Assembly (NCBI RefSeq): GCF_000383915.1
Contig: NZ_KB912942.1
Coordinates: 6,010,564 to 6,074,563 of the forward strand
Source of the DNA: Amycolatopsis benzoatilytica AK 16/65
GTDB lineage: Bacteria > Actinomycetota > Actinomycetes > Mycobacteriales > Pseudonocardiaceae
Direction of reading: 5' to 3'
Length of the DNA: 64,000 nucleotides
This document shows, one piece after another, positions 1 through 64,000 of the stretch. A model generated the notes under the pieces. That model searched no databases. It was not told the origin of the DNA and saw nothing but the letters and a program-made list of their open reading frames with translations. The translations under genes were made by a program, and so were the position numbers. Positions within the stretch are counted from its first letter, which is position 1. Each line of letters begins with the position of its first letter.

Positions 1-936
1 CGCCCAGTTCGCCAAGCCCCACACGAACAGCGTGATCCCGGCCCCGGCGACGGTCGTCGCGGTGAACGGCAGCAGCACCATCACCGCGGTGAACGCGACG
101 AGCACGATGAGCAGCGGCTTGCGCGCGCCCCACCGGTCGGCCGCGCGGCCGCCGGCGAAGTTGCCGATCGCGCCGCCGATGCCGTAGCAGAACAGCAGCA
201 CGGTGATCGTCCCGCCGGAAACCCCCGCGGTCGCGGAGAGCACCGGCGACACCAGCGTGTACACCATGAACGCGGCCAGGCAGGCGAGCGTGGTGGTGAG
301 CAGCAGCGCGACGACCCGCTTGTCGCGCGCGACCGCGAACCGTTCGGCGAGCCGGACCGCGGGCGGCGGCGCGACCTTCGGCAGCGCGATCTGGACGCCC
401 ACCGCGCCGAGCAGCGACAGGACGCTAACGAACAGGAACGCACCCTCGTAGCCGAACTGCTGGGAGATCACGCTTCCCAGCGGAACGCCGAAGATCAACG
501 CCACGGTCAGCCCGCCGAACACCAGCGAGACCGCGCGGCCGCGTCGCTCCGGCGTCGTCAGTTCGGCCGCGACCGCGGTGGCGGCGGGCGTGTATACGGC
601 AGCCCCGATCGCCGTGACAACCCGCGCGATCAGCAGGGTGCCGTAGCCGGGCGCGACCGCGGCGAAGAGATTGCCCGCACCGGCCGCCATGAGCGCGGCG
701 ACCAGCAGGGTGCGTCGTTCCCATCGGCCGGTCGCCGCCGCGAACAGCGGTGAACCCAGCGCGTAGGCGATCGCGAAGGAAGTGACGAGCTGCGCCGCGG
801 CGGTCGCGGAGATGTGCAGCTCGGAGGTGAGCGCCGGCAGCAGCCCGGCCACGATGTAGCCGCTGGTGCCCACGCCGAAGGCCCCGAACGCGAGCACCGA
901 GTTCCGGGCCGCCGCCGAGGACGAGACGCTGGACAT
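1..936 (-). CDS. MFS drug/metabolite exporter (3' end outside window)
   Basis: Translating the minus strand from the ATG at 936 gives 312 uninterrupted codons running off the left edge, so the C-terminus is missing. The protein begins MSSVSSSAAARNSVLAFGAF and shows repeated hydrophobic helices. The first helix carries GVGTSGYIVAGLLPAL, typical of the DHA1 (AraJ/Bcr-like) drug:H+ antiporter family of inner-membrane exporters. An RRGRAVSLVF stretch follows the loop after the fourth or fifth helix. It resembles the MFS gene at 1551-2732 closely enough to be a paralogue. It is divergent from the ArsR-type regulator gene at 1026, with 89 bp between starts that hold a palindromic operator, so local repression is likely. 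The substrate cannot be told from sequence. Confidence 0.85.
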   Translation of the reverse strand, partial: MSSVSSSAAARNSVLAFGAFGVGTSGYIVAGLLPALTSELHISATAAAQLVTSFAIAYALGSPLFAAATGRWERRTLLVAALMAAGAGNLFAAVAPGYGTLLIARVVTAIGAAVYTPAATAVAAELTTPERRGRAVSLVFGGLTVALIFGVPLGSVISQQFGYEGAFLFVSVLSLLGAVGVQIALPKVAPPPAVRLAERFAVARDKRVVALLLTTTLACLAAFMVYTLVSPVLSATAGVSGGTITVLLFCYGIGGAIGNFAGGRAADRWGARKPLLIVLVAFTAVMVLLPFTATTVAGAGITLFVWGLANWA

Positions 937-953
937 GAAGCCCCCAAAGCAGT

Positions 954-1026
954 TAGTACGACTGTCGTCGTAGTTCGATGACGACCGTACACGGCCGCGC
1001 CGACAATTTCGACAGGCGTCGTACTA
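954..1026. promoter_or_regulatory. Divergent operator region with inverted repeats
   Basis: TAGTACGAC at 954-962 is mirrored exactly by GTCGTACTA at 1018-1026. Inside the first arm lies ACGAC-T-GTCGT (958-968), a perfect 5-1-5 palindrome. The distal arm contains TACTAT, a good -10 hexamer about 8 nt before the ATG at 1035. A regulator bound there would block its own transcription and that of the exporter at 936. This is the expected layout for an ArsR-family autorepressor. Confidence 0.55.
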
Positions 1027-1358
1027 TGGACGACATGCCTGCCTCCGCGCCGCTGCCGCCGCTCGCCTACCCGGACCGGGACGAGATCACCGTCGAAGGG
1101 GTCCTGCGCGCACTCGCCGACCCGGTCCGGCTGGCCATGGTCCGGCAGCTGGCGCGCGCGGAGACGGAGATCTCCTGCAGCGGTTTCGAGGTGCCGGTGA
1201 CCAAATCCACACTCACCCACCACCTGGCCACCCTGCGTCAGGCTGGCGTGATCGCCGGCCGGCAGGAAGGCACCACCCGGTACAACTCGTTGCGCCGCAA
1301 GGATCTCGACACGCTGTTTCCCGGTCTGCTGGACGGCGTGCTGGCCGCCCCGCGCTGA
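1026..1358 (+). CDS. ArsR-family winged-helix transcriptional regulator
   Basis: A 110-residue protein with one winged-helix DNA-binding domain. LRALADPVRLAMVRQL (helices 1-2) is the ArsR signature, followed by a recognition helix around STLTHHLATLRQAGVI and a wing at RQEGTTRYNSLR. A lone Cys (EISCSGF) is present, but no CxC or other metal-binding motif, so it is more likely a ligand- or drug-responsive member than a metal sensor. Two starts are possible, ATG 1026 and ATG 1035. The -10-like TACTAT just before 1035 would make the transcript leaderless from the second. It sits between two related MFS exporters and has an inverted repeat in its promoter, so it probably represses one or both. Confidence 0.85.
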   Translation: MDDMPASAPLPPLAYPDRDEITVEGVLRALADPVRLAMVRQLARAETEISCSGFEVPVTKSTLTHHLATLRQAGVIAGRQEGTTRYNSLRRKDLDTLFPGLLDGVLAAPR

Positions 1359-1433
1359 GCGGTCGCGGCACGTGGCGGGACTCACCCGAATACCGGGATG
1401 ACAAGGCCGCCCTCCATCGGTTGAACTGGAGCG

Positions 1434-1478
1434 AGACAGCACGACGGCGTCGGGGCCGCCCAGGCTGTCTAGTTTTTT
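1434..1478 (+). terminator. Hairpin plus T6 tract after the ArsR-type gene
   Basis: AGACAGC (1434-1440) pairs with GCTGTCT (1464-1470) around a GC-rich inner segment, followed by TTTTTT at 1473-1478. This is an intrinsic terminator for the regulator gene. Because it also lies in front of the MFS start at 1551, an attenuator role for that gene cannot be excluded. Confidence 0.5.
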
Positions 1479-1550
1479 GCCCACGTTCTAAAGCGCTTCA
1501 GAAGACCTGCCTCCGAGCGTGGGAAATCGATTTCTCCGGGAAGGAGAGCT

Positions 1551-2732
1551 GTGCCCATCGCGTTGCTCGCGCTCGCCGTCGGCGCTTTCGGCATCGGGAC
1601 CACCGAGTTCGTCATGATGGGTGTGCTGCCCCAGACCGCCGCGGACTTCCACATCAGCATCTCGTCCGCCGGCAACTTCATCTCCGCCTACGCGCTGGGC
1701 GTGGTCATCGGCGCTCCGCTGATCACCGCCTTGGCGGTCAAGCTGCCGCGCAAGACCATGCTGCTGGCGATGATGGGCTTGTTCACCATCGGCAACGTGC
1801 TGTTCGCGCTGTCGCCGAACCAGGAGTTCGGCATCTTGTTCCGGTTCCTCGCCGGACTGCCGCACGGCGCGTTCTTCGGGGCGGGCGCGGTCGTCGCGTC
1901 GAGCCTCGCGCAGCAGGGACAGCGTGCGAAGGCGGTGTCGATGATGTTCATGGGCCTGACGCTGGCGAACGTCATCGGCGTTCCGCTCGGCACCCTGCTC
2001 GGCCAGCAGGTCGGCTGGCGCGCCACGTTCGGCGCGGTCGCGCTCATCGGGTTGGTGGCGATGGCCGCGATCGCGAAGCTGGTGCCGCACCAGGGCCGCC
2101 CGGCCGACCCGTCACTGCGCGGCGAACTGGGCGCGTTCCGCCGCCCGCAGGTGTGGCTGGCGCTGGCGATCGTGATGTTCGGCCTCGGCGGCGTGTTCGC
2201 CTGCATGTCCTACATCGCGCCGATGCTGACCGACGTCGCCGGCTACTCGCCCGCGAACGTCACGGTGCTGCTTTCGCTGGCCGGCGTCGGCATGACGATC
2301 GGGAACTACGTCGGCGGACGGCTCGCCGACAAGGCGCTGATGCCGAGCCTGTACGTCGCGCTGCTGGCGCTGGCGACCGTGCTCGCGGTGTTCACGGTGA
2401 CCGCGCAGGGCAAGGTCGGCGCGGCGATCACGATCTTCTTCGTCGGCGTCGCGGGCTTCATGATCGGCCCGATGATGCAGGCGCGGATCATGGAGAAGGC
2501 AGGCGGCACGCCGTCGCTGGTGTCGGCCGCGGTGCAGTCCGCCTTCAATATCGCCAACTCGATCGGCGCCTACCTCGGCGGACTGGTCATCGCCGGCGGG
2601 CTCGGCCTGCTCGCCCCGAACTGGGTCGGTTCGCTGCTGGCCGTGCTCGGCGTTTCCATCGCCGCGGTGTCCGGACTGCTGGACCGCCGCGAGGGCCGGG
2701 TCCAGGACAAGGAACTCGCGCTGGCTTCCTGA
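1551..2732 (+). CDS. MFS exporter, DHA1 (AraJ-like) family
   Basis: A 393-residue, roughly 12-helix membrane transporter. The GTG start at 1551 is chosen because AAGGAG lies 5-10 nt upstream. The N-terminal helix reads GAFGIGTTEFVMMGVLPQTA, the hallmark of AraJ/YdhP-like DHA1 permeases, and FRFLAGLPHGAFFGAG is the conserved fourth/fifth helix segment. LLDRREG and a hydrophilic tail end the protein. It is a paralogue of the partial exporter at 1-936 and lies on the far side of the ArsR-type gene. Members export drugs, sugars or amino-acid derivatives in exchange for protons; which one applies here is not visible. Confidence 0.88.
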   Translation: MPIALLALAVGAFGIGTTEFVMMGVLPQTAADFHISISSAGNFISAYALGVVIGAPLITALAVKLPRKTMLLAMMGLFTIGNVLFALSPNQEFGILFRFLAGLPHGAFFGAGAVVASSLAQQGQRAKAVSMMFMGLTLANVIGVPLGTLLGQQVGWRATFGAVALIGLVAMAAIAKLVPHQGRPADPSLRGELGAFRRPQVWLALAIVMFGLGGVFACMSYIAPMLTDVAGYSPANVTVLLSLAGVGMTIGNYVGGRLADKALMPSLYVALLALATVLAVFTVTAQGKVGAAITIFFVGVAGFMIGPMMQARIMEKAGGTPSLVSAAVQSAFNIANSIGAYLGGLVIAGGLGLLAPNWVGSLLAVLGVSIAAVSGLLDRREGRVQDKELALAS

Positions 2733-2759
2733 CGACCTGTCGACACCTCGTCCTGGGTG

Positions 2760-3071
2760 CTAGGACGAGGTGTCGAACGGTCCGCCCACGATAGTGAGCG
2801 AGATGTAGAGAATCGCCGCGCAGAGCGCGCCGTAGGTCAGCACATCGACTGTCCGGCTGGCGCGGATCGCGAGCAGCCCGGCCCGCTCCTCCGGCAGCAC
2901 CAGGCGCAGCAGCCCGGCGACGAACAGCGCGCCGGCGACCAGCACCGCCCCCTCGCGCCAGTGGTACTGCAGCGCCCGGACCACCGCGCCGGCCAGCAGC
3001 ACCAGCACCGCCGCGAACGGCAGGTGGACGAGCCAGGGACGGCCTCCGCGCCGTTCGCCGGACATCGCCAT
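2760..3071 (-). CDS. DUF3017 small membrane protein
   Basis: A 103-residue protein with three hydrophobic segments (WLVHLPFAAVLVLLAGAVV; GAVLVAGALFVAGLLRLVL; LTYGALCAAILYISLTIV) and an arginine-rich N-terminus. Its ATG (3071-3069) overlaps the folD stop as TGATG, so the two genes are translationally coupled. DUF3017 proteins are regularly found directly downstream of folD in actinobacteria, and that position supports the call. No function is established for the family. A second ATG two codons later (3065) is an alternative start. Confidence 0.8.
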   Translation of the reverse strand: MAMSGERRGGRPWLVHLPFAAVLVLLAGAVVRALQYHWREGAVLVAGALFVAGLLRLVLPEERAGLLAIRASRTVDVLTYGALCAAILYISLTIVGGPFDTSS

Positions 3072-3925
3072 CAGCGCGCGGCCGCGCGTTCCGCGGCCTC
3101 GACCACGTTGCTGACCAGCATCGCCCGCGTCATCGGGCCGACCCCGCCGGGATTCGGCGACAGCCAGCCGGCCACCTCCGCGACCGCCGGGTCGACGTCG
3201 CCGGCGAGCTTGCCGTCGACGTGCGAGACGCCGACGTCCAGCACCGCCGCGCCCGGCTTGACCATGTCCGGCTTGATGATCCCGGCGACACCCGCCGCGG
3301 CGATCACGATGTCCGCGCGCCGCACCTCGGCGGCCAGATCTCGGGTGCCGGTGTGGCAGAGCGTCACGGTCGCGTTCTCGCTGCGCCGGGTGAGCAGCAG
3401 GCCGAGCGTGCGGCCGACGGTGATGCCGCGGCCGACCACGGTGACCTGCGCGCCGTTCAGCTCGACTCCGTGCCGCTTGAGCAGCTCGATGATCCCGTAC
3501 GGGGTGCACGGCAGCGCGCCCGCTTCGCCAAGGACGAGCCGGCCGAGGCTGATCGGCGCGAGGCCGTCGGCGTCCTTTTCCGGGTCGATCCGCTCCAGGA
3601 TGCGGTTCGTGTCGAGATGCTTCGGCAGCGGCAACTGGACGATGTAGCCGTGGCAGGCCGGGTCCGCGTTGAGTTCGTCGATGACGGCTTCGAGCTTCTC
3701 CTGCGAGATGTCCGCGGGCAGGTCGCGGCGGATCGAGTTGACGCCGATCTTCGCGCTGTCCGCGTGCTTCATCTTCACGTAGGAGTGCGAGCCGGGGTCG
3801 TCGCCGACCAGCACGGTGCCCAGGCCCGGGGTGATCCCCTTCGCCGCGAGCGCGGCCACCCGCGGGCGCAGCTCCTCGAAGATCGCGTTCTTGGTGGCTT
3901 TGCCGTCGAGAATCTTCGCCGTCAC
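3071..3925 (-). CDS. folD: Bifunctional methylenetetrahydrofolate dehydrogenase/cyclohydrolase
   Basis: A 284-residue cytosolic enzyme that interconverts 5,10-methylene- and 10-formyl-tetrahydrofolate using NADP, supplying formyl groups to PurN and PurH, which are also encoded in this window. [21 protein letters not shown] holds the Tyr and Lys of the active site. [14 protein letters not shown] and [13 protein letters not shown] are family blocks. [11 protein letters not shown] is the dinucleotide-binding loop in its actinobacterial form, with Gly and Thr where E. coli FolD has Ser and Pro. GTG 3925 (VTAKILDG) is preferred over upstream codons because family members start there. It overlaps the DUF3017 gene by one base. 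Confidence 0.95.
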
Positions 3926-3947
3926 CCGGCCATTCTCGCAGACCTCG

Positions 3948-4517
3948 TCAGGCCCGCTGTGCCCGCACGAGGTCCTCGATCGCCGCCAGCGGAACCGGTG
4001 CCAGGTCCCACACGTCGGCACCGACGTTGATCTGCCGTCCGTTGACCTTCCACTCGTCGTGGACGTGCCCGTGCAGCAACCAGGTGTCGCCCGGATCCGG
4101 GAGCCGATACCGCGTGTACCGGTCCTCGCCGGTGTGGTCGCCGGTGAACGGGAAGTGCGACAGCAGCACCTGCTGACCGGCGATCTTGCGCCGGGCGAAC
4201 GCCTGCACCGTCTCGAAGTGCTCCAACCAGGCCCGCTGGTGCCGGTACGCGCCCCGATTGCCCGGCCAGGGCGCGTCGTGATTGCCGGTGACCAGGTGAA
4301 TGGTGCCGTTGAGCTGCGCCAGCCAAGGCGCCGATCGCGCGAGCCGGCCGATCCCGACGTCGCCGAGATGCCACACCTCGTCCCCGGGCGACACGGTCCG
4401 GTTCCACCGGGCGACGATCTCCTCGTCGTGCTCGGCGGGCGCGCCGAAACCGCGCAGCCCGGCCACCATCTCGTGGTCGAAGTGCGTGTCCGACGTGAAG
4501 TACACCGCGCTGCCCAT
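3948..4517 (-). CDS. Calcineurin-like metallophosphoesterase
   Basis: A 189-residue single-domain phosphoesterase. The metal-binding blocks appear in order: SDTHFDH, GDVGIG, TGNHD, LSHFPF and HGHVHD, which together provide the Asp, His and Asn ligands of a two-metal centre. The ATG at 4517 has GGAGGGG a few bases upstream. It resembles bacterial cytosolic phosphoesterases of the family that also contains phage-type phosphohydrolases; the substrate is unknown. It ends 22 bp before the folD start, so folD and DUF3017 may be cotranscribed with it. Confidence 0.88.
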
Positions 4518-4762
4518 CGCCCCTCCCCGGTTCAACCTATCCACCCGTGTGCCTGCCTCGTGCTCGCGACACCACCCGATCGGCCCGCGCGTCATGCCGG
4601 GCATCGGGTCCTTCCGGGCTTAAACTCGACGGACCGCACCGCGACCCACCCAGGCGTGTGACCCGTGCCATACCGCGTCCGCCGAGGTCAGCGGGCATGT
4701 CAACCTGTCTGAGGGTGGCAAAAGACCCATGCGGGGTGCGTTCGCGCGCGCGAACAGTCAAA

Positions 4763-7700
4763 ATGTTCTCTGTGGCACAACCGACGACGCAGCTGAATGC
4801 GACGGAGCAGGACACTCTGGTCAAGCAGATCGGACTGGCCCTGCTGCGCGCCGCCCCGCGCGACTGGCGCAAGGTCTCCGCGGAGTACCGAGCCGTCGGC
4901 CGGTACCACGAGCTGACCGGCGAGATCGGGCTCGAGGACGGGTCCACCCAGGAATGGGTGGCCACGCACGACATCGCGACCCTGTTCGGGAGACTCCGCG
5001 CCGGGATGTACCGCGACGGCCGCGGCACCTGGTTCAACGCGCGCTACCAGCTCGACCACCCGTCCAGCTACAACCTCGAGTACAACCGTGACGAGCCGCC
5101 GTGGCGCCTCGCGCCGCCGCCGCAGGCGTACTCGGACGAGCTGCGCATGTTCCCGCGCACCGAAGAGAACGTGCCGGAGTGGCTGATCCGCCGGATGTCC
5201 GGCCTCGGCCCGGAACAGCCCGGCCCGCACTTCCGGATCGCCCGGATCTTCGACACCATCGGGCCGGCCGGCCGGCCGGTCATCAACCGGCCCGACCTGG
5301 ACATGGACGAGCAGGACCGGCTGCTGGACTACTTGGACCACGCCCCGGTCGTGGTCCAGGACCGCGGCTACGACATCGACCGGCTGGCCCAGACGCCCGA
5401 GGCGACGGTGCCGGTCGCGTTCCACAGCGACGGCCAATGGATCTGGCCCGCCGCGGTGAACTTCTACCTCCGCACCTACGGCGTTTCGCCGGAAACGGAC
5501 CTGATCGAGCACATCCGGGCGAACGCCTTCCAGCTCCCGCCGGTCGACGACCAGGCGCTGCAGGGCGCGGCGGCGTACCTCACCCGGGGCAGCCAGCAGC
5601 GGCCCGGTCCGGGCGGACCCGCTGGGCCTGGAGCCGGTGGTCCGGGCGGGCCTGGAGCCGCCGGCCCTGGCGCGGGCGGACCAGCCGCGAGCGGACCGGG
5701 TGCAAGCGGACCGGGCGCGGGCGGACCGGGTGGTCCGAACGCCGGCCGCCCCGGCGGTCCCGGCCCGGACGGTGCCGGACCTGACTTCGACGGTCCTGGC
5801 GAACCTGATTTCGGCAGTGAACCCGAAGGCTCGCGCGGCATGGACGAGCCCGGCCGCCCCGGTCCGGGCCGCGGTGCGCAGGGCACGCCGGCAGGCGCTC
5901 CCGGGGGCCCGAGCGGCCCCGCGGGTCCCGGCGGTCCGCAGGGTCCCGGTGCCGGACCGCAGGGCACCCGAGTGGCCGCCCCGGTGCCCGGCCCTCAGGA
6001 CAGCTCTGGCGGTTCGCGCGGACTGGGTGTCGCCGCTGCCGCCGCGGGAGCGGTGGGCGCGGCTGGCGCGGTAGGCGCTGCGGAGTACCTCGGCTCGCGT
6101 GGCGAACCGGACGCGCCGTCCGGCACCACGAACGGGTCCGCCGCTTACGCCGAGCCCGGTCACCCGCACGAGGCTGGCTACGACGAGCACCCCGACGCCG
6201 GTTACGACAACGGCTACGCGCAGCCCGGCTACCCGGCAGAGCACGAGGACTACGAGGAAGCCGCGCCGCACGGTTACGACGAAGCGCCGCATCAGGCCGA
6301 CGCTTACGCCGGGCAGCACGACTACGACGAACCCGTGCAGCACCAGGCGAACGGCTACGCCGAACCCGTGCCGCACCAGGCGAACGACTACGCCGAGGAG
6401 CACGGCTACGAGGAACCGTCCCACCAGGCTGACGGGTACCCGGAACAGCACGGCTACGACGAAACCGCGTCGCACCAGGAAGCTGGTTACGACCAGCCGC
6501 ACCCGTTCGAAGAAGCGCCGCACCAGTACGACGAGCAGCACAGCTACGACGAGCCGGTGCCGCACGAGGCGTCCGAACCGCACGGCAGCAACCTCCCGAA
6601 CGGGATCGGAGCCTTCGAGGAACCCGCCGCCCCGGCCGCCGAGGACGGTCTGGTCGGCGCGGGCGGCCTCATCGGAGCCGACGGACTGATCGGGGCGGAC
6701 AGCCCCGCCGACGAGCCGGCACCCCCGCGTCGGCGCTCCCCCGAGCCGGACGCTGACCGCCGCGGCGAAGCCGACGGCCGTGACCAGGAAGGCGGCCGTC
6801 GCCGGGCACGGCCGGACAACGAGCGCGTCGCGCAGCCGGACGACATCCCGCTGAACGCCGACCGGTATGGCGAGCCGGAAGACCACCTGCATGGCGGCGA
6901 CGCCCAGGCCGCCGAGTCCGAGGAGGGTCGGCGCAGCTCCGAGGCGCCGGTCGAAGCCCCGGCGAACCTGGCCGAGGCGAAGCAGGCAGCAGAACCAGCC
7001 GAGCACGGCAGTCACGCGGGTGCGGCGGCCGCGGGCCTTGCCGCGGCCGGTGGCCTGGCTGCCGCCGGCCTCGCCGCCGCGCGCGGACGGGGTCACGGGG
7101 CCGAGAGCCAGCACGGCCAGCCGGAGCATCCTGCGGAAGCGGCTTTCGAGCAGGGCTTCGACGGCGGCCAGTACGAGCAGTACGACGGCGACGAGGACCA
7201 CACCGAAGAGCACCACGACCTGGTCCCCAGCCACAGCGGCACCGGACCGGTCGACGACGGCGAGGACCACACGGCCCCGTACCAGCCGATCGACGCAGGC
7301 CATGAGGAGCCGGTGCTCTTCACGCACGGCAACGAACCGGCGCGCGACGAGGAGCAGCCGTTCGCGCACGCCGAGGGTTACGACGACGAGCGCCGCGACG
7401 AGCCCGCGTACGACGCTGGCCCGCCCACCGCGACCATCCGCCCGGGCGACGAGATCCCTGGCGCGCTGCCGGTGCCGCAAATGCCGGTCCCGCCGCCCTC
7501 CGGCGGTCGCCGGGCCGCGCGCGAACAGGCCGAGCCGACTCCGGTCCGGCGCCGTGAGGCGCCTGCCGAGCCGGAGCTGGCCGATCTGCAGGCGAAGCTC
7601 GACGAGCTGGACGTGCCCGAGGCCGCGTACCGGCTCGGCGGCCCCACCGAACGCGGATGGAGCGTCGAGCAGGTCGGCGAGGGCTGGCGGGTCGGCTGGT

Positions 7701-8566
7701 ACGACGGCGAGCTGATCAACCCGGCCGTTTTCGGCGACGCCGAGGACGCGGCCGCGTTCATGCTCGGCAAGGTGCTGCTGCACCCGGACGGCTACGTCGT
7801 GTCCGAGTCCGCGCCTCCGGTGCCGGAACCGGTTCCCGCCGCGCCGAAGGCACCGGTCCTGGCGACCCTGTCGCCGGAAATCGCGACCGGCTCGTTCCCG
7901 GTGCGGCCCAGGGACAACGTGCCGCCCCAGGAGCAGACCGCGTTCACCCCCGCCGACCAGCTGCTGGCCGACGACGAACCGCCGGTCCGGCAGCCTCCGC
8001 CGCCGGTGGCGCCGCCGACCCAGGTCGCCCCGCCGGTCGCACCGCCGACCCAGGTCACTCCTCCGGTGGCACCGCCCACGCAGGTGGCTCCGCCGGTGGC
8101 ACCGCCGACCCAGGTCGCCTCTCCGGTCGCGCCGCCGACCCAGGTCGCGCCGCCGGTCGCGCCGCCGCGCCGGGAAGCTCCGGCCCGCCGCGAGGAGCGC
8201 GCGAACGGCGGCCAGTGGCCGATCGGGCCGCTGTCCGGCGAGCCGCCGCTGACCCTGTTCCGCGGCAAGGAGCTGCGCGAGCTGCCCCCCGGCAGCGAAC
8301 TGGACCGGTTCGGCGGCCCGAACGGCAACCTGACCTACGCGGCCGGCACGCCGTTCGAGGAGCGGTCGCTGGTGCCGGAGTGGGTGAACCGGCCCTACCA
8401 CGTGTACCGGGTGCAGCGGCCGCTGGAAACCCTTGCCGGCGTGGCGATTCCGTGGTTCAACCAGCCGGGTGGCGGATCGGCGTACCTGCTGCCGGCGAGC
8501 ATCGAGGAACTGCTCGCCGAGGGCGATCTGATCGAACTGGATCCGGGCGAACCGCCGATCGACTGA
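4763..8566 (+). CDS. Large TNT-domain (NAD glycohydrolase toxin-type) protein
   Basis: A 1267-residue protein. Residues 1-275 form a folded, Trp-rich part (APRDWRKVSAEYRAVGRYHE; DGQWIWPAAVNFYLRTYGVS) that resembles YezG/DUF600-type immunity modules. Residues about 278-412 are Gly/Pro-rich, 465-600 carry degenerate Tyr/His/Glu-rich repeats, and two Ala/Gly-rich stretches follow. A small module near 935-1015 (RGWSVEQVGEGWRVGWYDGE) precedes an (APPTQV)n linker. The C-terminal 120 residues are a TNT domain: LDRFGGPNGNLTYAAGTPFE, RPYHVYRV (His about 1213) and PWFNQPGGGSAYLLP (Gln about 1234), matching conserved positions of the M. tuberculosis CpnT toxin. No signal peptide is visible. ATG 4763 and GTG 4772 both lack a clear ribosome site. 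TNT domains hydrolyse NAD; delivery of this one is unknown. Confidence 0.8.
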   Translation: MFSVAQPTTQLNATEQDTLVKQIGLALLRAAPRDWRKVSAEYRAVGRYHELTGEIGLEDGSTQEWVATHDIATLFGRLRAGMYRDGRGTWFNARYQLDHPSSYNLEYNRDEPPWRLAPPPQAYSDELRMFPRTEENVPEWLIRRMSGLGPEQPGPHFRIARIFDTIGPAGRPVINRPDLDMDEQDRLLDYLDHAPVVVQDRGYDIDRLAQTPEATVPVAFHSDGQWIWPAAVNFYLRTYGVSPETDLIEHIRANAFQLPPVDDQALQGAAAYLTRGSQQRPGPGGPAGPGAGGPGGPGAAGPGAGGPAASGPGASGPGAGGPGGPNAGRPGGPGPDGAGPDFDGPGEPDFGSEPEGSRGMDEPGRPGPGRGAQGTPAGAPGGPSGPAGPGGPQGPGAGPQGTRVAAPVPGPQDSSGGSRGLGVAAAAAGAVGAAGAVGAAEYLGSRGEPDAPSGTTNGSAAYAEPGHPHEAGYDEHPDAGYDNGYAQPGYPAEHEDYEEAAPHGYDEAPHQADAYAGQHDYDEPVQHQANGYAEPVPHQANDYAEEHGYEEPSHQADGYPEQHGYDETASHQEAGYDQPHPFEEAPHQYDEQHSYDEPVPHEASEPHGSNLPNGIGAFEEPAAPAAEDGLVGAGGLIGADGLIGADSPADEPAPPRRRSPEPDADRRGEADGRDQEGGRRRARPDNERVAQPDDIPLNADRYGEPEDHLHGGDAQAAESEEGRRSSEAPVEAPANLAEAKQAAEPAEHGSHAGAAAAGLAAAGGLAAAGLAAARGRGHGAESQHGQPEHPAEAAFEQGFDGGQYEQYDGDEDHTEEHHDLVPSHSGTGPVDDGEDHTAPYQPIDAGHEEPVLFTHGNEPARDEEQPFAHAEGYDDERRDEPAYDAGPPTATIRPGDEIPGALPVPQMPVPPPSGGRRAAREQAEPTPVRRREAPAEPELADLQAKLDELDVPEAAYRLGGPTERGWSVEQVGEGWRVGWYDGELINPAVFGDAEDAAAFMLGKVLLHPDGYVVSESAPPVPEPVPAAPKAPVLATLSPEIATGSFPVRPRDNVPPQEQTAFTPADQLLADDEPPVRQPPPPVAPPTQVAPPVAPPTQVTPPVAPPTQVAPPVAPPTQVASPVAPPTQVAPPVAPPRREAPARREERANGGQWPIGPLSGEPPLTLFRGKELRELPPGSELDRFGGPNGNLTYAAGTPFEERSLVPEWVNRPYHVYRVQRPLETLAGVAIPWFNQPGGGSAYLLPASIEELLAEGDLIELDPGEPPID

Positions 8567-8577
8567 GCGGACTGAAG

Positions 8578-8611
8578 AGAAGGGGCGGGGCCTTCGGGCC
8601 TCGCCCCTTCT
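8578..8611. terminator. Strong hairpin between convergent genes
   Basis: A 15-bp GC-rich stem (AGAAGGGGCGGGGCC, one G-T wobble) with a TTCG tetraloop lies 11 bp after the TNT gene stop and before the convergent pentapeptide gene. It is likely to end transcription from both sides. Confidence 0.8.
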
Positions 8612-8626
8612 GCTGTCCCGGACCGG

Positions 8627-9214
8627 TTACTTCACGACGAGCCCGTTGGCCGCCGCGAACGCCACCGCCAGCTCCACGTCCACGTACGCTCCGCGCAAAT
8701 CAGCCTGCACCAGCCCGTTCGCGTCCACCGCCGCGCCGCGCAGGTCGGCACCGGGGAACTTCGCGCCGATCATCCGGGCACCGGACAGGTCCGTGTTCCG
8801 CAAGTCGGAATCCGTCAGGTCAGCCTCGTTCAGGTTCACTTCCCGCATCCGCAAGCCGGACAGGTCCAGTTTCCGCATCCGTCCGCGGGCGAACGACGCC
8901 AGCGACAGGTCGCATTCGGTCAGCGCGATGCCGGTGAACCGGCAGTCCACAAAGGACGATCCGAGCAGGGAGCAGGACGACCAGCGGCTGTCCGCGAGCA
9001 CCGTCCGGTCGAAGGTGCACGAGCGGAATGCCGACGCGTCGTGCCGTGCGCCGGTCAGGTCGACCTTGGTGAAGTCGCAGTGGTCGAAAGTGCAGCCGCG
9101 GGTGCGCAGGTCGCGCAGGTCCGCCTCGGTGAAATCGCAGTCCGCGAACTGGCGTTTTTCCCACCACTGGCCGGAAAGTCGCGCTTCGGTGTAGTCCTCG
9201 CCGGTCTCGGTCAC
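8627..9214 (-). CDS. Pentapeptide-repeat protein
   Basis: A 195-residue protein built almost entirely of A(D/N)LXX pentapeptides (CDFTEADLRDLRTRGCTFDH; VDLTGARHD; ADLTDSDLRNTDLSGARMIG; ADLRGAYVD), which fold as a right-handed square beta-helix. Proteins of this size and type include MfpA and Qnr, DNA mimics that protect gyrase, but many others have no known role, so quinolone protection is only a possibility. The start is GTG 9214 with GAGG just upstream. It converges on the TNT gene and is not in its operon, so an antitoxin role is not supported. Confidence 0.85.
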   Translation of the reverse strand: MTETGEDYTEARLSGQWWEKRQFADCDFTEADLRDLRTRGCTFDHCDFTKVDLTGARHDASAFRSCTFDRTVLADSRWSSCSLLGSSFVDCRFTGIALTECDLSLASFARGRMRKLDLSGLRMREVNLNEADLTDSDLRNTDLSGARMIGAKFPGADLRGAAVDANGLVQADLRGAYVDVELAVAFAAANGLVVK

Positions 9215-9303
9215 CTCGACAGGATGTCATCCGCCCCGTCGGCGGCGTTTGAACGGGGTGGTCGCGAACCGCCGGAGCGGCTGTGTCCACGATACGGCGG
9301 CGA

Positions 9304-12300
9304 TCATCGGAAGTCGCGGGACCGGGTAGGGATGCGCAGCGTCAGCTGCTCCATTTTCTCCGCGCGCACGCTCGCGACGCCGTCTGCTTTCTCCACCACG
9401 CCGCGCACCAGAAGCGCCGCACTGCCGCGGGCGATGCGGTGGAATCGTTGCCACAGCCCGAGCGTGCAGATCACGTTCACCATGCCGGTTTCGTCTTCGA
9501 GATTCAAGAACGTGACTCCGCCGGCGGTCGCCGGGCGCTGGCGGTGCGTGACCGCTCCGCCGACCAGCACGCGCGCGCCGTCGGGCAGATGCAGCAGTTT
9601 GTCGGCGGTGACCACGCCCCGCGCGTCGAGCCGGTCGCGGATGAACTCGGTCGGGTAGCTGCCGGGCGAGATCCCGGTGGCCCACACGTCGGCGGCGGCG
9701 AGGTCGAGCCCGTCCATTCCGGGCAGCATCGGCGCGTCCACGCCGACACCGGTGCCGGGCAGTTTGTCCGGCCGGTCCTGCGCGACCGCGCCCGCCGACC
9801 ACAAAGCCTGCCGCCGGTCCGTGCCGAACTCGCTGAACGCGCCCGCGGTGGCCAGCGCTTCCAGCTGCGGCGTGGTGAGCCGGACGCGGCGGCCGAGGTC
9901 GGACATGCTCTCGTAACGCCCGTTCGCCGTCCGTTCGGCCACGATCTCCTTGGCCAGTGTCTCGCCGATCGCCCGGACGGTGCCGAGCCCGCCGCGCACC
10001 GCGTGGTACTTCTCGTTGCCCGGCAACGCTTCCAGCGTGGCGTGCGGCAGGCTGCGGTTGATGGCCGGGCCGAGCGTGCTCACCCCGTGCCGGCGCGCGT
10101 CCGCCACCAGCGACTGCGGCGAGTAGAACCCCATCGGCTGCGCGCGAAGCAGGCCGGCACAGAACGCGTCCGGGTGGTAGTACTTGAAATACGCGCTCGC
10201 GAACACCAGGTGCGCGAAGCTCAGCGCGTGGCTTTCCGGAAACCCGAAGTTGGCGAATGCCTTGAGTTTCTGGAAGATCTTCTCCGCCAGCTCCGCGTCC
10301 AGCCCGTTGGCCATCGCACCGTCGAGGAACCGGCGGTGCAGCCGCTCCATTTTCCGCTGCGACCGTTTGGACCCCATCGCGTGCCGCAGCTGATCGGCTT
10401 CGGCCGGGGTGAAATCGGCGACATCCAAGGCGATCTGCATCATCTGTTCCTGGAAAAGCGGCACCCCCAGTGTCTTGTCCAGCGCCTTTTTCAGCAGCGG
10501 ATGGTCGTGCTCCCACTGCTCGCGTCCCTGCCTGCGCCGGATGTAGGGGTGCACCGACCCGCCCTGGATCGGGCCGGGACGGATCAGCGCCACTTCCACT
10601 GCCAGGTCGTAGAAGGTTGTCGGCCGCAACCTCGGCAGCGTGGCGAGTTGCGCCCGGCTCTCCACCTGGAACACGCCGATCGCGTCGGCGCGGCACAGCA
10701 TTTCGTAGATGTTCGCGTCGGTGAGGTCCAGTTCGGCGAGGTCGACGTCCTCGCCCTTGAATTCGAGGACCAGGTCGTGCATGTAGTGCAGCGCGGAAAG
10801 CATCCCGAGCCCGAGCAGGTCGAATTTCACCAGCCCGACCGCGGCGCAGTCCTCCTTCTCCCATTGCACGACACTGCGGTTCTCCATCCGTGCCCATTCG
10901 ACCGGGCACACCTGGCTCACCGGTTCCCGGCACATCACCATGCCGCCGGAGTGGATGCCGAGGTGGCGCGGGAAGTCTTCGAGCGCGAAGGCGAGCTGCA
11001 CGACGTCGCGCGGGATGTCGTGGTCGTGGTCTTTTTCCGTGCGCTGCAATGCGCCCCAGCGGTCGATCTGTTTGCTCCACGCGTCCTGCTGGCCCGGCGA
11101 ATAGCCGAGCGCGCGGGCGGCGTCGCGGATCGCGGAGCGAGCGCGGTAAGTGATGACGTTCGCGACCTGCGCGGCGTTGTACCGGCCGTGTTTGCCGTAG
11201 ACGTACTGGATCACTTCCTCCCGCCGGTCGGACTCGATGTCGATGTCGATGTCCGGGTACCCGTCGCGATCAGGGGCGAGAAACCGTTCGAAGAGCAGTT
11301 TCGCTTCCACCGAATCGACTTTGGTGATCTCCAGCGCGTAGCAGACCGCCGAGTTGGCGGCGGATCCTCGTCCCTGGCAAAAGATGTTCGCCTCGCGGCA
11401 GAACCGCGCGATGTCCCAGACGATCAGGAAGTACCCTGGGAATTCGAGCTTTTCGATGACCTCCAGCTCGTGCTGGATCTGCTTGCGCGCCTTTTCTTCG
11501 TGCTTCTTGCCCGAGTAACGCTTGTCGAATCCGGCCCAGACGAGTTCTCTCAGGTAGGTAGTCTCGGTTCGGCCCGCCGGCACGTCGAACGGCGGCAGCT
11601 CCGGCGCGAGCAGGTCCAGCTGGAACGCGCATTCCATGCCCAGCAAAGCCGATCGCTGTACCGCGCCCGGGTATCGGGCGAAGGTATCCGCCATTTCGTT
11701 GCCAGAGCGCAAAAACGCGGTTCCGTCGCTGGGCAGCCAGCCTTCGAGGTCGTCGATGCTGCGCCGGGCGCGGATGGCCGCGAGCGCGTCCGCGAGCCGG
11801 CCGCGTTCCGGCCGGGCGTAGTGCGCGGCGGTGGTCGCGATGGTGGGCAGATTGAGTTCACCGGCCATCTTGGCGAGCAGGTCGTTGTGTGTGCTGTCCA
11901 GCGGCTGGCCGTGGTCGATCAGCTCGACGTACACCTGGGTTCGCCCGAACAGCTCCACCAGCCGGCGCAGTTCGGCGATCGCCGCGTCCGGTCCTTCGCG
12001 GACCAGGGCCGAGCGTACCGCTCCCTTCCGGCACCCGGTGAGCACCGCGCATTTCCCCGCGACTTCCTCGGCAACCGCGCGCAGATCGTAGATCGGCCGC
12101 CCTTTCTCCGCGCGGTCCTCGTTTTGCCGGTCGTGCCCGTGCAGCTGCCCTGCGGTGATCGCGCGGCACAGCGCGCGGTAGCCCTCGTCGCCGCGGGCAA
12201 GCAGCAGCAGATGTTCGCCTTCGGGGTCGGCGACGCCGTTCTGCGGCGCGGACAGCCCGAAACTCAGCTCGGTGCCGAATACCGTTGCCACGCCCAGCTC

Positions 12301-12636
12301 TTTGGCCGCTTCCGCGAATCGGACGACGCCGTACATCCCGTCGTGGTCGGTGAGCGCGATGGCGTCGAGCCGCAGCCGCGCGGCTTCCTCCACCAGTTCC
12401 TCGGGATGGCTCGCCCCGTCGAGGAAGCTGAAGTTGGAATGACAGTGCAGCTCGGCGTACGCCACTCGCGGTTCGGACTCGAAGTCGGCGCGCGGCGGCG
12501 GAATGTCCGCCGGACGCCGGTACCCCTCGCGCTTGCGTCCCCACGCCGGACTGTCGCCGTGGTCCCCGGCCGGCATCCCGCCGGACAGCGCTCGTGCGAG
12601 GTCCTTCCACGGGACCGGCGGGTTGTTCCAGTTCAT
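9304..12636 (-). CDS. dnaE2: Error-prone DNA polymerase III alpha subunit DnaE2
   Basis: A 1110-residue C-family polymerase that carries out translesion synthesis with ImuA'/ImuB after DNA damage. The N-terminal PHP domain (AYAELHCHSNFSFLDGASHP; ALTDHDGMYGVVRF) is followed by the palm, with catalytic aspartates in YPDIDIDIESDRR near residue 460, then fingers (GLGMLSALHYMHDL; IQGGSVHPYIRRRQG), a helix-hairpin-helix region and an OB fold (VLVGGAVTHRQRP; VTFLNLEDETGMVNVI). Length and PHP form match DnaE2 rather than DnaE1. ATG 12636 begins MNWNNPPVPW, where DnaE2 proteins usually begin; GTG 12666 is an alternative. It is the last gene of a LexA-controlled operon. Confidence 0.93.
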   Translation of the reverse strand: MNWNNPPVPWKDLARALSGGMPAGDHGDSPAWGRKREGYRRPADIPPPRADFESEPRVAYAELHCHSNFSFLDGASHPEELVEEAARLRLDAIALTDHDGMYGVVRFAEAAKELGVATVFGTELSFGLSAPQNGVADPEGEHLLLLARGDEGYRALCRAITAGQLHGHDRQNEDRAEKGRPIYDLRAVAEEVAGKCAVLTGCRKGAVRSALVREGPDAAIAELRRLVELFGRTQVYVELIDHGQPLDSTHNDLLAKMAGELNLPTIATTAAHYARPERGRLADALAAIRARRSIDDLEGWLPSDGTAFLRSGNEMADTFARYPGAVQRSALLGMECAFQLDLLAPELPPFDVPAGRTETTYLRELVWAGFDKRYSGKKHEEKARKQIQHELEVIEKLEFPGYFLIVWDIARFCREANIFCQGRGSAANSAVCYALEITKVDSVEAKLLFERFLAPDRDGYPDIDIDIESDRREEVIQYVYGKHGRYNAAQVANVITYRARSAIRDAARALGYSPGQQDAWSKQIDRWGALQRTEKDHDHDIPRDVVQLAFALEDFPRHLGIHSGGMVMCREPVSQVCPVEWARMENRSVVQWEKEDCAAVGLVKFDLLGLGMLSALHYMHDLVLEFKGEDVDLAELDLTDANIYEMLCRADAIGVFQVESRAQLATLPRLRPTTFYDLAVEVALIRPGPIQGGSVHPYIRRRQGREQWEHDHPLLKKALDKTLGVPLFQEQMMQIALDVADFTPAEADQLRHAMGSKRSQRKMERLHRRFLDGAMANGLDAELAEKIFQKLKAFANFGFPESHALSFAHLVFASAYFKYYHPDAFCAGLLRAQPMGFYSPQSLVADARRHGVSTLGPAINRSLPHATLEALPGNEKYHAVRGGLGTVRAIGETLAKEIVAERTANGRYESMSDLGRRVRLTTPQLEALATAGAFSEFGTDRRQALWSAGAVAQDRPDKLPGTGVGVDAPMLPGMDGLDLAAADVWATGISPGSYPTEFIRDRLDARGVVTADKLLHLPDGARVLVGGAVTHRQRPATAGGVTFLNLEDETGMVNVICTLGLWQRFHRIARGSAALLVRGVVEKADGVASVRAEKMEQLTLRIPTRSRDFR

Positions 12637-12737
12637 CTCAGCACATCCAGCCCTGCAGCTCGTCACCCGGCAAAGTTTCCGCCGCTCGCGCCGGATTCCA
12701 CGTCCGGACGCCACTCTTCCCGAGACCGGCGAATCGC

Positions 12738-12857
12738 TCAGTCCGGCCAGTTTTCCGTCGAGCGGCGAGGTTTCGGGATCAGCCAGGAGACGGCAACCGG
12801 CTCGGCTGGCACCGCGATCTCGACCGGTGCCCGGGGGGCGGGAAATTCGGGGTCCAT
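12738..12857 (-). CDS. Candidate 39-residue peptide between imuB and dnaE2
   Basis: The ATG at 12857 overlaps the imuB stop as TGATG, and GGAAGGAAG lies 8 nt upstream inside the imuB 3' end, a near-ideal ribosome site. The reading frame gives 39 residues, beginning MDPEFPAPRAPVEIAVPAEP and ending PKPRRSTENWPD. It is proline-rich and acidic at the start, basic near the end, with no membrane segment. No family is recognised. Its position in the mutasome operon and the strong translational signals argue that it is made. If it were not a gene, there would be an unusual 220-bp gap between imuB and dnaE2. Confidence 0.5.
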   Translation of the reverse strand: MDPEFPAPRAPVEIAVPAEPVAVSWLIPKPRRSTENWPD

Positions 12858-14491
12858 CAGTCGTAGCTTCCTTCCACTGTCCACACTGGATTTTCGGTTC
12901 CGGAGCATCGGACCAGAACCGCTTCCGGCGCCTCGTTTTCGCCGGCGTCGAGCAGCAGCTGCAGCCGCGCCTGCTGTGGTCCGGCCGAGCGCCGCCCGGA
13001 GGTGACCGGCCACGGCCCGGCCCATCCGGTGATCGGCCGAGCCGGCCCGCCCGCGACGCGAAGCCCGTGCGGCGGCGCGGTGAGCTTCTTGCGCGCGGTG
13101 AGCCCGACCGGCCGCCCCTGTTCGTCGACGACCTGAACCGGCAACGGCTTTTCCAGCACCGTCGCCGGCGATGGCGACGGCAGCCGCGCCGGCCAAGTCG
13201 CGTCCGGCGGCGCCCCGGTCTCCCGCGGATCACCCCAGGGGACAAGCCGGACGCGGCTGGCCGGATCGCGTCCGCCGTCGAGCATCGGAGTGACCACGCC
13301 GTCCGGACCGAGCAGGCTCTGCACCCGGACGAACGCGCGCCCGGCCCGTTCAGCGGCCAGTTCCTCGTCCTCGCCCGGCCCGGCGCCGGGATCGCCGCCG
13401 TGCCACAGCCCGAGCTGCAAAGACCGTCCCTCGACGGTTTCCTCGGGTTCGAGCCGCAACCGCGCCACCCCGGCAGTCGGCCGCTCTCCTGGTGCGGCCT
13501 TCAGCCAGCCCTCGAACTGCCACCGCACCCGGTCGGCGACCCCTTGCGGGGTCAGGGGTTCCGCGCATCGCCAGACCCGGCCGAGCTGCTCGCCGTTTTC
13601 CGTGGTGGCGTAGATGCCGAGCCGAGTGCAGGCCAGCCCGCGGTCAGCCAGCACCGCGTGGAACCGCGCGCCGAGCTTCTTGGCTTGGAACGCGGCCACG
13701 TCCACCCGCGCCAGCACCGGATCGAACGACTCCGAAAGCGTCAGCTCCGGCGGCGGCTTGCGCCGCAACGGCGGCCGATCGGACAACCCGCGGGCCAGCC
13801 GGTGCGCCAGCACACCGGTGCCCCCGAACCGAGCCCCCACGTCCCGCTCGCCGAGCGCGGCGAACGCCCCCAGCGTGCGCAACCCGAGCCGGACCAGCAG
13901 GTCGACCAAGTCCGCCCGCTCGGCACCCGGTTGATCCAGGTCGGAAACCGGCAGCGGAGAGAGGAATTCGGCGGCTCGCCCGGGCTCGACCAGTTCGCCG
14001 CGGCGTGCCGCGAGCGTCGCCGCGAACAGCCCTTCCGACACCCCGACCTGACACTCGACGCCAGCCGCCGCGGCCACCTGGTCCACGAGCTGCTCCGCGA
14101 GCCGCGGTTCGCCGCCGAAATACCCGGCCGCTCCCGCGACGGGCACCGCGAGCAGCCCCGGCCGTACTACTTCCAGGCCGACGACCAGTTCTTCGACCGC
14201 AAGCGCGACGTTTTCGAACAGCCGGGCGTCCCGCGCCTCGTCGACCCCGAACACCGCCAGGTCCGGGCAGTGGGACTCGGCCTCGCGCCGCCGCATCCCG
14301 CGCCGCACGTTCCGCGTCCGGGCCACCGCCGTGCAGGCGACGACCCGGTTGGCGTGAAACACCGCCGCCGGCCGGGTGAGCGCGCTCCCCGCCGCCGCGA
14401 CGGCCGCGACCGCGGGCCAGTCCGGGCACCACACGACCAACATCCGCGCCGGGTTTCGGCGCGGATCTCGGGACCGCTGGGAGACAGTCAT
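12857..14491 (-). CDS. imuB: ImuB, catalytically inactive Y-family polymerase
   Basis: A 544-residue Y-family (DinB-like) protein that serves as the hub of the mutasome, linking ImuA', DnaE2 and the beta clamp. The first beta-strand reads RMLVVWCPDWPAVAAVAAAG, where active DinB polymerases have the catalytic DMDxFF(A/V)S motif, so the metal-binding acid is missing, as in known ImuB proteins. FHANRVVACTAVARTRNVRRGMRR corresponds to the finger region and LGLRTLGAFAALGERDVGARFG to the thumb HhH. The Pro-rich C-terminal half is the interaction region. The ATG at 14491 overlaps the small upstream ORF as ATGA. Confidence 0.9.
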   Translation of the reverse strand: MTVSQRSRDPRRNPARMLVVWCPDWPAVAAVAAAGSALTRPAAVFHANRVVACTAVARTRNVRRGMRRREAESHCPDLAVFGVDEARDARLFENVALAVEELVVGLEVVRPGLLAVPVAGAAGYFGGEPRLAEQLVDQVAAAAGVECQVGVSEGLFAATLAARRGELVEPGRAAEFLSPLPVSDLDQPGAERADLVDLLVRLGLRTLGAFAALGERDVGARFGGTGVLAHRLARGLSDRPPLRRKPPPELTLSESFDPVLARVDVAAFQAKKLGARFHAVLADRGLACTRLGIYATTENGEQLGRVWRCAEPLTPQGVADRVRWQFEGWLKAAPGERPTAGVARLRLEPEETVEGRSLQLGLWHGGDPGAGPGEDEELAAERAGRAFVRVQSLLGPDGVVTPMLDGGRDPASRVRLVPWGDPRETGAPPDATWPARLPSPSPATVLEKPLPVQVVDEQGRPVGLTARKKLTAPPHGLRVAGGPARPITGWAGPWPVTSGRRSAGPQQARLQLLLDAGENEAPEAVLVRCSGTENPVWTVEGSYD

Positions 14492-14658
14492 GCTCGCCGC
14501 CCGATGACGAAGCCACCGGGTTGTTCCCGGCGGAGGGCGAAGGCCGACTCGCCTGCTCCGGCAAGCCAACGCCCGGCGAAAACGACTCGCCCACCGGCAA
14601 CCCGATCACCTGCTCCGGCAAACCAGCGCTCGGCGAAAACCACACTCCGGCCTGTCAT
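14488..14658 (-). CDS. Candidate 56-residue protein between imuA' and imuB
   Basis: This frame starts at an ATG that overlaps the imuA' stop (ATGA, 14658-14655) and stops in an ATGA overlap with the imuB start (14491-14488). GGGAGGAGG lies 7 nt before the ATG. Both junctions are the classic signature of translationally coupled operon genes. The product starts MTGRSVVFAERWFAGAGDRV and contains two copies of a 19-residue unit (VVFA-RW-AGAG), encoded by a 57-bp tandem repeat (14553-14583 and 14610-14640 share 28 of 31 bases). No family is recognised. Third-codon G+C is lower than in its neighbours, which leaves doubt. Confidence 0.5.
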   Translation of the reverse strand: MTGRSVVFAERWFAGAGDRVAGGRVVFAGRWLAGAGESAFALRREQPGGFVIGRRA

Positions 14659-16256
14659 CCGACAGCCTCCTCCCGTACCGCGACGCGCTTTCCGCCTCGG
14701 GAGACCCGTCCGTCCGGTCCGGGGAGAAGCATCGGTGCCGACCGGGGCCGGGCCGCCGCGCCTCGGCCCCGGACCCGCACCTCGACCGGCCGGGACTGCA
14801 GATGTCCGGCACCGCGGTCGAGCACCCCGGTCCAGGTGCCCGGGATGCAGTGGAACTCGACGTCCGTGGCAGGCCACTGCCCCAGCGAAAGCAGCACCGC
14901 CCCTCGATGCCGTGCCCGCGCCGCGAGCCGGCGCGCGACGTCCGGCCGCACTGAACGCGACTCGGTGACAACCAGATCGACCCCGTCGATCAACGCCCCC
15001 ATCACCGCCGCGTACTCGGCTCCCGGCCGCGGAACCAACGCGAGCCGCGAAACAACGACCCCGTGCTCCGCCGCCGCGACGATCCCCAGCGACGGCACCC
15101 CGACCACCGCGGCCCACGCCCCAGCGACGGTCGCCTCCGCGAGCAACGCGAACAGCAACGAGGTGGAGTGATGCACCGCCACGACGCTCCCGCGCCGCAA
15201 CCCGGCGCCGGGAAGGAGATCGGCCAGCGCGGGAACGACCGGAAGCATCCGCCCGGCCGCGCCGCTCCAGTCCGCCCGGGAAACCCGTTCGGCCGCAACG
15301 GTGCTGGCGGTGCTGACCCCGGGCAGGGACGTCAGCGTGGCGAGCGTCGTTTCCTCGGACGGCGGATCAGCCGGGCGAAGACGAGTCGGGGGGCGGAGCC
15401 GAAGCGGGGGCTCGGGCGGTTCCGCTCCGTCGGTGCGGTCTGCCGGACGTGCCGAAGCAGGAGGTTCGAAAGGAACCACCGCGCCGGACTCGCCCGGCTG
15501 GCTGGGCGGAGCGGAGGGCAACTGCCGCAATCGGGGCGGCGGTTCGGCGGATTCCGCCGAACACCCCAGCTCCGCGGAAAAACCAGGTCGATCCGAGAGA
15601 CTTCGCGGGATGGGCGACGTCGCCGAACCACGCGGGCCCGGCGAACCAGCAACCCGCTCGAACTGCCGCCGCGCACGAAGCCCGGGCGACTTCCCCGCCG
15701 CTTCGCTGGAAACGGTCGGCACCCACCGTTCGAACAACGCTTCCGCAGAGTGTCGAGTAAGAACAGATCCGTTGCCCGCCAACGGAAGTGCCGGCTTCGG
15801 CGCGGACACCGAAGCCGCGGATACGGGCTCCTTCGCCAAGGATTCCAGCCCGGACCACGGAACGAGGATTTCCCACGAGTGTGCCGGCCGCGCCGCCGGC
15901 ACACTCGTGGACGCAGCAGCCACGGCGTCCCCGCCAGCCGCGGCTGTCCGTGACTTTCGACCAGCTTCCTTGACCGAGGCCGCCGGAAACCTCGGCATAC
16001 CAGCACCATCCGCCGTGCAGGCACCATCCGCCGTGCAGGCACCATCCGCCGTGCAGGCACCGGCCGCCGCGCTCGGCTCACCGGCCGCGCGCGAAGCCAC
16101 CCCAGCCACGCTCACGTCCAGCGACCCGAGCGGCCCCGCAACTTCAAGGCCACCGCCCACGACAACCGCCCCCGCGGTCGCCAAGACGGCGGCTTCTCCC
16201 GCGCCTCCCTCGGCCCGGGAAACCCCGGCAACCCCCGCAGTCGCTCCAGCAGTCAC
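14655..16256 (-). CDS. imuA': ImuA' mutasome accessory protein with long N-terminal extension
   Basis: A 533-residue protein. The C-terminal 230 residues are recognisable as ImuA'/RecA-like: MLPVVPALADLLPGAGLRRG, then SLLFALLAEATVAGAWAAVVGVPSLGIVAAAEHG and LIDGVDLVVTESRS. The usual Walker A lysine is not seen. About 300 preceding residues are Ala/Ser/Pro/Glu-rich low complexity, including a triple ACTADG repeat; such a long extension is unusual for the family. GTG 16256 is chosen because GGAGGAAGGAGG ends 4 nt before it. An in-frame ATG at 16361, with GGGGAG 13 nt upstream, is the alternative. It is the first gene behind the LexA box at 16421-16446. Confidence 0.82.
   Translation of the reverse strand: MTAGATAGVAGVSRAEGGAGEAAVLATAGAVVVGGGLEVAGPLGSLDVSVAGVASRAAGEPSAAAGACTADGACTADGACTADGAGMPRFPAASVKEAGRKSRTAAAGGDAVAAASTSVPAARPAHSWEILVPWSGLESLAKEPVSAASVSAPKPALPLAGNGSVLTRHSAEALFERWVPTVSSEAAGKSPGLRARRQFERVAGSPGPRGSATSPIPRSLSDRPGFSAELGCSAESAEPPPRLRQLPSAPPSQPGESGAVVPFEPPASARPADRTDGAEPPEPPLRLRPPTRLRPADPPSEETTLATLTSLPGVSTASTVAAERVSRADWSGAAGRMLPVVPALADLLPGAGLRRGSVVAVHHSTSLLFALLAEATVAGAWAAVVGVPSLGIVAAAEHGVVVSRLALVPRPGAEYAAVMGALIDGVDLVVTESRSVRPDVARRLAARARHRGAVLLSLGQWPATDVEFHCIPGTWTGVLDRGAGHLQSRPVEVRVRGRGAAARPRSAPMLLPGPDGRVSRGGKRVAVREEAVG
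16003..16056. repeat. Three tandem 18-bp repeats inside imuA'
   Basis: GCACCATCCGCCGTGCAG occurs three times head to tail without a mismatch. It encodes ACTADG x3 on the minus strand within the low-complexity N-terminal part of ImuA'. Perfect identity suggests recent slippage. Confidence 0.9.
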
Positions 16257-16420
16257 CGGTCCTCCTTCCTCCGTACGGCCGGCGCACCCGTCCAGGGCAG
16301 GAAGTCCGCAGACCCTGCCCAGGACGGATGCCGGCACGCCGCGGGGAAGGCGGCTCCGCATCGCCCACGCGGCTCTCCCCCGCGCAGGTCACCTGACAAT
16401 CGCACCCAGTGAACACTCCA

Positions 16421-16446
16421 CTGCGTCGAACATCTGTTCGACGCAG
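16421..16446 (-). promoter_or_regulatory. LexA (SOS) box of the imuA'-imuB-dnaE2 operon
   Basis: TCGAACATCTGTTCGA (16426-16441) is an exact actinobacterial SOS box, TCGAAC-N4-GTTCGA. The symmetry extends to 12-bp perfect arms with a 2-bp centre. On the minus strand it lies 165 bp before the imuA' GTG, and TTGACA at 16478-16473 upstream could be the -35 element. LexA would cover the promoter of the mutasome genes and leave it after DNA damage. Confidence 0.92.
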
Positions 16447-16487
16447 TCCAGCAAACACCCCGGCCCGCCCCCTGTCAAGCGCACGTC

Positions 16488-16519
16488 AGCACATTCCCCG
16501 GGCAACCGGGGAATGTGCT
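16488..16519. promoter_or_regulatory. Perfect 14-bp inverted repeat before the GNAT gene
   Basis: AGCACATTCCCCGG and CCGGGGAATGTGCT flank a GCAA loop. The element ends 4 bp before TACACT (16523-16528), a plausible -10 for the GNAT gene, so it covers the -35 region. It could be an operator or a very stable RNA hairpin from imuA'-directed upstream transcription. No regulator gene is adjacent. Confidence 0.5.
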
Positions 16520-16538
16520 CTCTACACTGGGAAGCCTG

Positions 16539-17054
16539 ATGAAAACAGGACACATCGCCCTGCGGGGTTTCACCGAAGCCGATCTGCCCGCGGTCGACCG
16601 GTTCGCCACCGACCCGGACGCAGCCGGTCAGTTCGGCTGGGCCGGGTTCGCCGGGGCACAGGCCGGGCGAAGGCGGTTCGCCGAGGACGGGTTCCTCAGC
16701 CCGGCGTCCAGCGCGGTCGCGGTGGCGGTCGACGACACCGTCGCGGGAATGGCGAGCTGGGAAGCCGCGGACCGAGGCGGGCCAGCCGGCGGGTGCTTCG
16801 CCGTCCGCGTCGCGCTGCTGCCGGATCACCGTAGCCACAGCGTCCGCGAGAAGGCGCACGCGCTCCTCGCCGACTACCTCTTCCGGCACACCCGCGCGCA
16901 CCGGCTCGAAACCTTCGTCGACAGCGAAGATCTGGCCGCTCAGCAGGCGCTCGAGAAGGCCGGCTTCCACCGCGAAGGGCTGCTGTGCCAAGCCTTCTGG
17001 CGCGACGGCGGCTACCGCGACCAGGTCGTCTACGCGCTTCTGCGCGAGGGGTAA
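16539..17054 (+). CDS. GNAT-family N-acetyltransferase
   Basis: A 171-residue RimJ/RimL-like acetyltransferase. MKTGHIALRGFTEADLPAVDRF is the typical first strand and helix, ALLPDHRSHSVREKAHALLADYLF holds the acetyl-CoA loop region, and LETFVDSEDLAAQQALEKAGFHREGLLCQAF is the conserved C-terminal block with an Asn-to-Asp-like substitution (VDSED in place of VxxxN). The acceptor may be a protein N-terminus or a small amine; it cannot be predicted. ATG 16539 lies 11 nt after a TACACT -10-like element, so the transcript is probably almost leaderless. GTG 16515 is less likely because it overlaps the palindrome. It converges on purH. Confidence 0.82.
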   Translation: MKTGHIALRGFTEADLPAVDRFATDPDAAGQFGWAGFAGAQAGRRRFAEDGFLSPASSAVAVAVDDTVAGMASWEAADRGGPAGGCFAVRVALLPDHRSHSVREKAHALLADYLFRHTRAHRLETFVDSEDLAAQQALEKAGFHREGLLCQAFWRDGGYRDQVVYALLREG

Positions 17055-17059
17055 AACAA

Positions 17060-17089
17060 ACCGGCCAGGACCCGAAGGTCCCGGCCGGT
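17060..17089. terminator. Bidirectional hairpin between GNAT gene and purH
   Basis: ACCGGCCAGGACC pairs with GGTCCCGGCCGGT (one A-C mismatch) around a CGAA loop, directly between the two convergent stops. AAAACAAA precedes it and GAAAA follows, giving U-tracts for the minus-strand transcript. Confidence 0.75.
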
Positions 17090-17100
17090 CCGCGAGAAAA

Positions 17101-18663
17101 TCAGTGCGCGAAGTGCCGCGTGCCGGTCAGGTACAGCGTCATCCCGGCTGCCTCGGCGGCCGCGATCACCTCGGCGTCCCGGATCGACCCGCCGGGCTGC
17201 ACGACGGCCCGCACACCGGCCTCGATCAGCACCTCGAGCCCGTCCGGGAACGGGAAGAACGCGTCCGACGCGCCGACCGAGCCCTTCGCCCGGTCACCCG
17301 CCCGCGAGACCGCCAGCCGCGACGAGTCCACCCGGTTGACCTGGCCCATGCCGACCCCGACGGTCGCCTGCTCGTGCGCCAGCAGGATCGCGTTCGACTT
17401 CACCGCGCGCAGCGCCCGCCACGCGAACTCCAGGTCCGCCAGGGTCTGCTCATCGGCCGGCGCACCGGTGGCCAGCGTCCAGTTCGCCGGGTTGTCGCCG
17501 TCCGCGTCGATCGCGTCCGGGGTCTGCACGAGCACGCCGCCGGAGATCGGCCGGAGCTCGACCGGGGCCGCGTTCTCGATCGCCGGCAGCTTCAGCAGCC
17601 GCACGTTCTTCTTGCGCTGCAAGATCTCCAGCGCTTCCGGCTCGAACTCAGGCGCCAGCACGACCTCGGTGAACACCTCGGCGATCTGCTCCGCCGCTTC
17701 GACGCTCACCGGCCGGTTCGTGGCGATCACGCCGCCGTACGCGGACACCGGGTCGCAAGCATGCGCCTTACGGTGCGCTTCGGCGACGTCCACGCCGACA
17801 GCGATCCCGCACGGGTTGGCGTGCTTGATGATCGCGACAGCCGGCTCCGAGAAGTCGAAGGCGGCCCGACGCGCCGCATCGGTGTCGACGTAGTTGTTGT
17901 ACGACATCGCCTTGCCGTGAAGCTGCTCCGCATGCGCGAGGCCCGGCTGCGCGCTGCGGTACAGCGCCGCCTTCTGGTGCGGGTTCTCGCCGTAGCGCAG
18001 AACGTCCGCACGGTCCCACGTCGCTCCGAGGAAGTCCGGGAAGCCACTGTCGTCGGCGGGCGCGTACGCGTTGGCGAACCACGACGCGACAGCGGTGTCG
18101 TACGCGGCAGTGTGTGCGTACGCCTGCGCGGCGAGCCGCTTACGGTCCGAGAGCTCGAAGCCGCCCGCGGAAACCTGCTCCAGCACCCACGCGTAGCGCG
18201 TCGGGTCCACCACGACCGCGACGCTGCCGTGGTTCTTCGCTGCCGCGCGCACCATCGCCGGCCCGCCGATGTCGATGTTCTCGACGCAGTCCTCGAAGCT
18301 CGCGCCGGACGCGACAGTCGCCTGGAACGGGTACAGGTTCACCACGAGCAGGTCGAACGCCGCGATCTCGAGCTGCTTGAGCTGCGCGACGTGCTCGTCG
18401 TTGTTCTGGTCGGCGAGCAGCCCGGCGTGCACGCGCGGGTGCAGCGTCTTGACCCGGCCGTCGAGCGACTCGGGGAACCCGGTGACCTGCTCGACCGGGG
18501 TGACCGGGACCCCGGCGTTCGCGATGACCTTCGCGGTGCCGCCGGTCGACACGATCTCCACGCCGGCCGCGTGCAGGCCGGTCGCGAGCTCGAGCAGGCC
18601 GGCCTTGTCCGAGACGCCGATCAGCGCGCGCCGGACCGGGCGCCGCCCCTGTGCTGTGCTCAC
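17101..18663 (-). CDS. purH: Bifunctional AICAR formyltransferase/IMP cyclohydrolase
   Basis: A 520-residue enzyme for the last two steps to IMP: formylation of AICAR with 10-formyl-THF, then ring closure. The N-terminal MGS-like cyclohydrolase domain ([55 protein letters not shown]) spans about 150 residues. The transformylase domain contains [14 protein letters not shown], the catalytic KHANPCG block near residue 278 and [10 protein letters not shown]. The GTG start at 18663 overlaps the purN stop by 4 bp (GTGA), with GGTGAGG upstream, so purN and purH are translationally coupled. Order and coupling match mycobacteria. Confidence 0.96.
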
Positions 18664-19277
18664 GAAAACCTCACCTTTCGTCCGTCCACGGTGCACCCAC
18701 CACGGCCGAGTCGCTCGATCGTTTCAACCAGCAGCCTGCGTTCCACGGCTTTGATCCGCTCGTGCAGGACGTCTTCGGTGTCGTCGTTCTCCACCGGCAC
18801 CGCCTCCTGGGCGATGACCGGTCCGGTGTCCACGCCGGCGTCGACGAAATGCACCGTCGACCCGGTGACCCGCACGCCCGCGGCCAGCGCGTCGGCGACC
18901 GCGTGCATCCCGGGGAACGACGGCAGCAGCGCGGGATGAGTGTTGATCACCCGGCCCGCGAACCGGGCCAGGAACTCCGGCCCGAGGATCTTCATGAAGC
19001 CCGCCGACACGACCAGGTCCGGCTGATACGCCGCGACCGCGTCGGCGAGCGCGACGTCCCACGCGGCGCGGTCTGGATGGTCGGCGACGCGCACGGTGAA
19101 CGACGGCACGTGGACCCGTTCCGCCCGCGCGAGCGCCTCGATGCCGGCGCGGTCGGCGCCCACGGCGACGACGTCGGCCGGGAATCCCGGCTTCGCCACC
19201 GCGTCGAGCACGGCCTGCAGCAGCGTGCCGGAACCGGACGCGAGCACGACGATCTTCACCGGGGCGGACAGGTCCAA
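18660..19277 (-). CDS. purN: Phosphoribosylglycinamide formyltransferase
   Basis: A 205-residue GAR transformylase that transfers the formyl group of 10-formyl-THF to GAR in purine synthesis. [20 protein letters not shown] is the nucleotide-binding start. [13 protein letters not shown] and [15 protein letters not shown] hold the conserved Asn, His and Asp active-site positions. The start is uncertain: TTG 19277 is given, GTG 19259 (VKIVVL) is possible, and a CTG at 19289 lies 6 nt after AAGGAG, the only good ribosome site. It lies 74 bp downstream of the DUF6350 gene and overlaps purH. Confidence 0.93.
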
Positions 19278-19351
19278 GCGGCTGGCCAGAACGGGCTCCT
19301 TGCACGGCGGTACGCCTCGGGCGCACGGCGCTTCACCAGGTCACCCCAACC

Positions 19352-20956
19352 TTAACGGTCGTCTCCCGCGGGCTTGGCGTCGCCGGAGTCCTCGGTGGAC
19401 TCGGTCACAGCCGATGGCTTCCCCGGCTCGTCGTCCGATGGCTTCCCGGGCTCGTCGTCCGACGGCTCGGCGGCCGTTTCCCCGGCGTCGACAGCTTCCG
19501 CTTCCGGCAGGTCTTCCAGCAGCTCGAGGCCAAGTTCGGCGTCCGCCTCGGCATCGAATTCGTCGTACTCGGGTTCTTCGGGTCCGGGCTCTTCTTCGGG
19601 CTCGGCCGGGTCCTCGTCCTCGTCCTCGTCGGCGTCCGGCTCGGCCGGGTCCTCGTCGGCGTCGGAGTCGGGCTCGGAGTCGTCCTCCGTGTCCTCGGCC
19701 GCTTCCGCCGCCGCCTCGTCCGGCTCTGTCTCGTCGTCTGTCTCGGCGAGATCCTCGTCCTCGTCGACCAGCAGCCCGGCCGGCACCGGCGGCTCGTGCG
19801 CCCCGGCGAAGAACGCCACGAACCCGGCCGGGATCACCACCCAGCAGAACGCAACGATCGACGCCACTCCGACCGGCACGCTGACCGGGTCGAACGGGCC
19901 GTCGCCGAGCCGTCCGCCGGCGAGGGTGCCGAGCAGCACGCAGCCGAACCCGACTACCGCGCCCGCCACGACGACCACCCGCAGCCGGGCCGCCGGATCG
20001 TCGTCCACCGCGCGGACCGACCAGCCGACCAGCACGCCGACCGCCAGCGGCAGCACCATCAGCGCCGGCCACCAGGTCGCGGCGTGCTCCGGGATCCCGC
20101 CGAGCAGCGGGACCGCCGGAACCTCCCCGCCGCGGTAGCCGACCAGGTGCACGGCGAGGCCGCCGATGCTGAACCCGGGCCCGCTCACGAACGACATCGC
20201 GGCCACCACCGCGTTCGGCAGGTACAGCACGGACAGCAGGAGCAGGCCGAAGCTGCTGCCGAACGTCGGCGCGAACAGGCTGGACACCGTGCGCGCCGAC
20301 AGCGCGGTGGCGATGGTCAGCGTCAGCGCGCCAGCTGCCAGGAGCGCGAACAGCCCCAGCAAGCCCGCCCGCGCGCCGCGCATTGCCAGCGGGTCGAGCC
20401 GGTCCGCGATCGTGGCCGGCAGCCCGAACCGCCGCAGCACGCCGCAGCCGGCCGCCAGCGCCGAGATCGCAGCGGGCACCAGCACGGCCAGCGCCACGTT
20501 CGCACGCACCGGCTGGCCGAGCGAGAACAGCGAGATCGCGAGCCCGAACAGCAGATGCGCGCCGGACATCGCGGCGATCAACGGGATCGCGTGCCGCGGG
20601 CGTTCGCAGCCGAGCCGTTGGACGGCACGGGATGCCGCGCGCGCGATCAGCACCACGACGCCGACCGTCGGCAGCAGCGGCAGCATGCCCAGCGGATGCC
20701 CGCCGATGCCGAGCTCGACCTGGTAGGCGGCCAGCCAGCCGGGCCCGGCTGACAGCAGCACTCCGCCCGCGGAGAACACCGCGTGCTCGGCGGTCAGTAC
20801 GACCAGCGCGAGCAGCGTCGCGACGACCGCGTAGCCGGTGACGATCGGACCGAAGGCCGCGGCGAGCACCACCCGGAGCCGGGATCCCTGCCGGACCGCC
20901 GGATCGGCGGACGCCGGGCGTCCGGGACTGGTGAGCACCTGCATGCACTCGACCAT
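19352..20956 (-). CDS. DUF6350 (PerM-like) polytopic membrane protein with acidic tail
   Basis: A 534-residue protein with about ten hydrophobic segments in the first 400 residues (VVLAAAFGPIVTGYAVVATL; LPLLPTVGVVVLIARAA; GLLLLSVLYLPNAVVAAMSF), then about 140 residues dominated by Asp, Glu and Ala and ending with repeated SDDEPGKP. DUF6350 includes mycobacterial PerM (Rv0955), which stabilises the divisome and is encoded at the same place before purN. The acidic tail would be cytoplasmic or exposed and is not conserved in length. Start ATG 20956 or 20944 (MQVLTSPGRP) cannot be separated by ribosome sites. Confidence 0.82.
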   Translation of the reverse strand: MVECMQVLTSPGRPASADPAVRQGSRLRVVLAAAFGPIVTGYAVVATLLALVVLTAEHAVFSAGGVLLSAGPGWLAAYQVELGIGGHPLGMLPLLPTVGVVVLIARAASRAVQRLGCERPRHAIPLIAAMSGAHLLFGLAISLFSLGQPVRANVALAVLVPAAISALAAGCGVLRRFGLPATIADRLDPLAMRGARAGLLGLFALLAAGALTLTIATALSARTVSSLFAPTFGSSFGLLLLSVLYLPNAVVAAMSFVSGPGFSIGGLAVHLVGYRGGEVPAVPLLGGIPEHAATWWPALMVLPLAVGVLVGWSVRAVDDDPAARLRVVVVAGAVVGFGCVLLGTLAGGRLGDGPFDPVSVPVGVASIVAFCWVVIPAGFVAFFAGAHEPPVPAGLLVDEDEDLAETDDETEPDEAAAEAAEDTEDDSEPDSDADEDPAEPDADEDEDEDPAEPEEEPGPEEPEYDEFDAEADAELGLELLEDLPEAEAVDAGETAAEPSDDEPGKPSDDEPGKPSAVTESTEDSGDAKPAGDDR

Positions 20957-21040
20957 GGCATCCGCACTCGGCCGTCCGGGTGAGGCACGCCGCCCGTCGG
21001 ACGTGGCGAATCCAACGCCCACCCGGTCGGGGCACGAGGG

Positions 21041-21082
21041 AAAGAAAAACACCCGCTGTGACACGGAGAGTCACAGCGGGTG
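21041..21082 (-). terminator. Intrinsic terminator downstream of the DUF5336 gene
   Basis: CACCCGCTGTGAC and GTCACAGCGGGTG form a perfect 13-bp stem with a 7-nt loop. On the minus strand the stem is followed by TTTTTCTTT, a clear U-tract. Confidence 0.85.
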
Positions 21083-21102
21083 GGCGGCCCCGCGGCTGGC
21101 TG

Positions 21103-21157
21103 GTCCGTGAAGGGCCCCTTGAGGGACGTAGATTCCCTCAAGGGGCCCTTCACGGAC
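21103..21157. repeat. Long palindromic intergenic repeat, copy 1
   Basis: Two perfect 24-bp arms beginning GTCCGTGAAGGGCCCCTTGA enclose a 7-bp centre. The outer part (CCGTGAAGGG...CCCTTCACGG) recurs at 56402-56452 and 61298-61350. This copy lies between a terminator and the end of the DUF5336 gene. Confidence 0.85.
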
Positions 21158-21190
21158 TTCTCACCACCCGTGAACCGGAAAACCTCGGTT

Positions 21191-21922
21191 TCAGCCTTGC
21201 TGTCCGAAACCACCGGGCGGGGTGCCCGGCTTGTTCTGGTCAGCGGGTGGCTGGAAGAACTGGCCCTGCTGCGGCGCGTACGTGGTGGCCTGCGCGCCCG
21301 GCGGCGTCGCGGGCGGCTGACCGGCGGGCGGCTGCTGCGGCGCGCCGGCCGGCGGCTGCGGCTGGCCCGGGGCCGCCGGCTGGTACTGCGTCGGCTGGTA
21401 CTGGCCCGGCTGGCCGAACGGCTGCTGATACGCCGGGACGGACGGCTGCGGCGTCGGCGGCTTGAGCACGCCGTACTCGAACAGCAGCACCGCGACCGAC
21501 GCCAGCATCTGCAGGATGCCGAGGATCAGCACCACGATGACGATGCCCGGGACGGTCTGCGCGGAGATGACCACGTCGAGCGCGGTCAGCCCGCCGATCA
21601 CGCTGAACAGCGCCGCGAACGGCAGCGTCTTCGGCCCGTTGGGCAGCGCGTTGAGCGCCGACAGCAGACCGCCGACCAGCAGGAACAGGATGGTCTGCCC
21701 GGCGCCGCCCGCCTCGGAGGCGAAGCCGAGGAAGTACTGCACGACGCCCAGCGCGGTCACCCCGAGCGAGAGCAGCAGCGGAAGGTTCGGCGGCGCTCCG
21801 GCGCCCATCGCGGGCGGGCCCTGCTGGGGCTGGGGCTGCTGCGGGAACCCGCCCGACGGGGGCGGTCCCTGGGACGGCTGGCCCTGCTGGGGGTAGCCGG
21901 GCCCGCCACTGGGGAAGGTCAT
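21191..21922 (-). CDS. DUF5336 membrane protein (34-kDa antigen-like)
   Basis: A 243-residue protein. A Pro/Gln/Gly-rich cytoplasmic N-terminus of about 45 residues is followed by four hydrophobic helices (LPLLLSLGVTALGVVQYFLG; TILFLLVGGLLSALNAL; PFAALFSVIGGLTALDVVI; GIVIVVLILGILQMLASVAVLLF) and a long Pro/Gln/Tyr-rich tail (QPGQYQPTQYQPAAPGQPQP). Composition, topology and position next to sucD match mycobacterial Rv0954, named 34-kDa antigenic protein. No biochemical role is established. GGAGAG lies 6 nt before the ATG at 21922. Confidence 0.82.
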   Translation of the reverse strand: MTFPSGGPGYPQQGQPSQGPPPSGGFPQQPQPQQGPPAMGAGAPPNLPLLLSLGVTALGVVQYFLGFASEAGGAGQTILFLLVGGLLSALNALPNGPKTLPFAALFSVIGGLTALDVVISAQTVPGIVIVVLILGILQMLASVAVLLFEYGVLKPPTPQPSVPAYQQPFGQPGQYQPTQYQPAAPGQPQPPAGAPQQPPAGQPPATPPGAQATTYAPQQGQFFQPPADQNKPGTPPGGFGQQG

Positions 21923-22073
21923 CGGAAGCTCTCCTGTCTCATCGACCGGCGGTTCGAGTCCTGCGGCGCCCCGGGCAGCTGCGTCTCCCCGCGCACGAGT
22001 GAGTGCACGCTAGCGCATCCGCCAAGGGCCGTACGCGACGTTGGACGTGCGGAACGCCGGATCGGTTGCGGGC

Positions 22074-22116
22074 AAAACGGACGGAGGCCGGGCACCGTGT
22101 CGGTACCCGGCCTCCG
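22074..22116 (-). terminator. Intrinsic terminator after sucD
   Basis: CGGAGGCCGGG (22082-22092) pairs with CCCGGCCTCCG (22106-22116). On the minus strand a TTTT run follows. It begins 20 bp after the sucD stop. Confidence 0.8.
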
Positions 22117-22135
22117 CCAGTGGAGTCGCTGCTGG

Positions 22136-23026
22136 TCAGCCGAGGCTGTTGTACAGCTCCCGGGCGAGAACCGCGGTCTCGCTCGGGGTCTTGCCGACCT
22201 TGACGCCGGCGGCCTCGAGGGCCTCCTTCTTCGCCGCGGCGGTGCCCGACGAACCGGAGACGATCGCGCCCGCGTGGCCCATCGTCTTGCCCTCCGGGGC
22301 GGTGAAGCCCGCGACGTAGCCGACGACCGGCTTGGTCACGTTCTCCTTGATGTAGGCCGCTGCGCGCTCCTCGGCGTCGCCGCCGATCTCGCCGATCATC
22401 ACGATGACCTTGGTGTCGGCGTCCTTCTCGAACGCCTCGAGGGCGTCGATGTGGGTGGTGCCGATGATCGGGTCGCCGCCGATGCCGACCGCGGTCGAGA
22501 AGCCGATGTCCCGCAGCTCGTACATCATCTGGTAGGTCAGCGTGCCGGACTTCGACACGAGGCCGATCGGGCCGCCCTTGGCGATGTCGGCCGGGATGAT
22601 GCCGGCGTTCGACTTGCCGGGGCTGATCACGCCGGGGCAGTTCGGGCCGATGATGCGGGTCTTGTTGCCGTTGGCGACCGCGTGCGCCCAGAAGTAGGCC
22701 GAGTCGTGCACCGGGATGCCCTCGGTGATCACCACGGCGAGCGGGATCTCGGCGTCGATCGCCTCGATGACCGCGTCCTTGGCGAACTTCGGCGGCACGA
22801 AGATGACCGACACGTCGGCGCCGGTCTCCTTGATGGCTTCCTCGACCGTGCCGAACACGGTGAGTTCCTTGCCCTCGATGGTGACCGTCTGGCCGGCCTT
22901 GCGGGCGTTGACGCCGCCCACGATGTCGGTGCCGGACTTCAGCATCTTGGTCGCGTGCTTCATGCCCTCGGAGCCGGTGAGCCCCTGCACGATGACCTTG
23001 CTGTTCTCGTTCAGGAAGATCGACAT
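22136..23026 (-). CDS. sucD: Succinyl-CoA ligase, alpha subunit
   Basis: A 296-residue subunit of the TCA-cycle enzyme that makes ATP or GTP from succinyl-Co[23 protein letters not shown] is the CoA-binding Rossmann start, [12 protein letters not shown] is conserved, and [17 protein letters not shown] holds the His that is phosphorylated in the reaction. The ATG at 23026 lies 2 bp after the sucC stop, so the subunits are made from one message in equal amounts. Spacing and order are as in other actinobacteria. A strong terminator ends the unit. Confidence 0.97.
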
Positions 23027-23028
23027 GT

Positions 23029-24198
23029 TCAGTTCACCGCCGCGGCGAGCTCGGCGGCCTTGTCGGCCGCGTTGTCCATTGTGTCCACCACGGTGACCAG
23101 CGGGTGGTTCGCGTCGGCCAGGATCTGGCGACCCTCGACGACGTTGTTGCCGTCCAGGCGGACGACCAGCGGCTTGCTGGCCTCGTCGCCCAGGATCTTG
23201 AGCGCCTCGACGATGCCGTTCGCCACCGCGTCGCAGGCGGTGATGCCGCCGAAGACGTTCACGAAGACGCTCTTCACGTCGGTGTCGTTGAGGATGACGT
23301 CCAGACCGGCCGCCATGACCTCGGCCGACGCGCCGCCGCCGATGTCGAGGAAGTTGGCCGGCTTCACGCCGCCGTGCTTCTCGCCCGCGTAGGCCACCAC
23401 GTCCAAAGTGGACATGACGAGGCCCGCGCCGTTGCCGATGATGCCGACCTCGCCGTCGAGCTTGACGTAGTTGAGGTTCTTGGCCTTGGCCTTCGCCTCG
23501 AGCGGGTTCTCGGCCTGCTTGTCGACGAGCTCCCCGTGCGCCGGGTGGCGGAAGGAGGCGTTCTCGTCGAGGGTGACCTTGCCGTCGAGGGCGATGATCT
23601 TGTCCTGCGGGTCGCGGACCAGCGGGTTGACCTCGACCAGGGTGGCGTCCTCGGAGACGAAGGTCTCCCACAGCTTCACCACGACGTCGGCGGCTTCGTC
23701 GATGATCTCGGCCGGGAAGTTGCCGGCCTTCAGGATCTCGAGCGCGGTCGCCTTGTCGACGCCCTTGATCGCGTCGACCGGGATCTTGGCGAGCGCTTCC
23801 GGGCGCTCGACCGCGAGCTGCTCGATCTCCATGCCGCCCTCGGACGACGCCATCGCGAGGAAGGTGCGGTTGGCGCGGTCGAGCAGGAAGGAGAAGTAGT
23901 ACTCGGACGCGATGTCCGAGGCTTCCGCCACCAGCACGCGGTGCGTGATGTGGCCCTTGATGTCGAGGCCGAGGATGGCTTCCGCCTTCTCCTTCGCCTC
24001 GTCGGGCGTCTGGGCCAGCTTGACGCCGCCCGCCTTGCCCCGGCCGCCGACCTTCACCTGCGCCTTGACGACGACCTGGGTGCCGATCTGCTCCGCGGCG
24101 GCCTTGGCTTCTTCCGGGGTGCTTGCCACGGCGCCCGGCAGAACCGGTACTCCGTGGGCGGCGAAGAGATCCCTCGCCTGGTACTCGTAGAGGTCCAC
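23029..24198 (-). CDS. sucC: Succinyl-CoA ligase, beta subunit
   Basis: A 389-residue ATP-grasp subunit, close to the E. coli length of 388. [22 protein letters not shown] is the canonical N-terminus. [21 protein letters not shown] binds nucleotide, [10 protein letters not shown] and [18 protein letters not shown] are the C-terminal CoA-ligase blocks, and [17 protein letters not shown] is conserved. GTG 24198 is selected because it gives the conserved N-terminus and follows GGAG. The 118-bp gap upstream separates it from the B12-fold-like gene, so it probably has its own promoter. Confidence 0.97.
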
Positions 24199-24316
24199 TA
24201 CTCCAGTCTCCTGACGACACGCCACTGTGGTGGTCCGTTTTCCGGACCGCGCTGTCGGACCAGTCGAGGTTAGCGACCTGCGCAGACGCAGGGGACGCCG
24301 CACCTGGTGAAGTCGG

Positions 24317-24637
24317 TCACCGTGCGCGGTCAGAGGGTGTGCCGAGAGTGTGAGACCGCCCACCGAGAAGCGTTTCGGCGGCTTTTTCGGCGTCTTCCGC
24401 GGCTAGCTCGACGACCTCGACGCCCGGGAGCGCTTCGGCGAGCGCGGCGGGAACGGGTCCGCCGAGGAGACCCAGAATGTCGGGATCCTCCTGTTCCGCC
24501 GTGCGCACGACCTTGTCCACGGTGTCCAAGTGTCCGACGTGGACGACCTCGAGACCGGCGTCGCGCAGCAAACGCGCCAGCGGGATCGCCGCGGTTTCTC
24601 CGGAAAGCTCGACAAGAACGACGCGCAGCGGACTCAT
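24317..24637 (-). CDS. Small protein with a B12-binding-like (flavodoxin) fold
   Basis: A 106-residue protein resembling the second half of cobalamin-binding domains: [40 protein letters not shown] and [13 protein letters not shown] give the expected alternation of strands and helices. The cobalamin-anchoring DxHxxG motif is not present; the loop after the first strand reads ELSGE instead. It may therefore sense or bind something else, or be a degenerate regulatory subunit. The ATG at 24637 overlaps the stop of the upstream membrane-protein gene as ATGA, so the two are coupled. Confidence 0.6.
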
Positions 24638-26706
24638 TTTTTCGCCCCGACCGCCGCGGCACCGGCCGCGACCCCGGCTGCCACGGCAGCGGCGAGCCCC
24701 AGCCAGAACCCCGCGCCCGGTTGCGCACCGTCGATGGCCGAGCCCACCAGCGGAAGTTCGGCCACGTGCAGCGCGAGCAGCACGACGACGCCGGCCAGCC
24801 CGGCCGCCGCGACGCCAGGCCGCGCCCGCACGCTCAACCCGAGAGTCCCGAGCACGACGAGCAGCGTGGCGAGCAACCCCCAGGACGGAGTGTCGAAATC
24901 GGACCACAGGCCGGGTGCCGGGTAATCCGGGGCGGTGAACACCGGCGTGCTGAACGCCGCGATCGCCAGCACGGCCGCGATTCCGGCCGGAATCACGATC
25001 GGCGAACGAGGTCCGCCCGAGCCGGCGTCGTCGCGTTCCACGACACCGGCGACGACCGCGGCGAGCGCGGTCAGCCCGGCGAGGCCGAGCGCTATCGCGG
25101 TGAACACCGCCCCCGAGCCGAGGTGGAAGCTCGGAGTGCCAGGCATCCCGAGCTCGCCGAGCCCAGACGCTTCGGACGCGGTGATCGCGGTGCTGAGCAC
25201 CGACGTCCCGGCGAGCACCACGCCAGCCCACACCACCGCGAGCACCCCGCGCGCGGTTGCCGCGGCCCGCTGGACGAGAAGGAACGGGGCCGGCAGGAAA
25301 ACCAGGATCGCGGCGACAATCAGCAACCAGCGAGCCGGGCTGCCGGTGCTGTCGCCTACCTGCGGCGCGATCGCACCGATCGCCGCCGCGACCGCGGTGA
25401 GCAAGGTGAGCAAGGCGGTGAGGGCTCGCCAGATCGTGAGCCCCGGCACGCGCGCCTCGCCCGCGAGATCGGTGCGCTCGTCCGGTGTCTGCTGCGGTGT
25501 CGCAAGCGGAATGAGGGCGAGCACGAGCGCCATCGGCACGACGGCGAGGTACGCGCCGGTCGAAACGTGCAGCCCGGGCACAGCGAGTCCCGCGACCCAC
25601 GCCGGCAACGCGACCGCGAGCACCGCTGCCGCGATCCCGCCGAGCGTCCCGCGCGCGACACCGTCCGAGCCCGCGGAAATGCCGAGCACCGCGGTGATCG
25701 GCAACGCGGCGGCGAGCAGAAGGTATCCGGCGAGCGCGACCCCCGGCCCCTCGAAAGCCGACCGGGCAAGGAGAAACGGATCGTCGGAGAGGACCGGGGT
25801 CATCAGCAACCCGACCGCGGCGACGACTGCCAGCAGCGGAATGACCAACCGCAACCGCCGCTTGTCCGCACCGCCCGCGATCTCGTTGCGTTCCCTGACC
25901 GTCCGGGCGGCGACGATCCCCGCGACCAGGGTGAGCAGGTGCCCGCCGATCAGCAGCCAAAACCCGGGGCCGACCGCGCTGCGGTCGAGGAGCCGATCGG
26001 GGAAGTACAGCTCGGGGCGGATGGTTTTGGAGCCGTTGGCGAGGAACTGGAGATCGACAACCAGCCGCCCCGGGGCGAGCGCGGCGAGGCCGGCGAGGAG
26101 CCCGGCGGCCAGCCCATGCCGCCCGCTGAACGCGGCGGCAAGGGCGATCCCCGCCGGGACCACGGCCAGGACCAGCAGGAGCGGCCAGGAGAGATAACCC
26201 GGGGCCGCCGCTGGGGAGACGTGGGCGACGGCCCCGCCGGAGAGGGCCACGGCACCGACGGCGGCGAGGGCAGTGGCGACGCGGAGCTGAGGGGCAGGGG
26301 TTCGGTCGGCTAGGTCGAGGGGAGCGTCCGATGGCGAGATCCCGCTCGGCTCGGCAGCCGCTCCGGCTCCGCGCCCAGCCCCCGCAGCAGCGGCCTCGGT
26401 TCCGTGCTCAGACCCCGCAGCAGCGCGGCCTGGTTCTCCGCCTGCTTTGGCCCCTTCGCCAGTGACGGCTTCGGTTCCGCGCGCAGCCGCCTCACCGGCG
26501 TCCTCATCGCGGGCAGCGGCCGACGATGGGGCGTCGCGTCCGGACGTGCCAGCCGGATCGGCCCGGCCCGGCTTCGCTCGCCCGGCTTCCCGCCGGGCTT
26601 GTGCGCGGGCGGCGGCCTTGCGCTCGGCGAGGCTGGGCCGCCGGGGTGTGGCGGGACGGCCCGGGGCGGAGTCGCCGTCGGGTGGCTCTTGAGTCGGCGG
26701 AGTCAT
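24634..26706 (-). CDS. Large polytopic membrane protein of unknown function
   Basis: A 690-residue protein. The first 140 residues are hydrophilic, Ala/Arg/Glu-rich (SLAERKAAARAQARREAGRA) and likely cytoplasmic. The remaining 550 residues hold about 13-14 hydrophobic segments, many Ala/Leu/Val-rich (VATALAAVGAVALSGGAVAH; LLIGGHLLTLVAGIVAART; FWLGLAAAVAAGVAAGAAAV). No transporter signature or charged intramembrane motif is recognised. It is coupled to the B12-fold-like gene. ATG 26706 begins MTPPTQEPPDG; no good ribosome site is visible, and an ATG 18 bp upstream is possible. Confidence 0.7.
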   Translation of the reverse strand: MTPPTQEPPDGDSAPGRPATPRRPSLAERKAAARAQARREAGRAKPGRADPAGTSGRDAPSSAAARDEDAGEAAARGTEAVTGEGAKAGGEPGRAAAGSEHGTEAAAAGAGRGAGAAAEPSGISPSDAPLDLADRTPAPQLRVATALAAVGAVALSGGAVAHVSPAAAPGYLSWPLLLVLAVVPAGIALAAAFSGRHGLAAGLLAGLAALAPGRLVVDLQFLANGSKTIRPELYFPDRLLDRSAVGPGFWLLIGGHLLTLVAGIVAARTVRERNEIAGGADKRRLRLVIPLLAVVAAVGLLMTPVLSDDPFLLARSAFEGPGVALAGYLLLAAALPITAVLGISAGSDGVARGTLGGIAAAVLAVALPAWVAGLAVPGLHVSTGAYLAVVPMALVLALIPLATPQQTPDERTDLAGEARVPGLTIWRALTALLTLLTAVAAAIGAIAPQVGDSTGSPARWLLIVAAILVFLPAPFLLVQRAAATARGVLAVVWAGVVLAGTSVLSTAITASEASGLGELGMPGTPSFHLGSGAVFTAIALGLAGLTALAAVVAGVVERDDAGSGGPRSPIVIPAGIAAVLAIAAFSTPVFTAPDYPAPGLWSDFDTPSWGLLATLLVVLGTLGLSVRARPGVAAAGLAGVVVLLALHVAELPLVGSAIDGAQPGAGFWLGLAAAVAAGVAAGAAAVGAKK

Positions 26707-27674
26707 CGCTGGCGACGCTAGCAAGTACCCGCCCCGGCAGGGGGACTACCGGGGCGCCGCGACCAGGTCCGGACGCATTTCGCCGGGAAGTGCGCTATCG
26801 GGTGAACCTCCGGCGGTCCCATGCGTCTGGAGGGGTGCGGAGAAAAAATCCGCCGAACCGCGTAAGAGGGGCGCGGGCCGGCGGTCTCGAAGGCAAGAGG
26901 GGACGCGGCGTCGGGGGACGTCACGACCTTCGGGGAAACCCCGGGTCCGGGAAACCGGGCACGGGGAAATGCGCCGGAGTCGCGTAAGGGGGAGGCGTTC
27001 GGGGCGTCTCCCCTCCGCGGGACGAAGGACCGGGGATCCGCCGTGGGGATGGCGGAGCGAGGACGAGCGCCTGTTCGGGGCAGGCGTTCGACCAGGTCGC
27101 GACGGGGGGTCGCGGCGGTTTCAGCAGGACTCGGGCCGCCTGCCGGAGCGGGTCACGCAGAGCTGCCCAGGAGTGGTTGCCTGGCCGGGAACCGTGGGGG
27201 AACCGGCCCCGGCCAGGCAACACGCCCGCTGCAGCGGGCGCACCAGGCCCGGAGAGCAGCAGCCGCTGTCAAGGCGCTCCGGCGGGCCGCTGACACCCGC
27301 GCCGGAGAGGCCCGCGGCGGCCGGTTGACGCGCGAACGCCCGTCAACGCATCCGGTCCACTGGTTATTTCGCCGCCAAACCCGTCGAAACCGGCTTCAGC
27401 GGCCCGCCACCAGCCGAAGGTATGTAATCAAGGTCACAACTTCTGGAGTAGTCCTCGATTAACTTTGGGTAGTTTCCACAGCTAGAAGCTCGGCGGAGAC
27501 CACTCGATCGGCCGAAAGCCAGTACGCGTCTTGCCCATTGACGTTCCCTTTCGTTACTGTCCCCCGGTCCCCATTACAGTCCGGTCACGAAGCATCACGA
27601 CGCTGAGCGAATCACCCCCGAGGTTCGTTCACGGGATCCCCCGCCCGAGTCCGCTTCCGCCCGACTCCCCGACG
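26707..27674. other. 968-bp gene-free, hairpin-rich region before the M23 gene
   Basis: No convincing protein gene is seen on either strand. The left part is G-rich on the plus strand and carries small GNRA-type hairpins such as CCGG-GAAA-CCGG (26947-26958). Then come a perfect 14-bp stem (27176-27189 with 27208-27221), an 18-bp self-complementary block (27223-27240), CTCCGGCG with CGCCGGAG (27277-27307) and GTTGACG with CGTCAAC (27324-27347). From about 27410 the base composition becomes AT-richer, as in a promoter. A structured 5' leader for the peptidase gene, or a separate RNA, is possible. Rfam model RF00379 (cyclic-di-AMP riboswitch) is an obvious test, but its core motifs are not clearly visible. 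Confidence 0.4.
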
Positions 27675-28505
27675 ATGGAAGGCCCTGTCTTGGCTTCACA
27701 CCGCTCCCCCGGCGGCCAAGCCCCTTCCCCGGCGCTGAAAGACGCACTGGACGGTGCAGTCATCCGCGTGCGGGGCCAGCACCGCATCGCGCCGCCGTCG
27801 TCCGCTTTGCGCGGGCGCGTCGTGGTTGCCGCCGTCGCGGCCGGCGCGTTCGCCGCGGCCGCAGCCGGGCAGACGCTCAAGGGTGCCGCCGGCACCTCGG
27901 ACGCCGCAGTCACTCCGCTCGCCAACACACAGAACGCGAGCGCCTCGTTCACCCTCGGCAGCTCGGGCTCCGGGGGAGCTCCCGAACTGCTGCCGACCGG
28001 CCACGCCGTCGATGCCTCCGCCGAAGCGGCGAAGATGGCCGACAGCGCGAAGGTCACCCAGGCACGCGTCCAGGCGGAAGCCGATGCCGCGCGCAAGGCC
28101 GCCGAAGAGGCGTCCCGCCCGAAGACCTGCCTGCCCGCGCACGGCACGTTCACTTCCGGTTTCGGTGCCCGCTGGGGTACCAGCCACCTCGGCATCGACA
28201 TCGCCAACGCGATCGGCACCCCGATCTACGCCGCCTCCGACGGCACCATCATCGAAGCCGGCCCGGCCAGCGGCTTCGGCCTGTGGGTCCGCCTCCAGCT
28301 CGACGACGGCACCATCCAGGTCTACGGCCACATGAACAGCTTCTCGGTCCACGCGGGCCAGCGGGTGAAGTGCGGCGAGCAGATCGCCGAGATCGGCAAT
28401 CGCGGCCAGACCACCGGCCCGCACCTGCACTTCGAGGTCTGGCAGAACGGCACCAAGAAGATCGACCCGCGCCCGTGGCTGGCCGCCCGCGGCGTGGACG
28501 TCTGA
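27675..28505 (+). CDS. M23-family peptidoglycan endopeptidase, membrane-anchored
   Basis: A 276-residue cell-wall hydrolase. A hydrophobic segment at about residues 48-68 (GRVVVAAVAAGAFAAAAAGQ) serves as signal or anchor, followed by an Ala-rich coiled region (KVTQARVQAEADAARKAAEE). The C-terminal LytM/M23 domain has SHLGIDIANAIGTPIYAASD (zinc His and Asp) and GPHLHFEVWQNG (catalytic and zinc His). It should cut peptide crosslinks in peptidoglycan outside the membrane. Two starts fit: ATG 27675, and TTG 27690, which has GGAAGG 7 nt before it. The homologue in the M. tuberculosis cluster is Rv0950c, also next to uvrD1. The long upstream region suggests regulated expression. Confidence 0.88.
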   Translation: MEGPVLASHRSPGGQAPSPALKDALDGAVIRVRGQHRIAPPSSALRGRVVVAAVAAGAFAAAAAGQTLKGAAGTSDAAVTPLANTQNASASFTLGSSGSGGAPELLPTGHAVDASAEAAKMADSAKVTQARVQAEADAARKAAEEASRPKTCLPAHGTFTSGFGARWGTSHLGIDIANAIGTPIYAASDGTIIEAGPASGFGLWVRLQLDDGTIQVYGHMNSFSVHAGQRVKCGEQIAEIGNRGQTTGPHLHFEVWQNGTKKIDPRPWLAARGVDV

Positions 28506-28572
28506 TTCGGTCCTCGTTCCTCCGGCTCCTTTCGCTGGGTTTTTGCACCTGGGCTCCACTGTTCGGCCTTCA

Positions 28573-28623
28573 CCGCGCCTGAACGACTAACGCTGACGCG
28601 CCGCGCCTGAGCAGCTAACGCTG
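28573..28623. repeat. Two 23-bp direct repeats downstream of the M23 gene
   Basis: CCGCGCCTGAACGACTAACG and CCGCGCCTGAGCAGCTAACG (each followed by CTG) start at 28573 and 28601, 28 bp apart, with three differences in 23. They lie in the 254-bp gap between convergent genes. Role unknown. Confidence 0.7.
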
Positions 28624-28759
28624 GGCCGCCAGCATCGTGCGGCGTGCGCACTGTGGCCAACTCCAGCCCAGCTCGCGACCGATAGCCCACCAGGGCTGCC
28701 GCTCGCAACAAAGCCGATTCCGCGCGCAACAAAAGCGCCCTGCTCCCGAAGCAGCCTTC

Positions 28760-29083
28760 TCACGGATCCACGCCCGGCAGCTGCCGAATGAAGTAAGCCA
28801 CCGCCACCTGCCACACCGTGCACAGGCCAGCCGGGCGACGCCTCGGCAGCCATCGCGCGACCCCGTCCCGGGTACGTGAGGCCTCGCCGCACACCACGCA
28901 TCTGCCGTCCGGTCCCAGCGCGTGCTGCCGCAGCAACGCCCGCCACGCCGCGGCCAGCCGGGCCACTTCCGCCGGCACCGCACCGGCCGATCGAGTTGCC
29001 GCCCCCGCCGCAACCGTTCCCATCACCCGCCGTAGGTACTCCTGTACCCCGGCAGCGAACACGCCAAACAGCACCGCGTCCAT
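28760..29083 (-). CDS. Small LexA-controlled protein with CxxC motif
   Basis: A 107-residue protein of unknown function. The first half is helical and Ala/Val/Arg-rich (AVLFGVFAAGVQEYLRRVMG; EVARLAAAWRALLRQHA). The second half has GRCVVCGEA and ends ARWLPRRRPAGLCTVWQVAV, so three Cys could bind zinc. AGGGAGGG lies 7 nt before ATG 29083. An upstream ATG at 29140 is rejected because it would overlap the SOS box at 29113-29134, which sits 30 bp before the chosen start. Expression should therefore rise with DNA damage. It is downstream of pcrA on the same strand, 154 bp after its stop. Confidence 0.7.
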   Translation of the reverse strand: MDAVLFGVFAAGVQEYLRRVMGTVAAGAATRSAGAVPAEVARLAAAWRALLRQHALGPDGRCVVCGEASRTRDGVARWLPRRRPAGLCTVWQVAVAYFIRQLPGVDP

Positions 29084-29112
29084 CCCTGCGCCCTCCCTCA
29101 GCATATCGCACG

Positions 29113-29134
29113 CGATCGAACTTGTGTTCGATCG
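29113..29134 (-). promoter_or_regulatory. Second LexA (SOS) box
   Basis: TCGAACTTGTGTTCGA (29116-29131) matches TCGAAC-N4-GTTCGA exactly, and the arms extend to 9 bp (CGATCGAAC/GTTCGATCG). It is placed 30 bp before the small CxxC gene on the minus strand, in the operator position. No gene starts on the other side, and pcrA ends 104 bp away, so the small gene is the only apparent target. Confidence 0.88.
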
Positions 29135-29237
29135 ACGCATCCGAGTATGCCCAGAGGTACCGACAAGATCGGCACCCGCGCAGGTCAGTTCACTCAGTCC
29201 GGTGAACGGCGTCCACCGGCGTCCGATGACGCCGGGG

Positions 29238-31652
29238 TCAGAGCTTCACCATCGGCACGCTGCCGATCAGCATCAAACGCACCTTCCCGGAAGCCCCGAA
29301 GTCGATCGTCGCGGTGGCTCGCGGCCCGACTCCATCGCAGGAAACCACCGTGCCCAGACCGTATTTGTCGTGGCTGACCCGGTCGCCGACGTCCAGCTTC
29401 AGCGCCACCGTGTCCTTCCACCCCTTCCCGAACGGCGATCCGGAGGACACCGACGGCGAAGACGACCGCCGCCCCCAGGTGGTCGCCGCGCGCGGGCCGG
29501 ACGAGGCCCCTGACGACGAGCCGAAGTTCCCGAAGCCCGGCGAGGACGGTTCGAGCCGCCGCCAGTCGACCAAGTCCGACGGCAGTTCGTCCAGGAACCG
29601 CGAGGCCGGGTTCATCTGCGGCTGCCCCCATGCCGATCGGGTAAGCGCCCGCGACACGTACAGCCGCTGCCGCGCCCGCGTGATCGCCACGTACGCCAGC
29701 CGCCGTTCCTCGGCCAGTTCCGCCGGGTCGCCCAGCGCGCGCTGGTGCGGGAAAACGCCGTCTTCCCAACCGGTGCAGAACACCACCGGGTACTCCAGGC
29801 CCTTCGCGGTGTGCACGGTCATCAGCGTGACCACGCCCGCACCGCCTTCCCCCTCCTCGCCGCCGTCCGGCGACGGGATGGAGTCGGCGTCCGCGACCAG
29901 GGAAACGCGCTCCAGGAAGGCGGGCAGCGAACCGGGCGCGGGCACACCGTCGTCGAGGACCAGTTCCGCGTTCTCGTCGTTGGTGACCTCGGCGGTGAAT
30001 TCCGCGAATTCGCGTGCCACGGTCACCAATTCGGTGAGGTTCTCGACCCGCGACGCGTCCTGCGGGTCGTCGGATTCCTCCAGCTCCGCGCGATAACCGG
30101 TGCGCTCCAGGACCGCTTCCAGCAGGTCGTGCACCTCGGTGCCGGCCGCCGCCATCTCGCGCAGCTCGTCCAGCATCGTCACGAACCCGGTGATCGCCTT
30201 GGCCGAGCGCGGGTTCAGCAATGCCACCTTGTCCTCGACCGCGTCGCGCAACGCGGCCCAGAACGAGATCCGCTCGCGCTCCGCGTGTGTGGCCACGACG
30301 GCCTCGGCCCGGTCGCCGATCCCGCGCTTGGGCACGTTCAGCACCCGGCGCAGGCTGACCGTGTCGTCCGGGTTCGCGAGCACCCGCAGGTACGCGATCA
30401 TGTCCCGCACTTCGCGCCGCTCGTAGAACCGCACGCCGCCGACCACCTTGTACGGCAGGCCGAGCCGGATGAAGATTTCCTCGAACACCCGCGACTGGTT
30501 GTTGGTGCGGTAGAACACCGCCACGTCGGAGTAGTCCGCCGCGCCCTTCTCCGCCAGCGAGTCGATCTCCCCCGCGACGAACGCGGCCTCGTCGTGGTCG
30601 TTGTCCGACACGTAGCCGACGATCTTCTCGCCGTCGCCCGAATCGGTCCACAGCCGCTTCGCGCGCCGGTTGGGATTGCGCGCGATCACCGCGTTCGCGG
30701 CGGACAGGATCGTTTGCGTGGAGCGGTAGTTCTGCTCCAGCAGGATGGTGTGCGCGTTCGGGAAGTCGCGCTCGAATTCCTCGATGTTGCGGATGGTCGC
30801 GCCACGGAAAGCGTAGATGGACTGGTCCGCGTCGCCGACCACGCACAGTTCCGCGGGCTGGATCCCGCTGTCGGTCGCCTCGGTGCCGGCCAGCACCCGG
30901 ACCAGCGTGTACTGCGCGTGGTTGGTGTCCTGGTACTCGTCGACCAGGACGTGCCGGAAGCGGCGGCGGTAGTACTCCGCGACGTCCGGGAAAGCCTGCA
31001 ACAGCGCGACCGTCTGCATGATCAGGTCGTCGAAGTCGAACGCGTTCGCGCTCGCCAGCCGCCGCTGGTACTCGGTGTAGACCTCGGCGACGCGCCGCTC
31101 CAGGTCGTTCGCCGCGTCCGAGGTCGCGGTCTCCGGGTCGACCAGTTCGTTCTTCAGGTTCGAGATGTGCACCGCGAGCGTGCGCGCGGCGTACTTCTTC
31201 GGGTCGATGTCGAGATCGCGCGCGACGAGCGTGATGAGCCGCTTCGTGTCGTCCGAGTCGTAGATGGAGAAACTCGACGACATTTCGAGCGTCTTGGCCT
31301 CGCGGCGCAGGATCCGCACGCACATCGAGTGGAACGTCGACACCCACATCGCGTTCGCGCGCCTGCCGACGAGAGACGCGACGCGTTCGCGCATCTCCGC
31401 GGCGGCCTTGTTGGTGAACGTGATCGCCATGATCTCGCCGGGGTGCACCCCGCGTTCCCCGAGCAGGTACGCGATCCGTCGAGTGAGCACGCGCGTCTTG
31501 CCCGATCCGGCTCCCGCGACGACCAGCAGCGGACCTCCGGCGTGCGTCACCGCCTCGCGCTGGGCGGGATTGAGGTCCTCGAGCAGGTCTGCGGTTCCCG
31601 GCCGGGGCTGGCGAGCGGGAGGGTCTGCGGGGAGATCGAAGAGGGTGTCCAT
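29238..31652 (-). CDS. pcrA: ATP-dependent DNA helicase PcrA/UvrD1
   Basis: An 804-residue SF1A 3'-5' helicase for DNA repair and replication restart. LNPAQREAVTHAGGPLLVVA leads to Walker A AGAGSGKT (46-53); AITFTNKAAAEMRERV, VDEYQDTNHAQY (Walker B), VGDADQSIYAFRGA and LEQNYRSTQTIL are motifs Ia to IV; TVHTAKGLEYPVVF and AYVAITRARQRLY are V and VI. The last 50 residues (VGDRVSHDKYGLGTVVSCDG) form the Tudor-like PcrA C-terminal domain that contacts RNA polymerase. The neighbouring chorismate mutase gene is the same partner seen beside M. tuberculosis uvrD1. The SOS box downstream does not control it. Confidence 0.96.
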   Translation of the reverse strand: MDTLFDLPADPPARQPRPGTADLLEDLNPAQREAVTHAGGPLLVVAGAGSGKTRVLTRRIAYLLGERGVHPGEIMAITFTNKAAAEMRERVASLVGRRANAMWVSTFHSMCVRILRREAKTLEMSSSFSIYDSDDTKRLITLVARDLDIDPKKYAARTLAVHISNLKNELVDPETATSDAANDLERRVAEVYTEYQRRLASANAFDFDDLIMQTVALLQAFPDVAEYYRRRFRHVLVDEYQDTNHAQYTLVRVLAGTEATDSGIQPAELCVVGDADQSIYAFRGATIRNIEEFERDFPNAHTILLEQNYRSTQTILSAANAVIARNPNRRAKRLWTDSGDGEKIVGYVSDNDHDEAAFVAGEIDSLAEKGAADYSDVAVFYRTNNQSRVFEEIFIRLGLPYKVVGGVRFYERREVRDMIAYLRVLANPDDTVSLRRVLNVPKRGIGDRAEAVVATHAERERISFWAALRDAVEDKVALLNPRSAKAITGFVTMLDELREMAAAGTEVHDLLEAVLERTGYRAELEESDDPQDASRVENLTELVTVAREFAEFTAEVTNDENAELVLDDGVPAPGSLPAFLERVSLVADADSIPSPDGGEEGEGGAGVVTLMTVHTAKGLEYPVVFCTGWEDGVFPHQRALGDPAELAEERRLAYVAITRARQRLYVSRALTRSAWGQPQMNPASRFLDELPSDLVDWRRLEPSSPGFGNFGSSSGASSGPRAATTWGRRSSSPSVSSGSPFGKGWKDTVALKLDVGDRVSHDKYGLGTVVSCDGVGPRATATIDFGASGKVRLMLIGSVPMVKL

Positions 31653-31786
31653 CGTCTGTCCACGCTACCCCGGGGGTACGACAGACCCGGAACAGCCACG
31701 GGGTCGGACTGCGCTCGCGGACGTACGCCGGAGTGTCGCCTCGCACCCGACGCGCGAGCCCGTCCCGGCGCGGACCATCGAACGGT

Positions 31787-32218
31787 ATGGACGACAAAAT
31801 CCCCGCCCGGTTGAGGGCTTCCGACAGCGACCGAGAGCGCGTCGCCGAAACTGTTCAGGCCGCCGGTTCCGAAGGACGGCTCACCCTCGAAGAGGTGGAA
31901 GACCGGCTGAGCGCGGTCTACGCCGCTCGCTACACCGACGAGCTTCGCGAGCTCACCGTCGACCTCCCCCGCCCGGCGCCCTCCCGCCCTCGCGGCGGCT
32001 GGCCGCTGACCCGATCCGCGCTGCGCGAGCATCCGGCGCTGCGCGTCCACCTCGGCATCGTCGTGCTGCTGGCGACCTTGCTGATCGTGCGCTGGGCGAT
32101 CGGCGGCGCGATGTTCTTCTGGCCGGCGATGCCGATGTTCTGGCTGTTCGTCAGCCTTCTGGTGCACGCGCGGGTGCGCACGTTCGGGCGGCGTCCAGGC
32201 GCGCCTGTGCCATACTGA
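31787..32218 (+). CDS. DUF1707 (SHOCT-like) membrane protein
   Basis: A 143-residue protein. LRASDSDRERVAETVQAAGS and GRLTLEEVEDRLSAVYAARY are the DUF1707 block, present in many actinobacterial membrane proteins and of unknown function. Two hydrophobic helices follow (VHLGIVVLLATLLIVRWAI; MFFWPAMPMFWLFVSLLVHA). The ATG at 31787 gives the conserved MDDKIPARLRASD start. It is divergent from pcrA (134 bp). The -10 element of the chorismate mutase leader lies over its stop codon, so the two units are packed closely. Confidence 0.83.
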   Translation: MDDKIPARLRASDSDRERVAETVQAAGSEGRLTLEEVEDRLSAVYAARYTDELRELTVDLPRPAPSRPRGGWPLTRSALREHPALRVHLGIVVLLATLLIVRWAIGGAMFFWPAMPMFWLFVSLLVHARVRTFGRRPGAPVPY

Positions 32219-32222
32219 AACC

Positions 32223-32285
32223 GTGCGGCACCACAGCGAGCGATTTTTTTACGGGACCCGGACTCCGGCTCCCGTGATCGCGTAG
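32223..32285 (+). CDS. Candidate Phe/Tyr leader peptide of the chorismate mutase attenuator
   Basis: GTG 32223 opens a 20-codon frame, VRHHSERFFYGTRTPAPVIA, that ends with TAG at 32283-32285. Codons 8-10 are TTT TTT TAC (Phe-Phe-Tyr), the end products of the pathway that chorismate mutase feeds, and TTT is a rare codon in this genome. CATACT (32211-32216) lies 6-7 nt before the GTG and fits a -10 element, so the leader would be translated from a leaderless transcript. The stop is in front of competing hairpins described separately. Confidence 0.7.
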   Translation: MRHHSERFFYGTRTPAPVIA

Positions 32286-32337
32286 TGCCTCACCCGCCAT
32301 CACCCGCAGCCCCGGAGTCCACTGGACCCGGGGCTTT
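32251..32337 (+). promoter_or_regulatory. Ribosome-mediated transcription attenuator
   Basis: Three mutually exclusive structures are seen. The pause hairpin is ACGGGA (32251-32256) with TCCCGT (32270-32275) plus an inner CCGG/CCGG. The antiterminator is GGACTCCGG (32260-32268) with CCGGAGTCC (32312-32320). The terminator is AGCCCCGG-A-GTCC (32308-32320) with GGACCCGGGGCT (32324-32335), followed by a short T run. A ribosome stalled at the Phe-Phe-Tyr codons (32244-32252) would cover the first arm and allow the antiterminator; one that reads through would permit termination. Confidence 0.68.
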
Positions 32338-32380
32338 CGCCGTCCCAGGGCCAGCGAGTCCGGACTTCAGAGAGGTCCCG

Positions 32381-32677
32381 ATGAACGCGCAGACGCAGAA
32401 CGCCGACGGGCAGCCCGCCGAGCACACCAAGGCGGGCGAGGACATTTCCGCGCTCCGCGAAGAGATCGACTTCCTGGACACCGAGATCCTCCGGCTCGTG
32501 AAGCGCCGGGTCGAGGTGTCCAAGACGATCGGCGCGGCCCGGATGGCCGCCGGCGGCACGAAAATCGTCTACAACCGCGAGATGGACGTGCTGGCGCGCT
32601 ACCGCGAGCTGGGCCCGGAGGGCCGTCAGCTGGCGATGCTGCTGCTGAACCTGGGGCGGGGCCGGCTGGGCCGGTGA
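32381..32677 (+). CDS. Monofunctional AroQ-type chorismate mutase
   Basis: A 98-residue cytosolic enzyme that converts chorismate to prephenate for Phe and Tyr synthesis. ISALREEIDFLDTEILRLVKRRVEVSKTI is helix 1 with the Arg and Lys of the active site, and RMAAGGTKIVYNREMDVLARYRELG covers the connecting helix. Length and lack of a signal peptide match the intracellular mycobacterial enzyme Rv0948c. Such enzymes are weak alone and are activated by DAHP synthase in mycobacteria; this is known for the family, not shown here. AGAGG lies 5 nt before the ATG. Upstream is the leader-peptide attenuator. The acidic N-terminal 20 residues are extra. Confidence 0.93.
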   Translation: MNAQTQNADGQPAEHTKAGEDISALREEIDFLDTEILRLVKRRVEVSKTIGAARMAAGGTKIVYNREMDVLARYRELGPEGRQLAMLLLNLGRGRLGR

Positions 32678-32734
32678 CCCGGTCTCCGGGACATCCCCGA
32701 TCCGCGCCGCGGCAGAACCGGGCAGACTGGACAC

Positions 32735-33040
32735 ATGATTGACCTCATCGCCACCATCATCGCGATCGCGAGCGTGCTGGCCGGCCTGGGCTACCTCGGC
32801 TATCTGGCGCTGCTCAACAACGCGGCGGGCAAGCGGGCCGGCGGCGCGCCGGTGGCGCAGTACGTGCGCAGCCGCTGGCCGATCGCGGGCGGGGCGACCG
32901 CGGTGTCGCTGCTCGCCTGGCTGTTCACCTCGGGCAACACCGCCATGGACATCCTCGCCATCATCCTCGCAGCCGGTAGCGGCGCGACTTCGGTGAAAGC
33001 GCTGCAGTCCACGCAGGCGAAGTACCGCAGCGGCGGCTGA
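32735..33040 (+). CDS. Small three-helix membrane protein
   Basis: A 101-residue protein with hydrophobic segments at residues 2-26 (IDLIATIIAIASVLAGLGYL), about 49-65 (WPIAGGATAVSLLAWLF) and 70-87 (AMDILAIILAAGSGATSV), and a basic loop between the first two. No family is recognised. It begins 57 bp after the chorismate mutase stop on the same strand and could be cotranscribed. A hairpin terminator follows it. Confidence 0.65.
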   Translation: MIDLIATIIAIASVLAGLGYLGYLALLNNAAGKRAGGAPVAQYVRSRWPIAGGATAVSLLAWLFTSGNTAMDILAIILAAGSGATSVKALQSTQAKYRSGG

Positions 33041-33064
33041 CCGGAGCGCGAGCTGGGCAAACGC

Positions 33065-33099
33065 CGGGCGGCACACTGCGCAGAGTGACGTGCCGCCCG
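33065..33099 (+). terminator. Hairpin after the small membrane protein gene
   Basis: CGGGCGGCAC (33065-33074) and GTGCCGCCCG (33090-33099) pair perfectly, with an inner ACT/AGT extension. There is no U-tract, but the position 25 bp after the stop fits a terminator. Confidence 0.6.
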
Positions 33100-33387
33100 T
33101 TCGGGCGCACCCGGCCGAGTGAAACCGGTGCAAGTTGCAGGTTGGGTGAAGACTTTCGCCCGCCGGTTTCTTACTGTGAAGGCCGTGAGGACCCTGGCGT
33201 CTGCGTCGGGCTATGCCCGGAGGACGCGCGGGAGCTGCGGCACCGCGCGTCTGTCTCCGCGTGCGCGTGCAGATGCTCGGGAGTCCGCAAGTGTGGACGC
33301 ACCGGTCGTCCGCCGCCGGTCTGCTCCGTTCGGGTTGATGGTCGCCGCGGCGCCGTCACGCCCCTCCCGGCGAGGGGTCGGATCGGC
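33100..33387. other. Gene-free stretch upstream of the 33388 gene
   Basis: No protein gene with coding character is seen on either strand. TACTGT at 33172-33177 is a possible -10 element for the downstream gene, leaving a leader of about 200 nt. No other repeat or site is recognised. Confidence 0.4.
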
Positions 33388-35097
33388 ATGACGGGAAACA
33401 CAGTGGGCGGTCCGCGACACGCAGACCGGCCCGGCGCGATGGCGGACGCCGAGGTCACCATCCCCGGCCGGCATCGCATCCACGCCGACGGCACCTGGAC
33501 CCCGGTCGTGCCGCCGCGCGCCGCGGGCCACCACCGGCACCGCACCGAAGGCGGTGCCGCGGCAGGCACGCCGGTGGAGCGCGGCAGCGAGACCAGCGAG
33601 ACCCCGGTGCAGCGCGGCCCGCACACGCCCCGGCAGCCGGTGATCGCCAGTCCCCCGTTGCGGGCGAACGGCGCTCCCCGCCGGGTCGGACAGCCGGTCT
33701 ACCCCGACTCGAGCGGCACGCTCCCGGTCGCCGCGCCCCCGTACGGCCCGGATCACGGCGGCCCTGTCCGCGGCGACGAGCCCGCGACGTCCAGCTCATA
33801 CGCGAGCGGCACGTTGCCGGTCGGCGCACCCGGTACTTCGGACCAGGAGACCGTTGCCCCGCGCGCGAACGGCATGCTGCCTCAGCCGTCGGGCCGCAGG
33901 TCCAGCCCCGGCGAATCCGCCAGCCCCCGGGTGAGCGGCACGCTGCCGGTCGGCGGTCCCGGCCAGCGCGCGGAGAACCGGAACCGCGCGGCCTTCGCCC
34001 CGCCACAAGACCAGATCCCCGACGAGCACCGCGCCTTCGCCCCGCCCGGAAGCGCCCTGCCGCAGCCAACCCGGCGCAGCCGGCAGGAGCGTGTCGCGAC
34101 GACCGCCGCCGCGCTGGCCGCGGCACCGGAGACGGAGAAGCCGCAAGGCGGGCGCGAGCGCGTCGAGCTGAACCCGGCCGCGGGCGACCCGCTCCGGCGG
34201 CAACGCGTCACTCTCCGCACCGCGCCGGTCGCCGCACCGGAGCCGGAGTCGCAGGACGACGAGGTGCGCGTGTACTCCGCGCCGTTGCTGGACGGTCTCG
34301 GCACGTTCGATCTCGGTTCGGTCCCCGCGTCCGTCACGCCGCCCAAGACCTGGCGCAAGGCCGCTTGGTTCGCCACCGGCGCGTCCGGCGCGGTGGTCGT
34401 GGGGCTGCTGTTCGCGGGGACGTTCCTGGTCGGCGGACCGGCCACCACCACGACAGACGCGATCGGCGGCTGGCCGGGCCGCCAGAACGGCGGCGGCCCG
34501 GACCTCAGCGCGCTGCTGCCGAACGGGCAGCACGGCGGCGCGGGCGGCAACGTCCCGCGCAACGGCACCAGCACCCGTACGGACGGCACCCCGTCGGACA
34601 ACGGCACGCAACCGCAGCAGGGCAACGAATCGAGCAGCGCGGCGAGCAACAGCTCCACCGGCCAGACCACGCCCGCCGGTCCGGACAGCACCAGCGCGTC
34701 CGCGCCGGCCACCACGAGTTCCCCCACGTCCAGCGAACCGCCGGAGAAGCCGCCAGTCACCCCAGCCCAGCGGGAGACCGTGCAGCCGACCTACTTCACC
34801 ACCAGCAACGCGAACACGATGGGGAACAACTCGGAGAAGTTCTTCAACAACGTGACCACCGACCCGGCCACGGCATCGTCGGTCACCTCCGGCGACCTCA
34901 AGGAAGAAGGCCCGCAGGGTTTGCGCAAGCGCTACTCAGGCGTGGCGTACTACGAGGTCAAGAAGGTCACCATCGACCCGGAGCACAACACCACGGTGAA
35001 CACCGTCGAGGTCACGAACCGGGACGGCAGCAAGACCACCGAGCAGCGCACGCTCACCTTCGACGACAACGGCAAGATCACCGACGACGGCCGCTGA
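33388..35097 (+). CDS. Single-pass membrane protein with disordered cytoplasmic part
   Basis: A 569-residue protein, not assigned to a family. Residues 1-320 are hydrophilic and rich in Pro, Gly, Ala and Arg, with a recurring (A/S)SGTLPVxxP motif (SSGTLPVAAP; ASGTLPVGAP; VSGTLPVGGP). One helix (AAWFATGASGAVVVGLLFAG, about 325-348) crosses the membrane. The outside part has a Gly/Asn/Ser/Thr-rich linker and a folded C-terminal domain of about 100 residues (NSEKFFNNVTTDPATASSVT; RYSGVAYYEVKKVTIDPEHN). The Thr-rich cytoplasmic part beside two kinase genes makes it a possible phosphorylation target. ATG 33388 is chosen where the conserved-looking sequence begins; GTG 33403 is possible. Confidence 0.7.
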   Translation: MTGNTVGGPRHADRPGAMADAEVTIPGRHRIHADGTWTPVVPPRAAGHHRHRTEGGAAAGTPVERGSETSETPVQRGPHTPRQPVIASPPLRANGAPRRVGQPVYPDSSGTLPVAAPPYGPDHGGPVRGDEPATSSSYASGTLPVGAPGTSDQETVAPRANGMLPQPSGRRSSPGESASPRVSGTLPVGGPGQRAENRNRAAFAPPQDQIPDEHRAFAPPGSALPQPTRRSRQERVATTAAALAAAPETEKPQGGRERVELNPAAGDPLRRQRVTLRTAPVAAPEPESQDDEVRVYSAPLLDGLGTFDLGSVPASVTPPKTWRKAAWFATGASGAVVVGLLFAGTFLVGGPATTTTDAIGGWPGRQNGGGPDLSALLPNGQHGGAGGNVPRNGTSTRTDGTPSDNGTQPQQGNESSSAASNSSTGQTTPAGPDSTSASAPATTSSPTSSEPPEKPPVTPAQRETVQPTYFTTSNANTMGNNSEKFFNNVTTDPATASSVTSGDLKEEGPQGLRKRYSGVAYYEVKKVTIDPEHNTTVNTVEVTNRDGSKTTEQRTLTFDDNGKITDDGR

Positions 35098-35353
35098 CCA
35101 GCCCAATGTGTGCAAATGCGGATGCACGTGCGGTGCGGTGAGCGGTCGTGCGCTCGTCCGGGTGGGTGACTTAAGCTGCCGTTCGTCGTACGTCGGGAGC
35201 ATTCCAGCGACGGACTCTGGCGGCCGCCGGCCGCCACAGGGTTACCTGGCGACGACAAGGTCCGGCCCCGACCACGAATCGGCGGTCCGGACCGCCTGGA
35301 GGGTTCCGCCGCGGCGCGGGGCCCCGCCCCCGAACCCCGGAGCGAGGATTTTC

Positions 35354-36247
35354 GTGCTTGAACGGCAGCGGAACCGGCGAGAACCCGACGCCCTGCGCGT
35401 CGAGGACGTCATCCCGCCGGAACTGCTCGAGGACGTAGGCGCGGCCGACCGTGAATACCTGGAGCGGGTGTTCCGCGAGCCGCAGAAGTACCTGCCTCCG
35501 CGCACCCGGCGTCCGGTCGTCGCGATCGCCGAGCCGCTGGACGAGCCGGAGAGCAAGCTCGCCCGCCGCGCGAAGCTGGTCGGGCTGGTCGGAGCCGGCG
35601 CGCTGGTCGCCGGTGCGGTCGTCACCGCTTCGCTGCTCAGCGGCGGCCCGCGGCCGACCGTGCCGGCCGCCGAGGAGACGATGATTCCCGCCGGGTTCTC
35701 CGCGGGCGCCGCCGCGCTGGGCGGCCAGGCAGTGCCGGAACAGCGGCAGGGCCACGCTTCTGGCGGCACGACCGCCGGGCATCGCGAAAGCAGCCAGTCC
35801 CGGCGTCCGAGCACGGCAGCTTCCGCGTCGGCCGAAGACGGCGCGACGACGCCGGAGACCACGTCCGGCACTTCGTCCACCGCTCCTAGCGTCTCGTCGC
35901 CCTCCGGGCACGAGAAGGCCGCGGCATCCTCCGCGGCCGCGCCGGACCCGGTGAAGCTCGCCGCGGTCCGCAAGTTCTACTCGTCGATCGACCACCACCC
36001 GGAGAACGCGCTCTCGCTGCTCGCGCCGAACGTGGCGAGCGGCGAAACGGGCAATCTCGTCCGGGCGTGGAGCGGTGCCGACTCGATCGTCGTCCAGGAC
36101 CTGCACCTGCAGGACGACGGTTCGGTGTTCGCGGTCGCGCTCGTTCGCCAGGCCGACGGGACCGTCCTTCGGGTCACCCAATTGTTCGACGTCGTCGAGC
36201 AGGATGTGATCTCCCAGGCCCGGGTGCTGTCCGCGGTCTACTCCTGA
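35354..36247 (+). CDS. Single-pass membrane protein with NTF2-like extracellular domain
   Basis: A 297-residue protein. A 75-residue cytoplasmic part (VEDVIPPELLEDVGAADREY) precedes one helix (LVGLVGAGALVAGAVVTASL). A Ser/Thr/Ala-rich linker follows, then a C-terminal domain of about 100 residues (VKLAAVRKFYSSIDHHPENA; SGADSIVVQDLHLQDDGSVF) that reads like a cone-shaped NTF2/SnoaL fold. GTG 35354 has CGAGGA 6 nt upstream. Its architecture parallels the preceding gene, and it lies just before the kinase pair. The role is unknown; an envelope sensor or kinase substrate is a guess. Confidence 0.7.
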   Translation: MLERQRNRREPDALRVEDVIPPELLEDVGAADREYLERVFREPQKYLPPRTRRPVVAIAEPLDEPESKLARRAKLVGLVGAGALVAGAVVTASLLSGGPRPTVPAAEETMIPAGFSAGAAALGGQAVPEQRQGHASGGTTAGHRESSQSRRPSTAASASAEDGATTPETTSGTSSTAPSVSSPSGHEKAAASSAAAPDPVKLAAVRKFYSSIDHHPENALSLLAPNVASGETGNLVRAWSGADSIVVQDLHLQDDGSVFAVALVRQADGTVLRVTQLFDVVEQDVISQARVLSAVYS

Positions 36248-36458
36248 CCTGCGAATATCCGGTTGCGGCCGGAAGGCCGGAGTGTGCCGGGTGCGTGTGC
36301 GCAGAGTGAGCGCCTAGCCTTGTCACGGGCCGGTCTCGGTAAAACCTGCACACGGCCCACTGCAGGTGCCTACGCTCCGGTGCCGCGGCGGGTTCAACCT
36401 CACCCCTTTGGGGTAGAGAAGTCCCGCCCGGAAAGTCGGAGCCCCAAAGGGAGGTCGC

Positions 36459-38102
36459 GTGAGCGACGAGGGTCGTCTGGTCGCTGGCCGCTACCGCATC
36501 GCCGGGAAAATCGGCTCCGGTGCGATGGGCGCCGTCTGGCGGGCCCACGACGAGGTGCTGGGCCGTACGGTCGCCATCAAGCAGCTGCTCCTGCAGCCCG
36601 GGCTCGAACACCACGAGGCGGAGGACGCCCGCCAGCGCACCATGCGCGAGGGCCGGATCGCCGCCCGGCTGCACCACCCGAACGCGATCACCGTGTTCGA
36701 CGTCGTCACCGACGACAACGGCCAGCCCTGCCTGATCATGGAATACCTGGACTCCACCAGCCTGGCCCAGGTGCTGCAGGAACAGGGCACGCTGCCGCCG
36801 CTCGAAGTCGCGCGGATCGGCGCGCAGATCGCCGCCGCCCTGCGCGAGGCGCACGCGGTCGGCATCGTGCACCGCGACATCAAGCCGGGCAACATCCTGC
36901 TCGCCGGCAACGGCACGGTGAAGATCACCGACTTCGGCATCTCCCGGGCCAAGGACGACGTCACCGTCACCAAGACCGGGATGATCGCCGGCACCCCTGC
37001 CTACCTGGCTCCCGAGGTCGCGATCGGCGGCGACCCGGGGCCCGAGTCGGACGTCTTCTCGCTCGGCTCGACGCTGTACGCCGCCTGCGAAGGCCAGCCG
37101 CCGTTCGGCCTCTCCGAGAACACGCTGAGCTTGCTGCACGCGGTCGCCGCCGGGCAGATCAACCCGCCGCGCCAGTCCGGTCCGATGGCGAGCGTGCTGG
37201 CGGTGCTGCTGCACCCGGACACCCAGCATCGGCCGACCGCCGAGGAATGCGAGGAGCTGCTCTCCGCGGTCGCCCGCGGCGAGACCCCGCTCGGCGGCCC
37301 GGCCGACGAGACGATGATGGCCCCGTCCTCGGGGACCCTGGGCGCGGCAGCACTCGGCGCGGCGGGAGGTGCGGCCGCCGCCGGAATGCTGGACGAGCAG
37401 GCGACCAGCCACTCCGGTTCGCTGCTCGGCGAGCCGGGGGCGACCCAGCAGTACGACCCGAACGCCCAGCAGTACTACGGCGAGGACCCGTACCCGGCCG
37501 GCTCTGGTTACCCGGAAGACGACTACGACGACTACGGCTACGAGCACGACGACCGCTACCAGCAGGAGCCGCCGCTGTACGGCGACCCGAGCCGCAACGG
37601 CCTCGCCGCCACGCGCGCGGTGCCGATGCCGGGCGGCTACGAAGACGACCCGTACGACGACGAGCCGCCCCCGCCGCATTCCCGCGCCCAGACCGCGCCC
37701 GAGGACGACGACGAGAAGCCCGGCGCGTGGAAGAAGCCGGCGATCATCGGCGGCATCGTGGTGGCCGGCCTGGTCGCGCTCGGCGTGTGGCTGCTGACCC
37801 CGGGCAACCCGCCTGACGCGTCGCAACAGGGACCGGCGCCGTCCTCGTCGGCGGCCGTGCCGACGTCCGTCACAGACTCGTCCACTGTCGCAACCACGAG
37901 CGCGCCGAACACGTCTTCCGTGGAAAGCCCAACTCGTGAAACCGCGTCGACCCGTCATACTTCTTCTCGACGGGCGACCAGTTCAGCAGACGCGCCGACA
38001 CAGGAGTCCTCGCAGACGCAGGCAACCACCCCGACGTCGTCCAGCAAGCCGAAGCCGCCGGCGTCGTCGTCGGTGGCCCCGTCGACCAGCGCGTCTCCGT
38101 AA
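36459..38102 (+). CDS. PknB-type Ser/Thr protein kinase, membrane-anchored
   Basis: A 547-residue receptor-type kinase. The kinase domain spans residues 11-270: GSGAMGAVW (Gly loop), VAIK (Lys41), HRDIKPGN (Asp140), DFGIS (158-162), an activation loop with several Thr (DDVTVTKTGMIAGTPAY) and APE. All catalytic residues are present. A Tyr/Asp/Pro-rich juxtamembrane part follows, then one helix (AIIGGIVVAGLVALGVWLLT, about 427-447) and a Ser/Thr-rich outer tail of 100 residues without PASTA repeats. GTG 36459 has GGGAGG 4 nt before it. A pseudokinase gene starts 17 bp after its stop. Confidence 0.93.
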   Translation: MSDEGRLVAGRYRIAGKIGSGAMGAVWRAHDEVLGRTVAIKQLLLQPGLEHHEAEDARQRTMREGRIAARLHHPNAITVFDVVTDDNGQPCLIMEYLDSTSLAQVLQEQGTLPPLEVARIGAQIAAALREAHAVGIVHRDIKPGNILLAGNGTVKITDFGISRAKDDVTVTKTGMIAGTPAYLAPEVAIGGDPGPESDVFSLGSTLYAACEGQPPFGLSENTLSLLHAVAAGQINPPRQSGPMASVLAVLLHPDTQHRPTAEECEELLSAVARGETPLGGPADETMMAPSSGTLGAAALGAAGGAAAAGMLDEQATSHSGSLLGEPGATQQYDPNAQQYYGEDPYPAGSGYPEDDYDDYGYEHDDRYQQEPPLYGDPSRNGLAATRAVPMPGGYEDDPYDDEPPPPHSRAQTAPEDDDEKPGAWKKPAIIGGIVVAGLVALGVWLLTPGNPPDASQQGPAPSSSAAVPTSVTDSSTVATTSAPNTSSVESPTRETASTRHTSSRRATSSADAPTQESSQTQATTPTSSSKPKPPASSSVAPSTSASP

Positions 38103-38119
38103 ACGGACCAGGGACAGCT

Positions 38120-39274
38120 TTGAGTTCAGAAGGCAGCATCGTAGGAGGGCGGTACCGGCTCGACCAGCCGATCGGCCGCGGCCGCGCGGGCATCGTGTGG
38201 CAGGCGTTCGACACCCGGCTGTTCCGCACCGTCGCCGTCAAGCGCATGTACCTGCCCGTCGGCCTGCCGCCGGAGCGGGCCGAACAAGCCCGCGCGATGG
38301 CGATGGAAGAGGGCAAGGCGGCCGCCAAGATCGATCACGCGTGTGCGATCACGGTGTACGACGTGCTGCCCGACGGACCCGATGTCTGGCTGGTGATGGA
38401 GTACATCCCGTCGCGCGGGATGTCGGTGTTCCTGGCCGAGCACGGCCGGCTCACCCCGGAGCAGGCCGCGTTCCTGGGCATCCAGCTCGGCGACGCGATG
38501 GCGTCGATCCACTCGGCCGGCATCGTGCACCGCACGCTCGAGCCGAACACCGTGCTGCTCGCCGACGACGGCAGCGTCAAACTGACCGACATCGGCATCA
38601 CTGGCGGTGGCCCGCACGCGGCCTTCCAGGCGCCTGAGGTGGCGCGCGGTGGCCCGCCGTCGCCGGAAGCGGACGTGTTCTCGCTGGGTGCCACGCTCTA
38701 CACCGCGGTCGAGGGCGTGCCGCCGTTCGGCGAGGACGGCAGATCCCCGCAACGACCGGCCGAGAACGCCGGTCCGCTCGCCGGTGCCCTGCAGAAGATG
38801 CTGCGGGCCGACCCGGCCACCCGGCCGACGATGGACGACACCGTCTACGCGATGAAGGCGATCACCGAAGGGCGCGAGCAGACCGCGTTCATTCCGCCGA
38901 CCGCGCCGGCGATGCCGACCGTGCCCGCGTCCCGGCCGATCCCGACCAACCAGCCGAACCTGCCGGCCGCCGCGCAGCAAGCGATGGCCGCGCAGCAGAC
39001 GGTCGTCCAGCAACCGGTCGTGCCGCCGCCTGGTCCGCAGCAGCCGGTCCCGTTGATGCAGCTTCCGGTCCAGCAGGTGCCCCAGGCGCCCGCGCCGCCG
39101 CAACCGATGCAGCAGCCGACCGCGCGGTTCACGCCGACGCCGGCGCAGCAGGCCATGTCCGCGCAGGCAGTCCGGGAAAAGGCGGCCGCGCGGAAGCGGT
39201 TGATCCTGACCATCGCGGCGGTGTTGTGCGCGGTGCTGATCGGGATCGGCATTTCCCAGCTGTTGTTCGTTTGA
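38120..39274 (+). CDS. Kinase-like protein lacking catalytic residues (pseudokinase)
   Basis: A 384-residue protein with the same fold as its upstream neighbour: GRGRAGIVW, VAVK (Lys41), APEVARG and DVFSLGATLY are kept. The catalytic loop, however, reads HRTLEPNTVLL where active kinases have HRDxKPxN, so the catalytic Asp, Lys and Asn are all replaced (Asp to Thr139), and DFG is DIG. It should bind nucleotide poorly or structurally and not phosphorylate. A Pro/Gln-rich linker (residues 255-350) leads to a C-terminal membrane anchor (LILTIAAVLCAVLIGIGISQ). TTG 38120 has AGGGAC upstream. The operon with an active kinase suggests it acts as partner, scaffold or substrate. Confidence 0.88.
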   Translation: MSSEGSIVGGRYRLDQPIGRGRAGIVWQAFDTRLFRTVAVKRMYLPVGLPPERAEQARAMAMEEGKAAAKIDHACAITVYDVLPDGPDVWLVMEYIPSRGMSVFLAEHGRLTPEQAAFLGIQLGDAMASIHSAGIVHRTLEPNTVLLADDGSVKLTDIGITGGGPHAAFQAPEVARGGPPSPEADVFSLGATLYTAVEGVPPFGEDGRSPQRPAENAGPLAGALQKMLRADPATRPTMDDTVYAMKAITEGREQTAFIPPTAPAMPTVPASRPIPTNQPNLPAAAQQAMAAQQTVVQQPVVPPPGPQQPVPLMQLPVQQVPQAPAPPQPMQQPTARFTPTPAQQAMSAQAVREKAAARKRLILTIAAVLCAVLIGIGISQLLFV

Positions 39275-39280
39275 CGCTGG

Positions 39281-40183
39281 TCAGGCGACGTTCGCGATCG
39301 CTTCCTGCATGGCTTCGAGGAACGTCCGCACGGCCGGGCTGCCCGCCACCCGAGCGGACACCGCGGCGTGGATGTGCCTGCTCGGCTGCGGATTGCGGAC
39401 CCGGCGCACCACCACGCCCGGATGCGGGGTGCCCAGCCCGAGCTCCGGCACCAGGCCGACGCCGAGCCCGGCGGCGATGAACCCCTGCGCCGACGGATAG
39501 TCCTCGGACTCGACCACCACGTTCGGGTGGAAACCGGCCGAGGCACAGGCCCCTTCCAGGATCGCGCGGCAGGCGCCCGGGATCGGGTCGACTCCGACCC
39601 ACGGCTCGTCGGCGAGGTCGGTCAGGTCGAGGACGCGTTTGCGGGACAGCCGATGCGCGCGCGGCAGCACCGCCCGGTAGGGATCGTTCAGCAACGGCAC
39701 CAGCTCGATCCCGGGACCCAGGTCGGCCGGCCGCGGGTAGACGATGATCGCCAGGTCGGCGCGGCCTTCCTCGACCTCGGTGAGCGGATCGCCCGGGTCG
39801 ATGAGCTTGAGGTCGAGCCAGACTCCCGGGTGTTCCCGGCGCAGTGCGGCCACCGCGTACGGCACCATCGTCGCCCCGGCGGTGGCGAAGTAGCGGATGG
39901 CGAGCTTGCCGGTGCGGCCTTCCTTCAGCTCGGTGAGCGCGGCTTCGGCGCGCGCCAGCTCCGCGCTGAGCGTCTCGGCGTGCTCGGACAGCAGGGTGCC
40001 GGCCGGAGTCGGCTGGACTCCGCGGCCGACGCGTTCCAGCAGCGGCGTGCCCGCCTCGCGTTCGAGAACCGCCAGCTGCTGGCTGATCGCGGACGGCGTG
40101 TACCCGAGATTCCTCGCCGCGGCGGTGATCGAACCGCTCGTGATCACCGCGCGCAGCACCTGCATCCGCCGCACGTCGAGCAT
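39281..40183 (-). CDS. LysR-family transcriptional regulator
   Basis: A 300-residue regulator. The N-terminal winged helix-turn-helix reads MQVLRAVITSGSITAAARNL and TPSAISQQLAVLEREAGTPL. The C-terminal periplasmic-binding-like domain (KLAIRYFATAGATMVPYAVA; EGRADLAIIVYPRP; DYPSAQGFIAAGLGVGLVPE) senses a small effector. It is divergent from an EamA exporter gene with 105 bp between starts, and a perfect TTAACTG palindrome lies 22 bp from its start, so it most likely controls the exporter and itself. Confidence 0.92.
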   Translation of the reverse strand: MLDVRRMQVLRAVITSGSITAAARNLGYTPSAISQQLAVLEREAGTPLLERVGRGVQPTPAGTLLSEHAETLSAELARAEAALTELKEGRTGKLAIRYFATAGATMVPYAVAALRREHPGVWLDLKLIDPGDPLTEVEEGRADLAIIVYPRPADLGPGIELVPLLNDPYRAVLPRAHRLSRKRVLDLTDLADEPWVGVDPIPGACRAILEGACASAGFHPNVVVESEDYPSAQGFIAAGLGVGLVPELGLGTPHPGVVVRRVRNPQPSRHIHAAVSARVAGSPAVRTFLEAMQEAIANVA

Positions 40184-40204
40184 CGCTTGATCCTACAGCT
40201 TTGC

Positions 40205-40224
40205 TTAACTGTCCCTGCAGTTAA
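40205..40224. promoter_or_regulatory. Palindromic LysR-type operator
   Basis: TTAACTGTCCCTGCAGTTAA has perfect 7-bp arms with a 6-bp centre and contains the T-N11-A pattern of LysR sites. It lies between the divergent LysR and EamA genes, the expected position for an autoregulatory site. Confidence 0.65.
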
Positions 40225-40288
40225 TTTCGCTTGTTCTTACTCCTTGCCGCGGCGAAGCTTGCTGGGGAACGAGAAGGAGGAACCGCAG

Positions 40289-41200
40289 GTGGGCGAGACG
40301 AAGACGCTGCTGAGGATCGCGGCTCTCGCGTTGATGTGGGGTTCGAGTTTTTTCTGGATCAAGCTGGCACTGGACGCGTTTTCCCCGGTGCAGCTCGTGC
40401 TCGCGCGGCTGGTGCTCGGCACCGCGGTGCTGCTGGCGCTGTGCCTGCTCGGCCGGCGCCGCCTGCCTTCGGATCGGCGCACTTGGCGGCACCTGCTGGT
40501 CGCCGCGTTCTTCCACAACGCTCTGCCGTTCACCCTGTTCGCGATCGGCGAGACCACCGTCGACTCCGGGATCACCGGCGTGCTGAACTCCACCACCCCG
40601 CTGTGGGTGCTGGTCGCCGCGCCGTTCCTGGGGGCGTCGAACAAGATGAGCCCAGCGCGGATCGCCGGGCTGGTGATCGGGCTCGGCGGCATCCTGCTGA
40701 TCTTCGCGCCGTGGCAAGCGAGCGGTCTGCTCAGCTGGGGCGCGCTGGCCTGCCTCGCCGCCGCGGCCAGCTACGGGTTCGCGTTCGTCTACGAAGGCCG
40801 CTACCTGTCCGGCACCGGCACCTCGCCGTACTCGCTGGCTGCCGGGCAGATGCTGCTGGCCACCGGTTTCCTGGTGCTGGCCATGCCGTTCGGCGGGATG
40901 ACGCCGGTGCACCTGAGCCCGCTGGCACTGGTCTCGGTGCTGGTACTCGGCGTGGGCTCGACCGGGATCGCGTTCGCGCTCAACTACCAGCTGCTGGCCA
41001 GCGAGGGCGCGGTGGCCGCGTCGGTGGTCGGCTATCTGCTGCCGGTCGTTTCGGTGCTGCTCGGCGCGGTGTTCCTGCACGAGCAGCTGAACTTCCGGGT
41101 GATCGCGGGCATGGTGGTCGTGCTGGCCGGGGTCGCGCTGACCCGGATCCAGCGCAAACCCCTCGCCGTACCGGAAGCGCCGGTGGCGGAGCCGGTCTGA
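40289..41200 (+). CDS. EamA-family (DMT) exporter
   Basis: A 303-residue inner-membrane transporter with ten predicted helices in two EamA repeats: IAALALMWGSSFFWIKLALD with NSTTPLWVLVAAPFLGA, and LAAAASYGFAFVYEGRYLSG with LLPVVSVLLGAVFLHEQLNF. The family exports amino acids, purines and other metabolites; the substrate is unknown. GTG 40289 has GAAGGAGG 8 nt upstream, which decides the start. The divergent LysR gene probably controls it. It converges on the response-regulator gene with 1 bp between stops. Confidence 0.9.
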   Translation: MGETKTLLRIAALALMWGSSFFWIKLALDAFSPVQLVLARLVLGTAVLLALCLLGRRRLPSDRRTWRHLLVAAFFHNALPFTLFAIGETTVDSGITGVLNSTTPLWVLVAAPFLGASNKMSPARIAGLVIGLGGILLIFAPWQASGLLSWGALACLAAAASYGFAFVYEGRYLSGTGTSPYSLAAGQMLLATGFLVLAMPFGGMTPVHLSPLALVSVLVLGVGSTGIAFALNYQLLASEGAVAASVVGYLLPVVSVLLGAVFLHEQLNFRVIAGMVVVLAGVALTRIQRKPLAVPEAPVAEPV

Positions 41201-41201
41201 C

Positions 41202-41870
41202 TCAGACCAGGCGGCGGTCGGAGGCCCAGCGGGAGAGCTCGTAGCGGTTCGACAGCTGGGTCTTGCGCAGGACGCTGGACACGTGCGTCTCGACCGTCTT
41301 CACCGAGATGAACAGCTCCGAGGCGATTTCCTTGTACGCGTAGCCCCGGGCGAGCAGGCGCAGCACGTCGCGCTCGCGCGGGGTGAGCAGGTCCAGCTCG
41401 GGGTCGTTGATCGGCGCGGAGCCGGGGCGGTCGGCGAACGCGTCGAGGACGAAACCGGCCAGCCGCGGCGAGAACACCGCGTCGCCGTCGGCCACCCGGA
41501 CCACGGCGCGAACGAGTTCCTTCGACGAGATCGTCTTAGTGACGTAGCCGCGCGCGCCGGCGCGGATGACCGCGATGACGTCCTCGGCCGCGTCGGACAC
41601 CGACAGCGCGAGGAACACGATGTCCGGCAGTTCCGGGCGGACCCGGCGGAGCACTTCGGCCCCGCCGCCGTCCGGCATGTGCACGTCGAGCAGCACCACC
41701 TGCGGGCGGGTCCGCGCGATCCCGGCGACCGCCTCGGCGACCGAACCGGCTTCGCCGACGACCTGCACCTCGTCGGTGATCGAGTCGAGTTCCGTGCGCA
41801 CCCCTGCACGGAACAACGCGTGGTCGTCCACGAGAAAGACCTTGACCGGCTCCCGCTGGCTCTCCGTCAC
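41202..41870 (-). CDS. NarL/LuxR-type response regulator (LiaR-like)
   Basis: A 222-residue two-component regulator. The receiver domain has VFLVDDHALFRAG, the phospho-acceptor Asp in VVLLDVHMPDGGG (about residue 58) and the conserved Lys in GYVTKTIS. The C-terminal LuxR helix-turn-helix is LTPRERDVLRLLARGYAYKE and ISVKTVETHVSSVLRKTQL. GTG 41870 is chosen because GAGGGAG lies 8 nt upstream; GTG 41879 is an alternative. It follows the PspC-histidine kinase gene by 41 bp and is its likely partner. Confidence 0.92.
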   Translation of the reverse strand: MTESQREPVKVFLVDDHALFRAGVRTELDSITDEVQVVGEAGSVAEAVAGIARTRPQVVLLDVHMPDGGGAEVLRRVRPELPDIVFLALSVSDAAEDVIAVIRAGARGYVTKTISSKELVRAVVRVADGDAVFSPRLAGFVLDAFADRPGSAPINDPELDLLTPRERDVLRLLARGYAYKEIASELFISVKTVETHVSSVLRKTQLSNRYELSRWASDRRLV

Positions 41871-41911
41871 GACTGCCACTCCCTCGCTCGCGTCCCCCGA
41901 GCATAGCGAGG

Positions 41912-43303
41912 TCACGCCACCCCTTTGCTCGCTTTCACCGGCATGGCGAGCTGGACTTCGGTGCCTTCGCCCGGCGCGGTGCGCAGCTTGCAGGTGCCGC
42001 CGTGGCGTTCCATCCGGCCGCGGATCGAGTCGGCGAGACCGTGCCGGTCGGCGGGCACCACGTCCGGGTCGAAGCCCTTGCCGCGGTCGCGCACGAACAC
42101 GGTGACTTCGGTGGGTTCGACCTCGGCGAACACGCTGACCTCGCCGACCCCGGCGTGTTTGGCCGCGTTGACGATCGCCTCGCGGGCGGCTTGCACCAGC
42201 GCGGTGAGCGCCGGGTTCAGTTCCGCGTCGCCGACCACGACCTGGCCGACCGAGATCGCGAACTGGTCCTCGACCTCGCCGCACGCGGCCGCGAGCGCCT
42301 CGGACAGCTGCTGGCGAGCGCCCTCTTCCTCTTCTTTGGTACGTGTCTCGCTCGGCTTGCCGTAGCCGCCAGGCCCGTACAACCAGCCGCGCAGCTCGCG
42401 CTCCTGGCCACGGGCGAGCCGGGCGACCTCCGCGGGCTGGTCGGCCTGGCGCTGGATCAGCGCGAGCGTCTGCAGCACGGAGTCGTGCAAGTGGGCGGCG
42501 ATCTCGGCGCGTTCGTCGGTGCGGATGCGGGCCTGGCGCTCGTCGCTGAGGTCGCGGACCAGCCGCAGCCAGAACGGGATAGTCAGGACCGCGACACCGA
42601 CCAGCGTCGCGAGGACCGCGATCAGCGAAAACTTGACCTGGTCGAAACTGCCGGTGGCGAACACGACGACGCCGATGCCGGTGGCCACCAGCGCGACGCC
42701 GGCGAGAATCCGGATGGCCGCCGCGACCCGGCCGCCCTCCCCGACGAGCGCTCCGGCGACCCCGTCCCTGGCCCCGGCACGCCACCGCCGCCGCTGCGAC
42801 TCGTCCGCTTCCCGCCAGACGACCGCCGCACCAAGCGCAGCGACCGCCAGCGGCACCGCGACCCAGCCGCGGATGGTGCCGGTGAGCGTGCTGCTGGCGA
42901 TCGCGAGGCCGATGCCCAGCACGATCAGCCCGTACGCGCGCTGCCGGTCGTTCGGCTTGGGCGCGGTGGCCGCTTCTTCGGAACTCTGCGGGACGAACAC
43001 CCAGAGCAGGCCGTATGCGAGCAGCCCGGCCCCGTTGAGCGCGGCCAGCAAGGCGAACACCACGCGCACCCAGACGACCGGTACGCCGAGGTGCTCGGCG
43101 AGCCCGCTCGCGACACCGGCCACCGTCCGCCCGGACCGGCTCCGGTACATCTTGGGCCGCTTTTCCGGTTCGGCGACGTCGGTCACCTGAGCGGACACGA
43201 GCGTCGACGGCGTCGAAGGGTCCGTCGAAACGCGCGAGGCGGCGCCAAGGTCGAGAAAGTCCTGCACGGGTCCCATCGTCACACGCCCCAGCGGCCCCGA
43301 CAT
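41912..43303 (-). CDS. PspC-domain sensor histidine kinase (LiaS/HisKA_3 type)
   Basis: A 463-residue membrane kinase. A PspC domain at residues 50-107 (RSGRTVAGVASGLAEHLGVP; GLLAYGLLWVFVPQ) is followed by about four more helices (AYGLIVLGIGLAIASSTLTG; RILAGVALVATGIGVVVFAT). The HisKA_3 box is ERAEIAAHLHDSVLQTLALI with the phosphorylated His near 271. The HATPase domain has REAIVNAAKHAG, VFVRDRGKGFDPD and HGLADSIRGRMERHGG. PspC fused to a kinase suggests sensing of membrane or envelope stress. It works with the regulator gene downstream. A PspC/LiaF-like gene is found 3.3 kb away on the other strand. Confidence 0.93.
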   Translation of the reverse strand: MSGPLGRVTMGPVQDFLDLGAASRVSTDPSTPSTLVSAQVTDVAEPEKRPKMYRSRSGRTVAGVASGLAEHLGVPVVWVRVVFALLAALNGAGLLAYGLLWVFVPQSSEEAATAPKPNDRQRAYGLIVLGIGLAIASSTLTGTIRGWVAVPLAVAALGAAVVWREADESQRRRWRAGARDGVAGALVGEGGRVAAAIRILAGVALVATGIGVVVFATGSFDQVKFSLIAVLATLVGVAVLTIPFWLRLVRDLSDERQARIRTDERAEIAAHLHDSVLQTLALIQRQADQPAEVARLARGQERELRGWLYGPGGYGKPSETRTKEEEEGARQQLSEALAAACGEVEDQFAISVGQVVVGDAELNPALTALVQAAREAIVNAAKHAGVGEVSVFAEVEPTEVTVFVRDRGKGFDPDVVPADRHGLADSIRGRMERHGGTCKLRTAPGEGTEVQLAMPVKASKGVA

Positions 43304-43428
43304 CGGGGAAGCCCCTGATCCACTCCCCTGGAAACTTCAGCGAAGGACCGCGGCGGCACGGCGGGAGTCGGTACCATGCAGGGGGCGGCCGACTACAGTG
43401 CGTACACGCGATGCCGGGGAGGGCGAGC

Positions 43429-44871
43429 ATGACCGACCAACACCGGGCTCAGCATGTCGAGTCTGCGGGCGACTACTACGCCCGGACGTACCAGGAGAAC
43501 CTGGCGTTCATGGCCGGCGTCTCGAAGTGGGCCCAGCAGTCGACCCAAGACGAAGCTTCGACCTACTCGGTCCAGCAAGGCCAGCAGCTGCTCCAGGGCC
43601 AGCAGACCCGTAGCGACGCGCCGGCACCGGACGCGAACTACGCGTCGTTCAGCCATGAGGACCTGCACAAGATGGTCAACCACGGGCTGGATTTCGACGG
43701 CATCAACGAACGCAGTCGCGTGACTAATACGTACGGCAACTGGCTGGCGGACGCGTCCAACCAGTTCCGCGACGCCGCGACGACGGCGGGTGCCGAGTGG
43801 CAGGGCGCGGCAGCCGAGCAAGCTCACTCGTTCTTCCAGAGCACGGCAGAGCACACCGAGCAGACCGGCAACGCGATGCAACTGGTGTCGAACCGGTACT
43901 CGCAGCAGTCCGCCGCAGCTGACTACGCGCACCGGAACATGCCGGAGCCGACCGGGTTCAACCAGCAGGCCGAGATAGACAAGGCAACCCAGGCGTACCA
44001 GGACGGCAACCCCATCCAGGGGGCGACCGCCATGGCGAACGTCGCGGTCAAGCAGCAGGCGGCGGACGCCGCGCACCAGCAAGCGGTGCAGGTCATGCAC
44101 AACCTGGACCAGACGTACCACGAGACTTCTACGACGCAGCCGGTTTACGCTCCGCCGCCACAGATGAACAGCGACAGCACGACGGCTAGCAGCGCGGCAC
44201 CGGTCACCACGTCGGGCGGCATGTCCAGCGGCCCGTACACCGGTCCGGGCGGGCACGCGTTCAGCGGTTCCGGGTCGTCGGTGCCGAACGGGCCGGGCGG
44301 TTCCTCCGGCTTCGTCCCGCCCGCGGGCGGGAGCGGCGGGACGCCGTACAACCCGGCACCGGGGGTCAGCACTGGCACCGGACCGCTCGGGAACCCGGGC
44401 CTAACCGGCGGCACCGGCGGCCTTCGTCCGACGCCCGGCATCGGAGGACGGCTTTCGCCGGAAGGCATGACGTTCGGCGGCAACGTCGGGACGCCTGGGT
44501 CCAGCTCGGAATCCACGTCGACCCGGGGCCGAGCGGGGACCGGCGCCGGCGGGACACGCGGCGGTGGCGCAGGCGGCCGGGTCACTGGTGCCGGGGAGTC
44601 GGAGGGGAAGCCGGGAGAGGGCAAGGGCAGCGGAAAGGGTGCTGCTGAGCGGCTTGAGCGCGGCGCTACCGCAGCGGCTAATGCCGGCGGCAAGGGCGGG
44701 AAAGCCGGTGCTGCGGGTGCTGGTGCTGCGGGTGGCGGGAAGAAGAAGGAAGACGACAAGGAACACAAGAACAAGATCCCAACCCAGGTCGACCCAGACG
44801 AGGTGTTCGAGGTCCGCCCGGAGCGGGGGCCGAACGGGGAGAAGATCACTCCGCCAGTGCTGGGAGGTTGA
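43429..44871 (+). CDS. PPE-like type VII secretion substrate with Gly-rich tail
   Basis: A 480-residue protein. Residues 1-210 are helical and PPE/WXG-like: SAGDYYARTYQENLAFMAGV, SHEDLHKMVNHGLDFDGINE, and a helical hairpin turn with AGAEWQGAAAEQAHSFFQST (Trp124-Gly126, the WxG turn). After residue 230 it is Gly/Ser/Thr/Pro-rich with no folded domain, ending KIPTQVDPDEVFEVRPERGP. GGGGAGGG lies shortly before the ATG. No ESX secretion genes are in the window, so export would need a system elsewhere. The next gene encodes a likely PE/WXG-like partner. Confidence 0.75.
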   Translation: MTDQHRAQHVESAGDYYARTYQENLAFMAGVSKWAQQSTQDEASTYSVQQGQQLLQGQQTRSDAPAPDANYASFSHEDLHKMVNHGLDFDGINERSRVTNTYGNWLADASNQFRDAATTAGAEWQGAAAEQAHSFFQSTAEHTEQTGNAMQLVSNRYSQQSAAADYAHRNMPEPTGFNQQAEIDKATQAYQDGNPIQGATAMANVAVKQQAADAAHQQAVQVMHNLDQTYHETSTTQPVYAPPPQMNSDSTTASSAAPVTTSGGMSSGPYTGPGGHAFSGSGSSVPNGPGGSSGFVPPAGGSGGTPYNPAPGVSTGTGPLGNPGLTGGTGGLRPTPGIGGRLSPEGMTFGGNVGTPGSSSESTSTRGRAGTGAGGTRGGGAGGRVTGAGESEGKPGEGKGSGKGAAERLERGATAAANAGGKGGKAGAAGAGAAGGGKKKEDDKEHKNKIPTQVDPDEVFEVRPERGPNGEKITPPVLGG

Positions 44872-44941
44872 CCCAGCTGACGACCTCAACGACATCTCTG
44901 CGCTCGATCAGCGGCGCTAGTGCGACTGGCAGGAGCAACGC

Positions 44942-45352
44942 ATGACAGACTCAGCATTCGTCCCTGACGACCCAGCGCCCTCCGGCCCGCCAAACTCACC
45001 AGGAGACGCGGCAAACGTTTTCCTCTCTGGTCTGTTCGCCGGCCCAGTCGACTCCAAAGCAGCCGAGAAGATGCGCACCGCAGGATCCCAGATGAAGACG
45101 CTCGCACAGGAGGGAGCCTTTGCGATCAATGAAGCTGGATTTCAGGCATATATGAAAGCTTGCGACTTCTTTCTGCACGGCTTCGACTCAATGAGTCTGG
45201 ATTTGCAATTGCTGTCACAAGAAGCTCAGATGGGCAGCTCCGACTACGCGGGTCGAGTAGCCACCTTCAACACACAAGTAGCCAACGGCGACAATCAGTC
45301 GATGCTACCTAATCTCAACAAAATGAAGATCGCCGTTGAGACCGCACGATGA
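44942..45352 (+). CDS. PE/WXG100-like partner protein, interrupted by an in-frame TGA
   Basis: A 136-residue, mostly helical protein with a Pro-rich start (FVPDDPAPSGPPNSPGDAAN) and helices such as SKAAEKMRTAGSQMKTLAQE and QVANGDNQSMLPNLNKMKIA. GGAGC lies 6 nt before the ATG. The frame stops at TGA 45350-45352, but the same frame continues for 30 sense codons (ALTIARKNYKENESENSQTF...) to a TGA at 45443-45445 that overlaps the next gene's GTG as GTGA. The intact gene probably ended there, so this is a C-terminal truncation or a readthrough stop. G+C is clearly lower than in neighbours. Confidence 0.7.
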   Translation: MTDSAFVPDDPAPSGPPNSPGDAANVFLSGLFAGPVDSKAAEKMRTAGSQMKTLAQEGAFAINEAGFQAYMKACDFFLHGFDSMSLDLQLLSQEAQMGSSDYAGRVATFNTQVANGDNQSMLPNLNKMKIAVETAR

Positions 45353-45441
45353 GCTTTGACCATAGCCCGTAAAAACTACAAAGAAAACGAATCCGAAAAC
45401 AGTCAGACGTTCGCTGATCTCGAAAAGAAGATCCAAGAAAA

Positions 45442-46005
45442 GTGACGACCATCAAGAAATCTTTCGGAATTCTGACCTTGCTCAGCGCAGTCGCGGCACT
45501 GGGCGGATGCTCAAAGTCCGTTGACGGGGCAACGGAATCGTCTACACCGACATCTCCTTCCGCGCCCAGCTCGTCCGCGAGTTCAGCAGAAGGTTCGCTC
45601 ACCGGATTGAACCAATGCGATTTGCTCGATCAAGCACTTGCCGGACAAGGATTCCCTCCAGCCAAACCAACAGTCGCTGATTCTAAGCGCACCTGCGGAA
45701 GCCAGAAGCTTCCACCGAGCGGCAGCTCGGCACCGTCTGTAGTCGTCGCACTCTCCCTGCAAAGCGGTCAGCGTTACACCGATAACGTCAATCACCCAGA
45801 GACCGCTCGCACCGGTCACATTAAAAAACGCGCATCCATCGAACAGCCCGCACCTTTGGGGATATCCGGCGGTTGCCAGATCAACATGGCGGTCGGAGAA
45901 AACTCACGAGTTCTCGTGGTGGTCACATCAGGATCAGATACCGACGGAGCTTGCAAGATGGCCGCGAATGTAGCAGCCGCCGTAGAACCCAAGTTGCCCG
46001 CATAA
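45442..46005 (+). CDS. DUF3558 lipoprotein
   Basis: A 187-residue lipoprotein. The signal peptide ILTLLSAVAALGGCSKS has a lipobox cysteine at about residue 23, then a Ser/Thr/Pro linker and a DUF3558 domain (LNQCDLLDQALAGQGFPPAK; GGCQINMAVGENSRVLVVVT). The family is surface-exposed in actinobacteria and of unknown role, often placed beside PPE/PE-like genes as here. GTG 45442 overlaps the stop of the extended frame of the preceding gene. Composition is AT-rich for this genome. Confidence 0.82.
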   Translation: MTTIKKSFGILTLLSAVAALGGCSKSVDGATESSTPTSPSAPSSSASSAEGSLTGLNQCDLLDQALAGQGFPPAKPTVADSKRTCGSQKLPPSGSSAPSVVVALSLQSGQRYTDNVNHPETARTGHIKKRASIEQPAPLGISGGCQINMAVGENSRVLVVVTSGSDTDGACKMAANVAAAVEPKLPA

Positions 46006-46576
46006 GGCGTCCAGCGAGGAGCACCCCTGAGACCTCACCCGGATCAGCCCGGACTAGGCATTCAAGACCCAACTAGGACCGGGACCAGATACGGAAAATC
46101 ATCCGCCAATACCAGGCTCGTCGAGGTTGGAGCGGCTGGCGCTCCCCTTTCAGCGTCTTCGCCGAAGAAACCTCGCCCGCGCGGTGGTCACCGGAGGCAG
46201 TCGAACGATTCCAGCGTTCTGGGCACGTCAACCTGCCGGTGAAACCCCGTCGCCATGTCGCGAACCCGTTCGTCGGGCTTATCCGAGCCCTTCTGCTGGA
46301 CGGCTCTCACCTGCCAACGCTTCCCCTCCGTCCCGAACCGTATGCGCCAGCCGTCTTAAGGAATCGCCAGCGCTCAAGCCGCCCTCCTAGCCCAACGATT
46401 GCAGGGCCGACCTGGCCATCAGCCCAATCGCATCCCGGTCGTTGGTGCAAGCGGCGCTCATTCCGTATCGCGCGAACCGCCTCACACTTCGCCCTCAGCT
46501 CAGGGAACAACCTCCGGGATGAACTCAGGGACCTTCCCCGATGTGCCCCCTCCCGCTGTCCACCATGCTGTATCCC
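46006..46576. other. 571-bp gene-free stretch, lower GC at its start
   Basis: No frame has coding character or a ribosome site, and no transposase fragment or repeat is recognised. GC rises from left to right, so the right border of the low-GC island probably lies here. TATCCC just before ATG 46577 could be a -10 element of the PspC gene. Confidence 0.4.
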
Positions 46577-47863
46577 ATGAGTGGTGCGAACGAGGCGCGG
46601 TCTCCGCGGACGAATCCGCTGAACGGGTTCGAGGAGACCGTCAAGGACTTCTGGGCCAGCAGGCCGCGGCGGCCGCACTCGCGTCGGAAGGTTGCCGGCG
46701 TTGCGGCGGCTCTTGGGGATCGCTATGGGATCGATCCGGTGGTCATTCGGGTCGCGTTGGTGGCCGCGACCGTTTTCGGCGGGTTCGGGCTCATGTTTTA
46801 CCTGCTCGGGTGGCTGTTCTTCCCCGAGGAGCACGATGAGACCTCCGGTTTCGAGGCGTTGCTCGGGCGCGGGCATTCGAGTATGTCCAAAGTCTTCACG
46901 ATCGCGCTGTCGATCGCGGTGATCCCGGTCGGCGGCTGGACCTTCGGCGGCGTCGGCTGGTTCGACGGCGGTGGCCTCATCGGGTTCGCGCTGATCTCGA
47001 CCTGCCTCTATCTCCTGCACCGCACCCGCGGGCAGGACAACCGTCCGGCGCCGGTTGCCGCGTTCGCGGCCGCCGCTCCGGCCGCTTCCGGAACCGGAGC
47101 TTTCACGATGAACAGCGATGCGCCGACGTCGGCGGCGGCACCGGGATGGGATCCGCTGGCCGCGGACCCGGCCGGATGGGACCTGCCAGAGCCCGCGACT
47201 CCTGCTGACAACTACGACTACAACGAGCCGTCGGCTCCGCGGCCGCCTCGGCGGCGGTCCAAGGTCGGGGCGGCCACCTTCGGCACCGCGATCATCGTGG
47301 CCGGGGTCGGGATCGCGCTCGGCTTCAACGGGATCGACTGGTTCAGCCTGCAGCACATCATCGGGCTGACGCTGGGCGTGCTCGGCATCGGGCTCGTCGC
47401 CGGTGCGTTCGCACGCGGCGGGAAGGGGCTGATCGCGCTCGCGATTCCGCTGTCGATTGCCGGGCTGGTGCTCACCAACAGCACGTTCGACAACTTCAAC
47501 GTCCGCGGCGGTGTCGGCGACCTGTCCGCTTCTCCCCGGTCGGTGGCCGAGCTGCAACCGGTGTACCGGCACGCCGCCGGGAACATCCGGCTCGACCTGA
47601 CGCAGCTGCCCGCGACCGGTCCGATCAGCACCACGGTCTCGAACGGCGCGGGCGACACCAAGGTCGTCGTCCCGGCGAACGCCGACGTCACCTTCACTTG
47701 CGACACCAGCGCGGGCTCGATCGACTGCCTGAATCGCTCGTCGGACGGCGTCGGACAGCCCACCATCAGCGGCACCGACAACGGCGCCGACGGTCCCGGC
47801 GGGCAGCAGATCACCCTGCACGTCAAGAACGGCGTGGGCAACGTGGAGGTGCTCCGTGGCTGA
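46577..47863 (+). CDS. PspC-domain membrane protein with LiaF-like C-terminus
   Basis: A 428-residue protein. The PspC domain near residues 30-80 (SRRKVAGVAAALGDRYGIDP; FGLMFYLLGWLFFPEE) is followed by two helices, an Ala/Pro-rich loop, three further helices (GTAIIVAGVGIALGFNGIDW; IGLTLGVLGIGLVAGAFARG; GLIALAIPLSIAGLVLTNS), and an outside beta-rich domain (GAGDTKVVVPANADVTFTCD; ITLHVKNGVGNVEVLRG) like LiaF/DUF4097. Such proteins restrain their cognate kinase in LiaFSR systems. The PspC kinase and regulator lie on the other side of the low-GC island. Confidence 0.85.
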   Translation: MSGANEARSPRTNPLNGFEETVKDFWASRPRRPHSRRKVAGVAAALGDRYGIDPVVIRVALVAATVFGGFGLMFYLLGWLFFPEEHDETSGFEALLGRGHSSMSKVFTIALSIAVIPVGGWTFGGVGWFDGGGLIGFALISTCLYLLHRTRGQDNRPAPVAAFAAAAPAASGTGAFTMNSDAPTSAAAPGWDPLAADPAGWDLPEPATPADNYDYNEPSAPRPPRRRSKVGAATFGTAIIVAGVGIALGFNGIDWFSLQHIIGLTLGVLGIGLVAGAFARGGKGLIALAIPLSIAGLVLTNSTFDNFNVRGGVGDLSASPRSVAELQPVYRHAAGNIRLDLTQLPATGPISTTVSNGAGDTKVVVPANADVTFTCDTSAGSIDCLNRSSDGVGQPTISGTDNGADGPGGQQITLHVKNGVGNVEVLRG

Positions 47864-48089
47864 CAACCCTTACGGCTACCAGGAAACCGAGGCTCCGGTG
47901 GAGCGCAAGCGGGGCGTCGACCTGATCACGCTCTTCGTCGGGATCGCGACGCTGCTCGTCTCCGGCTACGTGCTCTCCGACGGTTCCAGCTGGCTGCCGT
48001 CCTTCGACTTCCGGTGGATCTTCGCCGGTGCCGCGGTCTTCTGCGGGGTGCTGATGGTCGGAGCGTCCTTCCGGAAACGTCGCCCGTAA
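47856..48089 (+). CDS. Small two-helix membrane protein coupled to the PspC gene
   Basis: A 77-residue protein with helices VDLITLFVGIATLLVSGYVL and FRWIFAGAAVFCGVLMVGAS and a basic end. GTG 47856 lies inside the PspC gene (8-bp overlap, GTGGCTGA), so translation is coupled. No family is firmly recognised; its size and place suggest an accessory of the PspC/LiaF-like protein. A strong hairpin follows the stop. Confidence 0.8.
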   Translation: MADNPYGYQETEAPVERKRGVDLITLFVGIATLLVSGYVLSDGSSWLPSFDFRWIFAGAAVFCGVLMVGASFRKRRP

Positions 48090-48096
48090 TGCGAAG

Positions 48097-48129
48097 AACG
48101 GGGCCCGGACTCAGCGTCCGGGCCCCGTT
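48097..48129. terminator. Bidirectional terminator between the PspC operon and guaA
   Basis: AACGGGGCCCGGAC pairs perfectly with GTCCGGGCCCCGTT around TCAGC, followed by TTTT on the plus strand. It lies between convergent stops. Confidence 0.88.
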
Positions 48130-48133
48130 TTCG

Positions 48134-49690
<1,557 letters not shown>

Positions 49691-49807
49691 CCAAGACCTC
49701 CAGGTATCAGCGCTTTTGCCACCATCGTCCCAGGTGGGCCCCGTCACGTCGGCAATGCCCCCGCAATGAGGACGCGAGCTGTCCGCGAACCGGCTTACCG
49801 TTCCGGC

Positions 49808-50356
49808 ATGACCATCACCTGGAGCAGTGAACTGGCCGATCAGCTCGACTGGCACTGGCAGCACCACGTCCGGGAGCGGCTGACCGGGCTCGCCGACGAC
49901 GAGTACCTCTGGCAGCCAGTCGACGGCTGCTGGACGATCCGTCCCCGGGCGGAGAAGCCGGACGGCCCGGGAACCGGCGACTTCACCGTCGACTTCTCGT
50001 TCCCCGAGCCGACGCCGCCGCCGGTGACCACGATCGCGTGGCGGCTCGCGCACGTCATCGTCGGCGTGCTCGGCATGCGGGCCGCGTCGCATTTCGGCGG
50101 GCCGCCGATGACCTATCAGGACTTCGCGTACGCCGGCACGGCCGATGAAGCGCTGAAGCAGCTCGACGACGCGTACGCGAACTGGATCGCCGGCGTACGC
50201 AGCCTCGACGCGGAAGCGTTGGAGCGCTCATGCGGTCCGGCCGAGGGGCCGTACGCGGAATACTCGATGGCTGCGCTGGTCCTGCACATCAATCGCGAGA
50301 TGATTCACCACTGCGCGGAGGTTCTGCTGCTGCGAGACCTCTACCGAAACCGGTGA
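49808..50356 (+). CDS. DinB-superfamily (four-helix) protein
   Basis: A 182-residue protein of the DinB/YfiT helical family. [21 protein letters not shown] opens helix 1, [20 protein letters not shown] contains a first His and [20 protein letters not shown] the others, the usual three-His metal site. Actinobacterial members of this subtype are mostly uncharacterised; some are thiol-dependent enzymes. ATG 49808 gives MTITWSSEL. It is divergent from guaA (117 bp). Confidence 0.82.
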
Positions 50357-50604
50357 GCAGCATGCCCAGCGCCATCCCGAGCAGGGCGGGCATTCCGTGG
50401 TTGTCGTGCAGCACAGTGTCGAGAACGGCCAGCGGCGCGAGCAGGATGGCGGCGACGTACAACCCCTGAGGCGGTTCGGCGGCGCGCGAGCGCGGTCGGG
50501 ACAAGCACCACGCCGGTCAGGATCGGGCGACGAGTGGGGCCGATCCGGGCGAAGCAGGCCCGGATCGGATTGGCGGACCAGCGAACGGCGGCCGAGTTGG
50601 TCAT
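50289..50604 (-). pseudogene. Probable frameshifted small membrane-protein gene
   Basis: From ATG 50604 one frame reads MTNSAAVRWSANPIRACFAR and GPTRRPILTGVVLVPTALAR, a plausible membrane-protein start. The hydrophobic continuation ([40 protein letters not shown]) is in the next frame. A one-base change in the CG-rich run near 50485-50495 would join them into a protein of about 105 residues. The 3' end overlaps the convergent DinB-like gene by 68 bp. It may be a real decay event or a sequencing error. Confidence 0.4.
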
Positions 50605-50720
50605 GGCTCGACCGTCGAACCCTGGGTCGCCGAGCGCTCCGGACAAATGTCATCTCGCTGCCGGGACAAACGCACTGGGCCGGGGTGCCGAACCTGCCGC
50701 TCCCCCATACCTTGGTGCGC

Positions 50721-52166
50721 ATGGACACGATCACCCCACAGCCCCGGCCCGCGTGGATCGCCGGTCAGGCTGAACAGGGCTCGGACACCTTGGTGGTGCA
50801 CCATCCGTTCGACGGCAGCGAAGTGGCGACCGTCGCGGTGCCCAGCGCCGAGCAGGTAGAACGGGCGGTGGCCGCGGCGGGCGCGGTCGCGAAGGAGTTC
50901 CGGCGCACCCCTGCGCACCAGCGGGCGGGAGCGCTCGAGCAGGTGTCGCGAGGGCTGGCGATGCGAGCCGACGAGTTCGCCGAGGTGATCACGGCCGAGA
51001 ACGGCAAGCCGTTGAAGTGGGCCGAGGCCGAGGTCAAGCGCGCGGTGTCGGTGTTCCGGATCGCCGCCGAGGAGGCGCGCCGATTCACCGGCGACGTGCA
51101 GCGGCTCGACGCCGACCCGTCCGGCGACGCCCGGCTCGCGCTGACGCGCCGCGTTCCCCGCGGTCCGGTGCTCGGCATCGCGCCGTTCAACTTCCCGCTG
51201 AACCTGGTCGCGCACAAGGTCGCGCCGGCGCTCGCGGTGGGCGCGCCGATCATCGTCAAACCCGCGCCGCGCACGCCGTTGTCGTCGCTGATGCTCGGCG
51301 AATTGCTGGCCGAGACCGACCTGCCGGGCGGCGCGTTTTCGGTACTGCCGTTGGGGAACGAGGCGACTCAGGCGCTCGTCGCCGACCCGCGGCTGCCGGT
51401 GGTGTCGTTCACCGGCTCGGGCCCGGTCGGCTGGTCGATCGCGGACGCGGCGGCGCGCAAGCACGTCGTCCTCGAACTGGGCGGCAACGCGGCGGCGGTC
51501 GTGCTGCGGGACTGGCCGGACGTGGAAGGCGCGGCGCAGCGGATCGCGACGTTCGGCAACTACCAGGCCGGCCAGTCGTGCATCGCGGTACAGCGGGTGA
51601 TCGTGGACGCGGCGATCGCCGAGGAGTTCGTGCCTGCGCTGACCGAGGCCGTCGAAGCGCAGCAGACCGGCGATCCTTACGACCGCAACACCGATGTCGG
51701 CCCGGTCGTCGACGAAGCCGCGGCGAAGCGGATCGTCGCGTGGGTCGAGGAAGCGGTCGCCGGCGGTGCCCGGGTGCTGACCGGCGGGACCCGTTCCGGC
51801 GCGTCGGTCGCACCGACGCTGCTCACCGATGTTCCAGCGGATGCCAAGGCCTGGGCGGAGGAAATCTTCGGGCCGGTGCTTGCGGTGTCCATTGTGGATG
51901 GTGTGGACGAGGCGTTCGCCGCGGTGAACGCGTCCGCGTACGGGTTGCAGGCCGGGGTGTTCACCAGCGACGTCCAGCTGGCATTCCACGCTTCGGCGGA
52001 GCTGGAAGTCGGCGGCGTGATCATCGGCGACGTGCCGTCCTACCGCGCGGATCAGATGCCCTACGGCGGGGTGAAGGGTTCCGGCGTCGGCCGCGAAGGC
52101 GTGCTGTCGGCGATGAACGACCTGACCGAGGAGAGAGTGACCGTCTTCACCGGCGTGGATCTGTAG
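50721..52166 (+). CDS. NAD(P)-dependent aldehyde dehydrogenase
   Basis: A 481-residue ALDH. GIAPFNFPLNLVAHKVAPAL and the cofactor loop SFTGSGPVGWSI are present, with the general base in LELGGN (Glu252) and the nucleophile in GQSCIAVQRV (Cys287). EEIFGPVLAVSIVD and PYGGVKGSGVGREG complete the signature. It resembles the succinate-semialdehyde/glyceraldehyde-3-phosphate (non-phosphorylating) group; the substrate is unassigned. TACCTT lies 8-13 nt before ATG 50721, so the transcript may be nearly leaderless. A strong terminator follows. Confidence 0.93.
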   Translation: MDTITPQPRPAWIAGQAEQGSDTLVVHHPFDGSEVATVAVPSAEQVERAVAAAGAVAKEFRRTPAHQRAGALEQVSRGLAMRADEFAEVITAENGKPLKWAEAEVKRAVSVFRIAAEEARRFTGDVQRLDADPSGDARLALTRRVPRGPVLGIAPFNFPLNLVAHKVAPALAVGAPIIVKPAPRTPLSSLMLGELLAETDLPGGAFSVLPLGNEATQALVADPRLPVVSFTGSGPVGWSIADAAARKHVVLELGGNAAAVVLRDWPDVEGAAQRIATFGNYQAGQSCIAVQRVIVDAAIAEEFVPALTEAVEAQQTGDPYDRNTDVGPVVDEAAAKRIVAWVEEAVAGGARVLTGGTRSGASVAPTLLTDVPADAKAWAEEIFGPVLAVSIVDGVDEAFAAVNASAYGLQAGVFTSDVQLAFHASAELEVGGVIIGDVPSYRADQMPYGGVKGSGVGREGVLSAMNDLTEERVTVFTGVDL

Positions 52167-52169
52167 CGG

Positions 52170-52206
52170 CTCGGGCGGGGCAAGGACTGGCCTTGCCCCG
52201 CCCGAG
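52170..52206. terminator. Bidirectional terminator between ALDH and FAD-oxidase genes
   Basis: A perfect 16-bp stem (CTCGGGCGGGGCAAGG) with an ACTGG loop lies 4 bp after the ALDH stop, between convergent genes. Confidence 0.85.
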
Positions 52207-52209
52207 GTT

Positions 52210-53676
52210 TCACGCGCTCTGCGCGAACTTGAAGAAGCCGTTCGGGTCGTACTTCTTCGCCACCTGGTCCAGCCGGGCCGCGTTGTCGCCGTAGTAGGCG
52301 GTCTTCCAGTCCGGCAGCTCCGGGTCGATGTAGTTCACGTAGCCGCCGTGCGCGCCGGCGTCGGACAGCCCGGCGACCACAGTGGACACCGACTTGCGCA
52401 CACTGTCCTGATTGGACGCGGTCGCCGGTGCGTAGACCTGGATGCTGGCCAGCGCTTTCCGATGCCAGAACGCGGTGTCCGCGGGCGCGACGGCACCGAC
52501 CGCGCCGCCGAGTCCGTCGATCAGCAGATCCATTCCGACGTGCCCGGACGCGAGATCGGCGACTGTGCCGCCGTCGACCGGGTCAGTGATGATCCGCGAC
52601 GAGGCCACGAAGGTCTGCCGGTCCGAGCTGCCGGAGAAGTAGTTCATCGCCGCGCCGTAGCTGAGCGTCTTCATGGTCCGTTTGGTCGGCGAGACGGACA
52701 GCCCGCCGAGCGCCGCCGTCAGCTGGCTCGAGCTGCCGACGAACGCGCCGCCGATCCGGCTTGCCCCGCTGGCGCCGCCGGACACGACGCAGTTCGACCA
52801 CAGCTCGGGCGGTGTCGTCGGCAGCCAGCGCTGCCACGCGTCGACCACGTCCCCCGCCGAGCCGGCCGCGAACCGCAGCGAGAAGACCGTGATGGTCGGC
52901 GCTTCCACCGTGCTGAAGGTGAACGACGTGACCACACCGAAGTTTCCGCCGCCGCCGCCACGCAGCGCCCAGAAGAGATCCGCGTCCGCGTCCGCGCTGA
53001 CCGTGCGCAGTTTGCCGTCCGGCGTCACGATTTGCGCGGACTGCAAACGGTCGCAGGTCAGCCCGTATTTGCGGGCCAGCACGCCGATGCCGCCGCCGAG
53101 TGCGAGCCCGGCGATGCCGACCGTCGGACACGAACCCGCGGGCAGGCAGCGACCGGCCTTCGCCAGCGCGGAATACACGTCGCCGAGCCGCGCGCCCGCG
53201 CCGATCACGACCTGCTCGCCCTGCACGTCCACGCCGGACATGCCGCCGACGTCGATGACCAGCCCGCCGTCCGGGGCCGAGTACCCGGCGTAACTGTGCC
53301 CGCCGCTGCGCGCGGCCAGCGGCACCCGGCCGCCCGCCGCGGCGACGCATGCCTGCACGTCTTCCGGCTTCGCGCAGTTGGCCACCGCAGCCGGTTTCCG
53401 CCCGTCGAAAAGCGGGTTGAAGGCTCGCTTCGCGGTGGCGAATCCATTGTCGTCCGGCAGCACCAGACCGCCGGAAACCTTGCCGCGCAACGCGTTCCAG
53501 TCCGGCGGACCGGCCGGCGGGGTGCTCGCGCTGGGGCTCGGCGGCACCGACGACGTCGTCGGACGCGTGTCCGGCACCGGCGGAGCCTGGGTCGAACCGC
53601 AGGCCGCGGCCGCCGCGCCGACGGCCGCCAGCCCGGCCGCGCGCAGGAAAGTCCTTCTCCCGACAGTCATGGTCAT
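52210..53676 (-). CDS. Secreted FAD-linked oxidase (berberine-bridge/GOOX type)
   Basis: A 488-residue oxidase. The N-terminus GRRTFLRAAGLAAVGAAAAAC has twin Arg and a possible lipobox (Cys26), so it is a Tat-exported, possibly lipid-anchored protein. A Pro/Ser/Thr linker is followed by the FAD_binding_4 domain: RSGGHSYAGYS (His127) and PAGSCPTVGIAGLALGGGIG (Cys183) are the two residues that attach FAD covalently in this family. The BBE segment at the end (NYIDPELPDWKTAYYGDNAA; RLDQVAKKYDPNGFFKF) is intact. Members oxidise sugars, alcohols or alkaloids with O2. The start may be ATG 53676 or 53670. Confidence 0.92.
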   Translation of the reverse strand: MTMTVGRRTFLRAAGLAAVGAAAAACGSTQAPPVPDTRPTTSSVPPSPSASTPPAGPPDWNALRGKVSGGLVLPDDNGFATAKRAFNPLFDGRKPAAVANCAKPEDVQACVAAAGGRVPLAARSGGHSYAGYSAPDGGLVIDVGGMSGVDVQGEQVVIGAGARLGDVYSALAKAGRCLPAGSCPTVGIAGLALGGGIGVLARKYGLTCDRLQSAQIVTPDGKLRTVSADADADLFWALRGGGGGNFGVVTSFTFSTVEAPTITVFSLRFAAGSAGDVVDAWQRWLPTTPPELWSNCVVSGGASGASRIGGAFVGSSSQLTAALGGLSVSPTKRTMKTLSYGAAMNYFSGSSDRQTFVASSRIITDPVDGGTVADLASGHVGMDLLIDGLGGAVGAVAPADTAFWHRKALASIQVYAPATASNQDSVRKSVSTVVAGLSDAGAHGGYVNYIDPELPDWKTAYYGDNAARLDQVAKKYDPNGFFKFAQSA

Positions 53677-53851
53677 TCAGACGCACCGGCCCGGGCTGGG
53701 GTTGCGAGACGGCGTGCCGTCCTCCTCGAGCGGGTGCCCGGGTACGAAGGTCATCACAGCGTTCACCCTGTCCAGTCCGCGCCCCGGTGGCAAGCTCAGC
53801 GCGCACAAAGCTGTCGTTGATTATTTCCCGGGCCCGCTCGGCGGCGCCGGG

Positions 53852-54541
53852 TCAGATCAGCGAACGGAAGTCCGGCACCGGCCCGGTCAGCGACTCCGCG
53901 TCGCCGCGCCCGGTCAGCCACGCCAGCACCGCGCCCGGCGAGCCGGCGACCAGTTCGCCGCCGTCGCCCAGCGTCCAGGTGTGCGTCCCGTCGCTGACCC
54001 GCAACGACGGCACCTCGTGCGGCGACACCCGGATCAGCGCCGACACCACCGCGTCCAAGTGCTCGCCGAGCAACCCGGTCGCGCTGGCGAAATCGTGGCC
54101 GGCATCGAGGTCGACCAGATGGATCGTCGCTTCCGCGAGCCGCAAAGTCAGCAGATCGGCACCGGTCAGCAGCTGACCCAGCCGGTGCTTGATCTGCGCC
54201 GACCACGCGGCTTCCGCCGCCCGCGCAGCCTGTTCCTCGAATCGGCGGCCGGACGCGATCACGTCGGCCACGATCTCCTCGGCCTCCCGGCGCGCGCCCG
54301 CTTCGATGTCGTCGTCGCGGGCCGTGCCGGGGCCGTACATCGACTGCTCGACCCCGGTCTCCGCCCAGGTCAGCAGGTTGCCGAGGCCGTCGGCGTTGCG
54401 CGCGAAGTGGGTGAGCAGGTGCGCCCGCGTCCAACCGGGCAACGCGCTCGGCTCGCGGAACGCCGCCGCCGGCAACGCACCCGCGACCCGGGCCCACACC
54501 TCGTGCAATTCCCGGATCCGACCCAGCCGCGTACTCGTCAC
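53852..54541 (-). CDS. Maleylpyruvate isomerase-family (mycothiol-type DinB) protein
   Basis: A 229-residue protein. The N-terminal half is a DinB-like helical bundle with LPGWTRAHLLTHFARNADGL (metal His residues) and LAEATIHLVDLDAGHD. The C-terminal half (HTWTLGDGGELVAGSPGAVL; WLTGRG) is the alpha/beta domain of MDMPI/TIGR03083 proteins. Characterised members are mycothiol-dependent isomerases or transferases; most are unassigned. GTG 54541 begins VTSTRLGRI. It ends 175 bp from the FAD-oxidase start on the same strand. Confidence 0.88.
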   Translation of the reverse strand: MTSTRLGRIRELHEVWARVAGALPAAAFREPSALPGWTRAHLLTHFARNADGLGNLLTWAETGVEQSMYGPGTARDDDIEAGARREAEEIVADVIASGRRFEEQAARAAEAAWSAQIKHRLGQLLTGADLLTLRLAEATIHLVDLDAGHDFASATGLLGEHLDAVVSALIRVSPHEVPSLRVSDGTHTWTLGDGGELVAGSPGAVLAWLTGRGDAESLTGPVPDFRSLI

Positions 54542-54621
54542 CTCGCGATCATAGGACCGGAAGTCAACGGCCGGCAGTCAACGACCAGCTTTCCCCGCCG
54601 GAGCTATCCCCGCCGAAGCTT

Positions 54622-56325
54622 TCACCGGCGCAGTGCCGCCGGGGCGCTCTCCGGAACCGCCGGATTCTTCGGCGCGACCGGCTCCATCCGGGCGTACCCG
54701 GTGCTCTGCTCCGGCCGCTGGTCTTCCTCGCCCTTGTTGGGCCAGAAGGAGAACGCCCGCTCCGCCTGCGCGGCGATGGTGAGCGACGGGTTCACGCCGA
54801 GGTTCGCGGTGATCGCCGAACCGTCCACAACGGACAGTCCGGGATAGCCGTATACCCGGTGGTACGGGTCGATCACGCCGGACTCGGCGCTGTCGCCGAT
54901 CGGCACGCCGCCGATGAAGTGCGCGGTCAGCGGAATGTCGAAGACCTCGCCCCAGGTCCCGCCCGGCATCCCGCCGATCCGTTCGGCGGTCCGGACGTTC
55001 GCCTCGTGCCCTGCCGGAATGAAGCTCGGGTTCGGCTCGCCGTGGCCCTGCTTGGACGTGTACTTCCGCCGCCCGAAAAGCCCGCGCTTGGTGTAGGTGG
55101 TGATGGAATTGTCCAGGCTCTGCATCACCAAGAGGATCACCGTGCGCTCGCTCCACCGGTAGGCGTTCAGCAGTTTCGCCGATTGCACCGGGTGCTTGAC
55201 CAGGAACGTGACCGCCTGCCGCCACCGCGGCACCGGCGAAGATCCGTCGGTGGCAACGGTTTGCAGCAGGCTCATCGCGTTGCTGCCCTTGCCGTAGCGC
55301 ACCGGCTCGATGTGCGTGTTCTCGTCCGGATGAATCGACGAGGTGATCGCGACGCCGCGACTGAAATCGCGGTCCGGGTCCACCGTCGTGCGCGCCGCCC
55401 CGATGATGGCCTCGGAGTTCGTCCGCGTCAGCTCGCCGAGCCGGCGCGACAGCTTCGGCAGCACCGCGGTGTCCTTCATGCGGTGCAACAGGTTCTGCGT
55501 GCCCCAGGTGCCCGCGGCGAAGATGACCTGCGTCGCGGTGACCGTCGTGCGGAAGCGCTGCGAGCGGGTTCCGGTCTTCTGCAGCGTGATCGCGTACCCG
55601 TCGCCGCGCGGGCTGACCGACGTCACGGTGGTGAGCGGGATGACCTGCGCGCCGCCCTTTTCGGCCAGGTACAGGTAATTTTTCACCAGCGTGTTCTTCG
55701 CGCCGACCCGGCAGCCAGTCATGCACGCACCGCATTCGGTGCAGCCGACACGATCCGGCCCGGCCCCGCCGAAGTACGGGTCCCGCACCGTCTCGCCGGG
55801 CTTGCCGAAGTACACCCCGACCGGCGTCGCGTGGAACGTATCCGCCACGCCCATGTCCTTCGCGACGTCGCGCATCACCACGTCCGACGGAGTGATCGTC
55901 GGGTTCGTCACCACCCCGAGCATCCGGCTGGCTTGGTCGTAGTGCGGCGCGAGCTCGCTCTCCCAGTCGGTGATGTGCGCCCACTGCCGGTCCTGGTAGA
56001 ACGGCTTGAGCGGCCGGTACAGCGTGTTCGCGTACACCAGCGAACCGCCGCCGACGCCCGCGCCGGCCAGCACCATCACGTCGTTGAGCATGTGGATGCG
56101 CTGGATGCCGTAGCAGCCGAGCTGCGGAGCCCAGAGGTAGCGCTTGAGGTCCCAGGACGTCTTGGCGAACTCGTCGTCGGCGAATCGCCTGCCGGCCTCG
56201 ACCACCGCGACGCGGTAGCCCTTCTCGGTCAGCCGCAACGCCGCGACGCTGCCGCCGAATCCGGAGCCGACCACGAGAACGTCGTAGTCCGGCTCTTGCC
56301 GCGTGGTGGTGTTACTGGCAGTCAC
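54622..56325 (-). CDS. GMC oxidoreductase, cholesterol-oxidase (ChoD) like
   Basis: A 567-residue flavoenzyme. VLVVGSGFGGSVAALRLTEKG is the FAD-binding start, and MVLAGAGVGGGSLVYANTLY and VVDGSAITANLGVNPSLTIA are GMC blocks. CTECGACMTGC (near residue 195) has four Cys in ferredoxin-like spacing, typical of this subfamily. Family precedents oxidise sterols, but ChoD of mycobacteria has uncertain activity, so the substrate is open. It lies downstream of guaB3 on the same strand, as in M. tuberculosis. GTG 56325 lacks a clear ribosome site. Confidence 0.92.
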   Translation of the reverse strand: MTASNTTTRQEPDYDVLVVGSGFGGSVAALRLTEKGYRVAVVEAGRRFADDEFAKTSWDLKRYLWAPQLGCYGIQRIHMLNDVMVLAGAGVGGGSLVYANTLYRPLKPFYQDRQWAHITDWESELAPHYDQASRMLGVVTNPTITPSDVVMRDVAKDMGVADTFHATPVGVYFGKPGETVRDPYFGGAGPDRVGCTECGACMTGCRVGAKNTLVKNYLYLAEKGGAQVIPLTTVTSVSPRGDGYAITLQKTGTRSQRFRTTVTATQVIFAAGTWGTQNLLHRMKDTAVLPKLSRRLGELTRTNSEAIIGAARTTVDPDRDFSRGVAITSSIHPDENTHIEPVRYGKGSNAMSLLQTVATDGSSPVPRWRQAVTFLVKHPVQSAKLLNAYRWSERTVILLVMQSLDNSITTYTKRGLFGRRKYTSKQGHGEPNPSFIPAGHEANVRTAERIGGMPGGTWGEVFDIPLTAHFIGGVPIGDSAESGVIDPYHRVYGYPGLSVVDGSAITANLGVNPSLTIAAQAERAFSFWPNKGEEDQRPEQSTGYARMEPVAPKNPAVPESAPAALRR

Positions 56326-56401
56326 AGGTAGCAGCGTAACCCGCGCGTCCCCGACAGGCCAGCCCTAAGTTACCCGCCGGTTTACCCCGACCGGTCAAAA
56401 G

Positions 56402-56452
56402 CCGTGAAGGGCTCCTTCCGGGAATCAGATTCCCGGAAGGAGCCCTTCACGG
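56402..56452. repeat. Long palindromic intergenic repeat, copy 2
   Basis: Perfect 24-bp arms beginning CCGTGAAGGGCTCCTTCCGG enclose CAG. The outer sequence is shared with copies at 21103-21157 and 61298-61350. It sits between guaB3 and the GMC oxidoreductase gene, 16 bp after the guaB3 stop, and may end or process that transcript. Confidence 0.85.
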
Positions 56453-56467
56453 ACAGCCGGAGCAGAC

Positions 56468-57607
56468 TCAGCCGCGCACGGACAGTCCGACGCGCTGGAA
56501 CTCCTTCAGGTCCGAGTACCCGGTCTTCGCCATCGCGCGGCGCAGCGCGCCGAACAGGTTGACGACCCCCTCCGCGTCCGAGGACGGGCCGAACAGCAGC
56601 GTCTTGAGGTCCGCCGCGAAGTCCGAGTCCGGGCCGGCCACCACGCGCGAGCGCGGGAGCGACGGGTGCGCCGCCGCGGAGGTCCAGTACAGGCCCTGGC
56701 CGGGGGCTTCGGCCGCGGTCGCCAGCGGAGCACCGAGCATCACCGCGTCCGCGCCGCAGGCGATGGCCTTCGCGATGTCGCCGGAGGTGGTGATGCCGCC
56801 GTCGGCGAGGACGTGCACGTAGCGGCCACCGGTCTCGTCCAGGTAGTCGCGGCGGGCCGCGGCCGCGTCGACGATCGCCGTCGCCATCGGGACGCCGATG
56901 CCGAGCACTCGGTCGGTGCTGGTGACGCCTTCGGTGTAACCGTGCCCGACGATCACGCCGGCCGCGCCGGTGCGCATCAGGTGCATCGCGGTGCGGTAGT
57001 CGCTGACGCCGCCGGCGATCACCGGGACGTCGAGCCGCCCGATGAACTCCTTGAGGTTGAGCGGTTCCGCGTCGCGCTGCACGTGCTCGGCGGAGATGAT
57101 CGTGCCCTGCACGACCAGGATCTCGACGCCGGCCGCGAGCAGGTCCGGGGTCAGCTCGGCGGCGTGCTGCGGGCTGACCCGCGCGGCCACCGTCACGCCC
57201 GACTCGCGGACCGTCTTGATCGCCTCGGTCAGCAGGTCGAGCCGGATCGGCGCGGCGTGCAGCTCCTGCAGCTCGCGCACGACCGCGGTCGGGTCTTCGC
57301 TGTCCTCGGCCGCGCGGACGAGGCGGAAGATCGCCTCCTCGACGTTCGCGTGCCGCGCCCACAGGCCCTCGGCGTTGAGCACGCCGAGACCGCCCAGCTC
57401 GCCGATCGACACCGCGGTGCCCGGCGACACGATCGCGTCGGTCGGGTGGGTGACCAGCGGCAGGTCGAACTGGTAGGCATCGATCTTCCACGCGGTGGAC
57501 ACCACCGACGACGAGCGCGTCCGCCGCGACGGCACGATCTCCACGTCATCGAGGCCGTACGCCCGCCGCGCGGTGCGGCCCATGCCGATCTCGACCAGAT
57601 CCCGCAC
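56468..57607 (-). CDS. guaB3: GuaB3-family IMP dehydrogenase-related protein
   Basis: A 379-residue TIM-barrel protein without CBS domains. VRDLVEIGMGRTARRAYGLDD is the GuaB3 start, GVTVAARVSPQHAAELTPDL and VPVIAGGVSDYRTAMHLMRT form the barrel, and GHGYTEGVTSTDRVLGIGVP is the loop where IMP dehydrogenase has the catalytic Cys (SICTTR). Ser or Thr stands there, so classic IMPDH chemistry is unlikely; reports on cyanobacterial GuaB3 suggest GMP reductase activity. [29 protein letters not shown] is intact. GTG 57607 has AAGGGA upstream. Confidence 0.93.
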   Translation of the reverse strand: MRDLVEIGMGRTARRAYGLDDVEIVPSRRTRSSSVVSTAWKIDAYQFDLPLVTHPTDAIVSPGTAVSIGELGGLGVLNAEGLWARHANVEEAIFRLVRAAEDSEDPTAVVRELQELHAAPIRLDLLTEAIKTVRESGVTVAARVSPQHAAELTPDLLAAGVEILVVQGTIISAEHVQRDAEPLNLKEFIGRLDVPVIAGGVSDYRTAMHLMRTGAAGVIVGHGYTEGVTSTDRVLGIGVPMATAIVDAAAARRDYLDETGGRYVHVLADGGITTSGDIAKAIACGADAVMLGAPLATAAEAPGQGLYWTSAAAHPSLPRSRVVAGPDSDFAADLKTLLFGPSSDAEGVVNLFGALRRAMAKTGYSDLKEFQRVGLSVRG

Positions 57608-57696
57608 GTGATGTCCCTTCTCGCGGCTGACGGCAACGGCGTCCATTGTCGCGAGTCGGCACAGGTGACCTGCGACGGGGGCCGGTAGCGGTGGCG

Positions 57697-57723
57697 ACAA
57701 CCACCGGTTGTGCGCACGGTTGT
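57697..57723. promoter_or_regulatory. Repeated ACAACC/GGTTGT half-sites
   Basis: ACAACC-ACC-GGTTGT (57697-57711) is a perfect 6-3-6 palindrome, followed by another GGTTGT at 57718-57723. It lies 49 bp before the MFS start and between divergent genes, so it is a probable operator. No regulator gene is near. Confidence 0.5.
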
Positions 57724-57771
57724 TTGCCACCGGCGACGCCGGGTGGTTGGCTGCGGTGCTGGACGAGGGGG

Positions 57772-59016
57772 ATGAAATTGGTTCTGGGCAAGGACTTTGG
57801 CCGATTGTGGCTGGCTTTCGCGGTGAGCACCGCGGGCAGCTACCTCGCCCTCGACGCCTTCTCGATCATCGCCGTGCGAGTGCTGCACACCACAGCCGCG
57901 CAGGTGTCCCTGCTGGCCGGCGCGGGGCTCGCGGCCGGCGCACTGATCGCGCTTCCGCTCGGTCCGTGGGTCGAATTCCGGCGGAAACGGCCCGTGCTGG
58001 TCGCGATGGACCTGGTCCGGTTCGTCGCGCTGGCGACCCTGCTGCCCGCCTACCTGCTCGACGCTCTGACGTTCCCGCAACTGGTGGTCGTATCGGTGCT
58101 CGTCTCGGCGGCGAACATCACGTTCACCGCCGCCAGCGGCGCGTATCTGAAGTCGCTCGCCTCCGGTCCAGACCTGCTGGCGGCCAACGGCCGGTTCGAG
58201 ACGACGCAGTGGACCGCCACCGCGATCGGGCCGCCGGCCGGCGGCGCGGCGATCGGCCTGTTCGGCCCGCTCACCACTGTGGTCCTGGACGCGGTCAGCT
58301 ATCTGCTGTCCGCGCTTTCCCTCTCGACGATCCGCACCGCCGAACGCATCCCGGCCGTCCGCTCGGCCGGGTTCCGGGCCGCGGACCTGGCGGAGGGCTG
58401 GCGATACCTCTTCCAGCACGCCCGGTTGCGCATGCTGTTCCTCAACGGCTGCCTGGTCAACGGCCTGATCATGGCGACCACCCCGCTGCTGGCCGTGCTG
58501 CTTCTCGGCGAACTCGGCTTCCCGACCTGGGAGTACGGGCTCGCGTTCGGTGTGCCCTGCCTCGGCGGCCTGCTCGGTTCCCAACTCGCCCGGCGGCTGG
58601 TGCCCCGGTACGGCCGGGTCCGGCTGCTGCCGGTCCTGGCGACCGCGCGGGCCTGCTGGTCAGTACTGCTGGCGTTCGTACCGGCCGGGTTCGCCGGGCT
58701 CACGTGGGTGATGGCGGTGGAGTTCGGGCTGATCGTCTGCGCGGCGATGTACAGCACCGTCCTGGCGACTTATCGCCTGGAGGAGACCGACGACCGGTAT
58801 GTCAGCCGCGTGTTGTCGGCGTGGCGGATCAGCAGCACCGCGACCACCGCGGGGCTGACCTTGCTGTGGGGTTTGGTCGCGGCGTGGCTGGGCACGCGCG
58901 GCGGGCTCGGCCTGGCGGGCGCCTTGATGCTGGCGACCCCGCTGCTGCTGCTTGGCTGGAACCGGGCTCGGAACGAGACCCCCTCCGCCGAGCCGGTGCG
59001 CAGCACGGATTCCTGA
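57772..59016 (+). CDS. MFS transporter, DHA3 (macrolide-efflux-like) type
   Basis: A 414-residue transporter with about 12 helices. KDFGRLWLAFAVSTAGSYLA is the typical first helix of the DHA3 group. GPWVEFRRKRPVLVAMDLVR is the loop 2-3 motif and AANGRFETTQWTATAIGPPAGG matches the central region. ATG 57772 has GAGGGGG upstream. It is inserted between guaB and guaB3 relative to the mycobacterial order. The substrate is unknown. Confidence 0.9.
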   Translation: MKLVLGKDFGRLWLAFAVSTAGSYLALDAFSIIAVRVLHTTAAQVSLLAGAGLAAGALIALPLGPWVEFRRKRPVLVAMDLVRFVALATLLPAYLLDALTFPQLVVVSVLVSAANITFTAASGAYLKSLASGPDLLAANGRFETTQWTATAIGPPAGGAAIGLFGPLTTVVLDAVSYLLSALSLSTIRTAERIPAVRSAGFRAADLAEGWRYLFQHARLRMLFLNGCLVNGLIMATTPLLAVLLLGELGFPTWEYGLAFGVPCLGGLLGSQLARRLVPRYGRVRLLPVLATARACWSVLLAFVPAGFAGLTWVMAVEFGLIVCAAMYSTVLATYRLEETDDRYVSRVLSAWRISSTATTAGLTLLWGLVAAWLGTRGGLGLAGALMLATPLLLLGWNRARNETPSAEPVRSTDS

Positions 59017-59130
59017 TCGCGACCTGAAGCTGGTCAACCCTCCGGAAAACCGCGTTCGCCCGCCCCGTCCCCCGTCGCTGGACGACCAGGGCGGGCGGAC
59101 GGAGCGGGCGAACCGGGCAGAACGAGTTGA

Positions 59131-61350
<2,220 letters not shown>

Positions 61351-61381
61351 CTGGGTCGCCGCGCCAGGTCCGGCCCCGCGC

Positions 61382-61690
61382 TCAGCGGTCCAGCCGCCGG
61401 ACTTCCTCAAGCTTGGCTTCGGCGAACCGTTTCATCACCGGCTCGGTCAACGCCGGCCACGGCGGACGCCGCGCCACCGCGAACGTCGCGAGCGCGGCTG
61501 CCACGAAACCCGTGCACACCCCGATCATCGCGATTCGGTGCTGGTCGACCGCCGGCGTCCAGGTCACCCCGTCCGCGGTCACCGTGTACAGCCCGACCGG
61601 CCGCCCCTGCCCGCCTCGCCGGCCGGCCCGGGTGACGGTGACGAGCACTGTCCCGTCCCCGGTCTCGTAGGGCTCTCCGAAAGCCAGCAT
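61382..61690 (-). CDS. Small membrane protein, GerW/YtfJ-like
   Basis: A 102-residue protein. MLAFGEPYETGDGTVLVTVTRA and GLYTVTADGVTWTPAVD resemble the FGxP...VIPVxRV...PVA core of GerW/YtfJ-like proteins, and one helix follows (IAMIGVCTGFVAAALATFAV), then a basic tail. GAGGGG lies 10 nt before ATG 61690. Function unknown; relation to spore genes is only by shape. It is downstream of rsdA but separated by a terminator. Confidence 0.6.
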   Translation of the reverse strand: MLAFGEPYETGDGTVLVTVTRAGRRGGQGRPVGLYTVTADGVTWTPAVDQHRIAMIGVCTGFVAAALATFAVARRPPWPALTEPVMKRFAEAKLEEVRRLDR

Positions 61691-61710
61691 CGAGCGCTCC
61701 CCTCGACGAC

Positions 61711-61746
61711 GAAAAAGGTCCCGGCACTGGACGTGCCGGGACCTTC
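61711..61746 (-). terminator. Intrinsic terminator after rsdA
   Basis: AAGGTCCCGGCAC and GTGCCGGGACCTT form a perfect 13-bp stem with a TGGAC loop, and on the minus strand TTTTT follows. Confidence 0.88.
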
Positions 61747-61753
61747 GGGCGAA

Positions 61754-62686
61754 CTACGAGCCGCTGCTGGTCCCGTTCGGTACACCGGCGCCTTGCGACG
61801 TCTCGTTGCGCGGGCTGCCACCCGGGTCGTTCGCCGTCGCGCTGGTGCTCGGCGCAGACGAACTCGGCGTGGACGTGACCGGCGGAGGCGGCGTCATCGA
61901 CGGGTCCGGCACCTTCGTCCCGGTCGCCGGCAGCGAACTCGGCTGGCCGGGCTGCGGCTGGTGCGCGGCGCTGCTGGCCGGGTTGTCCACCGGCGGAATG
62001 GACGGCGGGACCGAGGGCTTGTTCCCGGTCGGCGACGTGGTCGGCACACCGAGCTGCTGAGCCAGCTGACGGTGCTGCTGCAGGAGCTGATCACGGTTGT
62101 CCGACTCGGCGACCTGGGTGAGCGCGGCCTGCGCGTCGGCGAGTGCCCGGCGGGCATCGGCGAGGCGGTTGTCGGCCAGCGCCAGGTTCGCTTTCTCCAG
62201 GTCGAGCTTGGCTGCGGCGGCGGCCTCGACGGAGCGGGCGTGGTCGGCGTACAGGACCTTCGTCAGGCCCCACAGCGTGTCTCCCGGCTGAGCGTCGCGC
62301 GCGGCGAGGCCGGTGCCGGTGAAAGCGATGGCGGCGGCAGCGCACGCGGCCGCCACCGGCACGAAAACGCGGCGGCGCCGGCCGCGGCTCGAGTATTTGC
62401 GCGCCGACGCGGCGCTCTTGACGGTGCGGACCGCGGTGTCGGCGTCCACGAGCTCGCCCAGCGGTTCGCTGTCGATGTCGCGGCGCCACGCGAGCAGCAG
62501 CGCGTTCAGTTCCTGGTCCCCGAGCCCGTCAGCAACCGTCGGATCGGTTCCGCCGAGCGCGTCGAGCAGGGCGTCGTCGGCTTGGATAGCCGTGAGGTCC
62601 CCGTCGGCCTCCGCTTCGTAACCGGTCAGGTCGTCCCCGTGCGCGGAGGACGACAAGTCTCGGTCCCGGTCTTTGCGGTCGGTCAC
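61754..62686 (-). CDS. rsdA: Anti-sigma-D factor RsdA
   Basis: A 310-residue single-pass membrane protein. The cytoplasmic part (DLTAIQADDALLDALGGTDP; NALLLAWRRDIDSEPLGELV) binds SigD in the family. One helix (VFVPVAAACAAAAIAFTGTG, about 107-127) crosses the membrane. Outside lie a helical region (ALADNRLADARRALADAQAA) and a Pro/Ser/Thr tail. GTG 62686 directly follows the sigD stop, with GAGG in the sigD end, so the two are coupled. In mycobacteria regulated proteolysis of RsdA frees SigD. Confidence 0.92.
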   Translation of the reverse strand: MTDRKDRDRDLSSSAHGDDLTGYEAEADGDLTAIQADDALLDALGGTDPTVADGLGDQELNALLLAWRRDIDSEPLGELVDADTAVRTVKSAASARKYSSRGRRRRVFVPVAAACAAAAIAFTGTGLAARDAQPGDTLWGLTKVLYADHARSVEAAAAAKLDLEKANLALADNRLADARRALADAQAALTQVAESDNRDQLLQQHRQLAQQLGVPTTSPTGNKPSVPPSIPPVDNPASSAAHQPQPGQPSSLPATGTKVPDPSMTPPPPVTSTPSSSAPSTSATANDPGGSPRNETSQGAGVPNGTSSGS

Positions 62687-63259
62687 TCAGATCACCTCCT
62701 CGGCGGCGAGCACCTTACGCAAACGGGCCAGCGCGCGGTGCTGAGCCACCCGGACCGCACCCGGCGTGGACCCGACGGCTTCCGCCGTCTCCTCCGCCGA
62801 CAGTCCGACTACGACTCGCAGCACGACAATTTCCCGTTGCTTGTCCGGCAGCACCTGCAGCAACTGCGCCATCCGCTCGTTCAGCTCGCCCTGCAGAGCG
62901 CGCTGCTCCGGGCCGACGCTGTTCTCGATCTCGTCCGGGATCTCGGCGACCGGATCGGCCCGGTTGCGTCCCGCGGCGCGGTGCGCGTCGGCGACCTTGT
63001 GCTGTGCGATCCCATAGACGAACGCCAGGAAGGGGCGGCCCTGGTCACGGTACGAGGGCAATGCCGTGAGCACCGCGAGACACACCTCCTGCGCAACGTC
63101 GTCTGCCGAAGCGAACGAACGCTCCTGCCTGCCTACCCGGGCGCGGCAGTACCGCACCACCAGAGGACGAATGGCGGCCAGCAACCGCTCGACTGCCTGA
63201 GGGTCTCCCTCGACAGCGGCGGCGACCGGCTCGTCCAGTCCATCCCCCACAGTGGCCAT
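62687..63259 (-). CDS. sigD: ECF-type sigma factor SigD
   Basis: A 190-residue ECF sigma factor. Region 2 has IRPLVVRYCRARVGRQERSF and ADDVAQEVCLAVLTALPSYR; region 4 has LPDKQREIVVLRVVVGLSAE and VGSTPGAVRVAQHRALARLR. The pair with rsdA and the place beside DUF5319-guaB match M. tuberculosis Rv3414c-Rv3413c; Streptomyces ShbA, which drives the principal sigma gene, belongs to the same group. ATG 63259 is preferred; TTG 63268 would add three residues. Confidence 0.94.
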   Translation of the reverse strand: MATVGDGLDEPVAAAVEGDPQAVERLLAAIRPLVVRYCRARVGRQERSFASADDVAQEVCLAVLTALPSYRDQGRPFLAFVYGIAQHKVADAHRAAGRNRADPVAEIPDEIENSVGPEQRALQGELNERMAQLLQVLPDKQREIVVLRVVVGLSAEETAEAVGSTPGAVRVAQHRALARLRKVLAAEEVI

Positions 63260-63268
63260 CGCAGACAA

Positions 63269-63510
63269 CAGTCCCAGCGTTACGTGTAGGCGTGCAAAGA
63301 ATCCGGCGCGTGGTCATACCCGCCCGCCGGTCACCGCTACCGTACCGTCGGAGTCCTGCCAGACAACCGCCAGAGGTGGTGACCGGCGCGCCGGTCCCGG
63401 AAGCGCCGCCCGAGTGAATCGGGCCGACCGGGGTTTGCGCAGGTTGGCGGTAGTTCGGGCAGTGCCGTCGCTCGGTGGGGACCTGGGCGGCGCGTGCGCG
63501 TCGGGAACAA
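63269..63510. other. Upstream region of sigD without a gene
   Basis: No coding frame stands out. It is the promoter side of sigD. I could not assign a -10/-35 pair with confidence. Together with the repeat and hairpin to its right it fills the 357-bp gap up to 63625. Confidence 0.4.
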
Positions 63511-63541
63511 GACAACAGGTTTCGGCAACAGGACAACAGGT
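63511..63541. repeat. Three CAACAGG repeats upstream of sigD
   Basis: GACAACAGGT at 63511-63520 and 63532-63541 are identical and start 21 bp apart (two helical turns), with GGCAACAGG at 63524-63532 between them. It is a candidate protein-binding cluster. Confidence 0.6.
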
Positions 63542-63569
63542 ACGGGCCAGGGCGGCTGCCCTGGCCCGT
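63542..63569 (-). terminator. Hairpin after the LuxR-type gene
   Basis: ACGGGCCAGGGC pairs perfectly with GCCCTGGCCCGT around GGCT, 57 bp after the stop of the minus-strand gene. There is no T run. Confidence 0.65.
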
Positions 63570-63625
63570 TCGTCACCGCGGGAGTCGGATCGGAAGTCCC
63601 CGTTTGCCGGATGTCTCTCAGCCGG

Positions 63626-64000
63626 TCAGGACACCAGGCCGCGCCGGAAGCCGTGCGCGACGGCCTGTGCGCGGTCGCGGACGCCGAGCTTGCGGAACAG
63701 CCGCCGCGCGTGCGTCTTCACGGTGTCCTCGGAGAGGTACAGCTCGCGGCCGATCTGGCCGTTGCTCTTGCCCTGGCTCATGCCGCGCAGGACCTGCAGC
63801 TCGCGCTCGGTGAGCTGCACGCCCGGGTCGGACGGCTGCCGCGGCGCCGGCACCGAGGTGCTGGCCAGCGTGTGCGCCAGCGCGGCGACCAGCTCGGGGC
63901 GCGAAGCGTCCCAGCGCAGGTAGCCGCGGGCTCCGCCGGCGATCGCCGCGGCGATGCTGCCCGCGTCGTCCGGGGCGCCGAACACGATCACGTTCGCCTG
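63626..64000 (-). CDS. LuxR/NarL-type response regulator (5' end outside window)
   Basis: The visible C-terminal part is 124 residues and begins outside the window. VFGAPDDAGSIAAAIAGGAR and YLRWDASRPELVAALAHTL are the end of a receiver-like domain. VQLTERELQVLRGMSQGKSN and LYLSEDTVKTHARRLFRKLG form the LuxR helix-turn-helix. In actinobacteria a regulator of this kind is often near sigD and whiB. The phospho-acceptor region is not visible, so it may be atypical. Confidence 0.88.
   Translation of the reverse strand, partial: QANVIVFGAPDDAGSIAAAIAGGARGYLRWDASRPELVAALAHTLASTSVPAPRQPSDPGVQLTERELQVLRGMSQGKSNGQIGRELYLSEDTVKTHARRLFRKLGVRDRAQAVAHGFRRGLVS

Follow-up and report, generated by a model that had tools for sequence, protein, structure and literature searches.

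A probable phenylalanine/tyrosine leader attenuator upstream of the chorismate mutase gene of Amycolatopsis benzoatilytica and its relatives in actinobacteria

The window analysed in this study is a stretch of 64,000 nucleotides from Amycolatopsis benzoatilytica AK 16/65 (contig NZ_KB912942.1), to which all coordinates refer. It carries the gene of chorismate mutase (CM), the enzyme of the branch point from which chorismate is directed to Phe and Tyr. This assignment, already made in the first-pass annotation, was confirmed by the Pfam family CM_2 (E=7.6e-10) and by the NCBIfam models NF005894 and TIGR01808, whose cut-offs were exceeded, and the closest solved relative of the protein is Rv0948c (E=6.8e-30). 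The gene and the region in front of it (32211-32381) contain the following features:

32211..32216, + strand: -10 box CATACT with TGC directly 5' (extended -10), read from the sequence; the promoter scan gave no promoter-like pair
32223..32285, + strand: leader ORF of 20 codons from GTG to TAG, MRHHSERFFYGTRTPAPVIA; the frame is kept in relatives
32244..32252, + strand: regulatory codons TTT TTT TAC (Phe-Phe-Tyr), read from the sequence
32253..32273, + strand: hairpin 1:2 (anti-antiterminator or pause hairpin), GGGACCCGGACTCCGGCTCCC, starting right after the Tyr codon; from folding and covariation
32260..32268, + strand: antiterminator strand 2, GGACTCCGG; from folding and the between-family duplex test
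32274..32303, + strand: inner helix GTGAT/ATCAC inside the antiterminator; from folding and alignments inspected by eye
32308..32335, + strand: terminator-like hairpin 3:4 (strand 3 at 32312-32320, CCGGAGTCC) followed by a short U-tract; from folding and covariation, with a negative strict scan
32371..32375, + strand: probable Shine-Dalgarno sequence AGAGG of CM, outside both competing structures
32381..32677, + strand: CM, 98 aa, AroQ type, monofunctional; from Pfam, NCBIfam and the closest solved relative

The gene further upstream (31733-32218), which encodes a DUF1707 (SHOCT-like) protein, ends at the -10 box, and the final base of CATACT is also the first base of its stop codon TGA (32216-32218).

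A leaderless frame of 20 codons with the Phe-Phe-Tyr run had been proposed at the outset. The frame and its codons stand, with the stop codon TAG at 32283-32285 and 95 nt between it and the CM start codon ATG at 32381; the leaderless start is what we infer only from the spacing of the -10 box, which lies 6 nt from GTG 32223 and would place the transcription start at or next to this position. The competing structures of the same proposal, namely a pause hairpin, an antiterminator of 9 bp and a terminator, were likewise recovered. The folding energy was -11.4 kcal/mol for hairpin 1:2, -17.3 kcal/mol for helix 2:3, in which strands 2 and 3 form exactly 9 bp, and -23.2 kcal/mol for hairpin 3:4. 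Strand 3 is shared: it is the antiterminator partner of strand 2, and hairpin 3:4 includes it in its 5' arm. The terminator is a weak point; its U-tract is poor (3 T in the 8 nt past the stem), and the strict scan of 31900-32500 gave neither a promoter nor a terminator. The leader fold was more stable than expected from shuffled sequences (z=-5.16), none of the 200 shuffles being equally stable. The inner helix reads GTGGT/ACCAC in some other genera, as judged by eye and uncounted. No Rfam family, T-box and named leaders included, matched the window at its gathering score, and the same search on five relatives gave only a match to P15 in L214 (E=0.099, 24.9 bits vs a cut-off of 70).

The conservation that the Phe/Tyr reading entailed was examined in a first set of 136 CM loci from the genus and family of the window, including the window's own (L001). 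Some species are present twice, and the set holds 112 distinct 250-nt upstream sequences; the relatives from named genomes, fetched by protein, come from Amycolatopsis and mostly from other Pseudonocardiaceae. The aromatic motif T(T/A)(T/C) TA(C/T) GG was found within 350 nt upstream of CM in all 136 first-fetched loci, so the aromatic frame is conserved, and a looser aromatic pattern was found in 257 of 279 CM loci, duplicates counted. The first Phe codon is TTT in 132 of the 136 loci, the T run being one base short in the other four. As the long high-GC3 frames of the window contain 314 TTC and only 11 TTT codons, this is a rare codon which is retained in the leader. When a spacing of 5-8 nt was allowed, a -10-like hexamer preceded the leader start codon in 131 of the 136 loci (at 6 nt in 109, at 7 nt in 21 and at 8 nt in 1, the window's own locus counted); four of the five loci missed by this pattern fit by eye at 6 nt, and L075 does not. 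Such a spacing is that expected of a leaderless message. The pattern TTYTTYTAYGG occurs 9 times on both strands of the 8.7-Mb genome and the reversed control pattern 8 times, and the peptide motif alone is therefore neither rarer nor commoner than chance. The sequence TTTTTTTACGG has a single occurrence on both strands of this genome, and the covariance model R1, which comprises stem 1:2 and hairpin 3:4, found no second copy of the leader in it, the next match (E=0.117) being antisense at the same place. The contig of L092 is titled Rhodococcus rhodnii, and its leader is identical to that at Kibdelosporangium loci such as L040, so that a mislabelled record is possible.

Both states of the RNA were analysed for compensatory changes. 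Alignment A1 was made from 45 of the 112 loci that had been read in the + orientation. For A2, dereplication of 134 sub-regions left 44, L008 and L062 having been dropped by the terminator pattern. Alignment A4 comprises 82 sequences from 14 families, taken from 85 sources (L226, L228 and L294 were left out) with antisense matches excluded. It was aligned by a model of the same structure and so leans towards it; stem 1:2, which follows the Tyr codon, nevertheless has almost no gaps from that codon onwards. In A4, 93.3% of the cells of stems 1:2 and 3:4 were paired, compared with only 37-58% in the slid controls. Two-sided changes occurred at 12 of the 20 pairs, among them 9 of the 12 pairs of the GC-rich stem 3:4, and both sides were changed in 138 cells vs 38.5 in shuffles, none of the 500 shuffles reaching this value. 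The covariation that was to be looked for after the first pass is thus present in both stems. For helix 2:3, strand 2 paired with strand 3 of its own family at a mean of -13.3 kcal/mol and at -11.3 kcal/mol when the strands were swapped between families; only 1 in 20,000 family permutations was as good (P=5e-5, an average over families). Replacements were seen in f15, where GGAGUCCGG pairs with CCGGGCUCC (one G-U), and in f8, where GGUCCGCGG pairs with CCGCGGUCC (8 of 9), both in place of GGACUCCGG with CCGGAGUCC. Strand 3 of the own family was the best partner of strand 2 in 4 of the 14 families (f1, f8, f13, f15). In the other 10, another family supplied a strand 3 that paired equally well or better. 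The margin was wide in f12 and f10, the strand 2 of f10 preferring strand 3 of f1 and that of f12 preferring strand 3 of f15. Helix 2:3 thus co-evolves between families on average, with an uneven signal. The two structures 2:3 and 3:4 are mutually exclusive and are conserved by compensation (2:3 on the family average). In GC-rich spacers, short frames occur often and so do GC hairpins, and their coincidence in front of CM might be thought accidental. Such a chance origin is refuted by the conservation, the covariation and the codon logic, and its probability is practically negligible.

Four variants of the leader bear on the question of whether the peptide or the RNA is under selection. One base is missing from the T run of L017/L066, L027 and L106, and one C from stem 1:2 of L086. 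These one-base deletions turn the peptide tail GTRTPAPVIA into forms such as GTGPRLP and leave the hairpin sequences intact; L106 retains one Phe codon at the regulatory site. As the tail is altered and the hairpins are kept, we read the tail as a by-product of the RNA, and a selected peptide tail was rejected. An arrest of the ribosome by the nascent peptide FFYGxRTPAPV, which would sense something other than the charging with Phe or Tyr, would account for the very constant tail RTPAPV in Pseudonocardiaceae, but this tail is encoded by a hairpin that is bound to pair in two ways, and it was replaced by one-base deletions in at least three lineages which kept the RNA. Moreover, other families have other tails, and the codon adjoining stem 1:2 is a Tyr codon in 79 of the 82 aligned sequences, the exceptions being two with Phe and one with Val. 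Peptide arrest is therefore highly improbable, and the sensing of tRNA charging remains the preferred reading.

How a stalled ribosome would act on the RNA was modelled by ribosome-masked folds of RNA made to 32320 or 32324, first with the downstream RNA only and then with the RNA upstream of the ribosome, the size of the ribosome footprint being common knowledge. Before strand 4 is made, helix 2:3 reached a probability of 0.83 when the ribosome stood on either Phe codon (8 or 9) and about 0.5 when it stood on Tyr codon 10; the probability was 0 without a ribosome or with the ribosome at the stop codon. The regulatory codons are thus placed so that a stalled ribosome would cover strand 1 and free strand 2, and from the difference between the Phe and Tyr codons, Phe shortage is predicted to act more strongly than Tyr shortage. 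For the full-length RNA, a terminator probability of about 1 was obtained even with a stalled ribosome. Antitermination must therefore be kinetic in this model, because the complete strand 4 lets the terminator win at equilibrium in every state.

What the analysis shows of the attenuator is its anatomy, its conservation, co-variation in both states and a codon set that matches the enzyme. The element is a real, conserved and probably functional Phe/Tyr attenuator. More specifically, we consider it very likely to be a leaderless, ribosome-mediated transcription attenuator of the monofunctional CM which monitors charged tRNA-Phe and tRNA-Tyr, the start site, translation, termination and amino-acid response being deduced. 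RNA polymerase would start at or next to the GTG, trailed by a ribosome that has loaded on the 5' end. When Phe and Tyr are ample, the ribosome would clear TTT TTT TAC and hairpin 1:2 would form once it has passed or left; with strand 2 hidden in this hairpin, strand 3 would pair with strand 4 and transcription would stop near 32335-32345. A shortage of Phe or, to a lesser degree, of Tyr would stall the ribosome on these codons with strand 1 covered, so that 2:3 would pair before strand 4 exists and the polymerase would continue into the CM gene. The reading of the first-pass annotation, i.e. putative Phe/Tyr attenuation of transcription in front of CM, is supported by the conserved frame, the covarying hairpins and the co-evolving alternative pairing. 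Neither of the outcomes it had named as counter-evidence was encountered, the start of transcription being the one presumed above.

One alternative concerns the junction with the CM gene. The leader frame might belong to the 5' end of CM itself and be coupled through TAGTG (GTG 32285) to an N-terminally extended enzyme, as this GTG is in frame with CM in the window and would give a protein of 130 aa. However, the distance from the leader stop to the ATG falls into the three classes modulo 3 in 50, 34 and 14 of 98 loci, with the CM match beginning from residue 1. The frame is thus not conserved, the extended enzyme is refuted as a general explanation, and we regard it as extremely improbable.

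The distribution of the element was followed by covariance models. At E<=0.01, 221 of the 298 genomes searched in the order gave a match to R1, weak matches being included and some of them false. Among the matches listed, 69 loci of the order were read, 66 of them from other families or repeat matches and 3 from f1. CM was found downstream in 51 of the 69 loci with the first query; of the other 18, L175, L187 and L225 revealed CM with a wider query, L186 (a truncated stretch) gave a 20-residue CM match, and 14 were weak and false. The element precedes CM in the families f1, f2, f4, f5, f7, f8, f9, f10, f12, f13, f14, f15 and f16 of the order and in f33, f36, f46 and f50 outside it, i.e. in 16 families beyond the first according to the covariance models. 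Model R2 gave 59 class matches, of which all but G573, G631, G677, G768 and the R2 place of G774 were read. Every match read at E<1e-6 in its search had CM downstream or, in f31 and f66, DAHP synthase (for L186 only the 20-residue CM match). Leaders of the type MLTHTTFVFTYGNRPTGCHGRAA, variants included, precede CM in f33/g119 in all 11 matches read of 13 (all but G654 and G680). At the weak matches L229-L242, L267, L269-L273 and L332, tblastn found no CM and no DAHP synthase, and they were counted as false; for L233 and L242 this judgement comes from tblastn and not from inspection by eye.

Some CM loci gave no model match at the gene but have short frames with clustered Phe and Tyr codons, namely in f2 (L294), f3 (L292, L293), f6 (L299), f11 (L288) and, more weakly, f10 (L296). 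The frames of L299, L294 and L288 are other aromatic-rich short frames, e.g. VTGRAYPRFVFAYAYAFAGTGPVFAR. No recognisable aromatic leader was seen at CM in the f8 genera g65, g80, g83 and g102 (L277-L286), in L276 of g53 and in L300 of f2. Some f8/g53 genomes (L227, L266/L320, L274) keep the Phe/Tyr leader, but their terminator hairpin has decayed or is absent. The CM of L320 aligns over almost its full length with the chain of mycobacterial Rv0948c (E=5.9e-44), from which g53 is probably Mycobacterium.

Those g53 genomes in which the leader has outlived its terminator are one of the points that would suit an output other than intrinsic termination, i.e. the same sensing of Phe and Tyr acting on the access of ribosomes to CM or on Rho-dependent termination. 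The poor U-tract and the negative terminator scan point in the same direction, and so does a local hairpin of the window (32362-32378) which is able to pair with the CM Shine-Dalgarno sequence. The Shine-Dalgarno sequence, however, lies outside both competing structures, and its pairing with a hairpin of its own was found in only 42 of 96 loci, so that this hairpin was dropped as a general feature. Stem 3:4, GC-rich and with two-sided changes at most of its pairs, is followed elsewhere by up to 7 T of 8 (mean 4.2 over the 82 sequences). We thus consider an output through translation or Rho unlikely and continue with transcription attenuation as the preferred reading.

The E. coli pheL-pheA leader is a Phe attenuator on a CM-containing enzyme and responds to charged tRNA-Phe (PMC11802643). 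The element of the window resembles it in its Phe-containing leader peptide and putative attenuation before a CM enzyme, and it differs in that its CM is monofunctional, its codons are those of Phe and Tyr and its start is presumably leaderless, whereas the enzyme of the gamma-proteobacterium is a CM-PDT fusion. The leader of C. glutamicum aroR-aroF contains Phe-Tyr-Phe and is reported to respond to limitation of Phe, not of Tyr (PMC11802643, PMC4046766). It is likewise an actinobacterial aromatic leader, as compared by description alone, but aroR controls DAHP synthase, whereas the leader of the window precedes CM. The response predicted here, stronger for Phe than for Tyr, parallels the behaviour reported for aroR-aroF (PMC11802643). 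Attenuators of trp, ilvB and leuS in actinobacteria and the leaderless trpL and leuL of Streptomyces lividans are similar in their leader peptides, competing hairpins and leaderless starts (PMC1262725, PMC8079986); their amino acids and genes differ. The mycobacterial ilvB1 attenuator and cysteine-rich leaderless short ORFs are amino-acid-sensing upstream ORFs of the same order (PMC13236596, PMC9094748, PMC4633059), although they sense branched-chain amino acids or cysteine, unlike the leader of the window. In the main texts of these three papers, a word search found neither 'phenylalanine' nor 'aromatic'. A 2005 survey reports that it saw no conserved RNA structure in front of the phenylalanine and tyrosine operons of the actinobacteria it covered (PMC1262725), and CM and DAHP synthase are not among the eight leaders named for S. 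lividans in PMC8079986. No report of an attenuator at CM or across this phylum was found in the accessible open-licence literature (PMC2965389 among it). The mechanism is classical; as far as the searches reach, the attenuator is new for the CM gene and across the phylum, and it is unusually widespread.

Models R1 and R2, which were built from CM leaders without selection for Trp, also matched leaders before type I DAHP synthase in f31, f43, f66 and f68 (MQRNFWRFYGYRPTGSVARRALR, MRTAWSFWYGDGPVRTDRLHALR and others). The identity of DAHP synthase was established by Pfam (PF00793) for one protein and by tblastn for the rest. That leaders are present at 23 of 23 DAHP synthase loci is a circular statement, because the models found those loci. 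DAHP synthase serves Trp, Phe and Tyr, and CM serves only Phe and Tyr. Most of the DAHP synthase leaders combine codons for Trp, Phe and Tyr, as in FWRFYGYRP and WSFWYG, and the leaders are accompanied by a terminator-like hairpin. Among distinct peptides, a Trp at one of the five positions that precede the Tyr of the YG (or YF) core was present in 14 of 16 DAHP synthase leaders vs 1 of 161 CM leaders (Fisher P=9e-18, a value that ignores phylogeny, as species are not independent). Each peptide was counted once, the loci including duplicates; the 23 DAHP synthase loci include four (L304-L307) that duplicate L263-L265 and L268. This Trp contrast matches the prediction from the end products of the two enzymes. 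It is quite possible, and we propose it tentatively as something short of an even chance, that the CM leaders (Phe/Tyr) and the DAHP synthase leaders (Trp, Phe, Tyr) descend from one ancient attenuator of the phylum, its regulatory codons having been adapted in each case to what the controlled enzyme supplies, with a loss in some f8 genera. The Trp contrast is a natural experiment on how leader codons track the position of the enzyme in the pathway, and a switch at CM together with a Trp-containing switch at the first step would mean direct translational sensing of aromatic amino acid supply in actinobacteria. Glycopeptide antibiotics and other aromatic natural products are made by members of these groups, which makes the element an obvious target for engineering.

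In a sample of the phylum, a match was obtained in 13 of 198 genomes, and the 3 matches outside the class were DAHP synthase leaders. Leaders of the leaderless type before type I DAHP synthase in the four families named above were observed at L263, L264, L265, L268, L322-L331, L333, L334 and L337-L339.
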